NCBI RefSeq assembly: GCF_023715605.1
Contig: NZ_JAMBOL010000011.1
Span: 62,001-126,000, forward strand
Direction: 5' to 3'
DNA from: Halalkalibacter oceani
GTDB lineage: Bacteria > Bacillota > Bacilli > Bacillales > Bacillaceae_D
DNA: 64,000 nt
A model generated the notes under the pieces. It searched no databases and was not told where the DNA came from. It was given only the letters and a program-made list of their open reading frames with translations. The translations under genes and the position numbers were made by a program. Position 1 is the stretch's first letter, and every line of letters begins with the position of its first letter. Shown here piece by piece: positions 1 through 64,000 of this stretch.

Positions 1-1
1 A

Positions 2-658
2 TTTTCGATGTCTGTCGTCGATGCTCAGAAATTTCGCGCGATTGCTGAATCTTTTCAGCAAAGACAAATTTTTGAGTTTCTCCCTTCAGCGATAGAATTT
101 GACAATACGGCCGAAGAGCGTGAAGGAGACCGGCAAGATCCTTTTGAGGACGGACAGTTTGGTGAAAGCGGCTCTGAAACGGAAGTAAACATGGACGCCC
201 TTCTTGCTGAAGTGCAAAATTTTCTTGAGGAAAATGAATTAACAGAAGGTATTTCGGCAACGAGGGATGATCGTGGGGTCGTGCTAGTCCTGCAGGAACG
301 GACGCTTTTTGAAACAGCGGAAGCCGAGATCCTTCCAGAGGCGCTTCCTTTTTTAGAGAAGGTTGGAACATTGCTTGAAGCGATTCCAAATATGGTCAGG
401 GTGGAAGGTCATACCGACAGCCGGCCAATTTCCACTTTTCGCTACCCGTCAAACTGGGAGCTGTCCGGCGCGAGGGCGAGCAGTGTCATCCGGCATTTGA
501 TCAACACCTATGACCTTGATCCGAAACGCTTTGTCGCAACAGGATATGGCGATACACGGCCGGTCGTGCCGAATACGTCTGTTGAAAACCTGCAGACAAA
601 CCGCCGCGTCGTCATTGTGATTTCGGACCCGAACAGTGAAGACAATCAAACGTTCTAA
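2..658 (+). CDS. motS: MotS, flagellar stator protein (5' end outside the window)
   Basis: Peptidoglycan-anchoring subunit of a Na+-driven flagellar stator, expected to pair with MotP. The frame is already open at base 2 and the ATG at 8 has no ribosome site, so the gene starts upstream and its N-terminal membrane helix with the ion-binding Asp is not visible. Seen here are the segment after the helix (FSMSVVDAQKF), an acidic linker (about residues 35-60 of the visible part) and an OmpA-like peptidoglycan-binding domain (about 85-210) with GHTDSRP and a late NRRVVIVI strand. MotB and MotS are hard to tell apart from this half alone. The position beside acuC, as for motS (ytxE) in B. subtilis, favours MotS. 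Confidence 0.88.
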   Translation, partial: FSMSVVDAQKFRAIAESFQQRQIFEFLPSAIEFDNTAEEREGDRQDPFEDGQFGESGSETEVNMDALLAEVQNFLEENELTEGISATRDDRGVVLVLQERTLFETAEAEILPEALPFLEKVGTLLEAIPNMVRVEGHTDSRPISTFRYPSNWELSGARASSVIRHLINTYDLDPKRFVATGYGDTRPVVPNTSVENLQTNRRVVIVISDPNSEDNQTF

Positions 659-693
659 ATCCAAAGATGTCTGAATAAAGATCTACCATGAGG

Positions 694-752
694 CGACGGC
701 TTCGATCTGCACCAGCCAGGAGGAAAGAAATCCACTTTCCTTCTGGCTTTTT
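694..752 (+). terminator. motS terminator, also a copy of an intergenic repeat
   Basis: Hairpin with arms 715-727 and 735-747 (GCCAG and AGGAAAG pairing with CTTTCCT and CTGGC, one mismatch), followed by five T. The 59 bases resemble 25578-25636: both have a GGCTTCG-TCTGC stretch followed by a CACTTTCCTTC hairpin arm. It can end motS transcription. It offers no T-run for acuC, which converges from the other side. Confidence 0.75.
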
Positions 753-768
753 ATCTATGCTGCTCTAG

Positions 769-1941
769 CTAGGACGATCTCTTTTTTTCATTGAGAATAT
801 GGAAAATCGCTTTTTCCAATGTTTTACGGTTTTTCTCTGTAATTTCCTGTTTGCGCGGGATAGCGGGAATCAGATCAACCGGATCATCCCAGGACGTTGG
901 CAGTCCGACGTCAGCCTGCTTTTCCCAGGCTTGCCGCCACTCTTTGGCAAGCGGTTCATCCCGCTTAGCGGTTTGGCCGGTCATCTCGAGCCAAATCGAA
1001 GCCCAAGCACGCGGCACGACACGCCAAATATCATAGCCGCCACCACCGACAGCGATCCATTTTCCTCCGCAATATTCATGAGCCATTTCATGGGCGATTT
1101 TCGGAATCGTATGAAAGGTCCTAATGGAGGAACACAGATGAGTCAACGGATCGAGATGGTGGGCATCCGCTCCATTTTGCGTTAAAATGACATCCGGCTT
1201 GAAAAAATCAGCCACCTCGCGAATGGATGCTTCATATACTTCGAGAAAGGAATCATCCTCTGTAAACGCATCAAGCGGCACGTTGATGGAAAAGCCGTAG
1301 CCTTTTCCCGCTCCTTTTTCATGCACTTGCCCGGTCCCCGGAAATAAATAACGCCCCGTTTCATGAATGCTCAACGTACAAACATCGGGATCATCGTAAA
1401 AAGCCCACTGGACCCCGTCGCCGTGATGCGCATCGGTATCGACATACAGCACTCTGGCCCCGTATTTTTTTCGCATGTATTCAATGGCAATCGAGCTGTC
1501 ATTGTAGATGCAAAAGCCCGATGCTTTCCCTTTAAACCCGTGGTGCAGGCCTCCACCGGGATGAAAGGCGTGCAAGGCGGCGCCGCTCATGACTTGATCA
1601 ACGGCTGTCAACGTTCCGCCGACGAGAAGTGAGGCAGCCTCGTGCATCTGCGGGAAGATCGGCGTGTCTTCTGTCCCAAGCCCGTAGTTGTCGGCGACGG
1701 ACTCGGCAAGCGTACCTTCGCTTGCTGCTTTTACAGCTTGAATAAAGGCATCGTCATGAATGAGAGCGATTTCATCTTCGCTTGCCATTCGTGGGGCAAT
1801 AATCTGTTCATCAGAAAGGGCTCCGCTCTTTTTCAATAAATCATACGTAAGGGCAAGCCGCAAATGATTAAAAGGATGCTTTTCGTTAAAGCGGTAAGCT
1901 TGCTGCTCATCTGAAAAAATAAATACGGATGGATGCTTCAT
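769..1941 (-). CDS. acuC: AcuC, acetyl-CoA synthetase deacetylase (class I HDAC family)
   Basis: Zinc-dependent deacetylase of the histone deacetylase fold. In B. subtilis, AcuC removes the acetyl group from AcsA and so reactivates acetate assimilation. Visible motifs are HPGGGLHHGF (about residues 129-138) and the metal/charge-relay segment DTDAHHGDGVQ (about 170-180), both intact, and the length (390) matches the family. Three in-frame ATGs lie at 1947, 1944 and 1941. The last has the best spacing (8) from GAGG, and the first overlaps the acuB stop as ATGA. Last gene of acuABC, translated convergently with motS. Confidence 0.95.
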   Translation of the reverse strand: MKHPSVFIFSDEQQAYRFNEKHPFNHLRLALTYDLLKKSGALSDEQIIAPRMASEDEIALIHDDAFIQAVKAASEGTLAESVADNYGLGTEDTPIFPQMHEAASLLVGGTLTAVDQVMSGAALHAFHPGGGLHHGFKGKASGFCIYNDSSIAIEYMRKKYGARVLYVDTDAHHGDGVQWAFYDDPDVCTLSIHETGRYLFPGTGQVHEKGAGKGYGFSINVPLDAFTEDDSFLEVYEASIREVADFFKPDVILTQNGADAHHLDPLTHLCSSIRTFHTIPKIAHEMAHEYCGGKWIAVGGGGYDIWRVVPRAWASIWLEMTGQTAKRDEPLAKEWRQAWEKQADVGLPTSWDDPVDLIPAIPRKQEITEKNRKTLEKAIFHILNEKKRSS

Positions 1942-1943
1942 CA

Positions 1944-2582
1944 TCATAACCTCGGTTCCCCAGGCCAGATGACTTCATAGCCCTGATTCTCAAGAATACC
2001 GATCAGACGGCGAGGATCCATCGTCTGAACACGGAAGGTTAATACTTTATAAGCCGGGTCTTTGTGCGGGTAGACTAGGACGCTTGTAATATTGACCTTG
2101 TTTAGTTTGAAGATGGTCGCAATATCGGCAAGCTTGCCGGTAATATTTTCGACCTTAATTTCAATATGGGAGCTTGGCTGATTAGCGCCAATCAGTTCCA
2201 CTAAGGAGTGGAGCACGTCCTTTTCTGTAATCAGGCCGACTAATCTTCCGTCGTCGATAATTGGCAGGCAGCCGATATGATGCTCGTAAAAAATATTCGA
2301 GATCTCCTCGACAAAATCAAGCGGATGGGCAGTAATCACATCGCGTTTCATAATGGTCGAAACGGGCTTATGAAAGTCTTCAAGGTGATCGGTTGCGTGA
2401 AAAATTGAGGGGCTTGCATCGCGAATATCACGATCCGAGACAATTCCGATAATATGGGCATCATCGTCAACGACTGGAATATGTTTAATTTTATGAAGCT
2501 CAATTAAACGCATCGCTTCTTTAATTGTGGCATCAGCAGGTAATGTGATCACATCCCGCGTCATAATTTGTTCAATGAGCAT
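1944..2582 (-). CDS. acuB: AcuB, CBS-ACT regulatory protein of acetoin/acetate use
   Basis: Two CBS domains (about residues 1-65 and 75-135) followed by an ACT-like domain (about 140-212). The first CBS opens with MLIEQIMTRDVITLP and the second with STIMKRDVITAHP. CBS pairs usually bind adenosine nucleotides, so this is probably a small-molecule sensor in the acetyl-CoA synthetase circuit. The exact role of AcuB is not established. Start ATG behind AGAGGTGG with 7-base spacing. Its stop overlaps the first acuC ATG, so the two are probably translationally coupled. Confidence 0.93.
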   Translation of the reverse strand: MLIEQIMTRDVITLPADATIKEAMRLIELHKIKHIPVVDDDAHIIGIVSDRDIRDASPSIFHATDHLEDFHKPVSTIMKRDVITAHPLDFVEEISNIFYEHHIGCLPIIDDGRLVGLITEKDVLHSLVELIGANQPSSHIEIKVENITGKLADIATIFKLNKVNITSVLVYPHKDPAYKVLTFRVQTMDPRRLIGILENQGYEVIWPGEPRL

Positions 2583-2606
2583 ATCATTACCACCTCTTTC
2601 GTTGTA

Positions 2607-3239
2607 CTAGTACATAAACCGGTTTTGAAAGCGCAGCTGGTCAAACTTCTGTAACGACTCGGCGGAAATCCGTTTGCCAATCCGCGCCATCAGGCAATTT
2701 GCCGGATGGGAGCAAATCTCCGGGTCGTCGGTAGCATACCATTCCAGCCCGCCGGCATTCATCATTTTTTCCATTACTTTGCGGTACTCCCATACATCGA
2801 GACCGCTGCCTTTTAAGTCCCAATGCCAGTAATATTCCGTCGTAATAATGATGTAGTCCTCCATCGCATCATCGAGCATCGACATTCGCAGCAAGTTTTT
2901 TCCGAGCTGCGCTCCGCGGTAGTCGGGTGCAACTTCGATCGCGCCAAGCTCAAGCAGGTTTTCCATTTTGCCTTCTGCCCAGCGTTCCATCGGATCAGGG
3001 TAAACGAAAGTGACATAGCCGACGACCGTTTGAGCATCGCGGATAATATTGATGCGACCTTCCGGTAAATCGGCGATCTCCAACAGCGCTTTCTTTTGTT
3101 CTTCCGGGGGACGGAACGCAACAAGCCCCGGGTGAAAAGCGTATGTCTCAAGCCTTTCAGCTGGAACCGGGCCTTCAATTTGCAAAGGGCGTCCATCAAA
3201 TAAAACTTCTACACAATAATAGGTTTTGGAGTGAATCAT
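2607..3239 (-). CDS. acuA: AcuA, protein acetyltransferase acting on AcsA
   Basis: GNAT-fold acetyltransferase (210 residues) that in B. subtilis acetylates and inactivates AcsA. It is close to B. subtilis AcuA over its whole length, with shared blocks such as TEYYWHWDLKG, EYRKVMEKMMNAGGL and SHPANCLMARIGK. The acetyl-CoA loop region is RGAQLGKNLL. An upstream TTG (3260) would place the ribosome site GAGGTGGGG inside the gene, so the ATG at 3239, about 10 bases after that site, is the start. First gene of acuABC, divergent from its target gene acsA. Confidence 0.95.
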   Translation of the reverse strand: MIHSKTYYCVEVLFDGRPLQIEGPVPAERLETYAFHPGLVAFRPPEEQKKALLEIADLPEGRINIIRDAQTVVGYVTFVYPDPMERWAEGKMENLLELGAIEVAPDYRGAQLGKNLLRMSMLDDAMEDYIIITTEYYWHWDLKGSGLDVWEYRKVMEKMMNAGGLEWYATDDPEICSHPANCLMARIGKRISAESLQKFDQLRFQNRFMY

Positions 3240-3333
3240 GATCTGTTTTCCCCACCTCAATTTTTGCCCGATATTTTATCTGGTCGGTGATACGTTTATT
3301 TTCTCATAGATTTTTCCTTGGAACAATTTTAAT

Positions 3334-3362
3334 TTGAATAAAGAATCTATCTGTATTATAAT
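3334..3362 (+). promoter_or_regulatory. sigma-A promoter of acsA
   Basis: TTGAAT at 3334-3339, a 17-base spacer, then a perfect TATAAT at 3357-3362. The acsA start codon is 35 bases further on. The acuABC promoter must lie in the same 158-base divergent gap, but I see no comparably good match on the minus strand. Confidence 0.75.
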
Positions 3363-3397
3363 AGTTATGAAAATACATAGAGAGAGGAAGATGTGTA

Positions 3398-5113
3398 ATG
3401 AAAATGCAAGCGCTTCCATCCGAAAACAAAAATAGTAATCTGGCTAATTATGAAGAAGCGGCTGCTTCTTTTGATTGGAGCACTGTTGAACAACAGTTCA
3501 CCTGGAGCAAAACCGGCAAGCTGAACCTCGCCTATGAAGCGATTGACCGTCATGTTGAGGAAGATAAGGGAGAGAAAGTCGCCCTTTACTATAGTGATAA
3601 AAGCAGAGATGAACAGTATACGTTTAAAGAAATGAAACAGTATTCCAATAAAGCCGGCAATGTGCTGCGCGACGCGGGCGTGAAAAAAGGGGACCGGGTG
3701 TTTATTTTCATGCCACGTTCACCTGAGTTATATTTCGCGACAATCGGTGCGATTAAGCTAGGAGCGATTGTCGGCCCGCTTTTTGAAGCGTTTATGGAAG
3801 GTGCGGTACGGGATCGTCTTGAAGATAGCGAGGCAAAGGTTTTAGTGACAACGCCAACCTTGCTTGAACGGGTCCCGGTCGATGATCTGCCGAAGCTCGA
3901 AACGATTTTAATTGTGGATGAAGCGTATGAAGAGAATGGCGCCTACTTGAACTTTTTAACGCGCTTGAACGCGGCAAGTGATGAACTGGACATTGAATGG
4001 GTTGACCGGGAAGATGGCCTGATTCTTCATTATACGTCCGGTTCCACCGGGAAGCCAAAAGGTGTGCTGCATGTGCATAATGCGATGCTTCAGCATTACC
4101 AGACCGCCAAGTGGGTGCTTGATCTTAAGGACAATGACATTTACTGGTGTACAGCAGATCCGGGCTGGGTGACAGGGACCTCCTACGGGATTTTCGGCCC
4201 GTGGCTGACCGGTACGACCAATGTCGTACGTGGTGGACGCTTCAGCCCGCAGGACTGGTATGAGACATTGGAGCGCTACCGCGTTTCGGTCTGGTATAGT
4301 GCCCCTACAGCTTTCCGGATGCTGATGAGTGCTGGAGATGAAGTCGTAAAAAATTATGATCTGTCCTCCTTGCGCCATATTCTGAGCGTTGGAGAACCGC
4401 TTAACCCTGAAGTCGTCCGCTGGGGCAAGAAAGTGTTTGACCTACGTATTCACGACACATGGTGGATGACGGAAACGGGAGCGCAGATCATTTGTAATTA
4501 TCCATCGATGGATATTCGTCCCGGCTCCATGGGGAAACCGATTCCTGGTGTCAAAGCGGCGATTATCGACGATCAGGGCAATGAGCTTCCGCCGAACCGG
4601 ATGGGCAATCTGGCGATTAAAAAAGGCTGGCCGTCTATGATGCGGGCAATCTGGAACAATGAGGAAAAATACAAAAGCTATTTTGAAATCGAAGGCTGGT
4701 ATGTATCCGGTGATTCCGCCTACATGGATGAAGATGGATACTTCTGGTTCCAGGGACGGATTGATGATGTGATCATGACATCAGGCGAACGCGTCGGTCC
4801 ATTTGAAGTGGAGAGTAAGCTCGTTGAGCATCCGGCTGTAGCCGAAGCCGGGGTGATCGGCAAGCCGGATCCGGTCCGCGGTGAGATTATTAAAGCCTTT
4901 GTCGCTTTACGTGACGGCTATGAAGTAACGGATGAACTGAAGGAAGACATTCGGAACTTTGTCAAAAAAGGCTTAGCGGCTCATGCGGCTCCGCGCGAAA
5001 TCGAGTTCAGGGATAAATTGCCAAAAACAAGAAGCGGAAAAATTATGCGTCGTGTCCTGAAAGCCTGGGAGCTTGACCTGCCAACAGGCGACTTATCAAC
5101 AATGGAGGATTAA
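3398..5113 (+). CDS. acsA: AcsA, acetyl-CoA synthetase (AMP-forming)
   Basis: Converts acetate, ATP and CoA to acetyl-CoA through acetyl-AMP. 571 residues, the family's usual length. It has the P-loop TSGSTGKPKG (about residue 213), the adenylation motif WWMTETG, and the C-terminal hinge/lysine segment PKTRSGKIMRR. In that segment Lys548 corresponds to the lysine acetylated by AcuA in B. subtilis. The start follows GAGAGGAAG. A consensus cre overlaps the first codons, so CcpA repression in rich carbon is likely. A terminator follows at 5127, so it is probably monocistronic. Confidence 0.97.
   Translation: MKMQALPSENKNSNLANYEEAAASFDWSTVEQQFTWSKTGKLNLAYEAIDRHVEEDKGEKVALYYSDKSRDEQYTFKEMKQYSNKAGNVLRDAGVKKGDRVFIFMPRSPELYFATIGAIKLGAIVGPLFEAFMEGAVRDRLEDSEAKVLVTTPTLLERVPVDDLPKLETILIVDEAYEENGAYLNFLTRLNAASDELDIEWVDREDGLILHYTSGSTGKPKGVLHVHNAMLQHYQTAKWVLDLKDNDIYWCTADPGWVTGTSYGIFGPWLTGTTNVVRGGRFSPQDWYETLERYRVSVWYSAPTAFRMLMSAGDEVVKNYDLSSLRHILSVGEPLNPEVVRWGKKVFDLRIHDTWWMTETGAQIICNYPSMDIRPGSMGKPIPGVKAAIIDDQGNELPPNRMGNLAIKKGWPSMMRAIWNNEEKYKSYFEIEGWYVSGDSAYMDEDGYFWFQGRIDDVIMTSGERVGPFEVESKLVEHPAVAEAGVIGKPDPVRGEIIKAFVALRDGYEVTDELKEDIRNFVKKGLAAHAAPREIEFRDKLPKTRSGKIMRRVLKAWELDLPTGDLSTMED
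3404..3418 (+). promoter_or_regulatory. cre (CcpA-binding) site over the acsA start
   Basis: ATGCAAGCGCTTCCA matches the consensus WTGNAANCGNWNNCW at every position. It lies within codons 3-7 of acsA, about 36 bases downstream of the predicted transcription start, where a bound CcpA would act as a roadblock. Confidence 0.75.
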
Positions 5114-5126
5114 CGGCAAATACAGT

Positions 5127-5181
5127 GGCTGGACAGAAGGTTGCTTATACCTTTTGGCCAGCCCTTCGTTTTGTCTCAAGC
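5127..5181 (+). terminator. acsA terminator with fragment of an intergenic repeat
   Basis: GGCTGG (5127-5132) and AAGG pair with CCTT and CCAGCC (5158-5163), followed by a T-rich tail. The following bases 5165-5181 read, on the minus strand, GCTTGAGACAAAACGAA. The same block occurs at 40552 and 42241, so the terminator is part of a dispersed repeat. Confidence 0.65.
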
Positions 5182-5340
5182 TCTTACTTGTCATCCCCTC
5201 CTTTTTTGCGTGGGGGTTTCGTCATTGATTCTTCTAGGGAAGAGGTATTTTCTGTTCGTTGCAGGCCAGATCAGACTCACGAATAAAACAGATGATCCGT
5301 TGTCTTTTTTTGCCGCTGTGCCCTGTGACTTTTCTGTAAG

Positions 5341-5366
5341 GTTTATGATTAAGAATGGCGGGGAAT
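5341..5366 (+). promoter_or_regulatory. possible sigma-B promoter before a small ORF
   Basis: GTTTAT, 14 bases, GGGAAT. This fits the general-stress consensus GTTTAW-N12-15-GGGWAW and sits about 48 bases before the small ORF at 5414. Match by eye only; no sigma-A-like promoter is seen nearby. Confidence 0.35.
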
Positions 5367-5413
5367 AGCCTGTGTAACAAGGAAAAGTCGCAAAAGAGAG
5401 GGTGTAGTAACAT

Positions 5414-5482
5414 ATGATTCGAACCATTTTAATGATTATAGGGGCAATTGTCGTGATTAGTATTATCCTTTCCTTGCTTTAA
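5414..5482 (+). CDS. possible 22-residue hydrophobic peptide
   Basis: An ATG behind AGAGAGGGTG (spacing about 10) opens a 22-codon frame reading MIRTILMIIGAIVV then ISIILSLL. It is a single predicted membrane helix with one Arg at the N-terminal side. I do not recognise a family. Size and composition resemble small stress membrane peptides and type I toxin peptides, but no antisense RNA partner can be shown. A sigma-B-like promoter lies upstream and a hairpin with a T-run downstream (5616). It could be a chance ORF. Confidence 0.35.
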   Translation: MIRTILMIIGAIVVISIILSLL

Positions 5483-5544
5483 AGCGATAGCGGGAGAGCT
5501 GTCCTGGAATAAAGCGTTGCAAATCACGAGACGGCAGCCTGTAC

Positions 5545-5590
5545 AAAAAAGGGGGTGTGGCAAAAGGAAAGAATCCTTTTGCCGCCCCCC
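5545..5590 (-). terminator. terminator of the penicillin-binding protein gene
   Basis: On the minus strand a C-rich arm and GGCAAAAGGA pair with TCCTTTTGCC and a G-rich arm (loop of five), followed by a run of six T. It lies 100 bases past the pbp stop. Confidence 0.75.
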
Positions 5591-5615
5591 GAAACAATGG
5601 CTGCTTATGCTGGCC

Positions 5616-5648
5616 GGCCAGTTTTGCAGCTGGCTCTTTTTTATTTTT
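5616..5648 (+). terminator. plus-strand terminator after the small ORF
   Basis: GCCAG and CTGGC flank an eight-base loop and are followed by TCTTTTTTATTTTT. It could end a transcript from the 5341 promoter. Confidence 0.5.
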
Positions 5649-5689
5649 AGGCCGTTGGTGCCTTGCTGTTGGAATCCATAGCTATTCAG

Positions 5690-8635
5690 CTAATTATTCT
5701 CTTCCTCAGGCGGCGGATCGTTAGGAGGAGGGTTATTGCCTGAACCGTTATTTCCGTTCCCGCCTCCATTTCCGTTTCCGTTGTTGCCATCAGGTTCAGC
5801 CGGTTCTTCCGGCGTATCCGTGCCATTTCCGTTGCTGTGATCCGGCTGGTTATTTCCATTCCCATTATTAGTAGAACCGCCAGATGAATTGTCTCCGTTG
5901 GCTGAATCTGAGTCTTCCGCTCCGTTGTCCGGCTGTTCGTCAGGTTGTTCCGGCGCGCTGCCGGCTATTGTGTTTGAGGCCGCTGATTCACGTCCGGCCG
6001 CATCTACGGCCGTGACATAGTACGAATAAGAGCCTCCTTGAACAGAGAAGCTTGTGTTTGTATTTTCCCGCACGCTTGTTAAAAGCTGATAGTTGTCCTG
6101 GCCGTTACTTGCCCGGTAAATCCGGTAGCCGACAATGTCATTGTCCGGGTGTTTATTCCAGCTTAAGGTTTGGCCATTTAAAGCCACTCCCCCGACTGGA
6201 CCAGGAGTCCGTCCATTATTGGGCGCTTCCCGCTCAGGAATAATATTGCGCATCGACTCCGGCAAATAGTTGGACAGGTCGCCGATATCCAGGAAGTCCT
6301 TTGAGATCGCTACTCCTTGTTCCGTGAATTCGGCAGGGGTAGACGACAACGCAAGGTAGTTTTGGCCGTCAATTGTAACATAGCGCGCACTTTCCAGACT
6401 GTCATCCGCTTCCGATGGCAGAAACTTGACGTTAAAGAGATCCGTTGTAACAAGGCCTGCCTGCTGGCAAATCGTCGATGGCAAGAGACCTGTCAAACTG
6501 CAGATGGAACGTCTAACAATCCCATCCGGCATCGCAAATCTTTCGCTTGGCGCGAGCAGCTCCGGGTTGATAGAGTACGCGGCATTGGCCAGATTAGCCC
6601 AAATCTGCTGGGTACGCGGCCCGTAGCGTAAACCACCAACCGTGCGCTGAATCTCTTTCGGCGTATCATAGCCAATCCAGACGCCGAGCGTCACATTCGG
6701 GTTAAATCCGACAAACCAGGAATCATAGACATTACTCGTTGTTCCTGTTTTTCCAGCCCAATCTGCCGAAAAGGATAGCCGGCCAGGAAGAGAGCTTGCC
6801 GTTCCTCCCGGGCGAAGGACATCCCTCAGCATATCGAGTGTCAAATAGGCCGTTTGCGGGGTGAATACATCCCGTTTAACAGGCTCGTGCTCATAGACCA
6901 ATTCCCCGTCCGCTGTTTCAATTCGCTCAATGAGATAGGATTCCACATAGGTACCCCCGTTGGCGAAAGTCGCATAAGCGTTTGTATTTTGTTCGACGGT
7001 AACGTTGTTTTCTGTAGCGCCGAGCGGAGCTGATTCATACGGCTCGCCATTGCTGAGACGAAAACCGAGATTCAGCAATGTGTCCCGCGCTTGCTCATGC
7101 GGTACTCTCTTAAAAGAGCGAACCGCCGGAACATTGCGTGAGCGGGCAAGCGACTCCCGCACGGAAAGCAAGCCTTGATGCTGGTTGTCAAAGTTGGTGA
7201 TTTCCTGTCCGCCGGAATAGTACGCTTCTGTGTCCGGTACGACAATCCCCGGCTGAATCGCGCCGATTTCCATTGCGGGGGCGTAAGCGAGCAGCGGTTT
7301 CATCGTCGAACCGTTTTGCCGGTACGCCTGCGTAGCGTGATTGTATTGCAGGTCGCTGCCTTCATCTCTTCCGCCGACGAAGCTTTTAATGGCTCCCGTA
7401 TGATTTTCAATCAGGATCGCCCCGACTTCCTCCTGTTCGCCATCCTTCATTGGTCCAAAGAGAGCATCGTTTTGCACGGCTTCCTGCATCGCAATGTACA
7501 TGTTTTTATCCACTGTTGTATGGATGCGGTAGCCGCCGCTTCTAAGCTTGGTTGAAGCCTGCTCGCGGAACCGGTTATAGGTTTCAAGCCGTTCTTCTTC
7601 ATTCAGTTCATCAAGAGAAATTTCTTCCTCCTCCAAGCGCTGCATGACTAAAATATCCGTCGCCCTCCGCATAACTTCGTAGGTGAGATAAGGATATTGA
7701 TCAATTGGAGCCGGTGTGCTGTCTGTTAAATTGTCACGAATATCATACTGCAACGCTTCCTGATATTCCGCGTCTGAAATGAAGCCCGATTCATGCATTC
7801 TCGATAGTACGGTTTTCATCCGGTTAAGCCCGGGTTCGAGATTTTCCTTGATCGAACCGTCTCCGGTAAAAGGTGTATAGCCGAACGGGCTTTGCGGCAG
7901 GCCGGCAATATAGGCAGCCTGAGCGACGGAAAGGTCTTTTGCATCAACGCCGAATATTCCCTGAGCGGCTGCCTGTACACCGGCGATATGACGGCCTGAG
8001 GAATTGCGCCCGAAAGGTACGATGTTTAAATAAGCTTCAAGGATTTCGTCTTTTTCAAGGAATTGTTCAAGCCTTAGAGCAAGCAGGATCTCCGTTGCTT
8101 TCCGGTCAAACGAAACTTCACTTGTCAAAATCTGATTTTTGATCAGCTGCTGGGTCAATGTACTACCACCTGTTTGCACAGCAGAATTAGCGAACTCCTG
8201 GAAGGTCGCCCGCATGATTGCCTTCGGGACAATGCCCTCGTGCTCATAAAAATACTCATCCTCCGTAGCGATGATCGCATTTTTCAAATGGTCGGACACG
8301 TCTTTGAGCGCCACTTTGTGCCGTTCAATTTCGGAAGGGAGCTCGCCGAGATAAACATTATCAGCAAAAAAGACCTGGCTCGTTTCCTCATAGTCATAAA
8401 TCCTTGCTTTCATGTCGTCGGCGCTGCGGAGTGTTTCGTCCTGGACAAGTGAGGCGAAATATCCGGCCGCTGTTCCGCCGATGAAGAAAAGGGACATAAA
8501 GCCAGCGACTAAACATATGAGAAAAAGATTCCAGAATACCTGATAGGTGATCCCGATTTTGCGAAAGACCTTCAGTTCATGGAGCCTTCTTGTAAACGCT
8601 TTGAATTTCTCTATAAGTGCAGAATCTTGTTTCAT
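5690..8635 (-). CDS. class A penicillin-binding protein (PBP1A type) with FN3 domain
   Basis: Bifunctional peptidoglycan synthase. A short cytoplasmic N-terminus and one membrane helix (about residues 35-62) are followed by a GT51 glycosyltransferase domain (EDEYFYEHEG, about 124) and a transpeptidase domain with STMK (active Ser about 439), SRN (about 498) and KTGTT (about 627). A fibronectin type III repeat (about 812-887) precedes a disordered tail of about 90 residues rich in Asn, Gly, Pro and acidic residues. It is 981 residues long. An ATG at 8662 overlaps the -10 box, so the ATG at 8635 behind AGGAGG is the start. It lies between acsA and tyrS and is its own transcription unit. Confidence 0.95.
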   Translation of the reverse strand: MKQDSALIEKFKAFTRRLHELKVFRKIGITYQVFWNLFLICLVAGFMSLFFIGGTAAGYFASLVQDETLRSADDMKARIYDYEETSQVFFADNVYLGELPSEIERHKVALKDVSDHLKNAIIATEDEYFYEHEGIVPKAIMRATFQEFANSAVQTGGSTLTQQLIKNQILTSEVSFDRKATEILLALRLEQFLEKDEILEAYLNIVPFGRNSSGRHIAGVQAAAQGIFGVDAKDLSVAQAAYIAGLPQSPFGYTPFTGDGSIKENLEPGLNRMKTVLSRMHESGFISDAEYQEALQYDIRDNLTDSTPAPIDQYPYLTYEVMRRATDILVMQRLEEEEISLDELNEEERLETYNRFREQASTKLRSGGYRIHTTVDKNMYIAMQEAVQNDALFGPMKDGEQEEVGAILIENHTGAIKSFVGGRDEGSDLQYNHATQAYRQNGSTMKPLLAYAPAMEIGAIQPGIVVPDTEAYYSGGQEITNFDNQHQGLLSVRESLARSRNVPAVRSFKRVPHEQARDTLLNLGFRLSNGEPYESAPLGATENNVTVEQNTNAYATFANGGTYVESYLIERIETADGELVYEHEPVKRDVFTPQTAYLTLDMLRDVLRPGGTASSLPGRLSFSADWAGKTGTTSNVYDSWFVGFNPNVTLGVWIGYDTPKEIQRTVGGLRYGPRTQQIWANLANAAYSINPELLAPSERFAMPDGIVRRSICSLTGLLPSTICQQAGLVTTDLFNVKFLPSEADDSLESARYVTIDGQNYLALSSTPAEFTEQGVAISKDFLDIGDLSNYLPESMRNIIPEREAPNNGRTPGPVGGVALNGQTLSWNKHPDNDIVGYRIYRASNGQDNYQLLTSVRENTNTSFSVQGGSYSYYVTAVDAAGRESAASNTIAGSAPEQPDEQPDNGAEDSDSANGDNSSGGSTNNGNGNNQPDHSNGNGTDTPEEPAEPDGNNGNGNGGGNGNNGSGNNPPPNDPPPEEENN

Positions 8636-8660
8636 AGCAAACCTCCTATATATCAGAAAC

Positions 8661-8669
8661 ATTATAGCA
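8661..8669 (-). promoter_or_regulatory. extended -10 promoter of pbp
   Basis: Minus-strand TGCTATAAT (TGN plus a perfect -10) lies 26 bases before the chosen start codon. No good -35 is visible, which is typical of extended -10 promoters. Confidence 0.5.
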
Positions 8670-8720
8670 TAATGCCGTCGATGGAGGATATGAAAACCGC
8701 AAATAATGTAGAATGTTATA

Positions 8721-8749
8721 TTGACAGGGGTGAATCATTGTGGTAAAAA
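8721..8749 (+). promoter_or_regulatory. promoter of the tyrS leader
   Basis: Perfect TTGACA at 8721-8726, a 17-base spacer, and a weak -10 TAAAAA. It lies directly before the T-box leader. Confidence 0.5.
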
Positions 8750-8755
8750 AGAAAC

Positions 8756-9006
8756 ATCGTAAATAGAGCATATATAGGTAAAGCTGTGAAGGATCGAAGT
8801 AATCGTTGCTTCCCTGTTTTAGAGAGCTGATGGGTGGTGCGAATCAGTACACAGGCAACGATGAAATACAATCTGGAGCTTTCTTTGTGATAAGCAAAGA
8901 ACGGAACATTCCGTTATTGAAATGAAGTGGAAGAAGGCTGACTTCTTCAACAAGGGTGGTAACGCGACAACCTCGTCCCTTTTTTAGGGAGGAGGTTTTT
9001 TTCTGC
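8756..9006 (+). promoter_or_regulatory. tyrosine T-box leader of tyrS
   Basis: The stem I base pairs AAAGCT (near 8779) with AGCTTT (near 8876). The specifier loop reads GAAATACAA, with the Tyr codon TAC at 8867-8869. The T-box core GGGTGGTAACGCG lies at 8954-8966. It ends in a terminator with arms CCTCGTCCC and GGGAGGAGG followed by seven T (8970-9006). Uncharged tRNA-Tyr would pair with both regions and allow readthrough into tyrS. Confidence 0.93.
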
Positions 9007-9043
9007 TCTAGTGCAAAAGTGAAACGAAACAGGAGGAAGACAA

Positions 9044-10285
9044 ATGGAAAAAGAGGTAACATTAACAGCTGAACAGCAGGCCGAGGTGGAACGTCAGCTT
9101 GCTTATTTACAACGCGGCGTTGTGGAAATTATTCCGGAAGCGGACTTTCGTCAAAAAATTGAAAAGTCCGTCGTTACCGGAAAACCGTTGAAAATCAAGC
9201 TCGGGATGGATCCGTCCGCTCCCGATGTTCATCTCGGTCATACGGTCGTTTTGCACAAGCTGAGACAATTTCAGGAATTAGGGCATGAGATTCAAATGCT
9301 GATCGGTGATTTCACCGGCAGAATTGGTGACCCGACCGGGAAATCTGAAACACGAAAGCAGCTGACGGATGAAGAAGTAAAGAAAAACGCCGAAACCTAT
9401 GTCGAGCAATATGGAAAAATTCTTGATATGGACAAAGCAAAGCTTTACTATAACTCAGCTTGGTTAAAAGAGTTGACGTTTGAGGATGTCATTAAGCTGG
9501 CCGGCAATATGACGGTGGCCCGGATGCTTGAACGTGATGATTTTGAAAAACGCTATAAATCGGGGCAACCGATCTCGATTCACGAGTTCTTCTACCCGCT
9601 TATGCAAGGATATGATTCCGTGGCAATGGAATCTGACATTGAAGTGGGGGGAACCGATCAGAAGTTCAATTTATTGATGGGCAGACATTTGCAGGAAGCC
9701 TATGGAAAAGACAAGCAGGTCGCACTGACGCTGCCGTTGATTGAAGGACTTGATGGGGAACGGAAAATGTCGAAGTCACTCGGCAATTATATCGGCATCG
9801 ATGAAGCGCCTAATGAAATGTTCGGGAAGGCGATGTCGATTCCCGATGAGCTGATGGTGAAATACTATAAGCTGGCCACGGATCTTTCCATGGAAGAAAT
9901 TGAAGAGCTTGAGCGCGGGTTGGAGGACGGCAGCGTGCACCCACGCGATGCGAAAATGCGTCTTGGCGCTACCTTCGTGGAGATGTATCACGGGAAAGCA
10001 GAGGCGGATGAAGCGGTCGACTATTTCAAAACGGTCTTTCAAAAGCGTGCTTTGCCGAGCGATATCCCGGAAGCGCAATGGACTGGAGACAACCCGGTCT
10101 GGATCGTCGACTTGCTTGTTGAGCTGAAGCTGCTAAGCTCAAAAGGGGAAGCAAGACGGATGATTCAAAACGGCGGGGTGAAGATTAACGAAGAAAAAGT
10201 AACCGATGTTCAACTGCAACTGCAAGTCGAGGACGGGCAGGTCATTCAAGTCGGAAAGCGCAAGTTCGTAAAAATAAGCATGTAA
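9044..10285 (+). CDS. tyrS: tyrosyl-tRNA synthetase, TyrZ type
   Basis: Charges tRNA-Tyr. 413 residues, with class I signatures HLGH (about residue 63) and KMSKS (about 241) and a C-terminal S4-like RNA-binding domain (about 350-410). The opening ([19 protein letters not shown], then [16 protein letters not shown]) is of the TyrZ subtype. The TyrS subtype reads CGFDPTADSLHIGH here and occupies this locus in B. subtilis. Start ATG behind CAGGAGGAAG. Controlled by the T-box upstream and followed by its own terminator. Confidence 0.96.
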
Positions 10286-10294
10286 AAAAAGGAA

Positions 10295-10336
10295 GGCAAT
10301 GGCTTTAGGAGAACAGACCTGAAGCCATTGCTTTTT
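10295..10336 (+). terminator. tyrS terminator
   Basis: GGCAATGGCTT (10295-10305) pairs with AAGCCATTGC (10322-10331) and is followed by TTTTTC. Confidence 0.8.
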
Positions 10337-10364
10337 CTTGCAAAAGCAGAATGAATATGCAAAA

Positions 10365-10382
10365 ATAGAGTGATCGTTCTAT
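10365..10382 (+). promoter_or_regulatory. TetR operator, site 1
   Basis: ATAGAGTGATCGTTCTAT is an imperfect 18-base palindrome (7 of 9 pairs). It lies just before the tetR gene and is identical to site 2 except for one base. Probable autoregulatory operator. Confidence 0.65.
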
Positions 10383-10402
10383 ATAAAGGTGGGTTGGTTG
10401 GA

Positions 10403-10951
10403 ATGAGTCGGAAAAAAGAAAATTTATTGGAGCAGGCGGAACGGCTTTTTTACGAGCACGGTTTTCATGCGATTGGGTTGAAGAAAGTCGTTACAGAGTC
10501 CGGTGTCGCGCTAATGACGCTTTACAATCATTTTCAATCGAAAGAGGATTTAATTATGGAAGTGTTAAAAAGAAGAGAAGCCCGGTATTTTTCCAGCTTG
10601 AAGGCGTGCCTAAACGAGGCCAAAGGGGAGCCTTCTGTGGCGCTGATGGAAGTGCATCTTTTCTGGACACGGAGGCACGGATCGAATGGCTGTATGTTTT
10701 TAAGAGCGAAGGAAGAGTTTGCGAATGGCAATCAGGCGATTGTCGATTATGTCGATGCACATAAAAAGGCGCTAATCGATTTTTTCCAAGCGGCAGGCTA
10801 CACAAACCGGAACGCGATCCGCCTCGCCCTGCTCTTTGAAGGAACGACTGCTTTGGCGGAAACGAGGCCGCTTGATGAAGTTGCTGAGGAATGTCTCTTT
10901 TTCGCTAAACAAATCAGACTGGAGAGCGATGAAAAAGCTAAGTCGGAATAG
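10403..10951 (+). CDS. TetR-family regulator of the adjacent MFS exporter
   Basis: 182 residues. An N-terminal helix-turn-helix (about residues 5-50) carries the family hallmark VALMTLYNHFQSKEDLI, and the C-terminal ligand domain is variable. A GTG at 10370 would put the start inside the operator, so the ATG at 10403 (behind AAAGGTGGG) is preferred. Matching palindromes sit before this gene and before the next one. It therefore probably represses itself and the MFS transporter and is released by a transported compound. The ligand cannot be read from the sequence. Confidence 0.88.
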   Translation: MSRKKENLLEQAERLFYEHGFHAIGLKKVVTESGVALMTLYNHFQSKEDLIMEVLKRREARYFSSLKACLNEAKGEPSVALMEVHLFWTRRHGSNGCMFLRAKEEFANGNQAIVDYVDAHKKALIDFFQAAGYTNRNAIRLALLFEGTTALAETRPLDEVAEECLFFAKQIRLESDEKAKSE

Positions 10952-10978
10952 GAGAAGGCTTAGTTTTTTTCTTTAAAA

Positions 10979-10996
10979 ATAGACTGATCGTTCTAT
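10979..10996 (+). promoter_or_regulatory. TetR operator, site 2
   Basis: ATAGACTGATCGTTCTAT shares 17 of 18 bases with site 1 and lies 19 bases before the MFS start codon. It points to direct control of the transporter by the TetR protein. Confidence 0.65.
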
Positions 10997-11015
10997 CTAA
11001 AAAGGAGATGAGAAA

Positions 11016-12125
11016 ATGGGGAAAATCGTATGGCCCGGTGTCGCGATGATTGCTGTCACCTATGCCTTGGCAAGGTTCAGCTTTGGCTTGTTTTTGCCGG
11101 ATATTTCGACTTCCCTCAAGCTAAAGGAAAGCACCGCCGGGATCGCTGCATCGGCTGCTTATGTTTCTTACTCGGCAGCGTTGCTGACGGCGCCGTTTTT
11201 GATTCGTCGGTTCGGCTGTTTTCGCTTAATACAAGCCGCCGGGATCACAGCGCTCGTCGGGATGAGCGGAATTGCGCTGGCACAAAGCTTCTCCCCGCTT
11301 GTGATTAGCATTTTTGCTGCGGGGATCGGCAGTGGCTGGGCTTCCCCGGCGCTAAGTCAGGTCGCGACGATCTCACTAAAGGAAGCAGATAAGGATCGCG
11401 GGAATATGTGGATAAACAGCGGCTCAGGTTTCGGCCTGCTCGTTTCCGCTCCTGTCGCGCTTTTGTTTACCGAACATTGGCGGCTCGCTTATTTTTTATT
11501 TGTGCTCATCGCCTTGGCGGTGCTTCTCTGGAACTCGCTTTCTCTTCCGGCACGGCAAGAGAAGGCCGTAACAGCCGGGAGCAAGGCATCCTGGTATATT
11601 ATCGTCAAAGCAAAGGAGCTACTGTTGGCTTCATTCCTGATTGGCGGCAGCTCTGCGATTTTTTGGACGTTTTCCCGCAGCTATTTAACGGTCGTCCATC
11701 AGATGAGTACGACGGAGAGCGTTACTTTTTGGATGGTGATGGGGATTTCGGGGATCATCGGCGGACTGACGGGCAGCGCCATCGGGAAGATCGGTCTGGC
11801 CTTGACCTATCGGCTCGTTTTCCTGTTGCTGCTGCTGGCGATTGCGCTGATTACGGTTCCAGCTGATGTGGCAGTGTATGTCTCCGCGCTGCTCTTTGGC
11901 AGCACCTATATCGCCCTGACCGGAGTGCTCGTGATCTGGGCGACACGATTGTTTCCAGCAGAGCCTTCAATCGGCGTCAGCCTTTCTTTTCTGGCGCTCG
12001 GTCTCGGCCAATCACTCGGCTCATTGGCCGGAGGAGCATTGATTGACAGCACGGCATACCCTTTTGCATTTCTAATGTTTGCAAGCCTTGGGACGGCGGG
12101 GCTGTTTATTGCTGTTCGACAATAA
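11016..12125 (+). CDS. YbfB/YjiJ-family MFS transporter
   Basis: 369 residues with about twelve hydrophobic segments along the whole length, no signal peptide and a short cytoplasmic N-terminus. The first helix and loop read ALARFSFGLFLPDI, as in the YbfB/YjiJ (MFS_4) branch of the major facilitator superfamily. The substrate is unknown. Its pairing with a TetR gene and a shared operator suggests inducible efflux. Start ATG behind AAAAAGGAGATG. No clear terminator before the convergent rpsD terminator. Confidence 0.88.
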   Translation: MGKIVWPGVAMIAVTYALARFSFGLFLPDISTSLKLKESTAGIAASAAYVSYSAALLTAPFLIRRFGCFRLIQAAGITALVGMSGIALAQSFSPLVISIFAAGIGSGWASPALSQVATISLKEADKDRGNMWINSGSGFGLLVSAPVALLFTEHWRLAYFLFVLIALAVLLWNSLSLPARQEKAVTAGSKASWYIIVKAKELLLASFLIGGSSAIFWTFSRSYLTVVHQMSTTESVTFWMVMGISGIIGGLTGSAIGKIGLALTYRLVFLLLLLAIALITVPADVAVYVSALLFGSTYIALTGVLVIWATRLFPAEPSIGVSLSFLALGLGQSLGSLAGGALIDSTAYPFAFLMFASLGTAGLFIAVRQ

Positions 12126-12185
12126 AAAATAGGATTTTTTCGTTGAATTAGTTTATTTATCGCTATTTCTAAAAAAGCGTTCTAA

Positions 12186-12217
12186 ACAAAAAAGCCTGTC
12201 GACAAAGTCGACAGGCT
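12186..12217 (-). terminator. rpsD terminator
   Basis: AGCCTGTCGAC and its complement flank a three-base loop (12193-12217). On the minus strand this is followed by TTTTTTG. Confidence 0.85.
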
Positions 12218-12239
12218 GGGGTAAGACCCTTATAATCGC

Positions 12240-12842
12240 TTAACGAGAATAGAATTCGACGATAAGCGCTTCTGTAATTTCAGAAGGAAGCTCAGCGCGT
12301 TCTGGAAGACGAGTGTATGTGCCTTCAAGCTTTTCAGCATCGAAAGATACATAACCAGGAACGAAGTCGTTGCCTTCCAACGCCTCTTTAATGATGTCAA
12401 GGTTGCGGGACTTCTCACGCACACCGATTGTTTGACCTGGCTTTACGCGGTATGATGGAATATCAACGCGGTTGCCGTCAACAACGATATGACCGTGGTT
12501 AACAAGCTGGCGAGCTGCACGACGAGTGCGGGCAAGACCCATGCGGTAAACAAGGTTGTCAAGACGTGACTCAAGTAGAATCATGAAGTTTTCACCATGG
12601 ATACCAGCCATTTTACCAGCTGTATCGAACGTGCGACGGAATTGACGCTCGTTGACACCATACATGTGACGAAGCTTTTGCTTTTCTTGTAATTGCACTC
12701 CGTATTCGGAAAGCTTCTTACGTTGGTTTGGACCGTGCTGCCCTGGAGCATACGGACGTTTTGCTAATTCTTTACCTGTTCCACTTAGTGAAATGCCTAA
12801 GCGGCGGGATAATTTCCAAGATGGACCTGTATAACGAGCCAT
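12240..12842 (-). CDS. rpsD: ribosomal protein S4
   Basis: Primary 16S-rRNA-binding protein of the small subunit. 200 residues starting [21 protein letters not shown]-like, with the central S4 RNA-binding domain (about residues 90-155, containing [10 protein letters not shown]). The start ATG at 12842 follows AAGGAGGAG. Longer upstream frames run through the leader and are ignored. It stands alone, as in B. subtilis, with its own promoter, leader and terminator. S4 feedback on its leader is known in B. subtilis. Confidence 0.98.
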
Positions 12843-13035
12843 AAATAGACTCCTCCTTGTTATTTTGTTTGTTGCAAAATAACAACCGCATTGTAATCTC
12901 ATAGCTACGTTCATTTTGTCTTCATGCATGTTCGCTTCGACAGCTAGAAGTTACAGATGCACCTCGATTCATGCAGCCGCATCGAGGAACAAAATGAAAA
13001 ACATAGTATGTTTACATTGGCTGTCTTTTTACACA
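12843..13035 (-). promoter_or_regulatory. S4 autoregulatory leader of rpsD
   Basis: A leader of about 190 bases between the promoter and rpsD. It contains a CCTCGAT / ATCGAGG helix (12963-12988) and, directly against the Shine-Dalgarno, a perfect 11-base-pair hairpin (12857-12885, arms TTGTTATTTTG and CAAAATAACAA, loop of seven). Position and structure fit the S4-binding leader known upstream of Bacillus rpsD. I did not match it base by base to a covariance model. Confidence 0.6.
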
Positions 13036-13041
13036 AACTCC

Positions 13042-13070
13042 ATTATATTAATTTACACGTTTAATGTCAA
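13042..13070 (-). promoter_or_regulatory. sigma-A promoter of rpsD
   Basis: Minus-strand TTGACA, a 17-base spacer, and TATAAT. Both hexamers are perfect. Confidence 0.85.
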
Positions 13071-13339
13071 GAAGAGAGCGGAATATTGAGAAGGGAGATA
13101 AAAAAATTCATAATTTTTTGTATCGGAACGTTCTAGTTACATAGTAAAATGGAATAAGTTGTTTTATAATAGATGTAGAAAGACCCAAAAGAATGATGAT
13201 TTAATGAATGAAATGGTTCATATATTTATGAGGGGGAGGGGCATATTTTCCTACTTCACTAATTTTGGCTAAGGAAATCATTAAAAATCAGTGCAAATGT
13301 GAGTCATTTAACATGCATGTTATGTGGTGGTGTAAGAGA
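13071..13339. other. gap between the divergent rpsD and GGDEF genes
   Basis: A-T-rich. It holds a TATAAT (13165-13170) without a convincing -35 and a G-rich tract near 13231-13241. A TTG at 13265 continues in frame into the next gene but has no ribosome site at usable distance. Confidence 0.5.
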
Positions 13340-15580
13340 ATGGATAAAATTCTGAATGGAAACAGCGACAATAGTCAATATAGACCATTTTTGGAAGAGC
13401 TTGTCTCAAACCGTAACAAGAGTACAGCTTTATTTGAACCTGCTGTTTTTTTTATTGCATCAAATGAGAGAATTCTCTCCGCATACAAGATGGGTTATGT
13501 GCCGCCTTCCATGGACGAGGCGCTCACCTATTTTGAAAGCAACTTTTCAGCACAAAAGCTAAAATGCAAGTGTAAAGACTCTGTTTTGCTAGCAGTTCCT
13601 TTCTCTGCGCACGAACATATTGATACTCCGTTATATTTAGGTGTCGTTCTTTCTGCTTCGGCAAAGGAAGAGCCGATTATCAGCTATTTAGAAGGGGTTG
13701 TGACCGGGTCAGGACTGACGACGAAGCGACTGAAGAAGAAAAAGATGTTTCCGATTAATGAATTACTGGAATTGGCCGGCTATCAAATGGAGTTTACTTC
13801 GCTGGCCAATGCGTTAAACACCTGCTATAAAAAAAACGACAGCGGCTCCGGCAAGTTAGTGATTGTCGAGCGAAGTGAAGAACGATTCGTTCCTTTGTTT
13901 TATCCGTCTCATTGGGATCTTGATCATTTTGACGCGGTGTTTAAACAGCAGCACTATGAAAGCAAAATCGGTGCGGAACCGTTTGTGCTGTTAAAAGACA
14001 GTCAGTTGTTTGAAAACAATTATCACTACCACGTCATCTGTGCCATAGAAGTGGAAAACAAGCCTGTTTCCCTGCTCCTGTTTACGTTTGAAACCGAGCA
14101 TGAGGCTCAAAAAGCAAAAGATGACTACGAGCAGTCGATCAAAGAAATTTTACCGATTCTTGAAAAAGCATATATACAGGAAAAAGATGTCCAGGAAGCA
14201 CAAAGGCGGGATATTTTACTGCAAGTAACGAAGAAATTCCACTCTACAATGGACATTGGTGAAGTGCTGGGGGAGATTGTCGAGGCGATTGAAAGAGCCT
14301 ATCCTCACTACCACGTCCATCTCCTTCTTTCACAGGAATGGCAAGTGAACGAAAATGTCTCCATTAAGCCGTTGAAATATGGAACGGAAAGCGGTAACAG
14401 TACAGCGGAGCATGCGTATTTAACCGGCCAAATCCAAGTGGATAAAGAACTGGAGGACAATTCAAAGATTCTTTACGCCCCTTTGCGCGGCAAGCAAGGT
14501 GTTTACGGCGTGATGGAAATTATGACTTCTGAAGATGTCCATGTGCCGCAGTATGAAATTGACTTCATTCAAATGCTGGCGGATACAGGAGGGAACGCTT
14601 TAGAAAATGCTGAGCTTTATCAGCAATCGAGAAATCTGATTCATGATTTACAGCTTATTAACGAGACGTCACACCAGTTAAATTCAAATCTGCGCCTGGC
14701 GGATACGATCAACTTTATGACGCAGCAGATCATCGAGTCATTTAAAGCCGAAGAAGTGGGTTTCATCATGTTCCATGCCAATGGGGAAGCCGTCGTTCTC
14801 GACGGAAGTACACCCTTTTTCAAAAATGAAGATTCCCTTGATGCCCTCGAGCCGTTAATAAGAAAGGTGAAGCGCGATAAAGACCCGATTTACATTGGGG
14901 ATACGGAGCGTCATGAAGATGTTCAGCTCGATTTTTACAAGTCAGTATTAATGGTGCCGATGATTCAGAACAATGAACTAAAAGGGATGGTTGTCACGGT
15001 TCATCAAAGCTCCTATCACTTTACCTTTGAAAATTTTAAACTACTGCAATCTTTGGTTCATCATTCCACCTTGGCTTTTTCCAATTCCATGCTGCACGAA
15101 GAACTCGAACGGCTCGTGATCACCGATCACTTAACGAAGCTGTTTTCGCGTAACCATTTGGACGAGCGGATTCAAGAGTCGATGTACAAGCAGAATCAGG
15201 GGACATTTTTGCTGCTTGATATTGATAACTTTAAGCAAATCAATGATACGTACGGGCATCAGGTAGGCGATGATATCATCATTCAGGTCGCCAATATTAT
15301 GAAACGGAACATTCGCGAGGAAGATATTGCGGCAAGATGGGGCGGGGAAGAGCTGGCCATCTATTTCCCGAATATCGAGGTGAAGATTGGGCAGCAGATT
15401 GCAGAGCGGATCGTCAAAGCCGTAGCGATTGAAACGAGTCCCCGTGTCACAGTGTCGATTGGGATTTCACATTGGAGCTCAAGAGAAAGCGAAGTGTCGT
15501 TGAAGCTGCTGTTCAATCAGGCCGATACCGCTCTTTATGAAGCGAAGGAAACAGGGAAAAATCGTGTCGTTGTGAAATAA
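13340..15580 (+). CDS. GAF-domain diguanylate cyclase (YtrP-like)
   Basis: 746 residues. A long N-terminal sensor half contains GAF-like domains (about residues 290-420 and 435-580), followed by a C-terminal GGDEF domain (about 590-746). The active-site motif is GGEEL inside RWGGEELAIYF. An inhibitory-site RxxD (REED) lies five residues before it, so both synthesis and product inhibition of cyclic-di-GMP look possible. No membrane helix is seen. The start at 13340 follows GGTGG at about 9 bases; in-frame TTG 13265 and ATG 13313/13322 are alternatives. The locus matches ytrP of B. subtilis, beside rpsD and refZ. Confidence 0.85.
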   Translation: MDKILNGNSDNSQYRPFLEELVSNRNKSTALFEPAVFFIASNERILSAYKMGYVPPSMDEALTYFESNFSAQKLKCKCKDSVLLAVPFSAHEHIDTPLYLGVVLSASAKEEPIISYLEGVVTGSGLTTKRLKKKKMFPINELLELAGYQMEFTSLANALNTCYKKNDSGSGKLVIVERSEERFVPLFYPSHWDLDHFDAVFKQQHYESKIGAEPFVLLKDSQLFENNYHYHVICAIEVENKPVSLLLFTFETEHEAQKAKDDYEQSIKEILPILEKAYIQEKDVQEAQRRDILLQVTKKFHSTMDIGEVLGEIVEAIERAYPHYHVHLLLSQEWQVNENVSIKPLKYGTESGNSTAEHAYLTGQIQVDKELEDNSKILYAPLRGKQGVYGVMEIMTSEDVHVPQYEIDFIQMLADTGGNALENAELYQQSRNLIHDLQLINETSHQLNSNLRLADTINFMTQQIIESFKAEEVGFIMFHANGEAVVLDGSTPFFKNEDSLDALEPLIRKVKRDKDPIYIGDTERHEDVQLDFYKSVLMVPMIQNNELKGMVVTVHQSSYHFTFENFKLLQSLVHHSTLAFSNSMLHEELERLVITDHLTKLFSRNHLDERIQESMYKQNQGTFLLLDIDNFKQINDTYGHQVGDDIIIQVANIMKRNIREEDIAARWGGEELAIYFPNIEVKIGQQIAERIVKAVAIETSPRVTVSIGISHWSSRESEVSLKLLFNQADTALYEAKETGKNRVVVK

Positions 15581-15634
15581 CGAGCGCGTAAATGAATATC
15601 CGCTTTACAAAGGCGGGGCTGGATACTGCTCTGG

Positions 15635-15682
15635 GCTTGTCCTGAAAGGTTAGTCAAGTGAACCTTTCAGGACAAGCTTTTT
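15635..15682 (+). terminator. terminator after the GGDEF gene
   Basis: A perfect 17-base-pair stem (15635-15651 with 15661-15677, arms beginning GCTTGTCCTGAAAGG) followed by TTTTTG. Confidence 0.9.
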
Positions 15683-15808
15683 GTCTGTTTTTGACTGAAA
15701 AAAATGTAGAAAGTTCTTCGGCCAATGTCGATGGATTATGGAAGGAATTGATCAGCGTCGGGGCGAAGCAGAAGGGGAAGAAGACTATGACAAAGGGGAC
15801 AACAAAAC

Positions 15809-16432
15809 ATGAAGGGATCAACGAAAAAGAAAATGGTAGATGCAGCGATCAGACTCTTTTATACCCAGGGATATGATGGTACCTCTGTCAGAGATATTGC
15901 TTCCTCAGCCAATGTGAACATCGCTTTGGTTTCCTACTATTTTGGCGGAAAAAAAGCGCTCTATGAAAAGATTTTGATTCAATTTCTCGAAGGATATTTG
16001 CAAACGATGCATAAAGCGATCAGGCAGCAAACGAACTCCGTCCAGGAGAGTCTGCTTTCGGTGATCAGGGAGCTGCTTGTTTATCAGGCGACAAATCATT
16101 ATACCGCGCGGATGGTACATCGCGAAATGACGCTCGACTCCGTTCTTGTCAGGGAAATTATGACAACTTATTTACGGAAGGAAAAGCATGATTACGAGCA
16201 AATGATCAAGCTTGGGATGAAAAAAGGAGAGTTTCAGCGCCAGTCGGTCGACTATGTGATCATTCAGATCCGGACGATGGTGAATATGCCTTATTTGACT
16301 CCCCATTATTTTCAGGAGCTGTACCAGCTGTCACCGAAAGAGCCTTATTTCGTCGACCGGTATATGGAGCATATTGCAAGATGGGTGAAGGCCGCCCTTT
16401 GTCAGCCCAAGGCCGAAACAGGAATCGCGTAA
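15809..16432 (+). CDS. refZ: RefZ, FtsZ-regulating TetR-family protein
   Basis: 207 residues with a TetR helix-turn-helix (about residues 5-52; GTSVRDIASSANVNIALVSYY). Its C-terminal half matches B. subtilis RefZ (YttP), including REIMTTYLRKEKH. In B. subtilis RefZ binds motifs near the origin and affects FtsZ ring placement at the onset of sporulation. Start ATG behind AAAGGGG. Convergent with hisJ, as in B. subtilis. A GAAACAGGAA / TTCCTGTTTC hairpin (about 16418-16447) spans its stop codon and lies just past the hisJ stop. Confidence 0.88.
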   Translation: MKGSTKKKMVDAAIRLFYTQGYDGTSVRDIASSANVNIALVSYYFGGKKALYEKILIQFLEGYLQTMHKAIRQQTNSVQESLLSVIRELLVYQATNHYTARMVHREMTLDSVLVREIMTTYLRKEKHDYEQMIKLGMKKGEFQRQSVDYVIIQIRTMVNMPYLTPHYFQELYQLSPKEPYFVDRYMEHIARWVKAALCQPKAETGIA

Positions 16433-16457
16433 GCTTCCTGTTTCGGGGCGAAAGAAG

Positions 16458-17273
16458 CTACGGCTTTGCCAGCGGAGCTGCGGCAAGCTGGTCGTAGCCA
16501 CTGAGCAGCCCATTGGCCGAATGAGCGTCCGAGCCGTAGACAAGCGGGATCTTCAGCCGAACGGCTTCTTCAATGATGCTTGCGTAAGGGTAAGGCTCAC
16601 GGCAAAGCGGCTTCAGGCAGCCTGCGCCATTGTAATCCAGCTGATATCCTTTTTGCTGGATGGCTGTCAGAATACGGGTGATCTCTTTTGCGAACAACTG
16701 CGAATCGGGAGCCGGAAAGCGTTTTTGGAATTTACGGGCGAGCGTCATATGCCCGATTCTTTTTGGCTTGTAGCGGCCCAGATCCGCCTTGATGGAAGCG
16801 AAAACGGTTTGATAATAATGCTCGTGCACTTTGGCGGTAGAGCCGAGCAAATCAACCGCTGACTGAAAGACATCCGGACTGTAATCAAGACAAAGATAGC
16901 GGTCGCGAAGATGGAGAAAGTGAACGGAAAGAATGCTGTCATCCAGCAATGGACCAACCTCGTTCAGAAAGTCGGCCGTCTCCTTTTCAAACCCTTCAAT
17001 ATAATCAACCTCAAGGCCCAGCAGAATGTTGAGCCTTCCTTTATATTCTCTCTTTACCAATTGAATGTGTTCGATATACCGTGGTAAATCAGCCGGGTTC
17101 ATGCCGCTGTCCTGCTGAGGGGTGGGGTCATCGAAGGAAGCGGGGAGCGGGGCATGCTCCGTAAAGCTGATTCCCTCTATGCCAAGGGCAATGGCTTTCT
17201 CGCAATAATCGACAAAATCATCCTTTGTGCCATGCGGACAAAGGGGGCTGTGAACATGTCCATCGTGTACCAT
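16458..17273 (-). CDS. hisJ: HisJ, histidinol-phosphatase (PHP family)
   Basis: Removes phosphate from histidinol phosphate, the penultimate step of histidine synthesis. 271 residues, PHP-fold metalloenzyme. The N-terminal metal site reads HDGHVHSPLCPHG. Later ligands are in FTEHAP, LGLEVDY, SVHFL and a C-terminal GSDAH. Start ATG behind AGAAGGAG. The enzyme acts in the cytosol and its gene is separate from the other his genes, as usual in Bacillus. Confidence 0.93.
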   Translation of the reverse strand: MVHDGHVHSPLCPHGTKDDFVDYCEKAIALGIEGISFTEHAPLPASFDDPTPQQDSGMNPADLPRYIEHIQLVKREYKGRLNILLGLEVDYIEGFEKETADFLNEVGPLLDDSILSVHFLHLRDRYLCLDYSPDVFQSAVDLLGSTAKVHEHYYQTVFASIKADLGRYKPKRIGHMTLARKFQKRFPAPDSQLFAKEITRILTAIQQKGYQLDYNGAGCLKPLCREPYPYASIIEEAVRLKIPLVYGSDAHSANGLLSGYDQLAAAPLAKP

Positions 17274-17515
17274 CGTAGAATCTCCTTCTAAAATTAAATA
17301 AGAACCACGAAAAAAACGTACAAAGTGTTACTTTCATGGTATCATAATACATAATTAAAGTCGTGAAAAATAAAAAATTTGTCAATATATAAAGGATATT
17401 TGTGTTTTGTAGAGAAAAACAAAAGGGCGATGAGAAATTCGCTGTATTTTTTAGAAGCTCAAATTGAGGCCTTCAATACAAAACATTCCAAGGATCTATA
17501 GAAGGGAGTCCTCAC

Positions 17516-19234
17516 ATGCGTTATGTAGTTTATACAGCTATTGCTATTATCCTTGTTTTAATTGTAATAAGCGCCATTTTGCGCAGGAAAACGTATAAAG
17601 AAGTAGACCAGTTAGAAGAATGGAAAAATGACATTTTAAATCGGACGATACCGGAAGAAATCGGTAAGGTGAAACAATTACATATGTCAGGCCAGACGGA
17701 AGAAAAGTTCGAAGAATGGCGGAGCGAATGGGATGATATTGTCGGCACCATTTTACCAAACATTGAAGAGCAATTGTTTGATATAGAGGAGCTGGCAGCC
17801 AAAAACCGCTTTAAAAAAGCAAAGCTGCAAACGGAAACTACCCGCCAGAGGCTGCAAGGGATTGAAGATCAATTGAAGCAGATGCTTGAGGAAATCGATC
17901 AGCTCGTTCAAAGCGAGGAGCAGAACCGGACGGAGATCGATGATGTGAGAAGGCGTTACAAGGAGTTGCAGGCCGCTTTGTTAAAGCGCCGGGGTTCACT
18001 CGGGAAGGGTGTTGCCGGATTTGATGAACGAATGGAGCAGATTCAAACCTTGCTCGAATCATTCGAAACAGCGACAGCAGAAGGGAGTTATCTGAAGGCG
18101 CGCGATCATCTGCTAAAAGCGGGTGAATTGCTTCAGGAAACAGAGTCCCTGCTTGAGCGTTATCCAAAGCTGTTGGTTCAGGCTGAGACGACCATTCCAA
18201 ATGAGCTTAAAGAAATCGAGGAAGGCATGAAAGGGATGGAAGAGGCCGGCTACAAGCTGGAACCATTTTCGCTGGAAAAACAGCTATCAGGCATCAAAAG
18301 CGAGCTCGACAAGCTGAAGGAAGAGCTGCTGGCGTTGAAATGTGATGAGGCCGAGGAGCGGTTGCACGAGGTGTCAGCCCAAATAGAAGGGATTTATGAG
18401 CTGCTGGAGTTTGAAGTTGATTCAAAGCAATTTGTGACAGAGCAGTTGCCCGAGCTTGAGCAGCTTTGCGAGCAGGCCAAAAATCAGATCAATGATTTAT
18501 TTGAGGAGACCGTTCAGGTTCAGCAGAGCTATCATATTTCGAAAGAGAAGCTCGCCGCAAGGAAAAAGATGGAGGAAGCGGTACTTGATCTCACCAGACA
18601 GCTGGATGTCTTACAGGAAATTACGGCCAATGAGAGTCAGACATTCACGTCCATCCGTGAGATGGTAGAGGAATGGAAGCTTGAGATTACGAAGCTGACT
18701 CAGTCCATCGCCGAGGATAAACAGGCGTTGTTTGCTTTGCGCGAGGACGAATGGCGGGCAAAGGAAACACTCCACTCGCTTCAGGAAACATTGCTGGACA
18801 CGAAGCGGACGATCAAAAAAAGCAATATTCCAGGACTGCCGGAAGCTGCGCTGCTTACGCTCCAAGAAGCTGAGCAGAAAATGGATGAAGCGTCCGAGCA
18901 GCTGCATCAGGTTCCGTTGGAGCTGGGGCGGGTTACCGTTCTCGTCGAGGAAGCTGTAAAGACGGTTAAGGAAAGCGAAGAACTGATCAACGACACAATT
19001 GAGCTGGCAACATTTGCCGAGTATGTCATTCAGTTCGGCAACCGCTTCCGCAGCCGCTCACATGATGTGCATCAAGGGCTGACGAATGCGGAGCACTATT
19101 TCCGTCAGTATGAATATGAACAAGCGGTTGAAACAGCTGTTGCTGTGATCAAGCCTTATGACCCTGATGTGCTGGAACGGGTCGAGGAATATTTGAACAT
19201 GTATCAGAAAAGTGGATTAAAGCAGGAGATTTGA
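17516..19234 (+). CDS. ezrA: EzrA, septation ring regulator
   Basis: 572 residues. An N-terminal membrane helix (about residues 2-23) has the rest in the cytosol as almost continuous coiled coil rich in Glu, Lys, Leu and Gln, the spectrin-like architecture of EzrA. It restricts FtsZ ring formation to midcell and links division to wall synthesis. Start ATG follows GAAGGGAG. Terminator directly after. Between hisJ and the nifS/thiI pair, as in B. subtilis. Confidence 0.96.
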   Translation: MRYVVYTAIAIILVLIVISAILRRKTYKEVDQLEEWKNDILNRTIPEEIGKVKQLHMSGQTEEKFEEWRSEWDDIVGTILPNIEEQLFDIEELAAKNRFKKAKLQTETTRQRLQGIEDQLKQMLEEIDQLVQSEEQNRTEIDDVRRRYKELQAALLKRRGSLGKGVAGFDERMEQIQTLLESFETATAEGSYLKARDHLLKAGELLQETESLLERYPKLLVQAETTIPNELKEIEEGMKGMEEAGYKLEPFSLEKQLSGIKSELDKLKEELLALKCDEAEERLHEVSAQIEGIYELLEFEVDSKQFVTEQLPELEQLCEQAKNQINDLFEETVQVQQSYHISKEKLAARKKMEEAVLDLTRQLDVLQEITANESQTFTSIREMVEEWKLEITKLTQSIAEDKQALFALREDEWRAKETLHSLQETLLDTKRTIKKSNIPGLPEAALLTLQEAEQKMDEASEQLHQVPLELGRVTVLVEEAVKTVKESEELINDTIELATFAEYVIQFGNRFRSRSHDVHQGLTNAEHYFRQYEYEQAVETAVAVIKPYDPDVLERVEEYLNMYQKSGLKQEI

Positions 19235-19236
19235 CG

Positions 19237-19281
19237 AAGCTGCTGAAAAAGTATGATTTTTACTTTTTCAGCAGCTTTTTC
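19237..19281 (+). terminator. ezrA terminator
   Basis: A 17-base-pair stem (arms beginning AAGCTGCTGAAAAAGTA) with a seven-base loop and a T-run, three bases after the ezrA stop. Confidence 0.9.
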
Positions 19282-19318
19282 GTAATGAGCGTAGCCATTG
19301 CTCTTCATCGAGTTACAG
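19281..19318 (+). repeat. 38-base intergenic repeat, copy 1
   Basis: Begins CGTAATGAGCGTAGC and ends TCGAGTTACA. Nearly identical (about 35 of 38) to 21791-21828. The two copies bracket the nifS-thiI pair in direct orientation. Confidence 0.7.
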
Positions 19319-19355
19319 GCCTCGTCGCTCATGCTTTTTTACGAAGACGACAAGC

Positions 19356-19383
19356 TTGTTATTTGCCGATTTTGTGCTAACAT
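19356..19383 (+). promoter_or_regulatory. promoter of the nifS-thiI operon
   Basis: TTGTTA, a 16-base spacer and TAACAT with an extended-type TGC before it, 29 bases before the start codon. Confidence 0.45.
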
Positions 19384-19411
19384 AGATGGGTGTATATAGG
19401 GAGGCAGGCAG

Positions 19412-20566
19412 ATGATTTATCTAGATAACAGCGCGACAACACAACCATATAAAGATGTGGCAGAAGCATATATGAAGGTGGCAACACGTTATTTCGGCAA
19501 TCCTTCATCGCTGCACTCATTGGGGATGCAAGCCGAAAATTTGCTGATAGAAGCGCGAAACCGGATTGCTGATTTGCTTGAGGTCGAGGCACAGGAAATT
19601 ATCTTTACTTCCGGGGGAACAGAAGGCAACAGTTTAGCGATCAAAGGGACAGCTTATGCCCGAAGCACGCACGGGAAGCATGTGATCACGAGTCAGGTGG
19701 AGCATCCTTCTGTGCTGGAAAGCTTCCGGCAGCTTGAGCGTGAAGGATTTGAAGTGACGTATTTGCCTGTAACGGAGGAAGGGCGAGTGGAGCCTGATGA
19801 TGTCAGCCGGGCGCTGCGGCCGGATACGATTCTCGTTTCTCTGATCCATGTCAATAATGAAGTCGGTACGATTCAGCCGATTGAAGAAATTGGAAAGCGG
19901 CTCGCGGGCCATCCAAAAGTCTATTATCATGTCGACCATGTTCAAGGGATTACGAAAGTGCCGTTGAACGTAAAAGCGTCGAATGTCGATCTATGCACGT
20001 GTTCAGCCCATAAATTCCATGGTATGAAGGGGACGGGCTTTTTATATGTCCGCAAGGGACTGCAGCTGAGCCCACTTTTTCAGGGAGGTCAGCAGGAAGG
20101 CCGGATTCGCGCCGGAACGGAAAACGTGGCCGGTGTTGTGGCGATGGCCAAAGCGTTACGGATGACGGTTGAGCAGCAGGAACAGAAGCTGGCGAAATTG
20201 GTTCAGCAAAACAGACAAGTGCGCGATGTTCTGCATCAAATAGAAGGGGTGTATGTCAATTCTCCTGAGATTGACAGCGCCGCACCGCATATCATTAACT
20301 TTTCCGTACCGGGAATAAAGCCGGAGGTCCTCGTTCAATCATTAAGTGAGAAGGAGATCTACGTCTCGACAAAATCAGCCTGCTCCTCGAAGCTGAGCGC
20401 ACCGAGTCAAATATTGACCGCGATGGGCTTTGGCGAGGACAGAGCAAGCGCGGGAATCCGGATAAGCCTGTCTTTTGAAACGACAGAGGTAGAGATCGCC
20501 GCGCTAAATAAGGAATTGCAAACCGTTATCCCTGAATTGTTGGAGGTTGTAAAACGTGAAGTATAA
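19412..20566 (+). CDS. cysteine desulfurase (NifS/IscS family) partner of ThiI
   Basis: PLP enzyme that takes sulfur from cysteine as a persulfide. 384 residues. It has the N-terminal [10 protein letters not shown], the PLP lysine in CSAHKFHG (Lys201) and the active-site cysteine in KSACSS (Cys324). It overlaps thiI by 11 bases and corresponds to NifZ of B. subtilis, which serves 4-thiouridine synthesis through ThiI. A general Fe-S role is therefore less likely than a dedicated tRNA-modification role. Start ATG after GGGAGG. Confidence 0.95.
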
Positions 20567-21764
20567 TCATATTTTAGTACGTGTCGGAGAGCTTGCGTTG
20601 AAGGGGAAGAACCGTTCCCTTTTTGAAAAGCATCTCCAGGAAAATATAAAAATGAGCTTGAAGATGTTTCCCGCTTTGCGCTATAAGCGGACATTCGGCC
20701 GGATCATCATTGAATTAAACGGAGAAGATCATGAAGCGATCATCGAGAAGCTGCAAAATATTTTCGGGATTCATTCGTTCAGCCTGGCGCTAATGGTCGA
20801 GAACGATCTTGCCGAGATTCAAAAAGGAGCGCTGGAGGTGTTGAACAGTCATCCAGCGCCGGTAAAAACATTTAAAATTACAACGAAGCGCGCTTACAAG
20901 CAGTTTCCATATGATACGCAGCAGCTCAATCACAAAGTTGGCGGCTATGTGCTGGCCCATTCCTCCGATCAATTGAAAGTGGATGTTCATCAGCCTGATT
21001 TAGACATTCGCCTCGAAGTACGGGAAACAGCGACATATCTGACTTCAGCGACGTATCAAGGAGCCGGGGGACTGCCAGTTGGAACCGGAGGGAAAGTGTT
21101 GCTGCTTCTGTCAGGCGGAATCGACAGCCCGGTCGCCGGTTATTTGACGATGAAGCGCGGGACAAGAATTGAAGCGATTCATTTTCACAGTCCGCCGTAT
21201 ACGAATGAAAGGGCGAAGCAAAAGGTGCTCGACCTCGCGAAAACGTTAACAAAGTTTGGCAGCAGCGTCGTCGTTCACCTCGTCCCTTTTACCGAAATGC
21301 AAAAGCATATTCATCAGGAAGTGCCAAGTAATTTTCAAATGACGATTATGCGCAGGATGATGCTGAGAATCAGCGAAAAAATTGCTGAACGACGAAAGAT
21401 TCTCGCTTTGGCGACAGGGGAAAGTCTTGGGCAGGTCGCCAGTCAAACGCTGCACAGCATGAACACCATTAATGAAGTGACGAATTTACCGATTATTCGT
21501 CCACTGATTACAATGGATAAATTGGAAGTGATTGAAATCGCCAGACGCATCGACACCTATGATATTTCCATTCTTCCATATGAAGATTGCTGTACGATCT
21601 TTTTGCCGCCTGATTCAAAAACGAGACCGAGACGCGATCAGGCCCATAAATTCGAGCAGTTTGTCGAGACTGAGAAGTATGTCAACGATGCTGTCGAAAG
21701 AACGGAGCAAATTACGATTACAAGTTATACAAAAGCCCAGGAAGAAATCGAAGAACTGTTTTAA
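20556..21764 (+). CDS. thiI: ThiI, tRNA 4-thiouridine sulfurtransferase
   Basis: 402 residues. An N-terminal ferredoxin-like/THUMP region (about residues 1-165) is followed by a PP-loop adenylation domain with [13 protein letters not shown] (about 184-196). It adenylates U8 of tRNA and transfers sulfur delivered by the desulfurase encoded just upstream. No C-terminal rhodanese domain, as in B. subtilis, so it is the tRNA-modifying form. The start lies inside the end of the desulfurase gene, with GGAGG as ribosome site, so the two are coupled. Confidence 0.96.
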
Positions 21765-21790
21765 AAAATCAAAAAGAATTTCCGGTGACT

Positions 21791-21828
21791 CGTAATGAGC
21801 GTAGCGATTACTCTTCTTCGAGTTACAA
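21791..21828 (+). repeat. 38-base intergenic repeat, copy 2
   Basis: See 19281. This copy can fold, with GTAAT pairing ATTAC and ACTCG pairing CGAGT at its edges. It lies between thiI and the spore protein gene. Confidence 0.7.
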
Positions 21829-21954
21829 AAAAGGCTATAGCGAATCCGCACGCCGCTTTTTTTCTTAAATGAATTTGCATTAATTACCATTAAGCTGTTT
21901 GCATGTTTTCTGCCCTTTCGACTCATTCTATGAGTACAGAAGGAGGTGAGACAC

Positions 21955-22167
21955 ATGGCAAGCAACAACAGCGGTAACAGCAATCAATTACTTGTACCAG
22001 GTGTACAACAAGCTTTAGATCAAATGAAATATGAAATTGCACAAGAATTTGGTGTGCAACTAGGAGCTGACTCTACTTCTCGTGCCAACGGTTCTGTAGG
22101 AGGAGAGATCACAAAGCGTCTTGTTCAAATGGCTGAACAACAAATGGGTGGTTTCCAACAACAATAA
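21955..22167 (+). CDS. alpha/beta-type small acid-soluble spore protein
   Basis: 70 residues. It coats and protects spore DNA and is degraded at germination. The family core is complete: [15 protein letters not shown], then the GPR protease site in YEIAQEFGV, and a second DNA-binding block [17 protein letters not shown]. Perfect ribosome site AAGGAGGTGAG. Position after thiI matches sspA of B. subtilis. Expression would be forespore-specific (sigma-G), but I could not place a convincing sigma-G promoter. Confidence 0.97.
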
Positions 22168-22183
22168 TATAGTATTGGCTTCC

Positions 22184-22217
22184 AGAGGGTGTCCTAACCG
22201 GGCGCCCTCTTTGCGTT
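22184..22217 (+). terminator. spore protein gene terminator
   Basis: GAGGGTGTCC pairs with GGGCGCCCTC across a five-base loop, then TTTGCGTT. Confidence 0.7.
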
Positions 22218-22278
22218 GCATCTTCTCATTCTATCTGGCACGATAGTAGGTGAATATGAAGGGGAAAGGAGAATGCGG

Positions 22279-23898
22279 ATGGGAACCTTATGGCACAACG
22301 GAACCTTTTTTACGATGAGCCAAGAAGGGGAAGTGGCAGAAGCCGTTTATGTCGAAAATGGATTAATTCAAGCTGTCGGAGAAACGGAGAAGCTTGAGCG
22401 GCAATATAAAGATCGAATGACGTCAAGGCGGGATGTTGGCGGTGCGTTTGTCTATCCGGGCTTTGTCGACAGCCATCTTCATCTGATCGGGCATGGGGAA
22501 AAGCTGCTTCGGCTTGATTTGTCAGAAGTGGCCTCGGCAGCGGAAATGAAACAGCTTTTGCGGAAAAAGGTGCTGGAGAACAAAGAGGACGAGTGGCTTT
22601 TTGCTGAAGGCTGGAATGAAAACAATTTCAGCGACCGGAAAATTTTTCACCGCTCTGAGCTCGATGAAATCGCTCCCGATCAGCCGATGTATTTGAGCAG
22701 GATTTGCCGCCATGCCGCGCTGGTCAACAGTGAAGCATTAAAGCGGGCGGGCATTTCAAGCGCGACTCCCGATCCGCCCGGGGGAGTGATTGTCCGGGAT
22801 CATCAAGGGGAACCGACAGGCTATTTATTAGATACGGCGACGGAATTGATCAAGCAAGTGATCCCACCGGTATCAGAGGAATACATACGCAGGGCGTTGA
22901 TGACAGCTGTAGATGATGTAGTAAAGCTCGGACTCGTCGGCGGACATACGGAGGATCTATTTTATTATGGCGGCTTCTTGCGGACATTTAAACAGTTTCA
23001 GGAAGTAATCGACGGCAAACGGCGAAAATTCCGCGCCCATCTGCTTATTCATCATGAGGCGCTCGCCGAGATGGAGGCAGCAGGGGTCAAAGAGCGGGAA
23101 ATCAGCCCGTTTTTGGAGCTGGGCGCGGTTAAAATCTTCGTCGATGGCGCTCTTGGCGGCAGGACCGCGCTGCTTCGCGATCCGTATACGGATGATCCGT
23201 CAACGTCCGGTGTGGCGATCCATACGGAAGAAGAGCTGCTGAAGCTTGTCAAGCTGGCCCGAGCGAAAGGACGTCCGGTCGCGCTTCATACAATTGGCGA
23301 TCAAGCATTGGCCCTTTCGCTGGCAGCAATTCAATCGTATCCGTTGGCAGACGGCGAAGGCAGAGACCGCTTGATTCATGTTCAAGTTGTTAATGACGAG
23401 TTAGTCGAGCAAATGACGAAGCTCCCTGTTGTGCTTGATATTCAGCCCCGCTTCGTCGTTTCAGACTTTCCATGGGTCATGGAGCGTCTTGGTTATGACA
23501 GGCTGCCGCACTCATTCGCCTGGAAGAGTCTGTTGGCCCGAGGCTTGCATTGCGCCGGCGGTTCGGACGCGCCGATTGAGCCGGTTGATCCTTTGCTCGG
23601 CATTCATGCCGCAGTGACGCGCAGAAAAGCCGGCGAGACGCATGAAGGCTACCTGCCGGAGCAGAAGCTTTCTGTATTTGAAGCAGTGACGCTTTTTACC
23701 CGGGGCAGCGCCTATGCGAGTAACAAAGAGAAGGAAAGGGGACAAATCGCACCTCGGTTTACAGCTGATTTTACGGTGCTTGACACGAATTTGTTTACGT
23801 GCGAGCCGGATCAGATTGTGAAGGCTAACGTAATGATGACGGTTGTCGATAACACGGTCGTCTATACCCGGGGCGGGGATAACGATGCTAAATCGTAA
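22279..23898 (+). CDS. YtcJ-like amidohydrolase
   Basis: 539 residues, amidohydrolase 3 family of metal-dependent hydrolases. The metal motif after the first beta-barrel strand reads SHLHLIGHG, a later KIFVDGALGGRTALL carries the carboxylated-lysine-type region, and a C-terminal metal Asp is in GGSDAPIEPVDP. Family members hydrolyse amide or ester bonds of varied small molecules, and the substrate here is unknown. Of two adjacent ATGs, 22279 is 7 bases from AAAGGAG while 22273 is 1 base away, so 22279 is chosen. No signal peptide. Confidence 0.88.
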   Translation: MGTLWHNGTFFTMSQEGEVAEAVYVENGLIQAVGETEKLERQYKDRMTSRRDVGGAFVYPGFVDSHLHLIGHGEKLLRLDLSEVASAAEMKQLLRKKVLENKEDEWLFAEGWNENNFSDRKIFHRSELDEIAPDQPMYLSRICRHAALVNSEALKRAGISSATPDPPGGVIVRDHQGEPTGYLLDTATELIKQVIPPVSEEYIRRALMTAVDDVVKLGLVGGHTEDLFYYGGFLRTFKQFQEVIDGKRRKFRAHLLIHHEALAEMEAAGVKEREISPFLELGAVKIFVDGALGGRTALLRDPYTDDPSTSGVAIHTEEELLKLVKLARAKGRPVALHTIGDQALALSLAAIQSYPLADGEGRDRLIHVQVVNDELVEQMTKLPVVLDIQPRFVVSDFPWVMERLGYDRLPHSFAWKSLLARGLHCAGGSDAPIEPVDPLLGIHAAVTRRKAGETHEGYLPEQKLSVFEAVTLFTRGSAYASNKEKERGQIAPRFTADFTVLDTNLFTCEPDQIVKANVMMTVVDNTVVYTRGGDNDAKS

Positions 23899-23969
23899 CT
23901 GTCAGACGACAGATTGTATGGTATCATGAACGATGGTAAAAAAGATGAAACATGTAAGGGAGTGGAAGA

Positions 23970-24965
23970 ATGAGCCGAAAACGCTGGTTGGCTTTAATTG
24001 CAGTAGCGATGCTGTTAGTGGCTTCTGCTGCAATGAATGTAGCGACTGCCACAATTTTTTCTGAATCAACGGCCTGGGGAATGCCGGGCGGGAATCAATG
24101 GGAAGAAACAATTGTCGAACGAGGGGAAGATGGGAGCGGCTTTATTGCGTTGCTCGATGTAAATGGCGTCATACAGGATAACGGTGAAACAGGATGGCTG
24201 CAAACGTCAAGCTATAATCACCGCCTGCTGCTGTCACAATTAGAGCATGCCGCCAAGGATCCTGCTGTGGAAGGCATTGTATTACGGGTCAACACACCAG
24301 GAGGCGGTGTAGTCGAGAGCGCCGAAATTCATGAGAAGATTATCGAAGCGCAGGAGGAGTATGGGAAGCCGGTCTTTGTCTCGATGGGGAGCATGGCCGC
24401 TTCAGGCGGGTATTACATTGCCGCGCCGGCAACGCAAATTGTCGCCAGTCCACAGACGATTACCGGTTCAATTGGTGTGATTATGGAATCGATCAATGTA
24501 GCCGAATTAGCGGAGAACTATGGGGTGAAAGTGAATACGATCAAGAGTGGACCGTATAAGGATATTATGTCTGCGACTCGCGAGATGACAGAGGAAGACC
24601 GAGCGATATTACAGGCTTTAATTGACGAATCCTACGATGAATTTGTCGCTGTAATCGCTAACGGCCGGGGCATGGCTGAGGATGAGGTTCGCCGGCTTGC
24701 GGATGGCCGCATTTACAGTGGCGCGCAGGCGCTGGAATTAAACCTCGTCGATCAGCTGGGAAGCCTCGATGATACAATCGCGGCAATGAAGGACTATTTA
24801 GGGGCGGATTACAGCGTTGTTCAATATGAATCAAGTCTTGGGTTTTCTCAGCTTTTTTCAATGTCGGTAAACAGAATGCTGTCATCAGAGGATGAGCTTG
24901 CCGGGCTTCACCGTTTATTGGCGGAGCATCGCTCGCCAACGTTAAAGTATCTTTATACAAATTAA
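23970..24965 (+). CDS. sppA: SppA, signal peptide peptidase
   Basis: Membrane-bound serine protease that clears leftover signal peptides. 331 residues. A single N-terminal membrane helix (about residues 5-27) is followed by the ClpP-like catalytic domain. The catalytic Ser is in SMAASGGYY (about 145) and the general base Lys in TIKSGPYKD (about 192), both present. Length and single-domain form match B. subtilis SppA. Followed 18 bases later by yteJ, its usual partner. Confidence 0.94.
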   Translation: MSRKRWLALIAVAMLLVASAAMNVATATIFSESTAWGMPGGNQWEETIVERGEDGSGFIALLDVNGVIQDNGETGWLQTSSYNHRLLLSQLEHAAKDPAVEGIVLRVNTPGGGVVESAEIHEKIIEAQEEYGKPVFVSMGSMAASGGYYIAAPATQIVASPQTITGSIGVIMESINVAELAENYGVKVNTIKSGPYKDIMSATREMTEEDRAILQALIDESYDEFVAVIANGRGMAEDEVRRLADGRIYSGAQALELNLVDQLGSLDDTIAAMKDYLGADYSVVQYESSLGFSQLFSMSVNRMLSSEDELAGLHRLLAEHRSPTLKYLYTN

Positions 24966-24983
24966 GGGAGGAGCTGAAGGAAA

Positions 24984-25556
24984 GTGGAGCAACGACCACG
25001 TTCTGATGGAAGACGAACGGTAAATGGCAAACTGCGTCATCGGGCGATGCAGCGCAAGCAAGAGCGGGAACATGTCATGCAGCCGGAAGCAGTGGAGGCG
25101 CCTTACTATTTGGCCGGCTTTTGGCTGAGACTGTGGGCTTTCCTGCTTGATCTTGTAACGGTTTATGCAATAAATGGTTTACTCCTCACCCCTCTCTGGC
25201 GTTTGGCAGGTGGGGGAGACATAACGATCACGTTCTTTAGCGGGCAGACCGTGCTTACGGCGTTGCTGTTTTTCCTTTATTTTGCGATCATGACAAAGGT
25301 TACCGGACAGACGATCGGCAAAATGGTTTTCGGGTTACGGGTGGTTTCCGTCAATGGTCTGCCGTTAACCTGGGGGCAAATCCTATTTCGGGAAGGTGTC
25401 GGCCGCCTGCTGCACCATATCTTTTTCTTTTTGCAAATTCTGTATGTGACCGTGGCGTTCACCGCACGCAAACAAGGCTTGCATGACATGGTCGCCGATA
25501 CGTTTGTCATTCAGGAGAAAGAGCCGGAACAGATGATTTACCAGCCTGTTCAGTGA
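24984..25556 (+). CDS. yteJ: YteJ, RDD-family membrane protein
   Basis: 190 residues. A basic N-terminal tail (about 35 residues) is followed by three or four membrane helices of the RDD family, recognisable from FWLRLWAFLLDLV and a second Arg-containing stretch, FREGVGRLLHHI. Its partner SppA is the immediate upstream gene, as in B. subtilis. RDD proteins are often linked to transport or stress, but no function is set. The start is GTG, 10 bases after GGAGGAG. Confidence 0.88.
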   Translation: MEQRPRSDGRRTVNGKLRHRAMQRKQEREHVMQPEAVEAPYYLAGFWLRLWAFLLDLVTVYAINGLLLTPLWRLAGGGDITITFFSGQTVLTALLFFLYFAIMTKVTGQTIGKMVFGLRVVSVNGLPLTWGQILFREGVGRLLHHIFFFLQILYVTVAFTARKQGLHDMVADTFVIQEKEPEQMIYQPVQ

Positions 25557-25577
25557 AATAAAAGGGGATGAAAAGAG

Positions 25578-25636
25578 AACGGTGGCTTCGTTCTGCGCGC
25601 GTCTGGAAGGAATGAACCCCCACTTTCCTTCCAGCC
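25578..25636 (+). repeat. intergenic repeat resembling 694-752
   Basis: CTGGAAGGAA (25603) and TTCCTTCCAG (25625) form a 10-base-pair hairpin. The whole 59-base stretch aligns with the motS terminator region, with shared GGCTTCG-TCTGC and CACTTTCCTTC. There is no T-run here, so it may have lost or never had terminator function. Confidence 0.6.
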
Positions 25637-25646
25637 TTAAAAAGAT

Positions 25647-25718
25647 GCGCGAACGTCGCCCGCTGCTTAGGGAGGATGAGCAAAAGGGAAAACAACCTTT
25701 TGTCTCATCCCCTTTTCG
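25647..25718 (+). terminator. yteJ terminator, part of an intergenic repeat family
   Basis: GGATGAG and AAAAGG pair with CCTTTT and CTCATCC (25674-25710), followed by CCTTTTCG. The CCGCTGCTTAGGG before it and the apex AAAAGG-GAAAACAA-CCTTTT resemble the elements at 35388 and 40644. Confidence 0.6.
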
Positions 25719-25782
25719 TTTAATTTACCAGGAAAAGGGCAAAATAGGGACATTTCGACATTATGCTGCTAAGGAGAATGAC

Positions 25783-26445
25783 ATGCGCTGGTTCCTGATT
25801 ATTTTACTCATTCTAGTCCTGCTGCTTGTCCTCATCATGATTACGAAGCTGACAATCTCGATCATTTATCGTCATTTGAAGGATGATGATTTGCTTGAGG
25901 TAGCTGTTCGTGTTTGGGGGATGCGCGTCTATACGTTCTCAGCTCCGGTTATTCAGCTCGATGATACGTCTCTTTCTTTAATCGTCAGGGAAGAGCAGGA
26001 GATGGGACCGAAAAAATCAGATAAGACACAGGCATTTACGATCAATACGTTATTGAATGATTTTCGCTTATTGAACGATCTAGTGCATCATGTCGTCGGT
26101 CTTCATCAAATTATGAAGCGGTTCCTTCGCCATGTTTCGCTCAAACAGCTTCATTGGTATACTGCCTTTGGAGTGGGAGAAGCGGCCATGACCGCTCAGC
26201 TAAGCGGGGTGATCTGGGGATTGAAAGGGAGCATGATTGGCCTTTTGTCACATTATGTAAAAGTCAAGCAGCTTCCGAAGCTCAGAGTGGATCCGCGGTT
26301 TCAGGAAGTGATCACGCAAGTTTCCTTTTCATGCATGATTTCCTTTCGAATCGGACATGCTATCGTTGCAGGTCTAATGCTGCTTAAGCATTGGAAACAA
26401 AGGCCGACAAGGTCCGAAAAGGACGCGGTTCAAGAAACTATGTAA
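25783..26445 (+). CDS. ytfI: YtfI, DUF2953 membrane-anchored protein
   Basis: 220 residues. An N-terminal membrane helix (about residues 2-22, very rich in Leu and Ile) precedes a soluble domain of DUF2953. A longer upstream GTG frame runs through the repeat/terminator, so the ATG at 25783 (AAGGAG, spacing 6) is the start. 19 bases before ytfJ (gerW), its constant neighbour in Bacillus, so probably co-transcribed. The function is unknown; the neighbour suggests a sporulation link. Confidence 0.88.
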   Translation: MRWFLIILLILVLLLVLIMITKLTISIIYRHLKDDDLLEVAVRVWGMRVYTFSAPVIQLDDTSLSLIVREEQEMGPKKSDKTQAFTINTLLNDFRLLNDLVHHVVGLHQIMKRFLRHVSLKQLHWYTAFGVGEAAMTAQLSGVIWGLKGSMIGLLSHYVKVKQLPKLRVDPRFQEVITQVSFSCMISFRIGHAIVAGLMLLKHWKQRPTRSEKDAVQETM

Positions 26446-26463
26446 CGACAGGAGGAAGAAAAA

Positions 26464-26934
26464 ATGTCAGATCATCCGATTCAAGGCTTAATGAAAACAG
26501 CAATGGAAAATTTAAAAGAAATGGTCGATGTGAATACAATTATCGGTGATCCCGTTGAAACCCCGGACGGCAGCGTCATTATGCCTGTCTCAAAGGTTGG
26601 TTTCGGCTTTGCGGCCGGTGGGAGCGAGTTTGTGATTGAATCTTCTCATCATGGTGACGAGCATGATACCGGACATCCGTTTGGCGGCGGTAGCGGTGGC
26701 GGTGTTTCGATAACGCCGATTGCCTTTTTAGTTGTAAACAGCCACGGGGTGAAAATGGTGCATCTTGACAGCAACACTCACCTTTATGAAAAGCTGCTGG
26801 ACTTTGCTCCGCAAGTAGTGGAAAAAATCCAGCAGATGCTCAGTTCGAATCAACAGCAAACAAATTCAAGCTATCAGACAGGACAGCAGCAGAACCATTA
26901 TCAGCAACCCCGCCACGATCAGCCGCCGGTATAG
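26464..26934 (+). CDS. ytfJ: YtfJ/GerW family sporulation protein
   Basis: 156 residues. The conserved N-terminal domain reads PIQGLMKTAMENLKEMVDVN, followed by VIMPVSKVGFGFAAGGSEF. Then come a Gly/His-rich segment (about 65-80) and a Gln/Asn-rich tail (about 125-156). In B. subtilis this protein (GerW) is needed for germination of spores with L-alanine. Start ATG behind GGAGGAAG. Second gene of the ytfI-ytfJ pair. Confidence 0.93.
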   Translation: MSDHPIQGLMKTAMENLKEMVDVNTIIGDPVETPDGSVIMPVSKVGFGFAAGGSEFVIESSHHGDEHDTGHPFGGGSGGGVSITPIAFLVVNSHGVKMVHLDSNTHLYEKLLDFAPQVVEKIQQMLSSNQQQTNSSYQTGQQQNHYQQPRHDQPPV

Positions 26935-26999
26935 TTGTAAAAAGGCGCGAAGGTTGTCAAAGAGGACAGCGGCTTCGTCCAACCGCTATGATGTGAAAA

Positions 27000-27032
27000 C
27001 CCGTTGTGAGTGGATGTCTCACAACGGGTTTG
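27000..27032 (+). terminator. hairpin after ytfJ
   Basis: CCCGTTGTGAG and CTCACAACGGG flank a seven-base loop, with a short T-run. The 40607 hairpin has the same TTGTGAG / CTCACAA core with its loop inverted (TGGAT against ATCCA). Confidence 0.6.
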
Positions 27033-27155
27033 TGGCAAAATGAAGCGCCGAGGTCGCCAGTGTCCAAATTCAGGATACTCTTTTGTTGTCAGCGGTTCCT
27101 TTTCTCGTGTAAGATAGGGATGTACATATTTCCAATCGAAAAAGGAGGAATCAGC

Positions 27156-27656
27156 ATGGCACAAGTGACGTTTAAAAACAATCCGATCACATTGCTGGGC
27201 AATGAAGTAAAAGTAGGAGAAAAGGCTCCTGATTTTACGGTACTTGCTAATGATTTATCTGAAGTAACACTCGCTTCAACTAGCGGTAAGGTGCGCCTTA
27301 TCAGTGTTGTTCCTTCCATTGACACAGGGGTGTGCGATCAGCAGACCCGTCGTTTTAATGAAGAAGCGGCAGGCTTGCCAAATGTCGAGATTCTAACAAT
27401 TAGCGTTGATTTACCGTTTGCGCAAAAGCGCTGGTGCGCCGCTGCCGGGATTGAGAATGTTCAAACGCTTTCTGATCATCGTGATCTTTCTTTCGGTCAA
27501 GCGTACGGTGTCGCGATTCAGGAGCTTCGCCTTTTAACAAGAGCCGTGTTTGTCGTTGATTCCTCTGATACGGTAACGTATGCAGAATATGTAGCAGAGG
27601 CTACAAATCATCCTGATTACGAAGCGGCGCTGGAAGCTGCAAAAGCAGCAAAGTAA
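27156..27656 (+). CDS. tpx: Tpx, thiol peroxidase
   Basis: Atypical 2-Cys peroxiredoxin that reduces hydroperoxides with thioredoxin. 166 residues, with peroxidatic Cys60 in [11 protein letters not shown] and resolving Cys94 in KRWCAAAG. Both are at family positions. Start ATG behind AAAGGAGG; an upstream in-frame extension runs through a terminator and is rejected. Followed by its own terminator. The order ytfJ-tpx-ytxK-ackA matches B. subtilis. Confidence 0.97.
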
Positions 27657-27686
27657 AGCTTAGGAAAGAAGAGGATGAGGAAATGA

Positions 27687-27728
27687 GGTTGTCTTAAAGG
27701 GTGAAGCCTTTGGGACAGCCTTTTCTTT
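27687..27728 (+). terminator. tpx terminator
   Basis: GGTTGTC and AAAGG pair with CCTTT and GACAGCC, followed by TTTTCTTTC. The TTGTC-TTA...GGGACAGCC pattern recurs after accA (50571) and mdh (58438). Confidence 0.75.
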
Positions 27729-27773
27729 CTGTTACAATAGAAGAAAGTGGAAGCTTATGAAGGTGGGAAGTAG

Positions 27774-28766
27774 ATGAAAGATCGACGTGTGGAAAGTTTG
27801 TATCAATATTTGGATGAAGCGGCTTTGTATTTGGAGAAGCATTGGGATTGCACCTATCTTGAAGGGGTGGCAGAGGCAGGAGAGAATCTGTTCCGGCAGG
27901 AAGTTTGTCAGCCGCTTGAACCGGAGCAACAGAAATGGCTTTTGAATCAAGTAGAGAAGCTCAGTGAGCAGGCATTTGACAAGGAAGAAGTGCGGAAGGC
28001 ATTTCAGCTTGCCGTGCTAAGAGGAATGAAAGGGGCTGTTCAGCCGCACCATTCTATGACGCCTGATGCCGTTTGCTTGTTTTTAAGCTATTTAGTGAAT
28101 AAAGGATTACAGCAAAGAAAAGAACCAGCCAGCTTGCTCGACCTTGCCGCCGGATCGGGAAATCTCGTCCACGCATTACTGAATAACGCCATACAGCCGT
28201 TGGCTGCCCGCGGGTTCGAGGTGGATGAGACTTTGGTCAAGCTCGCCTATGTCAGTGCCAACTTGCAGGAAAACGCACTTGATCTGTTTCACCAGGACAG
28301 TATCGAGCCGCTCGCCTTCCCGCAGGTTGACCTTGTCGTCACCGATTTGCCAGTTGGCTTTTACCCGAAGGATGATGTAGCGAAAAGCTATCACCTTCAG
28401 GCAGAAGAGGGGCATTCCTTTCTTCATCATTTAATGATTGAACAGGCGATTCAGCAAACAAAGGACGGCGGCTTTTTGTATTTCGTTGTTCCGAATTTCC
28501 TCTTTGAAAGTGAACAGGCGGACCGTCTGCATACGTATATTAAACAACAAGCAAACATTCTCGGCTTGCTCCAGCTTCCAAAGAGCATGTTTCAGTCGGA
28601 AACGTTCGGCCGCAGTATTTTCATGCTGCAAAAGAAAGGGGAAGGCGTACACCAGCCGCAGCAGGCGCTGTTAGCAGAGCTTCCTTCTTTTTCTAATAAA
28701 CAGGCTCTCGCCGATATGATTGAGCAGATTAACAAATGGTACAAAGAACAATTGGGAATGGCGTAA
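27774..28766 (+). CDS. ytxK: YtxK, N6-adenine-methyltransferase-like protein
   Basis: 330 residues. Class I SAM-dependent methyltransferase fold: motif I LDLAAGSGNLVHALL (about residues 122-136) and a catalytic motif IV reading TDLPVGFYP. DNA-modifying members have NPPY or DPPY there, so DLPVG leaves the target open (DNA, RNA or protein). No target-recognition domain and no restriction gene nearby. It precedes ackA as in B. subtilis. Start ATG behind AAGGTGGG. Confidence 0.85.
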   Translation: MKDRRVESLYQYLDEAALYLEKHWDCTYLEGVAEAGENLFRQEVCQPLEPEQQKWLLNQVEKLSEQAFDKEEVRKAFQLAVLRGMKGAVQPHHSMTPDAVCLFLSYLVNKGLQQRKEPASLLDLAAGSGNLVHALLNNAIQPLAARGFEVDETLVKLAYVSANLQENALDLFHQDSIEPLAFPQVDLVVTDLPVGFYPKDDVAKSYHLQAEEGHSFLHHLMIEQAIQQTKDGGFLYFVVPNFLFESEQADRLHTYIKQQANILGLLQLPKSMFQSETFGRSIFMLQKKGEGVHQPQQALLAELPSFSNKQALADMIEQINKWYKEQLGMA

Positions 28767-28780
28767 TCCATCACAAAGCG

Positions 28781-28827
28781 GATGTGCAGCAAAGGAAACC
28801 TACACCCTTTGCTGTGCATCTTTTTTT
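28781..28827 (+). terminator. ytxK terminator
   Basis: GATGTGCAGCAAAGG pairs with CCTTTGCTGTGCATC (loop of ten), then seven T. It separates ytxK from ackA transcription. Confidence 0.9.
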
Positions 28828-28869
28828 GAAGCAGGCTGTATGCTCAATTCAGAAAATAAAGAATTCACG

Positions 28870-28884
28870 AGAAAGCGCTTGTAA
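28870..28884 (-). promoter_or_regulatory. cre site upstream of ackA
   Basis: Minus-strand TTACAAGCGCTTTCT has one mismatch to WTGNAANCGNWNNCW. Its centre is about 56 bases before the predicted ackA transcription start, the geometry known for CcpA activation of ackA in B. subtilis. Confidence 0.65.
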
Positions 28885-28898
28885 ATACGAGGATTCAC

Positions 28899-28927
28899 TT
28901 GAAATTAGCGTATACCGGTGCTTAAAT
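28899..28927 (+). promoter_or_regulatory. promoter of ackA
   Basis: TTGAAA, a 17-base spacer, TTAAAT. The -10 is weak, as expected for a promoter that depends on an activator. Confidence 0.55.
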
Positions 28928-28969
28928 GGAAAGGAAGTGTCGTCTTTATTAAAAAGGAGCTGTTCATGA

Positions 28970-30172
28970 GTGGCAAATATTATTGCAATTAATGCGGGAA
29001 GTTCATCATTGAAGTTCCAGCTTTTATATATGCCTGAGGAAAAGGTCGTGACGAAGGGTCTGTTTGAACGAATCGGCCTTGAAGAAGGAGTATTTTCGAT
29101 TGAAGTAAATGGGGAAAAGCACGAGGAACATCTTGAAGTCGCCAATCATTCGGTTGCGGTAAAAATTCTGCTTGAAAGGCTGACAGGACTCGGAATCATC
29201 GACTCTCTTTCCGATATTGAAGGAATCGGTCATCGCGTCGTTCACGGCGGAGAAAAGTTTAATGATTCAGTCTTATTGACCGAGGAAGTAATCGAAGGCA
29301 TTAAAGAAGTGTCTGAGCTGGCTCCCCTTCATAATCCGGCCAATCTCGTCGGCATCCAGGCGTTTAAGGGAATTCTGACGGATGTGCCGGCTGTAGCGGT
29401 GTTTGATACGGCGTTTCATCAAACGATGCCGGAAAGCGCGTTTCTTTACAGCTTGCCGTATGATTATTACAAAAAATACGGCATTCGCAAATACGGCTTT
29501 CACGGAACATCTCATAAATATGTCTCCCAGAGGGCGGCCGAGTTGTTAGGGCGGCCGATTGAGGAATTGCGTCTGCTTTCCTGCCATCTTGGAAATGGAG
29601 CGAGTATTGCTGCGATTAAAGGTGGAAAGTCGATTGATACATCAATGGGCTTCACCCCGCTGGCTGGTGTGACAATGGGAACGCGTTCGGGAAATATTGA
29701 CCCGGCACTGATTCCTTACATTATGGAAAAAACGAATCAAGATGCCCATGAGGTGCTTGAAACATTGAATAAAAGAAGCGGATTGCTGGGTGTGTCGGGT
29801 TTTTCCAGTGATTTGCGTGATATCGAAAGTGAAGCTGCTGCCGGCAACAAACGGGCGAAGCTGGCGCTTGACGTGTTTACTTCACGTATTCACAAATATA
29901 TCGGCTCTTATGCCGCGAGAATGAGCGGGGTTGACGCCATTATTTTCACAGCGGGGATTGGTGAAAATAGCGATGTAATCAGAGAGCGTGTCTTGACCGG
30001 ACTTGAATTCATGGGCGTGTATTGGGATCCAAGCTTGAACAAAGTCCGTGGCAAGGAAGCGTTTATTAATTATCCGCATTCTCCTGTTAAAGTGCTGATT
30101 ATCCCGACAAATGAAGAAGTGATGATAGCCCGCGATACGGTGAGGCTGACAGGGGCGCTTTCAAAAGGCTGA
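28970..30172 (+). CDS. ackA: AckA, acetate kinase
   Basis: Interconverts acetyl-phosphate and acetate with ADP/ATP, the last step of overflow metabolism. 400 residues, ASKHA fold. The start reads [16 protein letters not shown], the phosphate loop is HLGNGASI, and a late motif is [12 protein letters not shown]. The start codon is GTG, 10 bases after AAAGGAG. An ATG four bases upstream is out of frame and ends after eight codons. Opposes acsA in the same window; probably activated by CcpA through the upstream cre. Confidence 0.97.
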
Positions 30173-30239
30173 TCCCGGCTCGTATTGTGGCACGGGCTGG
30201 ATAAAAAATTCCTGATTATGCTTCCTGCTCTTGCTGCTT

Positions 30240-30290
30240 CGGACTTGTCCCAAAAGGTGAAAATGGGCCTTTGGGGACAAGTCCTTTACT
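30240..30290 (+). terminator. ackA terminator
   Basis: GGACTTGTCCC pairs with GGGACAAGTCC around an inner AAAGG-type stem, then a short T-run. Confidence 0.65.
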
Positions 30291-30379
30291 TTGTCAAGGA
30301 GGGAGCGCTAGAATGAGAGTGAGTAAAGGATAAGCAGGGTATAGAGTTGTAATGAGAACAATCGCGAGGAGGCGCTCGT

Positions 30380-31333
30380 ATGTCAGCTTTTTTGGATATG
30401 GCAGAGGGAGAGGTAATTTCGGGTTTTTTTCTATTGCGGGAGCGCGAAATAAAGCAGGCCTCGAACGGCAGTGAGTATGCCAACTTTATTCTTGAACGCA
30501 ATCTTCAGCTGATCCCGGCCCGGCTGTGGGATGTGACAGCTGAACAAAGGAATTTGCTGCAGCGGAAAGCGGTTGTGAAGCTGGAAGGAACGATCACGAG
30601 CTATAAAGGACAAAAGCAAGTGAACATCCGCCGGATCCGCCTGGCGACAGAAGAGGATGGCGTCAGTGTTTCCGAATTGATTTCGCGAAAAGGCGTTTTA
30701 CGCGAAGAGCTGTGGCATGATTTAAGGATGATGATGGAGGATATTCACTCAGAGGTGCTGAGCGCGATCGTCAAGCAGCTGTACAGTCAGAAAACGATCC
30801 GTGATCGAATGACGACGATCCCCGCTTCGAAAGCATACTATCATTATTATGCAGGTTTGCTTGACCATATTGTCCAAGTCACGCAAAGCGCCTATCAGCT
30901 CTTGCCGCTTTATCCGTTTGTCAACCGTGACATTGTCCTGGCTGCCTGTTTGCTTCATGATATCGGAAAGACCGAGGTTTTCACCGAAGTGGTTGCTCCT
31001 GAATATTCGACAGAAGGAGAAATGCTTGGCCATCTTGCGTTAGGCCTGGAGCTGATCTCCGAAGCGGCAAGGGAGGCAGGAATTTCTGTGAAAGATCCCG
31101 AACTGTTAGCATTAAAGCATTGCGTCGCCAGTCAGATGGGAGAGGTCGATGACGGCTATGGAAGTACGGTTTCTCCAAAGACGGCTGAAGCTCTCTTTTT
31201 TCATTCTATTAAGCAGCTGAATACGAAGCTGCACACCTTTGAAATGATCGCTGAAAATGCGCGCGAGCCATGGACCTATTCAGCGCTTTTTAAACGAAAA
31301 ATGTATACGGAGCAAAGGAACAAGGAGGAGTAG
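30380..31333 (+). CDS. YhaM-like OB-fold/HD-domain protein
   Basis: 317 residues. An N-terminal OB-fold (about residues 10-95; NFILERNLQLIPARLWDV, INIRRIRL-like strand) is followed by an HD domain (about 150-300) with HDIGKTEVF and an upstream LLDHIVQV. The layout is that of YhaM, a 3'-5' exonuclease. Where YhaM carries LSHHGK, this protein has VASQMGE, so one His-His motif is lost. That suggests a divergent paralog whose nuclease activity is uncertain. Start ATG after GAGGAGG. Only three bases separate it from the EcsC-family gene, so they form an operon. Confidence 0.72.
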   Translation: MSAFLDMAEGEVISGFFLLREREIKQASNGSEYANFILERNLQLIPARLWDVTAEQRNLLQRKAVVKLEGTITSYKGQKQVNIRRIRLATEEDGVSVSELISRKGVLREELWHDLRMMMEDIHSEVLSAIVKQLYSQKTIRDRMTTIPASKAYYHYYAGLLDHIVQVTQSAYQLLPLYPFVNRDIVLAACLLHDIGKTEVFTEVVAPEYSTEGEMLGHLALGLELISEAAREAGISVKDPELLALKHCVASQMGEVDDGYGSTVSPKTAEALFFHSIKQLNTKLHTFEMIAENAREPWTYSALFKRKMYTEQRNKEE

Positions 31334-31336
31334 GGT

Positions 31337-32158
31337 ATGACGGAAAGGCGGATCGAGCAGCGTTGGCAGGAAATAAAGGACTGGGAAGAAACGTATTTTA
31401 CCGCGGAAAGCTCTGATTTCACAAAGTCTTATCATAAATGGACGGAACTGCTTATTAATCAACTGGGGGAAAAACGGAAGCAAAAATGGCTCGCCAAAGT
31501 TGATGACTGCCTCTTTCACCTTCAAGCGTGGAGCCAGCATAGCCGTTCCCACGAAGAAAACCGGCGCCGGATGATTCAATATGCCCGAATTTTTGATGCC
31601 AATATCGCAACGATTTCCGACTTGCGGCAGCTTTCATTGGAGCAGCTCGATTATTTGGCCGAACAGCTGATGGCGAAACAACGGCTGCTTGCCTTCGGGC
31701 AAGGCGGCCTGACAGGAATGGGCGGAATCTTTCTTTTGTCATTGGATTTACCAGCGATGGCTTTCATTCAGCTCCGTTCCTTACAGCAGCTGGCGGAAGT
31801 GTACGGATATGACAGCAGAAAGCCGGTTGAAATGGTGTATATTCTAAAACTGCTTTATGTGGCCACGCTGCCGAAATCCTACCAAAAAGCGGAGTGGGAT
31901 AAGCTTTTAGCTGAGGTCGGACAGCAGGCTGATGATGTTTTTTATCAGGGAGAGGACGCGATTTTTCAGCAAAAGTGGTTCGATCAATTGCTCGCCCAGG
32001 TTGCAAAAAGCTTTATGATCGCCATGTTACGGAAAAAAACGGTGCAAGGCGTGCCTTTAGTAGGGATGGCGGTCGGGGCCGGCCTCAATTACCGCTTCAC
32101 TCAACAAGTAATTGAAGTAGGACAGCGCTTTTATCAGATGAGGAGACTGCTGCAATAA
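31337..32158 (+). CDS. EcsC-family protein
   Basis: 273 residues. The central EcsC signature is GQGGLTGMGGIFLLSLDLP followed by RSLQQLAEVYGYD, and a C-terminal Gly-rich amphipathic segment reads GVPLVGMAVGAGLNYRF. EcsC proteins are membrane-associated. In B. subtilis, ecsC follows an ABC transporter, but here the partner is an HD-domain protein. Function unknown. Start ATG behind AAGGAGGAG, which overlaps the end of the previous gene. Confidence 0.85.
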   Translation: MTERRIEQRWQEIKDWEETYFTAESSDFTKSYHKWTELLINQLGEKRKQKWLAKVDDCLFHLQAWSQHSRSHEENRRRMIQYARIFDANIATISDLRQLSLEQLDYLAEQLMAKQRLLAFGQGGLTGMGGIFLLSLDLPAMAFIQLRSLQQLAEVYGYDSRKPVEMVYILKLLYVATLPKSYQKAEWDKLLAEVGQQADDVFYQGEDAIFQQKWFDQLLAQVAKSFMIAMLRKKTVQGVPLVGMAVGAGLNYRFTQQVIEVGQRFYQMRRLLQ

Positions 32159-32186
32159 GAAGGGGTTGTACAAGCCCTATAAGAAA

Positions 32187-32218
32187 GAGACCTCCCCGGA
32201 TGAAGGAGGTCTCTTTTA
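32187..32218. terminator. bidirectional terminator
   Basis: AAGAGACCTCC pairs with GGAGGTCTCTT. T-runs occur on both strands, so it can serve the HD/EcsC operon and the convergent small gene. Confidence 0.75.
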
Positions 32219-32518
32219 GGCTGAAAGAGTCGGCGTTGTGCGGAAATAAATCCACAGGTCATTAATCACAGAGGCAAGCTCAGCCATTTTTAGGTTTAAG
32301 GCACAAGAGCGTTCAAAGTCTTCTTCTTCCGTCATTTCAGCATGAACGGCTTCGATCTGCTGTTCAAGCTCCTTCACTTTATCCGGGATGGCGCCTCTGA
32401 TTTCCTCCCATTCGAGCAGGATTCTTTCCTGTACATTTGGCTCGATTTCCTCCCACCGGCATGAGAGCACGGGCAGCGGGATACCGAGACGAGCGTCATA
32501 GCGAAATGTCATGCTCAT
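32216..32518 (-). CDS. small coiled-coil protein, unrecognised
   Basis: 100 residues, acidic, with no signal peptide or membrane helix. The N-terminal part reads MTFRYDARLGIPLPVLSC. Residues about 40-75 are a helical, charged stretch (KVKELEQQIEAVHAEMTEE) likely to form a short coiled coil. A clear ribosome site (GAGGTG, spacing 7) and coding composition like the neighbours support a real gene. I do not recognise a family. It is divergent from argG and convergent with the EcsC gene. Confidence 0.7.
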   Translation of the reverse strand: MSMTFRYDARLGIPLPVLSCRWEEIEPNVQERILLEWEEIRGAIPDKVKELEQQIEAVHAEMTEEEDFERSCALNLKMAELASVINDLWIYFRTTPTLSA

Positions 32519-32621
32519 GTATATTCACCTCATAATTTACGACAATCGTTTCCATACAGTTGATGATAACGGACATTTGTTAAAATGAAAACAAAAAGAT
32601 AAAAAATAGATGAATAAACAC

Positions 32622-32650
32622 TTGCCAAAATCGATAAGCCCTGTTAAAGT
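32622..32650 (+). promoter_or_regulatory. promoter of argGH
   Basis: TTGCCA, a 17-base spacer, TAAAGT. An ATGAATATTAATAAG motif resembling half an arginine-repressor box overlaps the predicted start of transcription. Confidence 0.5.
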
Positions 32651-32742
32651 AATGAATATTAATAAGAAATGAGTTAGGTTTTATGCAGTCATAAAAAATA
32701 AGACGGCTCTTTTTTTTCACAGAAATGTATAAAAATAATATT

Positions 32743-32760
32743 ATGAGTATTATTATTCAT
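32743..32760 (+). promoter_or_regulatory. ARG box before argG
   Basis: ATGAGTATTATTATTCAT is an 18-base A-T-rich palindrome (7 of 9 pairs). It fits the ATGAATA-ATTCAT pattern of ArgR/AhrC operators and ends one base before the argG ribosome-site region. Arginine repression is the likely role. Confidence 0.55.
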
Positions 32761-32774
32761 TGGAGGAATGTAAA

Positions 32775-33983
32775 ATGAGGGAGAAGGTTGTACTAGCATA
32801 TTCAGGTGGTTTGGATACGTCAGTCGCTATTAAGTGGTTATCAGATAAAGGGTATGATGTGATCGCGGTCGGCTTGGATGTCGGCGAAGGAAAGGACCTT
32901 GACTTCGTTAAGCAAAAGGCGCTTGATGTCGGTGCAATCGAATCCTATTCTATTGATGCGAAAAAAGAGTTTGCCGAGGAATTTGTTTTGCCGGCGCTTC
33001 AGGCTCATACAATGTATGAAGAAAAGTATCCGCTAGTTTCAGCATTGTCACGTCCTTTGATTTCAAAGAAGCTCGTGGAAATCGCTGAACAGACAGGAGC
33101 TTCAGCAGTCGCGCACGGATGTACGGGCAAAGGAAATGACCAGGTACGCTTTGAAGTGTCGATTCAGGCATTGAATCCTCATTTAAAAGTGCTGGCCCCG
33201 GTACGTGAGTGGGCATGGTCTCGTGACGAAGAGATTGAATACGCGAAGAAGAACAATATTCCGATTCCGATTGATTTGGATAATCCTTATTCCGTTGACC
33301 AGAACTTGTGGGGGCGTGCCAATGAGTGCGGAATTTTGGAGGATCCGTGGGCGACACCGCCTGAAGGTGCCTATGAATTAACAGCCGCGATTGAGGATAC
33401 ACCCGATCAGGCTGAAATCATCGAAATCGGCTTTGAACAAGGGGTACCGGTAACGCTTAACGGCGTTTCCTATCAGCTTGACCAGTTAATCCTTGAGCTG
33501 AATCATGTCGCGGGTAAGCACGGAGTCGGCCGGATCGACCATGTTGAAAATCGACTGGTCGGCATTAAATCGCGTGAAGTGTATGAATGCCCGGGAGCCA
33601 TGACGCTGATTAAAGCGCATAAAGAGCTTGAAGATATTACGTTGACGAAGGAAGTCGCGCACTTCAAGCCGGTCATTAGCAAGAAGCTTTCAGAAGTGAT
33701 TTATGACGGGCTTTGGTTCTCTCCAATCCAGTCTGCATTACAGGCCTTTTTAAAGGAAACACAAAAATCGGTAACAGGAACGGTTCGGGTGAAGCTGTTT
33801 AAAGGCCACGCAATCGTCGAAGGACGTAAATCACCTTATTCCCTTTACGACGAGAAGCTCGCAACTTACTCCACGGACGACGAATTTGATCATAGTGCGG
33901 CGGTCGGCTTTATCTCTTTATGGGGGCTGACAACAAAAGTACACAGCATGGTGAACAAAGAGAAAAAGGAGGTCACACAGTGA
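32775..33983 (+). CDS. argG: ArgG, argininosuccinate synthase
   Basis: Joins citrulline and aspartate with ATP in arginine synthesis. 402 residues. N-terminal PP-loop [11 protein letters not shown] (about residues 9-19), [13 protein letters not shown] in the middle, and a late [13 protein letters not shown]. The ATG at 32775 follows GGAGG (spacing 9). Its TGA overlaps the argH GTG, so the two enzymes are coupled. No other arg gene is present in the window. Confidence 0.98.
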
Positions 33984-35356
33984 CGAAGCTTTGGGGTGGA
34001 CGATTTACGAAAACAGCAGAAGAGTGGGTTGATGCCTTCGGGGCATCAATCGGCTTTGACCAGGCGCTGGTCAACGAAGACATCGAAGGAAGTCTAGCCC
34101 ATGTTACAATGCTTGGAAAGTGTGGCATTCTTTCGCAGGAGGAAGTCGAGCAAATTAAAGCGGGCTTGAGCACATTGCGTGAGAAAGCGGAAAAAGGCGA
34201 GCTCGAGTTTTCCGTGCAGCAGGAAGATATTCATTTGAATCTTGAGAAAATGCTGATTGATGAAATCGGGCCGGTTGGCGGCAAGCTTCACACCGGAAGA
34301 AGCCGGAATGACCAAGTCGCGACCGATATGCACCTCTATTTACGCAACCAGCTAAAAGAAATTACTACCGCGCTGAAAAAACTGCAAAAGGCGTTATACG
34401 ATCAGGCGGCTGTCCATGTCGAGACGCTGATTCCTGGCTATACTCATTTGCAGCGGGCGCAGCCGGTCTCCTTCGCTCATCATTTGCTCGCTTATTTTTG
34501 GATGCTTGAGCGTGATTTGGGCCGGTTTGAAGACAGCATGAAGCGGGTCAATCTCTCTCCGCTCGGCGCTGGGGCACTCGCGGGAACGACCTTCCCGATT
34601 GACCGGATGTATACGGCTGAATTGCTCGGCTTTGACGGCATTTATGAAAACAGTCTCGATGCAGTCAGTGACCGTGATTTTATCGTGGAATTTCTCAGCA
34701 ACGCCTCGATGCTGATGATGCATTTGTCGCGCTTGTGTGAGGAACTGATTCTCTGGTCGTCACAGGAGTTCCAGTTCGTTGAAATCGATGATGCCTTCGC
34801 GACGGGCTCAAGCATTATGCCGCAGAAGAAAAACCCGGATATGGCTGAACTGATCCGCGGGAAAACGGGGCGGGTGTATGGCAACCTCTTTTCCTTGCTG
34901 ACGACGTTGAAAGGACTTCCGCTTGCCTACAATAAAGACATGCAGGAGGATAAAGAAGGAATGTTTGATACGGTGGAAACCGTAAAAGGCTCCTTACATA
35001 TCTTCGCCGGGATGATTGAGACGTTGACGGTTCATGCAGATACAATGGAAAAAGCGGTGCACCAGGATTTCTCAAATGCGACAGAACTCGCCGATTATTT
35101 GGCGACGAAAGGAATGCCGTTCCGCGAAGCGCATGAAGTTGTCGGGAAGCTTGTTCTTGTCGCGATTCAGAAGGGTGTCTTTCTGCTTGATTTACCATTT
35201 TCTGATTACGAAGAGGCGAGCTCATTATTTGATAAAGATATTTACGAGGTGCTGCAGCCGAAGACGGTTGTCGCCCGGCGGAACAGCGCAGGCGGCACTG
35301 GTTTCGAACAAGTAAAAGCAGCGCTCGAAAAGGCCAAGCAATGCCTTGCCGACTAA
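33980..35356 (+). CDS. argH: ArgH, argininosuccinate lyase
   Basis: Splits argininosuccinate into arginine and fumarate. 458 residues, fumarase/aspartase fold. Opening [21 protein letters not shown] in the middle, and the flexible catalytic loop [12 protein letters not shown] (about residue 278). The start is GTG at 33980 behind AAAGGAGG, overlapping the argG stop as GTGA. An earlier in-frame ATG inside argG is rejected. Fumarate enters the citrate cycle encoded later in the window. Confidence 0.97.
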
Positions 35357-35387
35357 ATGCAGAATAAAAGCTGTGAGAGCCCCATTC

Positions 35388-35467
35388 AAAAGATCGTGGC
35401 GGCCCCGCATATTGCTTAGAGGCTGGAGTAAAAGGTTGTTTTCACCTTTTACTCCAGCCTCTTTTTT
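35388..35467 (+). terminator. argH terminator within an intergenic repeat
   Basis: An 18-base-pair stem (arms beginning GAGGCTGGAGTAAAAGG and ending CCAGCCTC) with a loop of seven and six T. The 74-base stretch 35388-35461 aligns end to end with 40644-40717 (shared ATCGTGGCGG and CCGC), but the apex of the hairpin is inverted between the two. Confidence 0.85.
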
Positions 35468-35571
35468 GGGTAGCCTAAGAAAAAATCGTGCAGTCGCTTT
35501 TCTTAACGAATGAGGAAAAACATAGTATGATCGAGAAGGTGAGGAGACTGAAGGACATAGGAGGGAATTGC

Positions 35572-36330
35572 ATGCGTCATGCCTTTATTACGGCAGGAAC
35601 AAAAGGCTTAGGAGTGCAGGTGACGGAAAGCTTGTTGGCAAAGGGTTATTCTGTGACGGTGACGTTTCGCAGTGATCAAGAGGCTGTTCGGGTTCTGAAA
35701 GAACGCTGGCTGGCCTATGAGGGCCGGCTCCAGTTTATCCAGGCGGACGTAACGAAGAAAGCTGATATTTATCGGGCTGTTGAGGCAGCGATGAACCGTT
35801 TTCAGCGGATCGATCTGTTGATCAACAATGCGGGGCCGTATGTATTTGAACGGAAAAAGCTCGTTGAATACGAGGAAGAAGAATGGTATCAAATGATCGA
35901 CGGCAATTTGAGTGCGTTTTTTTATCTTTTAAAAAAAATCGTACCCATTATGAGAAAGCAGCGATTCGGCAGAATTATTGCATATGGCTTCCAGGGAGCG
36001 AACAGCGCCCCGGGATGGCTGTACCGCTCCGCCTATGCGGCCGCTAAAGTCGGCCTTGTTTCGTTGATGAAAACTGTTTCGATTGAGGAAGCGGAATATG
36101 GGATTACCGCCAACATGGTATGTCCGGGAAATATTTTAGGAGAAATGAAGGAAGCGACGATTGCCGAGGCACGTCAGCACCCTGACAGAGAGACGCCAAT
36201 TGGGCGCTCAGGCACGGGGGAGGACATCGCCCGCTCGATTCTCTTTCTTTGCGAAGAGGATGCCGATATGGTGACGGGAACGGTGCTGGAAGTAACCGGA
36301 GGGGTGGATGTCATACACCGTTATCGTTAG
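35572..36330 (+). CDS. SDR-family oxidoreductase (YtkK-like)
   Basis: 252 residues, short-chain dehydrogenase/reductase. Cofactor loop TAGTKGLGVQV (about residues 7-17), NNAGPYVF (about 85), the catalytic pair YAAAK in RSAYAAAKVGL, and PGNI later. The TGxxxGxG loop reads AGTKGLG. Similar to FabG-type reductases, but the gene is not in a fatty-acid cluster; substrate unknown. Start ATG behind GGAGGG, with longer upstream frames rejected. Neighbour order resembles ytkK-ytkL of B. subtilis. Confidence 0.85.
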   Translation: MRHAFITAGTKGLGVQVTESLLAKGYSVTVTFRSDQEAVRVLKERWLAYEGRLQFIQADVTKKADIYRAVEAAMNRFQRIDLLINNAGPYVFERKKLVEYEEEEWYQMIDGNLSAFFYLLKKIVPIMRKQRFGRIIAYGFQGANSAPGWLYRSAYAAAKVGLVSLMKTVSIEEAEYGITANMVCPGNILGEMKEATIAEARQHPDRETPIGRSGTGEDIARSILFLCEEDADMVTGTVLEVTGGVDVIHRYR

Positions 36331-36380
36331 GATGTATAATATTCCATTTTTAACGCACCTTACTATCGAGGTGATAACAA

Positions 36381-36758
36381 TTGAAAAAAATGTGGATGCT
36401 CTTTCTTGGAATGGCCTTTTTGCTTGCAAGCTCTCCTGTCTATGCTGCCGGCACAGAGCTGATGGAAAGCTTTTCATTCCGGCTGACGATTATCGAAAAT
36501 GGCATCGAACATCAATGGGAATATGATAGTCCGAATCATTATGAGTTTGAATCGGGGGAACGGGTAATCAAAGGAGAAAAAGCGAAGGAAGAAGTCGAGC
36601 GTGTACTGGAGAAAATCAACCTCGATGAAAGAGCGACGATTGAAGAGCTTGTATCGCGAATTCAGCAATCGCTCTACCCAAAAGCGGAGAGCGTCGACAT
36701 TCGTTATATGAACGGGGAAGGAAAGCTTTTTACATGGGTGTGGCATAAACCGGAATAG
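36381..36758 (+). CDS. small secreted protein, unrecognised
   Basis: 125 residues with a clear signal peptide: KK, a hydrophobic core (WMLFLGMAFLLASS) and a probable cleavage after VYA-A near residue 22. The mature part (about 100 residues) is acidic with a YDSPNHYEF segment and a C-terminal WVWHKPE. No lipobox cysteine, so it is probably released or wall-associated. The start is TTG behind GAGGTG (spacing 7). I do not recognise a family. Confidence 0.75.
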   Translation: MKKMWMLFLGMAFLLASSPVYAAGTELMESFSFRLTIIENGIEHQWEYDSPNHYEFESGERVIKGEKAKEEVERVLEKINLDERATIEELVSRIQQSLYPKAESVDIRYMNGEGKLFTWVWHKPE

Positions 36759-36824
36759 CGGACGTTCGCAACAGGAAAAGCCTGTCACAAAAGGCAGGCT
36801 CTATTATCCATTCTCAAGGATGTC

Positions 36825-36856
36825 TCCAAAGGTTTTTTTAGCCTTTGGGGTTTTTT
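36825..36856 (+). terminator. terminator after the secreted protein gene
   Basis: CCAAAGG and CCTTTGG flank a nine-base loop, followed by six T. A weaker GCCTG/CAGGC hairpin precedes it at about 36779. Confidence 0.75.
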
Positions 36857-36972
36857 CTGTTTCAGAAATGCGCTTCGGCCGGTTCAAATGAGAAAGTTCG
36901 CTTTGTTCCGATTATTCTTCATCCGAAAGAATATGGTAAAATTAAGCTAACTAAGGGTAGAGGAGCAGCGGA

Positions 36973-37830
36973 ATGAGAACTTTTTTTCATTATTTACTTT
37001 TAACGATTGGTTCGGTATTTGTAGCGGCAGGGCTTGAGCTGATTCTGGCTCCGAATGGACTTGTCGACGGCGGAGTGACAGCGATCGCGATTATGGCAAA
37101 TGAACTGTTTGCCTGGCCGATCTGGGTCGGTTTTTTAGCCCTGAACATCCCTTCCTTATTGTTTTCGGGCCGCTTTATGGGGAAAACCTTTGTCATTCGG
37201 ACTTTATATGCAAATGTGATAACGGCTGCTTCCCTTGCGTGGCTTGGACCGATGCTGGCGATTACGTCTTCTGAAGTACTGATTGTCCTTTACGGTGGGC
37301 TGCTTTTGGGGCTCGGCGTCGGCCTCGTTGTCAAAGCGGGGGGAGCCGTGGACGGGACAGAAATGATTGCGATTTGGGCCCAGCGCCGCTTTCATATTCC
37401 GGTCAGTACGTTTTTGCTGGCGATCAACGCGTTTATTTTGACCGGGGCGGCATTTGTTTTTACGCTTGAGCAGGCAATGTTCAGTGTCGCTGTTTTTTAT
37501 ATTGTTTCGAAAATGATTGATTTTGTGCTTGATGGGTTAAACCAGGGGAAATCGGTGATGATTATTTCCGATACGCCGCATAAAGTCGGGCAAAAATTGT
37601 TGAAGGAGCTTGATGTGTCGATCACCTATCTGTATGGACAGGGCGGCTATACAGGTGATGAACGATTAATCATTTATTGCATTACGAACCGCTTTGTTTA
37701 TCCGAAGCTGAAGGAGGTTGTCATGGCGGTCGATCCGAGCGCCGTGCTGGAAGCGTATTATGTGTCAGAGACATCCGGGGTTAAAAAAGCAACGTTATTT
37801 AGTTCGGCGGGCGAAAAAAAAGATTCGTAA
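36973..37830 (+). CDS. YitT-family membrane protein
   Basis: 285 residues. About five N-terminal membrane helices (residues about 5-170; GSVFVAAGLELILAPNGLVDGG at the first, an Asn-Gly-rich loop typical of the family) and a soluble C-terminal DUF2179 domain (about 205-280). Several paralogs exist in most Bacillus genomes and no transport substrate is established. Start ATG behind GTAGAGGAG. Flanked by terminators, so probably a single-gene unit. Confidence 0.88.
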   Translation: MRTFFHYLLLTIGSVFVAAGLELILAPNGLVDGGVTAIAIMANELFAWPIWVGFLALNIPSLLFSGRFMGKTFVIRTLYANVITAASLAWLGPMLAITSSEVLIVLYGGLLLGLGVGLVVKAGGAVDGTEMIAIWAQRRFHIPVSTFLLAINAFILTGAAFVFTLEQAMFSVAVFYIVSKMIDFVLDGLNQGKSVMIISDTPHKVGQKLLKELDVSITYLYGQGGYTGDERLIIYCITNRFVYPKLKEVVMAVDPSAVLEAYYVSETSGVKKATLFSSAGEKKDS

Positions 37831-37967
37831 ACAGGCAGGATTCAAGCCGGTGTGTGGTTAAGTAATATACAATGCGGTATAAAGAAATAGGTGAATGGCT
37901 TGTTATTTGTTGTTGCATCTATCTACTTACATAATTGATTTATTTTTCAAAAAAGGAGCGAATGCAA

Positions 37968-38651
37968 ATGAAGGTTAGTTATCATGGTCATTCAGTTGTT
38001 TTTGTCGAAGCAAAGGGGAAGAAAATCATTTTCGATCCCTTTATTACCGGAAATGGGACAACCGATTTAAAGGCCGATGAAGTGGAGGTTGATGTGATTT
38101 TATTGACGCACGGTCATAATGATCACGTTGGTGATACGGTAGCGCTTGCGAAACGAAATGATGCGCTTGTAATCGCCCCGTTCGAGCTCGCAGCGTATCT
38201 AGGCTGGCAAGGTGTCAACACTCATCCGCTTCATATTGGCGGTGCGCATGAATTTGATTTTGGCACCGTTAAATTAACGCAGGCTTTCCATGGCTCGTCG
38301 TTTACGATTGAAGAGGAGCAAAAAATTATTTATACAGGGATGCCGGCCGGGATTTTATTGACGACGGAAGGTAAAACGATTTTTCATGCTGGAGACACCG
38401 CTTTATTTGGCGACATGAAGGTCATTGGTGAACGAAATACGATCGACCTCGCCTTCCTGCCAATTGGCGATAATTTTACAATGGGTCCTGACGACGCCGC
38501 GGTCGCAGCGGAATGGCTGCAGGCGAAGCGGGTCGTACCGATTCATTACAATACGTTCCCGTTAATCAAACAGGACGGCAAGCAGTTTGCTGAACAGCTG
38601 CCAGGCAAAAAAGGTCTCGCTCTCGGAGTGGGAGAATCAATCGAGCTTTAA
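37968..38651 (+). CDS. ytkL: YtkL, UPF0173 metal-dependent hydrolase
   Basis: 227 residues, metallo-beta-lactamase fold. The metal-binding signature is [10 protein letters not shown] (about residues 54-63), with further ligands in FHAGDTALF and PIHYNTFP. Cytosolic; substrate unknown. Start ATG at 37968 behind AAAGGAG with spacing 9. An ATG six bases earlier is too close to the ribosome site. Followed by a strong terminator. Conserved neighbour of ytoI in Bacillus. Confidence 0.92.
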
Positions 38652-38678
38652 AGCGGATCGACATAGGAGAAAAAAACG

Positions 38679-38728
38679 GGGGGATGCAAAAAGGGAAACC
38701 AGCCTTTTTCGCAGCCCCTCTTTTTTTA
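38679..38728 (+). terminator. ytkL terminator
   Basis: GGGG-TGC-AAAAAGG pairs with CCTTTTT-GCA-CCCC, followed by TCTTTTTTT. Confidence 0.8.
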
Positions 38729-38823
38729 CATGGCATTGGAATGAAGACCTGGACAGGGGTCTTTTTTTCATATTGGCCGCATAAGGTATGGAAAAAGAGT
38801 CAAAAAAGAAAGGATGATCAATT

Positions 38824-39060
38824 ATGCGCCAACGGGCGTTTCTTTGCTGTTTGCTGTCGGCTTTGATGTTATTTTACAGCTTTTCGTTACTCCCTTTTCA
38901 AGGTGAGCCGCTGGCACAGGCCTTTGCTTATTCATGGGTTGCATTTGCGATAATTGTCTTAATTGGAAATAGTCTACAGCTGTTATATAGAAAGGAAACA
39001 AAAGTGGCATCTGTATCATTTCCTTCTACCGCGAAAAAAAGACTGAGACAAAGAGAATAG
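38824..39060 (+). CDS. small two-helix membrane protein, unrecognised
   Basis: 78 residues. Two hydrophobic segments (about residues 6-24 and 36-54) are joined by a short loop, then a basic, Lys/Arg-rich tail. A ribosome site of the AAAGGA type lies about 9 bases before the ATG. Unrecognised. It lies between ytkL and ytoI, and its short size makes it less certain than its neighbours. Confidence 0.55.
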   Translation: MRQRAFLCCLLSALMLFYSFSLLPFQGEPLAQAFAYSWVAFAIIVLIGNSLQLLYRKETKVASVSFPSTAKKRLRQRE

Positions 39061-39163
39061 CGAAAGATAGCCTTGCTCCCCTACTCTTTCCAACGTATAA
39101 TGGCAGTAATACAGAGAGAAAAAAATAACAGATACAGTGAGAGTAGGAAAGTGTGGTGGCGGT

Positions 39164-40480
39164 ATGCCGACAAAAACAAAGCATGAGCAGATTATTGAGT
39201 ATATTACTGACCTTGAGGTAGGAGAAAAAATTTCTGTTCGTTCTATTGCCAAAGCGTTGCTCGTAAGTGAAGGCACGGCTTACCGTGCGATTAAAGAGGC
39301 CGAAAACCAGGGGCTTGTCAGCACCATCGAGCGCGTTGGGACGATTCGGATCGAGAAGAAAAAGAAGGAAAATATTGAAAAGCTGACCTTTGCTGAAATC
39401 GTAAACATCGTCGATGGACAAGTTCTCGGGGGACGGCAGGGGTTGTATAAGACACTCAACCGCTTTGTCATCGGGGCGATGAAGCTTGACGCGATGATGC
39501 GCTATGTCGAAGCGGGAAATCTTCTCATTGTAGGAAACCGCTATCAGGGCCACAGGCTCGCTTTGGAGGCGGGGGCGGCTGTTTTGATCACCGGGGGCTT
39601 CGACACGAGCGAAGAGGTGATTCAGCTGGCGGATGAGCTGGATTTGCCGATTATCTCGACGAGCTATGATACGTTCACTGTGGCGACGATGATTAACCGG
39701 GCGATCTATGACCAGCTAATTAAAAAGGAGATCGTGCTGGTCGATGATATTTTGATTCCGTTGCAGGACACGTTTTACATGACGACGCAGAACAATGTCG
39801 AGAAGTGGCATGAACTGAATGAAAAAACCGGGCACAGCCGTTATCCGGTCATTGATGCCCAAATGAAAATTCAGGGCATGGTCGCCGCAAAGGATGTGCT
39901 CGGGGCGACGAAGCAAACTCCGATTGAAAAGGTGATGACCCGCAATCCGATTACGGTCAATGAGCATACGACCGTCGCTGCTGTGGCGCACGTTATGGTG
40001 TGGGAAGGAATCGAGCTGTTGCCCGTTATTGACGAGCAGCGCCGGCTGCTTGGCATCATTAGCAGGCAGGATGTGCTGAAAGCGTTGCAAATGGTGCAAC
40101 GGCAGCCTCATGTCGGTGAAACGATTGAAGATATCGTCACGAGCCGGATCGAGGAAAAGGCCGTCGAGGAAGGCTATATGTTCGAATGCGAGGTTTCACC
40201 GCAAATGACGAATCAGCTCGGGACGATTTCCTACGGCGTCATGACGACGCTTGTCACCGAAAGTGGAAGCAGAGTGTTGCGGAAATACAAAAAAGGTGAT
40301 CTAGTTGTCGAGAATATTACGATTTACTTTATTAAGCCTGTCCAGATCGAGAGTATGATCATGATCAGACCAAAAATATTGGAAATTGGACGGAAGCACG
40401 GAAAAATTGACGTCGAGCTGTACTTTAATGGGGAGATCGTCGGCAAGGCATTGATGATGGCCCAGTTGATTGAACCTTAA
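39164..40480 (+). CDS. ytoI: YtoI, HTH-DRTGG-CBS-hotdog regulator
   Basis: 438 residues with an unusual domain chain: winged helix-turn-helix (about residues 5-65; GTAYRAIKEAENQGLVSTIERVGT), a DRTGG domain (about 75-185), two CBS domains (about 195-310; PIEKVMTRNPITV) and a hotdog thioesterase-like domain (about 330-435). It is probably a transcription regulator sensing a nucleotide and perhaps an acyl-CoA. The start at 39164 agrees with the B. subtilis N-terminus; a GTG at 39137 is the alternative. Confidence 0.9.
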   Translation: MPTKTKHEQIIEYITDLEVGEKISVRSIAKALLVSEGTAYRAIKEAENQGLVSTIERVGTIRIEKKKKENIEKLTFAEIVNIVDGQVLGGRQGLYKTLNRFVIGAMKLDAMMRYVEAGNLLIVGNRYQGHRLALEAGAAVLITGGFDTSEEVIQLADELDLPIISTSYDTFTVATMINRAIYDQLIKKEIVLVDDILIPLQDTFYMTTQNNVEKWHELNEKTGHSRYPVIDAQMKIQGMVAAKDVLGATKQTPIEKVMTRNPITVNEHTTVAAVAHVMVWEGIELLPVIDEQRRLLGIISRQDVLKALQMVQRQPHVGETIEDIVTSRIEEKAVEEGYMFECEVSPQMTNQLGTISYGVMTTLVTESGSRVLRKYKKGDLVVENITIYFIKPVQIESMIMIRPKILEIGRKHGKIDVELYFNGEIVGKALMMAQLIEP

Positions 40481-40551
40481 TCCTAAAGTCAAATAGCAGG
40501 GAATCAGGAGATGCCAGACTAGCAACGTTCGCGGCACGAGAAGAAGATCGA

Positions 40552-40591
40552 GCTTGAGACAAAACTAGCTTTTGGACCTATTGGCAATGGC
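40552..40591 (+). repeat. intergenic repeat block A, copy 1
   Basis: GCTTGAGACAAAACTAGCT followed after six bases by CCTATTGGCAATGGC. The same block occurs inverted at 42208-42241, without the six-base spacer and with one change in each part. The first 15 or so bases also recur at 5165-5181. Confidence 0.7.
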
Positions 40592-40599
40592 TTCACACG

Positions 40600-40643
40600 C
40601 CACAAGCCTGTTGTGAGAAATCCACTCACAACAGGCTTTCCAA
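40600..40643 (+). terminator. hairpin after ytoI
   Basis: AAGCCTGTTGTGAG pairs with CTCACAACAGGCTT (loop of seven), 14 base pairs, followed by TCC rather than a T-run. It sits between repeat blocks A and B. Confidence 0.5.
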
Positions 40644-40717
40644 AAAAAATCGTGGCGGTTCCGCTCATTGCGTAGAGACTGGAAAAAAGGTGAAAAACAA
40701 CCTTTTGTCCCAACCTC
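40644..40717 (+). repeat. intergenic repeat block B, copy 2
   Basis: Same length (74) and layout as 35388-35461: ATCGTGGCGG, CCGC, ATTGC, TAGAG, CTGGA, then a hairpin with apex AAAAGG-CCTTTT. Here the hairpin outer arms are less well paired and there is no T-run. Confidence 0.7.
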
Positions 40718-40775
40718 GGATGATCGGAGCGTTTTAGTTTCTCTCTTTCATTGGTCTCACGAAAGTGAGGAAAGA

Positions 40776-41060
40776 CTACTCGTCGAGCTGAGGGATGTAA
40801 TGGCGGTAAGCGCGGTAGCCAAAAACGATATTGGCGATTCCTAAAAGGGCAAAAACCGCTCCGACGACAATGTCGATTGTACCGCGTGGCGTGAACAGCA
40901 GGTTGGCGCCAAAGGCGGTGAGGAAAAAGCCGAGCGAGAGCGTCGCCTTCGTTTGATAGAGACGATTTAATAACGATGGCGGGGTACGCCATGTTTTTAT
41001 TTTGTTATAAATAAAAAAGACGGCAGAAAAGATAATGATAATCGTAAATATTTTATCCAC
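40776..41060 (-). CDS. ytpI: YtpI-like small membrane protein
   Basis: 94 residues with three hydrophobic segments (about residues 3-16, 38-53 and 58-80; TIIIIFSAVFFIYNKIK first) and a polar C-terminus HYIPQLDE. Matches the YtpI family by size, location between ytoI and nrnA, and orientation. The start is GTG at 41060, seven bases after AAGGAGG. An ATG at 41081 lies before the ribosome site and is rejected. Function unknown. Confidence 0.8.
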   Translation of the reverse strand: MDKIFTIIIIFSAVFFIYNKIKTWRTPPSLLNRLYQTKATLSLGFFLTAFGANLLFTPRGTIDIVVGAVFALLGIANIVFGYRAYRHYIPQLDE

Positions 41061-41159
41061 AATGAGGCCTCCTTGTTTCATAGGTCATGCTGATATTGTA
41101 TCGTTATAAGAGAAAGAATACCAGTGAAGGAAAGTTGAACAGAAAGAGAGCTGAATAAA

Positions 41160-42119
41160 TTGATTGCTACTATTCTTGATCAAGTTGCCGCTTTCGAGAC
41201 GGTTATTATTCATCGTCATGAACGGCCGGACCCCGACGCTTTAGGATCCCAGCTCGGGCTTGCTTCGCTTCTTAAGAAGCGTTATCCGGAAAAGAACATT
41301 TTTGCCGTCGGTGAGGAAGAACCCTCCTTAGCTTTTTTAGGGGAGATGGATACGGTAAAGGATGAACAATATGAGGGAGCACTCGTGATCGTGTGCGATA
41401 CGGCTAATACGGCGCGGATCAGTGATGCGCGCTATGACAGGGGCGCTTACCTGATTAAAATCGATCACCACCCGAATGAGGAGCCGTATGGCGATCTTAT
41501 CTGGGTTGACACGAGCTTTAGCTCCGTCAGTGAAATGATCGTTGAATTGGCGATCCAGGGCAAGGAACGCGGTTTTGAACTGGACGCTGACTCTGCTGAA
41601 CTGCTTTATGCGGGCATCGTAGGGGACACGGGCAGGTTCCGTTTTTCAAACACGAGCGCTGATACGTTAAGACGGACGAGTTTGCTTGTCGCCGAAGCAT
41701 TTGACCAGAATGCGTTTTATTCCAACTTTCATAAAAAAGATTTGAAAATAATTCGCTTGCAAGGCTATGTTCTGCAGCATTTTTCGATTGTCGCTGAGCG
41801 CGTCGGCGTCATGCGGCTGACAAAGGAGCTGCTGGAGCAGTTTCAGGTGACAGCCAATGAATCATCGCAGCTCGTCAATTGCTTTTCCGATGTGGAGGGC
41901 TTACGGACATGGGTTTTCTTCGTTGAGGAGGAGGATAAGATCAGAGTCAGATTGCGTTCCAAAGGACCGGTGATTAACGAGATTGCCGCCGAGCACGGCG
42001 GAGGAGGCCATCCGATGGCTGCCGGAGCGACGGCGTATTCCTGGGAGGAAACAGAGGAGATTGTCGCGAAGCTTGTGCGGGCTTCAAGCGAAGAGGGGAC
42101 TGACAAAGAACGGGCATAG
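41160..42119 (+). CDS. nrnA: NrnA, oligoribonuclease and pAp phosphatase (YtqI)
   Basis: 319 residues, DHH/DHHA1 phosphoesterase. Motifs HERPDPDALGSQ (about residues 20-31), VCDTANTARI, IDHHPNEEP (the DHH motif) and GGGGHPMAAGA near the end (DHHA1). In B. subtilis it degrades short RNAs and dephosphorylates pAp. The start is TTG behind AGAGAG; weak, but no ATG fits. A hairpin terminator follows at 42145. Confidence 0.93.
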   Translation: MIATILDQVAAFETVIIHRHERPDPDALGSQLGLASLLKKRYPEKNIFAVGEEEPSLAFLGEMDTVKDEQYEGALVIVCDTANTARISDARYDRGAYLIKIDHHPNEEPYGDLIWVDTSFSSVSEMIVELAIQGKERGFELDADSAELLYAGIVGDTGRFRFSNTSADTLRRTSLLVAEAFDQNAFYSNFHKKDLKIIRLQGYVLQHFSIVAERVGVMRLTKELLEQFQVTANESSQLVNCFSDVEGLRTWVFFVEEEDKIRVRLRSKGPVINEIAAEHGGGGHPMAAGATAYSWEETEEIVAKLVRASSEEGTDKERA

Positions 42120-42144
42120 TCAATCCTGTTTTGGCTACGCTGCC

Positions 42145-42182
42145 GGGGCTGGGACAAAAGGCTGCTTTTGCCCAGCCCTTAA
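42145..42182 (+). terminator. nrnA terminator
   Basis: GGGCTGGG and AAAAG pair with CTTTT and CCCAGCCC, with only a short T tail. On the minus strand it is the far end of the repeat that covers the ytrI stop. Confidence 0.65.
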
Positions 42183-42207
42183 GCAATGTGCGAAAACCTC
42201 GGCGACT

Positions 42208-42241
42208 GCGATTGCCAATAGGAGCTCGTTTTGTCTCAAGC
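42208..42241 (-). repeat. intergenic repeat block A, inverted copy
   Basis: On the minus strand GCTTGAGACAAAACGAGCT then CCTATTGGCAATCGC. It aligns with 40552-40591. The ytrI stop codon (42236-42238) lies inside this repeat, so the last codons of ytrI are supplied by it. Confidence 0.7.
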
Positions 42242-42742
42242 GCTCGGCAGCGTAATTTCTACATAAAGCCGTAACGTCGTAAACAAATAGACTTCCTTCA
42301 CATCAAGCTGGTAGCGGCCTTCTCCGACATGAAACACTTTATTCTCCAACGTTTTTATAATCGAATCTTTCATTGTCGCCACCGTTTCAATATCTTTCCG
42401 TTCAATAAACTGCAGCTCGTTAAGCGCCTGTTCTCTCAATTCGAATAATGTTAACTGGTTGAGGCGCAGGCGCCGGTCATTTACGTAAACAATTTCAACC
42501 TGCTGGATCGTCAGCTTTTTTTGATTCTCTTCATTCAGCTTCGTCTGCTCGCTGACGAGCCCGTCAATTCGTTCCTGCTGCTTATGGATCAGCGCCTCCT
42601 GTTTAGAAATACGCAGCATCAAGCCTTCATACACTTGTCCATACTGATAAACAAAAAAGAACCAGCCGATGAGAACGCCAATGATGACCCCGGCAAAAAA
42701 ACGCTGCCAGCTTGGCCGCTCGAAGAACGGGGGGATTCTCAT
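42236..42742 (-). CDS. ytrI: YtrI, sporulation membrane protein
   Basis: 168 residues. A short cytoplasmic start (MRIPPFFERPSWQRFF), one membrane helix (about residues 16-36), a coiled-coil stretch (about 45-85; KQEALIHKQQERIDGL) and a C-terminal domain. In B. subtilis YtrH and YtrI are sigma-E products needed for efficient sporulation. The start ATG overlaps the ytrH stop (ATGA) and follows GGGGAG. Its stop lies in an intergenic repeat. Confidence 0.9.
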   Translation of the reverse strand: MRIPPFFERPSWQRFFAGVIIGVLIGWFFFVYQYGQVYEGLMLRISKQEALIHKQQERIDGLVSEQTKLNEENQKKLTIQQVEIVYVNDRRLRLNQLTLFELREQALNELQFIERKDIETVATMKDSIIKTLENKVFHVGEGRYQLDVKEVYLFTTLRLYVEITLPSA

Positions 42743-43074
42743 GACAGTGTCTCCCCTACGATCCACTGCAGCAGCAGCGTCCCTGAATGCGCGCCGCAGA
42801 GGGCGGCAAAGATCATTAGCCCCGTCTTGAAAATATCATCATGAGCGCCGTTAAAAAGCCCCCGTTCAATGGTTGTAATCGCGTCAAACGTTCCACCGAT
42901 CGCTGCTACGATCGCCCAGATTTTTAAGCTGCTGGCTAAATCATTCATAACAGAAAGGGGAGGCTTTCCGATGAGAAAGGCACCGATCCCGCCTATAATC
43001 GCGCCGCCGATTAAAACACCGAAGGCGACGAAGAAGTCTATGATTAACGTAGCCAGCAGCTCCCGGTCCAACAT
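42739..43074 (-). CDS. ytrH: YtrH, sporulation membrane protein
   Basis: 111 residues with three hydrophobic segments (about residues 8-37, 50-64 and 88-107), Gly-rich in the first (GVLIGGAIIGGIGAF). Sporulation-specific in B. subtilis, acting in the mother cell with YtrI. Strong ribosome site AAAGGAGG, spacing 8. First gene of the ytrH-ytrI pair, divergent from dnaE. Confidence 0.92.
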   Translation of the reverse strand: MLDRELLATLIIDFFVAFGVLIGGAIIGGIGAFLIGKPPLSVMNDLASSLKIWAIVAAIGGTFDAITTIERGLFNGAHDDIFKTGLMIFAALCGAHSGTLLLQWIVGETLS

Positions 43075-43273
43075 ACTCTGTTCCTCCTTTCACTCTCGTG
43101 CTTCCGTACAAGGGCTTATCCATATTACTATGTATACGGAATGAGAACAGAATTATGACTGCCGTTGTCCCGGTCGCTGCAAAAAGCGCCGGACAACCAG
43201 CTAATGAGACAGCAGCCGATCATTTATACTATACTAGGATACATGGACTTATTTTTAGGAAGGGGGCGATTGG

Positions 43274-46200
43274 ATGGTTGTTCAAAGCTATGTTTATAGT
43301 GAATACAGCCTACTATCTGCTACAAATCGGTTGCCTGCTTTCGTGAAAAAAGCGAAAGAGCTTGGCTATCAGGCGCTGGCATTAAGCGATCGTCATGTGA
43401 TGTACGGGGCGGTTCCCTTTTATCAGGCTTGCGTTGCCAATCAGATCAAGCCGATCTTCGGGCTTGAGCTGACCATCCAATATGAGGCGGAGCAGCAGGC
43501 TTCGGCCACTCTTCGCCTTTATGCCAAAAATAATCAGGGCTATGCCAACTTATTGCAGCTAGCGACGATCCTTGGCCATAAAGAGGAAAAAGAGCCGTTT
43601 CTGACGCGTGAGGAAATGCTTCCTCATTTGCGGGAAGTGCTTGTCGTACTGCCGAGCCGGACCGGCCCCCTTGATCTTTGGCTGCAGGAAGGCCAGTATC
43701 CAAAAGCACTTGACTGGATCAATCGCTGGAAAGGCGGGACCGAATCCTCCGATTGGTTCCTCGCGATTGAAGAGGATTATGGTGATGACTATGAAGCACG
43801 TAAGGCGTTCGCGCAAGTTTCCGGTTTGCGGCTGCTCGCCGCTCCTCCTGTCTTTTTTACAGAAAAGGAGGACGTCAGCGCGTATCAGGTGGCGCGCTCG
43901 ATTCAGCAGGGGAGCAGGCTGGCAGACAGCGTCTTTACCGACAGGGAACGGATCGCCTATTTACACAGCCCTGCTGAAATGAGCGACCGCTTTCAAAACG
44001 TACCAGAGGCGCTCCGCAACTCTGAATTGCTTGCATCTGCCTGCACGGTGCAGCTGACACTTGGCGAACGGCGCATGCCGAAATTTAAAGCGGAAGCGGC
44101 GGTGCCGGCGGAAAAGCAGCTGCGCCACTTGTGCGAGCAGGGATTAAAGGAGCGTTATCAACAGGTGACGGAGCCGATGCTTGCCAGACTGGAGCATGAA
44201 CTGGGCACGATTATCAGGATGGGCTTCAGTGATTATTTTTTAATCGTTTGGGATATTTTACGCTATGCGAGACAACGGCAGATTCATACAGGACCGGGCC
44301 GAGGCTCGGCTGCCGGTTCACTTGTCGCTTATGCGCTTTATATTACCCATGTCGATCCGTTGAAATATGAACTGCTGTTTGAGCGTTTTTTGAATCCAGA
44401 GCGCGTTTCCTTGCCGGATATTGATCTCGACTTTCCCGACCATCGCCGCGACGAGATCATCGCCTATGTCAAGGAAAAGTACGGAGAGCGGCATGTGGCG
44501 CAAATTCTGACATTCGGAACGCTGGCGGCAAAGGCTGTCATCCGTGACGTTGGCAAGGCGCTGGGCCTGGGGACGGTAACCGAGCAAATCGCCAAAGAAG
44601 TGCCCGCCTCGCCGGGGATTACGCTGGAGAAAGCGCTGAGAGGCAGCACGCGGCTGCAACAGCTGATTAAGCAATCAACTGAAGCGGAGGAGCTGTGGAC
44701 GCTCGCGACACAGCTGGAAGGGCTGCCGAAGCATTCCTCGACACATGCCGCGGGAGTCGTGATCAGTGCCGAACCATTGCCGGAAATCGTCGCGCTGCAA
44801 GCGGGTCAGGGCGGGATGTCGCTGACCCAGGCGACGATGGAGGTCGTCGAGGAGCTCGGATTGCTGAAGTTTGACTTTCTCGGATTGCGGAACTTGACGT
44901 TGCTGGAACGGATCGTCCAGCTTGTTCACGAGCAGCATCGCCCGTTTAATCTGGCCGCGATTCCGCTTGATGACGCGCCGACCTATCAGCTGCTCGGTGC
45001 CGGCGATACGACGGGAATTTTTCAATTGGAGTCACAGGGAATGCGGCGGACGCTGATCGACCTCAAGCCGACTGACTTTGAAGATATCGTGGCCGTCAAC
45101 GCTCTTTACCGGCCCGGCCCGATGAAATTTATCGACGATTATATTCGAGGCAAGCGCCAACCGGAGCAGGTCCACTATCTTCATCCGGATTTGGAGCCGG
45201 TTTTGGCCAAAACATATGGCGTCATCATTTATCAGGAGCAAATTATGCAAATCGCTTCGGTGCTCGCCGGTTTTTCCTTGGCGGAAGCCGATTTATTAAG
45301 AAGAGCAATCAGCAAAAAGAACAAAGTGGAATTGGCGCGGCAAAAGGAGGCTTTTCAGCAAGGGGCGTTACGCCAAGGGTACGGGTCGGAGCTTGCGGAG
45401 CAGGTTTTTGCCTTAATTGAACGGTTTGCTGACTATGGCTTTAACCGAAGCCATGCCGTCGCGTACAGCATGCTCAGCTATCAGCTCGCTTATCTGAAAG
45501 CCCATTATCCGCTGGCGTTTTATACAGCGCTGCTCTCCAGCGTCTGGCACCATCATGAAAAACTGGCTCATCATCTCCAGGAATGCCGGAATGCCGGCTA
45601 TCGGATCCTGCCCCCTTCTCTGTCAAAAAGCGACCAGCTCTTTACCGAGGAGCAATCAGCGATCCGCTTTGGCCTTTTGCCGATTGCCCACGTAGGGGTA
45701 AAGGCCGTGCAGGCGATTTTGACGGAGCGCGAGCGAAAGCCGTTTTCTGATCTGTTTGACTTTGTCGTCCGCGTTGACACGAAGCTCGTTAACAAAAAAG
45801 CAATCGAACAGCTGATCAAAGCAGGTGCGCTGGATGAGTTTGCGGAGGATCGGGCGACCTTGCTCCATTCCCTGCAAGCGGCGTTTGAGTTTGCGGACAC
45901 AGTCAAAAGCTTTCAGGAAGAAACCGCTGGATTGTTCACCGTCGAAGTGCCGCCGCCGCAATATGAGGCTGCCGAACCGCTCACCGTTCAGGAAAAGCTC
46001 GATATGGAACGGGAAGCACTTGGGTTTTACCTTTCCTCTCATCCGGTGGAAATGTATAAAGAGAAGCTGGAAGGGAGGGGGCGTCGAACATTGAGCGAGG
46101 CGCTGACAGCGAAAGGGGTGATCCGGGCGGCGGGACTGGTGGTCCAGGTCAGAGAAATCAAAACGAAAAAAAATGAGCAGATGGCTTTCGCCAAGCTGAG

Positions 46201-46603
46201 TGATGAGGCGGGCGAGGCAGAAGTTGTCGCTTTTCCATCAGCCTGGAAGGCAGCGAAAGAGCTTTTCAAAGAAGGCGAGCTTCTGTTTGTTGAAGGCAGG
46301 GCGGACGCTAAACGGCAGCAGCTTATCATTGAAAAGGCGATCCGGCTGCAGCAGCTTACGGTCGAGCCTCGTAAACTCCTGTTTCTGCGGATTTTACCGG
46401 AAACGGCTTCGAAGATTGAGCAGGTGAAAGCGCAGCTTCAAGCTTATCCGGGAACGGTTCCGGTCGTGCTTTATCATGCTGAAACAAAAGAAAAAAAGAT
46501 TCTCCCTCAAGACTGGTATGTCAATGCGGCTGCTGAATGTCTCGACCAATTAATCGGGCTGTTGGGGAAGGAAAATGTCGTGCTGCAGTCGTATAATAAA
46601 TAA
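43274..46603 (+). CDS. dnaE: DnaE, DNA polymerase III alpha subunit
   Basis: 1109 residues. Essential replicative polymerase that in Firmicutes extends primers alongside PolC. PHP domain (about residues 1-210), polymerase core with catalytic PDIDLDF (about 382) and GFNRSHAVAYS (about 722), then a helix-hairpin-helix region and an OB-fold near the C-terminus (from about 945). The first PHP metal motif (VHS in B. subtilis) reads VYS here, so the PHP site looks degenerate. Start ATG behind GGAAGGGGG. No exonuclease domain, which is normal for DnaE. Confidence 0.97.
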   Translation: MVVQSYVYSEYSLLSATNRLPAFVKKAKELGYQALALSDRHVMYGAVPFYQACVANQIKPIFGLELTIQYEAEQQASATLRLYAKNNQGYANLLQLATILGHKEEKEPFLTREEMLPHLREVLVVLPSRTGPLDLWLQEGQYPKALDWINRWKGGTESSDWFLAIEEDYGDDYEARKAFAQVSGLRLLAAPPVFFTEKEDVSAYQVARSIQQGSRLADSVFTDRERIAYLHSPAEMSDRFQNVPEALRNSELLASACTVQLTLGERRMPKFKAEAAVPAEKQLRHLCEQGLKERYQQVTEPMLARLEHELGTIIRMGFSDYFLIVWDILRYARQRQIHTGPGRGSAAGSLVAYALYITHVDPLKYELLFERFLNPERVSLPDIDLDFPDHRRDEIIAYVKEKYGERHVAQILTFGTLAAKAVIRDVGKALGLGTVTEQIAKEVPASPGITLEKALRGSTRLQQLIKQSTEAEELWTLATQLEGLPKHSSTHAAGVVISAEPLPEIVALQAGQGGMSLTQATMEVVEELGLLKFDFLGLRNLTLLERIVQLVHEQHRPFNLAAIPLDDAPTYQLLGAGDTTGIFQLESQGMRRTLIDLKPTDFEDIVAVNALYRPGPMKFIDDYIRGKRQPEQVHYLHPDLEPVLAKTYGVIIYQEQIMQIASVLAGFSLAEADLLRRAISKKNKVELARQKEAFQQGALRQGYGSELAEQVFALIERFADYGFNRSHAVAYSMLSYQLAYLKAHYPLAFYTALLSSVWHHHEKLAHHLQECRNAGYRILPPSLSKSDQLFTEEQSAIRFGLLPIAHVGVKAVQAILTERERKPFSDLFDFVVRVDTKLVNKKAIEQLIKAGALDEFAEDRATLLHSLQAAFEFADTVKSFQEETAGLFTVEVPPPQYEAAEPLTVQEKLDMEREALGFYLSSHPVEMYKEKLEGRGRRTLSEALTAKGVIRAAGLVVQVREIKTKKNEQMAFAKLSDEAGEAEVVAFPSAWKAAKELFKEGELLFVEGRADAKRQQLIIEKAIRLQQLTVEPRKLLFLRILPETASKIEQVKAQLQAYPGTVPVVLYHAETKEKKILPQDWYVNAAAECLDQLIGLLGKENVVLQSYNK

Positions 46604-46622
46604 GGGAAATCAGGAATATCTC

Positions 46623-46651
46623 TTGGCTTATGACTGAACTTTCTATATAAT
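46623..46651 (+). promoter_or_regulatory. promoter of the malic enzyme gene
   Basis: TTGGCT, a 17-base spacer and a perfect TATAAT, 93 bases before the start codon. Confidence 0.65.
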
Positions 46652-46743
46652 AAAGGTTGTTTTAAGTGGTCAGACCATTAGTGAAAAACAGGATTCAATC
46701 TAAGGAAATCAAATTTATTTATAAAAGAAGGAGTGTGTCTGTT

Positions 46744-47982
46744 GTGGCAACAACAAGAGAAGAAGCCTTACATATTCACCGCGAAAATCAAGGGAAGCTG
46801 GAGACAACGTCGAAGGTCCCTGTGCGAAATGCTCAGGATTTAAGCTTAGCGTATTCACCGGGAGTGGCTGAACCTTGTAAGGAAATCTTTGAGGACGTTG
46901 AAAGCGTATATGAGTATACAATGAAGGGAAACATGGTAGCCGTAGTCAGCAATGGTACTGCTGTGCTTGGATTGGGGAATATTGGTCCTGAAGCTTCTTT
47001 ACCGGTTATGGAAGGAAAAGCTGTCTTATTTAAGTCATTTGCCGGCGTTGATTCCTTTCCTATTTGCCTGCGCACAACAGATATCGATAAAATCGTTGAA
47101 ACGGTGAAATTAATGGAGCCGACTTTCGGCGGGGTCAATCTTGAGGATATTGCTGCACCGGATTGCTTTGAAATTGAAGAGCGTCTGAAGAAAGAAACAA
47201 ATATTCCGATCTTCCATGACGACCAGCACGGAACGGCGATCGTCACACTAGCCGGACTTATTAATGCGTTAAAGCTGACTGGGAAGAAAATGTCAGAAAT
47301 TAAAGTAGTGGCGAACGGAGCCGGTTCAGCCGGAATCGCGATCATTAAATTGATGCAGCGCATGGGAATCCGCGATGTCATTATGTGTGATTCAAGAGGC
47401 GCTATTTTCGACGGGCGTTCTTACGGGATGAACCAGATGAAGGACGAAGTGGCGAAATTTACGAATCCGGACCGTTTAGAGGGAAGTCTCGCTGACGTCA
47501 TTAAGGGCGCGGATGTCTTTATCGGGGTTTCCGTTGCCGGCGCATTATCAAAAGAGATGGTCGAGAGCATGAATGCAGATCCGATTATTTTTGCGATGGC
47601 GAACCCTGTGCCTGAAATTATGCCGGAAGAAGCCAAAGCTGCCGGGGCGAAAGTCATTGGAACAGGACGTTCTGATTTCCCTAACCAAGTGAACAATGTT
47701 CTTGCTTTCCCGGGAATTTTCCGCGGAGCGCTTGATGTACGTGCGACTCATATTAACGAGGAAATGAAGGTTGCCGCCGTTTATGCGATTGCTGATCTTG
47801 TCGCTGAGTCAGAGCTTTCTTCTGATTATGTGATTCCGGCACCATTTGATGCGCGGGTTGCTCCGGCTGTTGCAGCAGCTGTAGCGAAGACAGCGATGGA
47901 GACCGGCGTTGCCAGAAAGAAAGTAGACCCTGAAGAAATAGCTGAGAGAACGAGAAAAATGGCTATTATCGGAAACGAATAA
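46744..47982 (+). CDS. ytsJ: malic enzyme (YtsJ type)
   Basis: Oxidatively decarboxylates malate to pyruvate with NAD(P). 412 residues, short bacterial form without a phosphotransacetylase domain. Conserved SLAYSPGVAEPCKEI (about residues 33-47), HDDQHGTAIV, and dinucleotide loop VANGAGSAGIAI (about 190). The cofactor cannot be fixed by eye; YtsJ of B. subtilis prefers NADP. The GTG at 46744 lies 10 bases from AAGGAG, with an upstream extension rejected. Leads into the GntR gene, 18 bases on. Confidence 0.94.
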   Translation: MATTREEALHIHRENQGKLETTSKVPVRNAQDLSLAYSPGVAEPCKEIFEDVESVYEYTMKGNMVAVVSNGTAVLGLGNIGPEASLPVMEGKAVLFKSFAGVDSFPICLRTTDIDKIVETVKLMEPTFGGVNLEDIAAPDCFEIEERLKKETNIPIFHDDQHGTAIVTLAGLINALKLTGKKMSEIKVVANGAGSAGIAIIKLMQRMGIRDVIMCDSRGAIFDGRSYGMNQMKDEVAKFTNPDRLEGSLADVIKGADVFIGVSVAGALSKEMVESMNADPIIFAMANPVPEIMPEEAKAAGAKVIGTGRSDFPNQVNNVLAFPGIFRGALDVRATHINEEMKVAAVYAIADLVAESELSSDYVIPAPFDARVAPAVAAAVAKTAMETGVARKKVDPEEIAERTRKMAIIGNE

Positions 47983-48000
47983 AAGGTGAGGGATGACATT

Positions 48001-48666
48001 ATGTCATCAGGACAGCCGAAGGTATACGTAGAAATCATCAAAAAAATTAATCAAATTATCCAGCATGATCAGTTAACGAGTGGAGATAAGCTTCCTTCTG
48101 AAAGAGAACTGAGCGACCGACTTGATGTTGGTCGCTCCTCTGTCAGAGAGGCGCTGCGAGCGCTTGAACTGCTTGATTTAATTGAGACAAGGCGCGGGGA
48201 AGGTACCTTTATTAAACCGGCTGGCAGCTTTCAATTAATTGACATTATTTTATCTTTTTTATTGAAAAGTGAAAGTGCTAAGCAGGATCTGAGCGAAACG
48301 AGAAGAATTGTCGAAGTGGAAGCACTGCGCTTGGCCTGTGAACGAATGGATGAAGAAGCAATTGAACGCCTGAACAGTCTGATCAATGAAGCGAAAGAAG
48401 AGTGGGCTCATGGTGATCTGCCGGTGGAAGAGGATTATTTATTTCATAAAACGATCGTCGCTTCCTGCCAAAATCAGCTTCTGCTTAATCTATGGATGGC
48501 ATTGGTCGAGTACAACAAGGTGGCGATTGAACAATCGTTGAAACGGGCAGGAAGAATGAGCGCTTCTATTGCCGAACATGAAGAGATTTATCAGGCGCTT
48601 AAAGGAAGAGACAGCGAAGCAGCAATTGCGGCGATGAAACGTCATTTGCAAAATAGCCGTTTTTGA
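48001..48666 (+). CDS. GntR/FadR-family transcription regulator
   Basis: 221 residues. N-terminal winged helix (about residues 8-72; LPSERELSDRLDVGRSSVREALRALELL) and an FCD-type all-helical ligand domain (about 90-215). Members sense organic acids or acyl-CoA. Placed between malic enzyme and accDA, it may tune carboxylase or malate genes. The effector is not readable. ATG at 48001 follows AGGTGAGGG; a GTG at 47986 is less likely. Confidence 0.87.
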   Translation: MSSGQPKVYVEIIKKINQIIQHDQLTSGDKLPSERELSDRLDVGRSSVREALRALELLDLIETRRGEGTFIKPAGSFQLIDIILSFLLKSESAKQDLSETRRIVEVEALRLACERMDEEAIERLNSLINEAKEEWAHGDLPVEEDYLFHKTIVASCQNQLLLNLWMALVEYNKVAIEQSLKRAGRMSASIAEHEEIYQALKGRDSEAAIAAMKRHLQNSRF

Positions 48667-48724
48667 TTGAGCTGTTTCGTTTTAGATCATAGATTACGAA
48701 AGCTTAAGCGAGCGAGGTGGAAAA

Positions 48725-49570
48725 ATGCTTAAGGATTTTTTAAAGAAAAAAAAGCGGTATGCGACAATCCCTTCTGAGCGTGCCAAGCAGGAAGTGCCGG
48801 AAGGCTTAATGACGAAGTGTCCCGCTTGCAGAACGATTATGTATACGAAAGAATTGAAAAAGAATTTATATGTGTGCGACACATGCGGTCATCATCACCG
48901 TATGGCAGCCTATGACCGGATGAATAGTATATTTGACAGTGGTACGTTCGTTGAATTTAATCAGAATATGACGAGCCTTAACCCTTTAGGCTTTGATGCC
49001 TATGAAGAAAAGCTTGAAGCGGACCGCAAGAAAACCGGCATCAATGAAGCGGTCGTGACAGGCGAAGGGCAAATTGGCGGTTTTGGCGCCGTGGCAGCTG
49101 TTATGGATGCCCGCTTCCGGATGGGAAGCATGGGGTCGGTTGTCGGTGAAAAAATCACGTTGGCTGTAGAGCGGGCAATTGACAAGAAACTGCCGTTTAT
49201 CCTGTTTTCCGCTTCCGGTGGAGCAAGAATGCAGGAGGGGGTTCTTAGCTTGATGCAAATGGCGAAAACAAGTGCCGCCCTGCAGAAATTACATCGTGAG
49301 GGTGGGCTTTTTATTTCCATCATGACGCATCCGACAACAGGCGGGGTGTCAGCGAGCTTCGCTTCATTGGGTGATTATAATTTCGCCGAACCGAAAGCGC
49401 TGATCGGCTTTGCCGGACGACGCATTATTGAACAGACGATTCGCCAGGAGCTGCCTGATGATTTCCAGACCGCGGAGTTCCTGCTTAAGCATGGCCAGCT
49501 TGATCGTGTTGTTCCGCGTCTGGAGATGAAAGAAACACTTCGAAATATATTGGATATTCACGCTTCATAA
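48725..49570 (+). CDS. accD: AccD, acetyl-CoA carboxylase carboxyltransferase beta
   Basis: 281 residues. Together with AccA it transfers CO2 from biotin to acetyl-CoA, the first step of fatty acid synthesis. N-terminal zinc ribbon with CPAC (about residue 35) and CDTC (about 54), then the crotonase-like domain with [11 protein letters not shown] (about 160). Start ATG behind GCGAGGTGG. 18 bases before accA. Confidence 0.97.
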
Positions 49571-49588
49571 CAAAGGAGGTGCTCAAGC

Positions 49589-50566
49589 ATGGCGAGTGAA
49601 CTAGGTTTTGAGAAGCCGATTACCGAATTGAAGAATAAAATCAGTGAGCTTCGGCATTTCACCGAAGAAAAAGATATCGATTTAACCGATGAAATTGTAA
49701 AACTGGAAAGACGATTGCAGAAGCTGGAGGAAGAGATTTACGGCAATTTGCAGCCTTGGGAGCGGGTTCAGCTGGCCCGCCATAGCGAGCGGCCGACGAC
49801 GTTGGATTATATCGAGCATTTGTTTACCGACTTTCTTGAACTCCATGGCGACCGCTTATTTGGCGATGATGAGGCGATTGTCGGTGGCATCGCGAAATTT
49901 CACGGGAGACCGGTCACGGTGATTGGTCATCAGCGTGGAAAAGATACAAAAGAAAACATTCGCCGCAACTTCGGAATGCCTCATCCTGAAGGGTACCGGA
50001 AAGCGCTGCGCTTAATGAAACAGGCTGAGAAGTTTAATCGGCCGATTTTTTGCTTTATCGATACAAAAGGAGCCTACCCTGGAAAGGCTGCTGAAGAGCG
50101 TGGTCAAAGTGAAGCGATTGCCAGAAACCTGCTTGAAATGGCCGGATTGAAGGTGCCTGTTATTTGCGTCGTGATTGGGGAAGGCGGCAGTGGCGGAGCG
50201 CTGGCGTTAGGTGTCGGCAATCATGTTCATATGCTCGAGAATTCGACCTATTCCGTTATTTCGCCGGAAGGGGCAGCGGCTCTCCTTTGGAAGGATGCTT
50301 CGCTGGCGCAAAAGGCGGCAGAATCAATGAGAATTACAGCGCCGGATTTAAAAGAATTAGGGATTATTGATGAAATTATCCATGAAGTTAAGGGCGGTGC
50401 CCATAAAGACGTCAAGCGACAGGCAGAAGCGATAGACGACGTATTGACGGCTTCTCTGACAGCATTATCGAAGCTGTCTGAAGAAGAACTAATAGAAAAT
50501 CGCTATGAAAAGTACAAAAAAATTGGAGAATACGGGCTTGTAAACGATGTCATGCCTGTTGAATAA
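49589..50566 (+). CDS. accA: AccA, acetyl-CoA carboxylase carboxyltransferase alpha
   Basis: 325 residues. N-terminal coiled-coil helices (about residues 1-50), then the crotonase-fold domain with [18 protein letters not shown] and the oxyanion-forming [10 protein letters not shown] (about 200). Ribosome site AAAGGAGGTG. Operon with accD. The pfkA-pyk genes that supply its acetyl units follow after a hairpin. Confidence 0.97.
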
Positions 50567-50570
50567 AGGA

Positions 50571-50612
50571 GAGGGTGTTCTAAAAGTGCTGGCTTTTGGG
50601 ACACCCTCTATG
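50571..50612 (+). terminator. accA terminator-like hairpin
   Basis: GAGGGTGT and AAAAG pair with CTTTT and ACACCCTC; only a weak T tail. A GAAAGCT / AGCTTTC hairpin follows near 50639. The CCGATTGGC-GCCGTCTCC stretch (50681) recurs near 58500. Confidence 0.5.
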
Positions 50613-50801
50613 TGCTATCCAGGGCCGCTGAAAAGCTTTGAAAGCTGTGCGGGGCGTAGCTTTCAGGCAGTAGAGAAGCCGATTGGCGCCGTCTCCTCTT
50701 TTGATGGCTCGCTCAATCATCTGTATTGTGTTCCGGCGGTGAAAATGGTATTTTTTTTAATTGAGAGCAAGATACTATTACAAGTCCAAAAAGTAGGGTA
50801 A

Positions 50802-51812
<1,011 letters not shown>

Positions 51813-51837
51813 ACAATGACTATTTTAGGAGGCTAAT

Positions 51838-53592
51838 ATGCGAAAAACGAAGATTGTATGTACGATTGGACCGGCGAGTGAATCGATCGATAAGCTTGTT
51901 GCCCTTATTGAAGCTGGTATGAATGTCGCCAGGCTGAATTTTTCACACGGTGATTTTGCGGAGCACGGGGCGCGGATTGAAAATATTCGTGAAGCAGAGA
52001 AGCGCACCGGGCAAAAAGTAGCGATCCTGCTTGATACGAAGGGACCGGAAATCCGGACGCAAACATTGGAGGGGGGAGTAGCCGAACTGAAGGCGGGTGA
52101 AACATTAATCATTTCCATGACAGAGGTAGTTGGAAATGCGGAGAAGATTTCGATCACGTATCCGGGGTTAATCGACGATGTTCACCCAGGTTCGAAAATT
52201 CTTCTCGATGACGGACTGATCGGCTTGGAGGTCGTGGAAATCCGTGACGAGGAAATTGTTACGAAGATCTTAAACAGCGGGACATTGAAAAACAAAAAGG
52301 GCGTCAACGTGCCGAATGTCAGCGTGAACTTGCCGGGGATTACCGAAAAGGATGCGGCTGATATTAAGTTCGGAATTGAGCAGGGGGTTGACTTTATCGC
52401 GGCTTCGTTTGTCCGCCGTGCAACCGACGTGCTGGAAATCCGTGAGCTTCTTGAACGACATAATGGGACGGATATTCATATTATCCCGAAGATTGAAAAT
52501 CAGGAAGGTGTCGACAATATCAACGAAATTTTAGAAGTGTCAGACGGGTTGATGGTCGCCCGTGGGGATCTCGGTGTTGAAATCCCTGCCGAGGAAGTGC
52601 CTCTTGTACAGAAGCAGTTGATCAAAAAATGTAACTACGCCGCAAAGCCGGTTATCACGGCAACACAAATGCTTGACTCGATGCAGCGTAACCCGCGCCC
52701 GACAAGAGCGGAAGCCAGTGATGTTGCCAACGCGATCTTTGATGGAACAGACGCGATCATGCTATCGGGTGAAACGGCGGCCGGTGATTATCCGGTTGAA
52801 TCCGTGCAGACGATGAACAACATTGCGCGACGGACCGAGGAAGCATTGAATTATGAAGCGATGCTGCGTAAGAAAACGAAGGAAGCGAATATCACGATTA
52901 CGAGCGCGATTGGCCAATCGGTCGCCCATACTGCCTCTAATCTGTCAGCGGCTGCTATTTTATCGGCGACTGAGAGCGGTTATACAGCAAGAATGGTTTC
53001 AAAATACCGCCCGAAATCGCCAATTGTTGCCGTCACGAGCAACGAGCGCGTCATCCGCAGGCTGAACCTCGTGTGGGGTGTCTATCCTGTTCTTGGCAAA
53101 GAAGCAGCTTCCACCGATGAAATGCTGGAATCGACTGTGGAATCCGCAGTATCGTCAGGGATGGTGGCACAAGGTGATTTGGTCGTCATCACGGCGGGGG
53201 TACCGGTCGGGGAAACGGGAACAACAAATATTATGAAGGTCCATGTTATTGGCGAGGTCGTTGCCAAAGGCCAGGGGATCGGCCGGCGGACGGCATCAGG
53301 GAAAGTAGTGGTGGCGAGAAACGCTTTTGAGGCCAATGAGAAAATGAAAGAAGGCTCAATCCTTGTTACGTACAGTACTGATAAGGATATGATTCCGGCA
53401 TTTGAAATGGCCGCGGCCGTGATCACCGAAGAAGGTGGACTGACTTCTCACGCGGCGGTCGTCGGTCTTAACTTGAGTACCCCTGTCATTGTCGGAGTCG
53501 AAGGGGCAATGGAGCTGTTTGAAGATGGGGAGGAAATTACAGTAGACAGTGCGCGCGGCGATATTTATCGTGGCCATACGAGCGTGCTTTAA
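51838..53592 (+). CDS. pyk: Pyk, pyruvate kinase with PEP-utiliser C-terminal domain
   Basis: Last ATP-forming step of glycolysis. 584 residues. Barrel domain with DTKGPEIRT (about 60-68), the catalytic lysine region IPKIENQEG and the allosteric domain, then an extra C-terminal PEP-synthase-like swivelling domain (about 480-584) with [14 protein letters not shown], usual in Bacillaceae. Ribosome site AGGAGG. Followed by a strong terminator. Confidence 0.98.
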
Positions 53593-53603
53593 GCGGAATT
53601 AGA

Positions 53604-53649
53604 AAGTTTGTCTCAAGTAAGCCGAATGTCTGTTGAGACAAACTTTTTT
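53604..53649 (+). terminator. pfkA-pyk terminator
   Basis: AAGTTTGTCTCAA (53604) pairs with TTGAGACAAACTT (53632), a perfect 13-base-pair stem, then a T-run. Confidence 0.9.
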
Positions 53650-53689
53650 CCTTAACAGGAAATGAGGTTGGCGGAAGGAGGAAGCTCAG

Positions 53690-54088
53690 ATGTTTCGGTT
53701 CCTGTTGTTGCTTATTATTGTTGTGCCCGCGCTTGAAATCGCGGTGTTGCTCCTATCAGGACGAACGATTGGTGTCTGGCCGACGATTCTTCTGATTATC
53801 GCAACTGGAATACTAGGGGCATGGCTGGCGAAGAGGGAAGGACTACAGGCGATCAGGCTCGCTCAAATGCAGGCGCAGCAAGGGCAAGTGCCAAGCGGGG
53901 TCATGCTTGACGGGATCTGTATTCTTATCGGCGGGCTCGTGTTGCTCACTCCGGGATTTATTACGGATGCCATCGGTTTCTTTTTGCTTATTCCGCAAAC
54001 GAGAACGGTTGCGAAAGCACTGCTGCTGAAAATATTTCATCGTCTCATCAAAAATGGAAACTTTATTATTATGAGTAATCGAAGGTAA
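53690..54088 (+). CDS. fxsA: FxsA-family membrane protein
   Basis: 132 residues with three membrane segments (about residues 3-20, 26-45 and 75-98). The family core reads GRTIGVWPTILLIIATGILGAWLAKREGL, split by the second helix. E. coli FxsA eases phage exclusion when overproduced; the Bacillus role is unknown. Start ATG behind AAGGAGGAAG. Sits between pyk and ytwI, as in B. subtilis (ytzA). Confidence 0.9.
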   Translation: MFRFLLLLIIVVPALEIAVLLLSGRTIGVWPTILLIIATGILGAWLAKREGLQAIRLAQMQAQQGQVPSGVMLDGICILIGGLVLLTPGFITDAIGFFLLIPQTRTVAKALLLKIFHRLIKNGNFIIMSNRR

Positions 54089-54213
54089 CAGAAGCTGGGC
54101 GGTTATGGCGAATCATGTAGGATTATGGTATGATGAACAGGCATTGCTATGGATGTTGGAACGGCCTATGCGGGATGAGGCAGATTTGTTTTAGGAAGAA
54201 GGTTGATTGTTTT

Positions 54214-54687
54214 TTGTTCTCACAGGCGTCGATTTTTATGCTTATTTTGTTGGCGATCGCCATCATGGCGAAAAACCAGTCTTTAATTGTTGCTGTTGTT
54301 TGCCTGTTGCTTTTGAAATGGGTAGGTTTAGGAGATAAAGTCTTTCCTTTTATTCAGCAAAAGGGAATTAATATTGGAGTCACGGTCATTACGATTGCCG
54401 TTTTAACGCCGATTGTTACCGGTGAGATCGGGTTTAAGCAGCTTGGGGAAGCGGTGCGTTCCTCTTATGCCTGGATTGCGCTCGGAGCCGGAATCCTTGT
54501 TGCGTTAATCGCAGCCAGTGGAATTGATTTATTGCGGACAGATCCGCATATTACGACGGCTCTCGTTTTTGGAACGATTCTCGCTGTGACATTATTCAAT
54601 GGAGTTGCGGTCGGGCCATTAATTGGTGCCGGCATTGCATATTTGGCTATGAGAGCGGTTGAATTTTTTTCAAAGCTCGGCGGCTAA
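54214..54687 (+). CDS. ytwI: YtwI, DUF441 membrane protein
   Basis: 157 residues, about four to five membrane helices (VTVITIAVLTPIVTGEIGF in the middle). Close to B. subtilis YtwI from the first residue, which fixes the start at the TTG at 54214 (reads MFSQASIFML), about 10 bases after AGGAAGAAGG. A longer ATG frame at 54130 is rejected. Function unknown. Directly upstream of citZ. Confidence 0.85.
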   Translation: MFSQASIFMLILLAIAIMAKNQSLIVAVVCLLLLKWVGLGDKVFPFIQQKGINIGVTVITIAVLTPIVTGEIGFKQLGEAVRSSYAWIALGAGILVALIAASGIDLLRTDPHITTALVFGTILAVTLFNGVAVGPLIGAGIAYLAMRAVEFFSKLGG

Positions 54688-54763
54688 TGCGAAGAAAAGC
54701 GGCTTCATCCAGGTAAAGCGGGCAAAGTGATCGGATTGTCGAGAATTAGTTTAACGTAAAACG

Positions 54764-54792
54764 TTCACAAAAGCGTAATAAATCGGTATAAT
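54764..54792 (+). promoter_or_regulatory. promoter of citZ
   Basis: TTCACA, a 17-base spacer and a perfect TATAAT. The leader to the citZ start is about 105 bases. Confidence 0.7.
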
Positions 54793-54844
54793 GGACTGTG
54801 TCAACATCTTCCTACATAGCAGCGCTTATGTTTACTGGTTGTAA

Positions 54845-54859
54845 ATGTAAGCATTTACT
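54845..54859 (+). promoter_or_regulatory. cre-like site in the citZ leader
   Basis: ATGTAAGCATTTACT differs from WTGNAANCGNWNNCW at one base (CA for CG). It is palindromic and lies about 45-60 bases after the predicted transcription start, a repressing position. Confidence 0.5.
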
Positions 54860-54903
54860 AGTTCGGGGAAAAGGAAGAACATTAGAGAAAAGGAGAGGTT
54901 AAT

Positions 54904-56019
54904 GTGAGTACAACTCGTGGTCTAGAGGGTATTGTAGCAACGACTTCAAGTGTTAGTTCAATAATTGATAGTGTCCTGACCTATCAAGGGTACGACATTG
55001 ATGATTTAGCAGATAATGCGAGTTTTGAAGAGGTAATTTACCTCCTTTGGAATGGCGACTTACCAAAAAAGGATGAGCTTACTCAGTTTACACAGCAGCT
55101 GGCTGACCATGCAGAAATTCCAAATGAGATCATCGAGCAGATGAAAGCACTTCCGTTAGACAAAGTCCATCCAATGGCTGCATTGCGTACGGCTGTTTCA
55201 AGTCTGGCATTATTTGATGAACAAGCTGATGTGATGGAAGAGGAAGCAAATCGCCTCAAAGCGGTTAAAATTCAAGCTCAGATCCCGACGATCGTGGCAG
55301 CTTTCTCGCGTTTACGGGACGGTCTTGAGCCGGTGTCTCCGCGCAACGACTTAAGCTTCGCCGCTAACTTCTTATATATGTTAACTGGCGAAGAGCCTGA
55401 TGAAATTGCTGTGAATGCCTTGAATAAAGCACTTGTTTTACATGCAGATCATGAGTTGAATGCTTCCACATTTACAGCGCGTGTATGCGTGGCAACCTTA
55501 TCTGATGTTTATTCCGGGATGACAGCAGCCATTGGCGCTTTAAAAGGTCCTCTCCACGGTGGAGCAAATGAAGGTGTGATGAAGATGCTGACGGAGATCG
55601 ACACGATTGAAAATGTTGAGCCTTACATCCGTAAAGCATTGGATAATAAAGAAAAGATTATGGGCTTTGGTCACCGCGTCTATAAAAATGGCGACCCGCG
55701 TGCGAAACATTTGCGCGAAATGTCCAAACGTCTAACTGAAATTACCGGCGAACCAAAATGGTATGAAATGTCTGTTAAAATTGATAAGATGATCACCGAG
55801 GAAAAAGGGCTGTTGCCTAACGTCGATTTTTATTCGGCGAGCGTCTATCATTCCTTGGGGTTTGCGCATGATCTTTTCACTCCGATCTTCGCCGTAAGCC
55901 GGACATCAGGCTGGCTTGCCCACATTCTGGAGCAGTATAGCAACAACAGACTAATTCGTCCGCGCGCTGAATATGTTGGTCACGATAAGCGCTCTTACGT
56001 GCCGGTCGAACAACGTTAA
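54904..56019 (+). CDS. citZ: CitZ, citrate synthase
   Basis: Condenses acetyl-CoA with oxaloacetate. 371 residues. Catalytic His regions HGGANEGVMKM and GFGHRVYKNGDPRAKHL and the catalytic Asp in NVDFYSASVY, all intact. The start is GTG, 8 bases from AGGAG. An ATG two bases earlier is out of frame and is followed at once by TGA, a start-stop overlapping the GTG. First gene of citZ-icd-mdh. Confidence 0.97.
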   Translation: MSTTRGLEGIVATTSSVSSIIDSVLTYQGYDIDDLADNASFEEVIYLLWNGDLPKKDELTQFTQQLADHAEIPNEIIEQMKALPLDKVHPMAALRTAVSSLALFDEQADVMEEEANRLKAVKIQAQIPTIVAAFSRLRDGLEPVSPRNDLSFAANFLYMLTGEEPDEIAVNALNKALVLHADHELNASTFTARVCVATLSDVYSGMTAAIGALKGPLHGGANEGVMKMLTEIDTIENVEPYIRKALDNKEKIMGFGHRVYKNGDPRAKHLREMSKRLTEITGEPKWYEMSVKIDKMITEEKGLLPNVDFYSASVYHSLGFAHDLFTPIFAVSRTSGWLAHILEQYSNNRLIRPRAEYVGHDKRSYVPVEQR

Positions 56020-56109
56020 TCGCGTACAGCAGGAGGAGCAACTCCCTCCTTGTACATAGCATTTTTTCATTCCTTGCTGTTTTACAATATATGAAGGAGG
56101 TCATTAAAT

Positions 56110-57372
56110 ATGGCAGAAGTAATCAAAGTGAATAATGGTGTTCTTGAAGTACCAAATAACCCGATTGTCCCGTTCATCGAGGGAGATGGAACTGGTCCTG
56201 ACATTTGGGCGGCAGCTTCCAGAGTATTGGATGCGGCAGTTGAGAAAGCATACAATGGCGAAAAGAAAATCGAATGGAAAGAAATTCTTGCCGGTGAAAA
56301 GGCATTTAATCAAACGGGTGAATGGTTACCTGAAGAAACACTTGATGCAGTTCGCAAGTATATTATCGCGATTAAAGGGCCATTAACGACTCCAATCGGC
56401 GGCGGAATCCGCTCATTAAACGTTGCCCTTCGTCAGGAGCTTGACCTTTATGTATGTCTTCGTCCGGTTCGTTATTTCAAAGGTGTTCCTTCACCGGTAA
56501 AACGTCCTGAAGATACAGACATGGTCATTTTCCGTGAAAACTCTGAAGATATTTACGCAGGTATTGAGTACAAAGAAGGCTCAGACGAAGTGAAGAAGCT
56601 TATCGATTTCCTTCAAAACGAAATGGGTGTAACGAAAATCCGCTTCCCTGAAACGTCTGGTATCGGAATTAAGCCAGTTTCTGAGCAAGGAACAGACCGA
56701 CTGGTTCGTGCAGCGATTCAGTATGCGATTGATGAAGGCCGCAAGAGCGTGACGCTTGTGCATAAAGGGAACATCATGAAGTTTACTGAAGGAGCCTTCA
56801 AAAACTGGGGATATGAAGTGGCTGAGCGCGAGTTTGGCGATAAAGTATTCACATGGGCTCAATACGACAAGATTGCCGAAGCAGAAGGAAAAGACGCGGC
56901 AAATAAAGCACAGGCAGATGCCGAAGCAGCTGGAAAGATCATCGTCAAGGATTCAATCGCCGACATTTTCTTACAGCAAATTCTTACTCGTCCAAAAGAG
57001 TTCGATGTTGTCGCTACGATGAACTTGAATGGTGACTACATTTCTGATGCGCTTGCGGCACAAGTTGGCGGAATCGGTATTGCACCTGGTGCGAACATCA
57101 ACTATGCAACAGGACACGCTATTTTTGAAGCGACTCACGGTACAGCACCGAAATATGCCGGACTTGATAAAGTAAACCCTTCATCCGTTCTTCTTTCCGG
57201 TGAGTTAATGCTTCGTCACCTTGGCTGGACAGAAGCGGCTGATCTGATTATGGCGTCAATGGATAAAACGATTGCCAGCAAGGTCGTCACATATGACTTC
57301 GCCCGTCTGATGGATGGCGCAACAGAAGTATCATGCTCTGGTTTTGCAGATGAATTAATTAAGAACCTTTAA
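56110..57372 (+). CDS. icd: Icd, NADP-dependent isocitrate dehydrogenase
   Basis: Oxidises isocitrate to 2-oxoglutarate. 420 residues. Substrate-site serine loop [13 protein letters not shown] (about 97), [12 protein letters not shown], the catalytic lysine region and a late [11 protein letters not shown] nucleotide loop. Start ATG behind GAAGGAGG. A small GGAGGAG-CTCCCTCC hairpin lies in the gap after citZ. Confidence 0.98.
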
Positions 57373-57425
57373 TCAGGAAACGGATAAGAGGTTAGATTAT
57401 TAAATAAAAATTGGAGTGGATGCAG

Positions 57426-58370
57426 ATGGCAATAAAGCGTCGCAAGATTTCAGTCATTGGCGGTGGATTTACTGGAGCTACAACAGCTCTGATGGTTGCC
57501 CAAAAAGAGCTTGGAGACGTCGTGTTATTAGATATTCCACAAATGGAAGGCCCGACAAAAGGAAAGGCATTGGATATGCTTGAATCGACTCCTGTTCAAG
57601 GAATCGATTCAGCGATTGTCGGAACTTCAAATTATGAAGATACAAAGGACTCAGATGTCGTTGTTATTACGGCGGGGATTGCTCGTAAGCCGGGAATGAG
57701 CCGCGATGATCTGGTCAATACAAATGCGGGAATTATGAAGGCCGTAACGAGAGAAGTTGTGAAGTACTCGCCGAATTGTTATATCATCGTCTTAACGAAT
57801 CCGGCTGATGCGATGACATATACGGTTTACAAAGAGTCCGGCTTCCCGAAAAACCGGGTTATCGGCCAATCCGGAGTGCTTGATACAGCCCGTTTCCGGA
57901 CATTTGTCGCCCAGGAGCTTAACTTGTCGGTAGAAGATATTAGCGGCTTTGTCCTTGGCGGGCATGGCGATGATATGGTTCCGCTTATCCGCTATTCCTA
58001 TGCCGGTGGCATTCCACTGGAGAAGCTGATTCCACAGGACCGTCTTGATGCAATCGTCGAGCGGACACGCAAAGGCGGCGGTGAAATCGTCGGCTTGCTC
58101 GGAAACGGCAGTGCCTACTACGCGCCTGCTGCTTCACTTACACAAATGGTGGAAGCGATCATTAAGGATAAAAAGCGTGTCATTCCGACAATTGCTTACC
58201 TTGAAGGCGAGTATGGCTACGAAGACATTTATGCCGGTGTTCCAACGATTCTCGGTGGAGATGGAATTGAAAAGGTGATTGAGCTTGAATTAACTGAGGA
58301 TGAAAAAGCGGCTCTCGCCAAATCGATTCAATCGATCCGTAACGTTATGGAAGCATTGCCGAAAGAGTAG
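57426..58370 (+). CDS. mdh: Mdh, malate dehydrogenase
   Basis: 314 residues, lactate/malate dehydrogenase fold of the LDH-like group used by Bacillus. NAD loop [10 protein letters not shown] (about 12-21), the cofactor-selecting Asp in VVLLDI, substrate Arg in [12 protein letters not shown], and the catalytic His in [13 protein letters not shown] at 57426 is 8 bases after GGAGTG; an upstream TTG and ATG are poorly spaced. Closes the citrate-cycle operon. Confidence 0.97.
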
Positions 58371-58437
58371 GTAGAAAACAAGGATCACGGTTGAAGGCTC
58401 GTGCAGAAAGAAACGATGCACCTTCCAATTACATGAA

Positions 58438-58484
58438 GAGAGGTTGTCTTAGAAGCGTTCGCTTTCAGGCAGCCTCTCTTTTTT
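58438..58484 (+). terminator. citZ-icd-mdh terminator
   Basis: AGAGG, TTGTC-type arm and GCAGCCTCT close a stem with an inner GAAGCG/CGCTTTC element, followed by seven T. Confidence 0.75.
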
Positions 58485-58586
58485 TGAAATTCACAGCAAC
58501 CGATTGGCTTCGCGCCGTCTCCTGAGGGAGAAGAGAGCGTTTTCTTAGAAAAAAGCTGTTCTAACAAGGAAAAGCAGTCTCTTTTT

Positions 58587-58595
58587 TGATATACT
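58587..58595 (+). promoter_or_regulatory. extended -10 before phoP
   Basis: TGATATACT (TGN plus TATACT), about 82 bases before the chosen phoP start. No clear -35. PhoP-type direct repeats are not evident. Confidence 0.35.
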
Positions 58596-58635
58596 ATTAA
58601 AAAAGGATGAAGAGGGAAAACCGTTACAACTATTA

Positions 58636-58661
58636 ACGTAAACTTTGGGGGAAGTTTACGT
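58636..58661 (+). promoter_or_regulatory. perfect palindrome against the phoP ribosome site
   Basis: ACGTAAACTT and AAGTTTACGT form a perfect 10-base-pair inverted repeat around TGGGGG, ending two bases before the GGAGG ribosome site of phoP. Either an operator or an RNA hairpin limiting translation. Confidence 0.55.
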
Positions 58662-58676
58662 TTGGAGGATGGAATG

Positions 58677-59411
58677 ATGTCACAGCGTATATTGGTAGTG
58701 GATGATGAAGAATCAATCGTTACATTATTGCAATTCAATCTGGAGCAGTCAGGATATGATGTCACTACGGCAATGGATGGGGCTACAGCATTGAAGCTCG
58801 CCAGTTCGGAGCCATTTGATTTGATCGTTCTTGATCTCATGCTACCAGAGCTAGACGGTATTGAGGTATGCAAGCAGCTTCGTCAGCAAAAGATTTTGAC
58901 GCCGATTTTAATGCTGACGGCAAAGGATGATGAATTCGATAAAGTACTGGGTCTTGAGCTCGGTGCTGATGATTATATGACAAAGCCGTTTAGCCCGCGT
59001 GAGGTTGTTGCCCGAGTCCGTGCTATTTTACGAAGAGTCGAGCAGCAGTCGTCTTTATCGCAAAAGGAAGAAACTGCGAAAGAGGCTGTTACTGTCCTGA
59101 CATGCGGAGAGGTTGAAATTTACCCGGATAACTACGAAGTGCATTACCAGAACCAGGTGCTCGAGCTGACCCCGAAGGAATTTGAACTATTGCTCTATTT
59201 GGCGAACCATAAGGGCCGGGTGCTTACGCGTGATCAGTTGTTAAATGCCGTATGGGATTATGAATTTGTCGGCGATACGCGAATTGTCGACGTTCATATT
59301 AGCCATTTGCGTGAAAAAATAGAACCAAACACAAAAAAACCGATTTATATTAAGACCATTCGCGGACTTGGTTATAAATTAGAGGAACCACAGCTCCATG
59401 CTAAGACTTAG
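58677..59411 (+). CDS. phoP: PhoP, phosphate-starvation response regulator
   Basis: 244 residues, OmpR/PhoB type. Receiver domain (about residues 1-120) with Asp53 in LDLMLPELD, and LTAKDDEFDKVLGLELGADDY nearly identical in B. subtilis; winged-helix DNA-binding domain (about 140-240). Controls Pho genes with PhoR. ATG 58677 is 8 bases from GGAGG; ATG 58674 is equally possible. Overlaps phoR by 14 bases. Confidence 0.96.
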   Translation: MSQRILVVDDEESIVTLLQFNLEQSGYDVTTAMDGATALKLASSEPFDLIVLDLMLPELDGIEVCKQLRQQKILTPILMLTAKDDEFDKVLGLELGADDYMTKPFSPREVVARVRAILRRVEQQSSLSQKEETAKEAVTVLTCGEVEIYPDNYEVHYQNQVLELTPKEFELLLYLANHKGRVLTRDQLLNAVWDYEFVGDTRIVDVHISHLREKIEPNTKKPIYIKTIRGLGYKLEEPQLHAKT

Positions 59412-61179
59412 ATTCAGGCTTGTTCTTGCGGTCGTCAGTATCACATTAATCGTCATGGCGAGTCTAAGCTTTATTATTGGACAGCTTTACGAGGATTTTT
59501 ATTTAAACAGCCTGACCGAACGGCTGAAAAAAGAAGCTGATTTAACGGCGTATATGCTGGCGAAGGAGGATCTTGCTTCAGAGGAGATTCAGCAGCTGGC
59601 GATTGATTTTTCCGAGGAGCTGCAGGCTAGGGTGACGATTATTCTGGCTGATGGCTCGGTCGTCGGCGAGTCGGAAACGGACCCGGCGTTAATGGACAGG
59701 CATGATTTAAGACCTGAAATCCGGGCGATCCTGGCGGGGGAAGAAGGCAGAAGTATTCGTTTTAGTGAAACGGTGAAAGAAGAACTGCTCTACTACGCGG
59801 TTCCGATTGTCGATGATCAAAATGAAGAAATCGGCTTCGTCCGGCTCGGGCTTCCGACGACAACGCTGGCTGAGATGAATCAGACGATTTGGGGCATTTT
59901 GGCGATCAGCTTTTCCGTTGCTTTTATTATTATTGTCGCGGTCACTTATCGCGTCGCGAACCAGATGATTTCTCCGATTGAAAGTGCAACCGCGGTAGCC
60001 AATGAGCTGGCTGAAGGGAATTATAAAGCACGGACGTCAGAAGGCAGAAAAGATGAGATCGGCCAGCTGACCCGTTCCATCAATGTACTTGCCCATAATT
60101 TGGAGCAAATGACAACCCGCTATCAAACACAGCAGGAGCGGCTAGAGACATTAATTGAGAATATGGGAAGCGGACTGATTCTGATCAACGTCCGCGGGGA
60201 TATTACGTTAATGAACCGGACTTGCCGTGATATTTTTCAGGAGAATACCGACTTATGGATCAATCAGCTTTATCATGATGTCATTAAACATAAAGAACTG
60301 AATAAAATCGTCCAGGCGATTTTTATTACGGAGAAAAAACAGAGAAAGCAAGTCCATTTTGTCGTTCAGCAGGAAATCAGGCATTTCGATATTTATGCCG
60401 CGCCGATTATGAGCCGGAATGACCGTTTGACCGGGATTGCTCTTGTCCTCCACGATATTACCGAGTTGAAAAAGCTTGAGCAGGTCAGGAAGGATTTTGT
60501 CGCCAATGTCTCCCATGAATTAAAAACGCCGGTTACGTCGATTAAAGGATTTAGTGAGACCTTGCTTGATGGGGCAATGGAGACCGCTCCATTACGGGAG
60601 AAGTTTTTAAATATCATTTATAAGGAAAGCGAACGTCTTCAAGGATTAATTCATGATCTTCTTGAGCTGTCGCGGATTGAGCAGCAGTATTTTGAATTGA
60701 ACTGGCAGCCGACGAATGTCGAGCGCGTGATTGAGGATGTTATTGTCATTTTAAAGGAAAAGGCGGAGGAGAAGGGGATCTCACTTTTGCTTCATACACA
60801 GGGGGACAGCCAAATGGAAGGTGACCCGGAACGGATGAAGCAAATTGTCATTAACCTGGTCAACAATGCGATCACCTACACCCCGGATGGTGGGCAAATT
60901 GATCTTTTCCTTCATGGAAAGGAAAGCGCGGTTGAATTGCTTGTGCAGGATACAGGTGTCGGCATCAGTGAAAAAGAAATTCCGCGTATTTTTGAACGCT
61001 TTTATCGTGTGGACCGGGCAAGGAGCCGGAATTCCGGAGGGACCGGCTTAGGGCTGGCAATAGTCAAACATCTCGTGGAAGCCCATCACGGCAGCATTCA
61101 TGTGACAAGCAAGCCTGGAGAGGGTACATGCTTCAGCTTGACGTTTCCCCGTACACAGGAAGAAGAACAATCGGTTTAA
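59398..61179 (+). CDS. phoR: PhoR, phosphate-sensing histidine kinase
   Basis: 593 residues. Two membrane helices (about residues 7-30 and 166-184) enclose an extracytoplasmic domain (about 31-165). Then come HAMP (about 185-240), PAS (about 245-355), the phosphoacceptor VSHELKTPV (His373) and the ATPase domain with GGTGLGLAIVKH (about 550). Translated with phoP, whose end it overlaps. Confidence 0.96.
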   Translation: MLRLRFRLVLAVVSITLIVMASLSFIIGQLYEDFYLNSLTERLKKEADLTAYMLAKEDLASEEIQQLAIDFSEELQARVTIILADGSVVGESETDPALMDRHDLRPEIRAILAGEEGRSIRFSETVKEELLYYAVPIVDDQNEEIGFVRLGLPTTTLAEMNQTIWGILAISFSVAFIIIVAVTYRVANQMISPIESATAVANELAEGNYKARTSEGRKDEIGQLTRSINVLAHNLEQMTTRYQTQQERLETLIENMGSGLILINVRGDITLMNRTCRDIFQENTDLWINQLYHDVIKHKELNKIVQAIFITEKKQRKQVHFVVQQEIRHFDIYAAPIMSRNDRLTGIALVLHDITELKKLEQVRKDFVANVSHELKTPVTSIKGFSETLLDGAMETAPLREKFLNIIYKESERLQGLIHDLLELSRIEQQYFELNWQPTNVERVIEDVIVILKEKAEEKGISLLLHTQGDSQMEGDPERMKQIVINLVNNAITYTPDGGQIDLFLHGKESAVELLVQDTGVGISEKEIPRIFERFYRVDRARSRNSGGTGLGLAIVKHLVEAHHGSIHVTSKPGEGTCFSLTFPRTQEEEQSV

Positions 61180-61306
61180 GGCTTTACAAACTTTTTACAT
61201 GATGTTCATTCCTGCTTAACCTTTGTTTTCTAAAATAAAGACTGAACGGTTTTATCATGCTTGACAAAGAGGACTCCTTTTTGTGAAGTTGTTACATCCC
61301 CTTAGG

Positions 61307-61345
61307 CAGGACGGAAGCACCCCCTTTAGCTTCCGTCCTTTTTTT
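61307..61345 (+). terminator. phoPR terminator
   Basis: GGACGGAAGC pairs with GCTTCCGTCC, followed by seven T. Confidence 0.9.
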
Positions 61346-61507
61346 CGTTCTTGCCGACAATTTACAATTTCTTTCTACCCAATTCTTCAGTTCTTTGTAC
61401 TATAATGAATAAGAATGTGAGAAAAGGGTGAGGAATCTTCAAAAAGAATGAAACCTTTATTTTTGCATACTCGTAAATAGAGGTAGAAAGAATGGAAGGA
61501 TGATAAG
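61346..61507 (+). other. hflK upstream region
   Basis: With 61180-61306 this makes a 328-base gap. It holds a TATAAT at 61401-61406 with no convincing -35 and a ribosome-site-like GGAAGGATG before hflK. Nothing else seen. Confidence 0.4.
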
Positions 61508-62461
61508 ATGACGATTAAGCAACTGTTGGTAGGGTTTGTTTCGTTAATTGGAATTGCCATTTTAGCTTTATTTTTAATTACTGGCTGGTATATTGTCGAC
61601 GAGTCAGAGCAAGCTGCCCTGATTACCTTTGGTAAGGTGGACGAAACGATTACAGAACCCGGTCTTAAATTTAAAATGCCTTGGCCGATTCAAAAAGTGG
61701 AGATTTTATCCCGGGGTACATATAACCTTCAAGTAGGTTATCAAGAAAATGAAGGTGAACTGATTGAATTTACGAATGAGGCCAAAATGATTACGGGCGA
61801 TGAAAATATTTTATTTGCTGATTTGGCCGTCCAATGGCGGATTACCGATCCGGAGCAATTTCTATACAGTACGGAGGATCCACAGGAAGTGCTCTACAAT
61901 GCAACTTCTGCTTCATTACGCGGGGTTATCGGCAGCTCGAATATAGATGATGCGCTGACCGATCAGCGTCCAGAAATCGAAGCGAAGGTTTTCGAAAATC
62001 TCGTTGAATTGCTGGAAGTGTACCAGATCGGCGTGAGCATTCAGGATGTGAAGCTTCAGGACGTTGAGCTTCCGACTGAAGAAGTGCGCCGCGCCTTTAC
62101 GGAAGTGACTGACGCGCGTGAAGAGCGTTTAACAAAGATTAATGAAGCGACGAAGTACCGCAATCAAGAGATTAATGTCGCCGAAGGGGAAAAGGACGCG
62201 ATTATGTCCAGGGCAGAAGGAACGCGTACCGAGCGAATTGAGCGGGCCCGTGGGGATGTCGCCCGATTTGAGGCGCTTTATGATGAGTATTTAGTCAACC
62301 CTGAAGTCACACGCCAGCGGCTTGTGCTGGAGACTCTGGAAAATGTATTGCCGTCTACAGAAATTTATATTATGGACAGCAACGGGGATACAGTAAGTTA
62401 TTTACCGATTCGACCGCTTGAGCGGCGCGCGGAAGCTGCTGCAGAAGGAGGAACGAACTAA
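61508..62461 (+). CDS. hflK: HflK-like SPFH-domain protein
   Basis: 317 residues. N-terminal membrane helix (about residues 7-28), then the SPFH/band-7 domain (about 30-210) and a C-terminal helical region with AEGEKDAIMSRAEG repeats. Forms a membrane complex with HflC that modulates FtsH protease in E. coli; in Bacillus the role is inferred from that. Start ATG after GGAAGGATG. The following gene begins on the next base after the stop. Confidence 0.92.
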   Translation: MTIKQLLVGFVSLIGIAILALFLITGWYIVDESEQAALITFGKVDETITEPGLKFKMPWPIQKVEILSRGTYNLQVGYQENEGELIEFTNEAKMITGDENILFADLAVQWRITDPEQFLYSTEDPQEVLYNATSASLRGVIGSSNIDDALTDQRPEIEAKVFENLVELLEVYQIGVSIQDVKLQDVELPTEEVRRAFTEVTDAREERLTKINEATKYRNQEINVAEGEKDAIMSRAEGTRTERIERARGDVARFEALYDEYLVNPEVTRQRLVLETLENVLPSTEIYIMDSNGDTVSYLPIRPLERRAEAAAEGGTN

Positions 62462-63397
62462 ATGAGCGATGAAAACATTGTCGATTTAAATGAACGCCGT
62501 CCTAACGGAGAATGGCGTAAATATATTAAGCTTGCGGCAATTGCTGCTGTGTTAATTGCCATTTTGGCGATCATTATCAGCAACCTCTTCATTGTCGAAG
62601 AAGGCGAATATAAGGTAGTTAGACAGTTCGGGGAGGTCGTGCGGATCGAAGACGAGCCGGGATTAAACTATAAGCTGCCATTCATTCAATCGGTGACGAC
62701 ATTACCGAAATATCAGATGGTGTATGATATTCCTCCCGCTGAAATCAACACGCGTGATAAAAAGCGGATGCTCGCCGATCATTATGCGATTTGGAAAATT
62801 GACAACCCGCAAATGATGATCGCCAATGCCCGCACTTTGGAGCAGGCAGAAGCGATCATGGGTGAATTGATTTTCTCCGCGATTCGGGCGGAGCTCGGGC
62901 AGCTCGATTTTGATGAAATTATCAACGAAGAGATGACGCCGACTAGAGGAAACTTTAATGAACTCGTGCTTAACCGGGTGAATGAAGCTCTTGAACGAAA
63001 CAATTACGGCATTCTTTTAACGGATGTCAGAATGAAACGAACAGATTTACCTACTGAGAATGAAGAAGCGGTTTACCGCCGGATGATATCGGAACGTCAT
63101 TCGACAGCTCAGGAGTATTTGGCGCAAGGGGAAGCAGAAGCGAACCGGATTCAAGCCAATACCGACCGGGAAGTGAAAGAAATGATTGCGACGGCGACAG
63201 CAGACGCCAATGAAATCATCGGGGAAGGGGAAGCAGAAGCCGCGCGCATTTACAATGACGCATTCGGCCGCGACCCGGAATTTTACCAGCTGTACCGCAC
63301 TCTCCAATCCTATGAAACAACAATCGGCGACGACACCGTCATCGTACTACCGGCCGACTCCCCCTACGCCCGCATCCTGATGGGGTATATTGATTAA
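62462..63397 (+). CDS. hflC: HflC-like SPFH-domain protein
   Basis: 311 residues. A cytoplasmic start (about 20 residues), a membrane helix (about 21-44), SPFH domain (about 45-240) and a helical tail with GEAEANRIQANTDREVKEM and GEGEAEAARIYND. Paired with HflK. Ribosome site GAAGGAGG lies inside the end of hflK, so the two are coupled. A 17-base-pair inverted repeat begins one base after its stop. Confidence 0.92.
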   Translation: MSDENIVDLNERRPNGEWRKYIKLAAIAAVLIAILAIIISNLFIVEEGEYKVVRQFGEVVRIEDEPGLNYKLPFIQSVTTLPKYQMVYDIPPAEINTRDKKRMLADHYAIWKIDNPQMMIANARTLEQAEAIMGELIFSAIRAELGQLDFDEIINEEMTPTRGNFNELVLNRVNEALERNNYGILLTDVRMKRTDLPTENEEAVYRRMISERHSTAQEYLAQGEAEANRIQANTDREVKEMIATATADANEIIGEGEAEAARIYNDAFGRDPEFYQLYRTLQSYETTIGDDTVIVLPADSPYARILMGYID

Positions 63398-63442
63398 GAG
63401 TTTTTGCCAAAAGGGTGGTTTTTGCCCTTTTGGCAAAAACTC
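63398..63442 (+). repeat. 17-base-pair inverted repeat after hflC
   Basis: GAGTTTTTGCCAAAAGG (63398-63414) pairs perfectly with 63426-63442 across 11 bases. It starts one base after the hflC stop and has no T-run after it. Confidence 0.8.
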
Positions 63443-63562
63443 GAAGTAGTGAGCGAAGTCTGCGCGAGGGTTTAAAAGTCGCTACCGAAGCGGGTTTCTT
63501 CGGTAGCGACTTTGCGCAGAACGAAGCCACAACTAGCTTTGAGCCAAGGAAGAAAGGTTGGA
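63420..63562 (+). repeat. tandem duplication, unit 1
   Basis: A unit of about 143 bases containing GCCCTTTTGGCAAAAACTCG, the 16-base-pair stem AAAGTCGCTACCGAAG (63475-63490) with 63498-63513, and GAACGAAGCCACAACTAGC. Noncoding: overlapping frames are accidental products of the repeat. Confidence 0.85.
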
Positions 63563-63698
63563 TTTTGCCCTTTTGGCAAAAACTCGAAGTAGTGAGCGAA
63601 GTCTGCGCGAGGTTTTAAAAAGTCGCTACCGAAGGGGGTTTCTTCGGTAGCGACTTTGCGCAGAACGAAGCCACAACTAGCTTTGAGCCAAGGAATGG
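63563..63698 (+). repeat. tandem duplication, unit 2
   Basis: Second copy, one base longer to the hairpin (stem 63619-63634 with 63642-63657; loop GGGGTTT instead of CGGGTTT). The two copies are almost identical, so the duplication is recent. Confidence 0.85.
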
Positions 63699-63760
63699 TT
63701 TTTCCATGGCGCCAGGGCGGAGTCCTTGCCAAGGGAAAGGTTGGAGTTTTTCAAAATTCA

Positions 63761-63810
63761 GGGGCGTGTTAAAAGGAAAGCAAATCCTTTTGACACGCCC
63801 TCTTTTTCTC
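63761..63810 (+). terminator. terminator before polA
   Basis: GGGCGTGT and AAAAGGA pair with TCCTTTT and ACACGCCC, then TCTTTTTC. Ends hflKC transcription. Confidence 0.85.
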
Positions 63811-63834
63811 ATTTTTACGCGCCTATGCTACAAT
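63806..63834 (+). promoter_or_regulatory. promoter of polA
   Basis: TTCTCA, a 17-base spacer and TACAAT with an extended TGC. The -35 overlaps the T-run of the terminator. Confidence 0.6.
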
Positions 63835-63872
63835 AGAAGCAGCGAAAATTGAAACAGAGAGGAGCCTTTCGA

Positions 63873-64000
63873 TTGAAGAAGCTCATATTAATAGATGGAA
63901 ACAGCATTGCGTATCGCGCTTTTTTTGCTTTGCCTTTGTTAAATAATGACAAAGGTGTTTATACAAATGCTGTTTACGGTTTTACAACGATGCTGTTGAA
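63873..64000 (+). CDS. polA: PolA, DNA polymerase I (3' end outside the window)
   Basis: The first 42 codons read MKKLILIDGNSIAYRAF and onward to TNAVYGFTTM, the N-terminal 5'-nuclease domain of DNA polymerase I, with the metal Asp in LIDGNS. The start is TTG behind AGAGAGGAG (spacing about 9); no ATG fits. The window ends inside the gene. In B. subtilis polA also follows phoR. Confidence 0.93.
   Translation, partial: MKKLILIDGNSIAYRAFFALPLLNNDKGVYTNAVYGFTTMLL

Follow-up and report, generated by a model that had tools for sequence, protein, structure and literature searches.

BOX elements of Streptococcus pneumoniae are modular structured repeats with tandem internal units. The repeat reported here is likewise modular and structured and has tandem internal units, but by description it differs from BOX elements in sequence and host. 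The bcr1-bcr3 repeats of the Bacillus cereus group have been described as MITE-like (PMC3446304). They resemble the present repeat in being intergenic, roughly 150 bases long, high in copy number and often located in UTRs, and in having mobile-element features, whereas the host group and the hairpin-built architecture differ; the two are set apart by description, not by sequence. Bhal-1 and Bhal-2 of Bacillus halodurans, a related alkaliphile, are families of stem-loops with 74-76 bases and 36-50 copies (PMC2267715). They are also intergenic stem-loop repeats, and because the comparison is by description, they may even be identical to the repeat reported here.

IS1272 has been assigned to the IS1182 family. 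It replaces inverted repeats and leaves no target duplication, and a tandem duplication of its left-end sequence, with a unit of 25 bases, has been reported (PMC5678879). One subfamily of the present repeat resembles IS1272 in replacing an inverted repeat without target duplication, and its ends match those of an IS1182-family element of the genus. The repeat differs from IS1272 in that it has no transposase gene, carries an internal module (module B), and has a tandem unit of 143, not 25, bases. In a large survey, IS1182 elements were over-represented between convergent genes (PMC9208149), an enrichment that the present family shares.

We found no description of this repeat family in the literature, where coverage of subscription journals was thin. 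It is apparently an undescribed large family of structured non-autonomous mobile repeats, new relative to Bhal and bcr by description alone. The feature behind hflC of Halalkalibacter oceani probably represents one insertion of such a MITE-like, hairpin-built repeat, followed by local tandem duplication. The tandem duplication itself is an ordinary local event in an interesting family.

The doubled element between hflC and polA

The window is the whole stretch of DNA analysed, 64,000 nucleotides of the H. oceani assembly GCF_023715605.1 (G000; contig NZ_JAMBOL010000011.1, positions 62,001 to 126,000, forward strand). The features of the hflC-polA region are listed below in window positions, with bit scores from a covariance model of module B, designated R1.

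62462..63397, + strand: hflC, 311 aa, upstream of the element; from the ORF listing, with orthologues in 13 genus genomes
63395-63397: hflC stop codon TAA
63398..63442, + strand: hairpin A, GAGTTTTTGCCAAAAGGG / CCCTTTTGGCAAAAACTC, left end of the element; its base 1 abuts the stop codon
63446..63533, + strand: module B copy 1; R1, 100.9 bits
63534..63552, + strand: unit 1, segment at its right end, TAGCTTTGAGCCAAGGAAG; matches the subfamily 2 right end in degenerate form
63553..63585, + strand: start of unit 2, repeating the hairpin A loop and right arm; direct repeat, and inverted match to the first arm
63589..63677, + strand: module B copy 2, with terminal hairpin 63619-63657; R1, 96.3 bits
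63678..63757, + strand: unit 2 right end, then what is left of a degenerate third unit, GCCAAGGGAAAGGTTGGAGTTTTT; weak local alignment
63761..63801, + strand: likely native hflKC terminator, a 17-bp hairpin followed by CTCTTTTTCTC, 3' of the element; kept in the sister species G007

The element is composed of hairpin A as its left end, the 88-base module B, and a short right end. Hairpin A is a perfect inverted repeat of 18 bp with a 9-base loop (63398-63415 / 63425-63442). The preliminary description had recognized this leading inverted repeat, but gave it as 17 bp beginning one base after the hflC stop; it starts directly after the stop. The first module B consists, in order, of an outer stem, a 3x3 GAA/GAA internal loop, a middle stem, a TTTAAA linker and the terminal hairpin at 63475-63513. 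The correspondence between TAGCTTTGAGCCAAGGAAG and the right end of subfamily 2, GCTAGTTTTGTCTCAAGCTC, is degenerate and was judged by eye. RNA folding of hairpin A together with unit 1 yielded a minimum free energy of -78.5 kcal/mol (z = -8.7), and none of 200 shuffles was as stable.

The tandem units are located at 63410-63552 and 63553-63696, with a start-to-start spacing of 143-144 bases. They are identical in 138 of 144 aligned columns, the differences being five substitutions and one indel, and in each, a perfectly paired stem of 16 bp closes a loop of 7 bases (63475-63513 and 63619-63657). The near-identical units of about 143 bases and the stem-loop in each are thus as first described. 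A trivial assembly duplicate was rejected as the source of the units because they differ at six alignment columns. The end of a third, degenerate unit at ~63728-63751 is weak, with a local alignment score of 14 that 0.6% of shuffles equal.

No T-run, the signature of an intrinsic terminator, follows 63442, 63513 or 63657. The hflKC terminator is likely the separate hairpin at 63761-63801, and thus the element sits between the gene and its terminator. The earlier statement that the stems are not plain terminators is borne out.

Three other observations concern the window. TATGCTACAAT at 63815-63840, before polA, is retained in most of the 13 genus genomes and is probably the -10 region of the polA promoter. 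The ORFs at 27005-27656 and 63472-63732 overlap copies or fragments of the repeat and are at risk of misannotation as genes. A T-box leader is present at 8777-8983 (Rfam RF00230, 147.6 bits).

A dispersed repeat family with a conserved fold

A search of the same genome with the first 155 bases revealed many partial matches on other contigs, with about 70-80% identity. The covariance model R1 of the 88-base module B was built on 18 copies and includes 32 base pairs. It detected 125 matches in this genome at E up to 1, and a closer search with the module B model at E up to 0.001 detected 122 matches in 78 loci. A genome search for the stem had been proposed in the preliminary description, and the unit turns out to be a genome-wide repeat. 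The elements are intergenic, short (about 150-180 bases), dispersed and without coding capacity, as is characteristic of MITEs.

All 32 base pairs of module B show changes on both sides. There were 939 doubly changed cells, compared with 303 in shuffles, and none of 500 shuffles reached the covariation score; the scores of slid controls collapsed to far lower values. The large alignment was fitted to the model and is biased towards it, and a model-free alignment of 18 sequences behaves alike. The 3x3 internal loop has the form G-N-A opposite G-R-A (GNA/GRA), and its closing G and A are kept in 93-96% of copies. The fold and this one internal loop are thus kept while the sequence varies, and a plain sequence search detects only part of the copies.

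At the gathering threshold, no Rfam family matched the repeat. Matches at permissive thresholds were far below the family thresholds, mostly to eukaryotic miRNA models, and were discarded.

At least two further module B copies are present in the window, at 25579-25666 and 40584-40671, together with a deleted copy:

40550..40718, - strand: subfamily 2 copy with both ends; module B 40584-40671, R1, 62.5 bits
25579..25666, - strand: module B copy; R1, 51.4 bits
19236..19320, + strand: deleted subfamily 3 copy, one base after a stop codon; retains hairpin A but, of module B, only the first part

The larger element around 25579..25666 is flanked on both sides by a 9-bp direct repeat, CTGGTAAAT. A solo hairpin with an 18-bp stem at 50570-50609, 3 bases after a stop codon and with neither a T-run nor module B, is possibly a leftover of such an element. 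Four identical copies (L143, L144, L145 and L147, on contigs C32, C38, C39 and C45 of G000) lie ~400 bases or less from contig ends, which suggests that they adjoin a long repeat that breaks the assembly.

Module B matches were observed in 12 of the 13 genus genomes and in one further genus of the family. Among 249 genomes drawn across the order, 8 have matches, with few to many copies each. The copies in other families have the same architecture and similar ends. This patchy distribution fits a mobile element. Plasmids and phages were also searched for the repeat; there were no matches, and a plasmid or phage origin was rejected. In a pattern scan of named genomes, most of the fifteen matches came from Halalkalibacter oceani P106. 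Those in Steroidobacteraceae, Burkholderiales, Halorientalis and other unrelated taxa are probable chance matches.

Subfamilies, nested insertions and the IS1182 family

Subfamilies 2 and 3 comprise some 20 and 18 loci, respectively, with closely similar sequence and differing flanks. The similarity extends from GAGGCTGGGACAAAA through TTTTGTCTCAAGCTC in subfamily 2, and from GAAGCTGCTGAAAAA through TTTTTCAGTGGCCTC in subfamily 3. Both have terminal inverted repeats, another MITE characteristic: GAGGCTGGGACAAAA / GAGCTTGAGACAAAA in subfamily 2 and GAAGCTGCTGAAAAA / GAGGCCACTGAAAAA in subfamily 3. In the copy behind hflC, these repeats are degenerate. Direct repeats of 8-9 bp are found exactly at the ends of subfamily 3 at six loci (L150, L158, L179, L194, L198 and L200). 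No target duplication was seen at the copy behind hflC or for subfamily 2.

High copy number, intergenic location and palindromic structure are also features of REP elements mobilized by RAYT, a Y1 transposase. This identity is very improbable and was rejected, since G000 contains no match to Y1_Tnp (PF01797). Conversely, G002 has 12 Y1_Tnp matches yet no elements, and neither the units of 90-180 bases nor the 8-9 bp target duplications of subfamily 3 agree with it.

Some copies are inserted in others. At L165 and L181, subfamily 2 is located exactly in place of the terminal hairpin of a host copy, with both host halves intact and without target duplication. This replacement of an inverted repeat, of the IS1182/IS1272 type, was observed in these two cases and for subfamily 2 only. 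At L177, L197, L198 and L200, subfamily 3 splits a subfamily 2 hairpin, both halves of which remain. The junction is identical at the four loci, so the composite may have formed once and then spread. Judging from these junctions, composites of subfamily 3 inside subfamily 2 may move as units.

The link to an autonomous element is observed for subfamily 2, not for subfamily 3. Locus L216 of the sister genome G003 encodes an IS1182-family transposase (NF033551, 416 bits against a cut-off of 270), and the ends of this insertion sequence are GGGGCTGGGACAAAA / GAGGCTGGGACAAAACTAGCTTT. GAGGCTGGGACAAAACTAGCTTT matches subfamily 2 at 20 of 23 bases at the right end and 18 of 23 at the left end; such shared ends with an autonomous element are a further MITE characteristic. 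The left end of the window copy matches the L216 element weakly, at 12 of 23 bases, and its link to the insertion sequence thus runs through the family. In the draft genome G000, the search for an IS1182-family gene with matching ends recovered nothing intact, only a weak fragment.

Dispersed copies, terminal inverted repeats, target duplications and nested insertions support one of the options first considered, a nested miniature element. These features, with the target duplications in one subfamily, and likewise the conserved structure and the patchiness, can be read from the sequences themselves; we infer the transposase and the mode of movement. The copies are likely to have moved in trans, with transposases supplied by other elements. 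For subfamilies with GRGGCTGGGACAAAA ends, an IS1182-family enzyme would exchange an existing hairpin for the element, as reported for IS1272. Such a mechanism would account for the preponderance of copies behind genes and within other copies, and for the many that have no target duplication. Module B is common to two different end types, and one transposase cannot readily explain all subfamilies. A bolder suggestion is that the folded module B must be recognized by the transposition system and has been acquired by two or more kinds of transposon that differ in their ends. We regard this as conceivable but doubtful. If it is true, the family hops from hairpin to hairpin, rewriting hairpins behind genes genome-wide.

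Position behind genes and comparison of sister species

Among 111 copies with callable neighbours, the flanking genes are convergent for 40, tandem for 64 and divergent for 7, based on simple ORF calling and with arrays counted per copy. The elements are concentrated at gene 3' flanks and scarce in divergent promoter regions. Hairpin A in sense orientation starts close to a stop codon, at offsets from -4 to +6 bases, in 27 copies. Hairpins without module B in this window are located at more varied distances from stop codons. The stop-codon peak of hairpin A is sharper than insertion preference alone readily explains.

Tandem arrays are recurrent in this genome (18 of 67 chains analysed) and are also present in other families (L275 and L276). 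Each tandem unit combines module B with one half of hairpin A. A further copy of that half is present downstream in 8/18 arrays, a larger share than among single copies (6/49). After insertion, recombination or slippage between repeated half-hairpins would multiply the unit, and the composition of the unit is as expected from such a process. From these repeat structures, it would be the simplest origin of the hflC duplication.

The 13 genus genomes mostly have a terminator and about 90-300 bases between hflC and polA. G000 has hairpin A and two modules, and G007, whose HflC is 98% identical, has hairpin A alone with its pairing kept. Neither is present in G002. In G006, pieces of the terminator hairpin are duplicated and enclose a different, reversed module. 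The copy-number comparison, which had been proposed for strains and was made between species, thus finds the doubled module at hflC-polA in G000 only. In this sample of genomes, it is specific to G000 through either gain in G000 or loss in G007. Its absence from G007 agrees in one sense with the recent copying proposed in the preliminary description, as does the divergence between units, which at ~4% is below the roughly 10% by which resident copies differ between G000 and G007.

At all 16 other loci tested, the G007 orthologue has a hairpin element or a remnant, sometimes of another subfamily. Among the G002 orthologues recovered for these loci, none has a hairpin element. One G007 copy (L265) is in reverse orientation and lacks the terminal hairpin, compared with its G000 orthologue L062.

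In 15 orthologous modules of G000 and G007, paired and unpaired bases change at a similar rate, about 10%. There were 34 broken pairs versus 21 compensated ones, and 11 of the 21 were alignment shifts by inspection. An excess of broken pairs is expected for inserted copies that decay. Purifying selection on resident copies was rejected on the basis of this test. Structure that is conserved family-wide, but not strictly at resident copies, favours a need during spread over a need at each site.

These data bear on the explanation that the repeat is a functional 3'-UTR RNA element, in which the folded transcript protects mRNA ends or is a site of processing or protein binding, copies being retained for their benefit to the preceding genes. 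The strong covariation of module B, the conserved closing G and A of its internal loop, and the sense-oriented hairpin A abutting stop codons argue for it, and about one in two of the comparable B. cereus bcr repeats is transcribed, with many located in UTRs (PMC3446304). However, orthologous copies break pairs more often than they compensate for them, with no slower change in paired bases. Copies occur on both strands and nested, and the strand preference in tandem contexts is not significant (38 versus 26, p = 0.17). The module is missing behind hflC in 11 of 13 species. We therefore consider an RNA element unlikely. A role specific to hflKC mRNA, one of the earlier suggestions, is not supported, as the module is behind hflC in only two of the 13 species and elsewhere behind many unrelated genes.

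Some arms of hairpin A keep their pairing between the sister species through paired changes (at hflC and L161). Such concerted changes could result from selection on resident copies or from gene conversion. At L161 of G007, one and the same change is seen in both arms and in the downstream arm copy. At L254 and L266, module B is retained and hairpin A is unlike that of G000. Both observations would fit the view that arms, and likewise repeated hairpins, copy one another by template switching or gene conversion, a mutational process that keeps complementarity although the structure is not needed, the repeat being spread by recombination only. This explanation is quite unlikely. Copying from arm to arm would erase the purine-rich 3x3 internal loop, which is unpaired and conserved within a long stem, and the target duplications and hairpin replacement point to a transposase.

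The insertion of a mobile repeat is thus the reading we retain for the feature behind hflC. What appeared to be a local oddity belongs to a large structured mobile repeat family in Bacillales that is absent from Rfam. Through its repeats, many genes have different 3' flanks in sister species. The nested cases would show in nature a mode of transposition, hairpin replacement, that few elements are known to use, and the family may offer a simple system for asking whether a transposase reads folded DNA.
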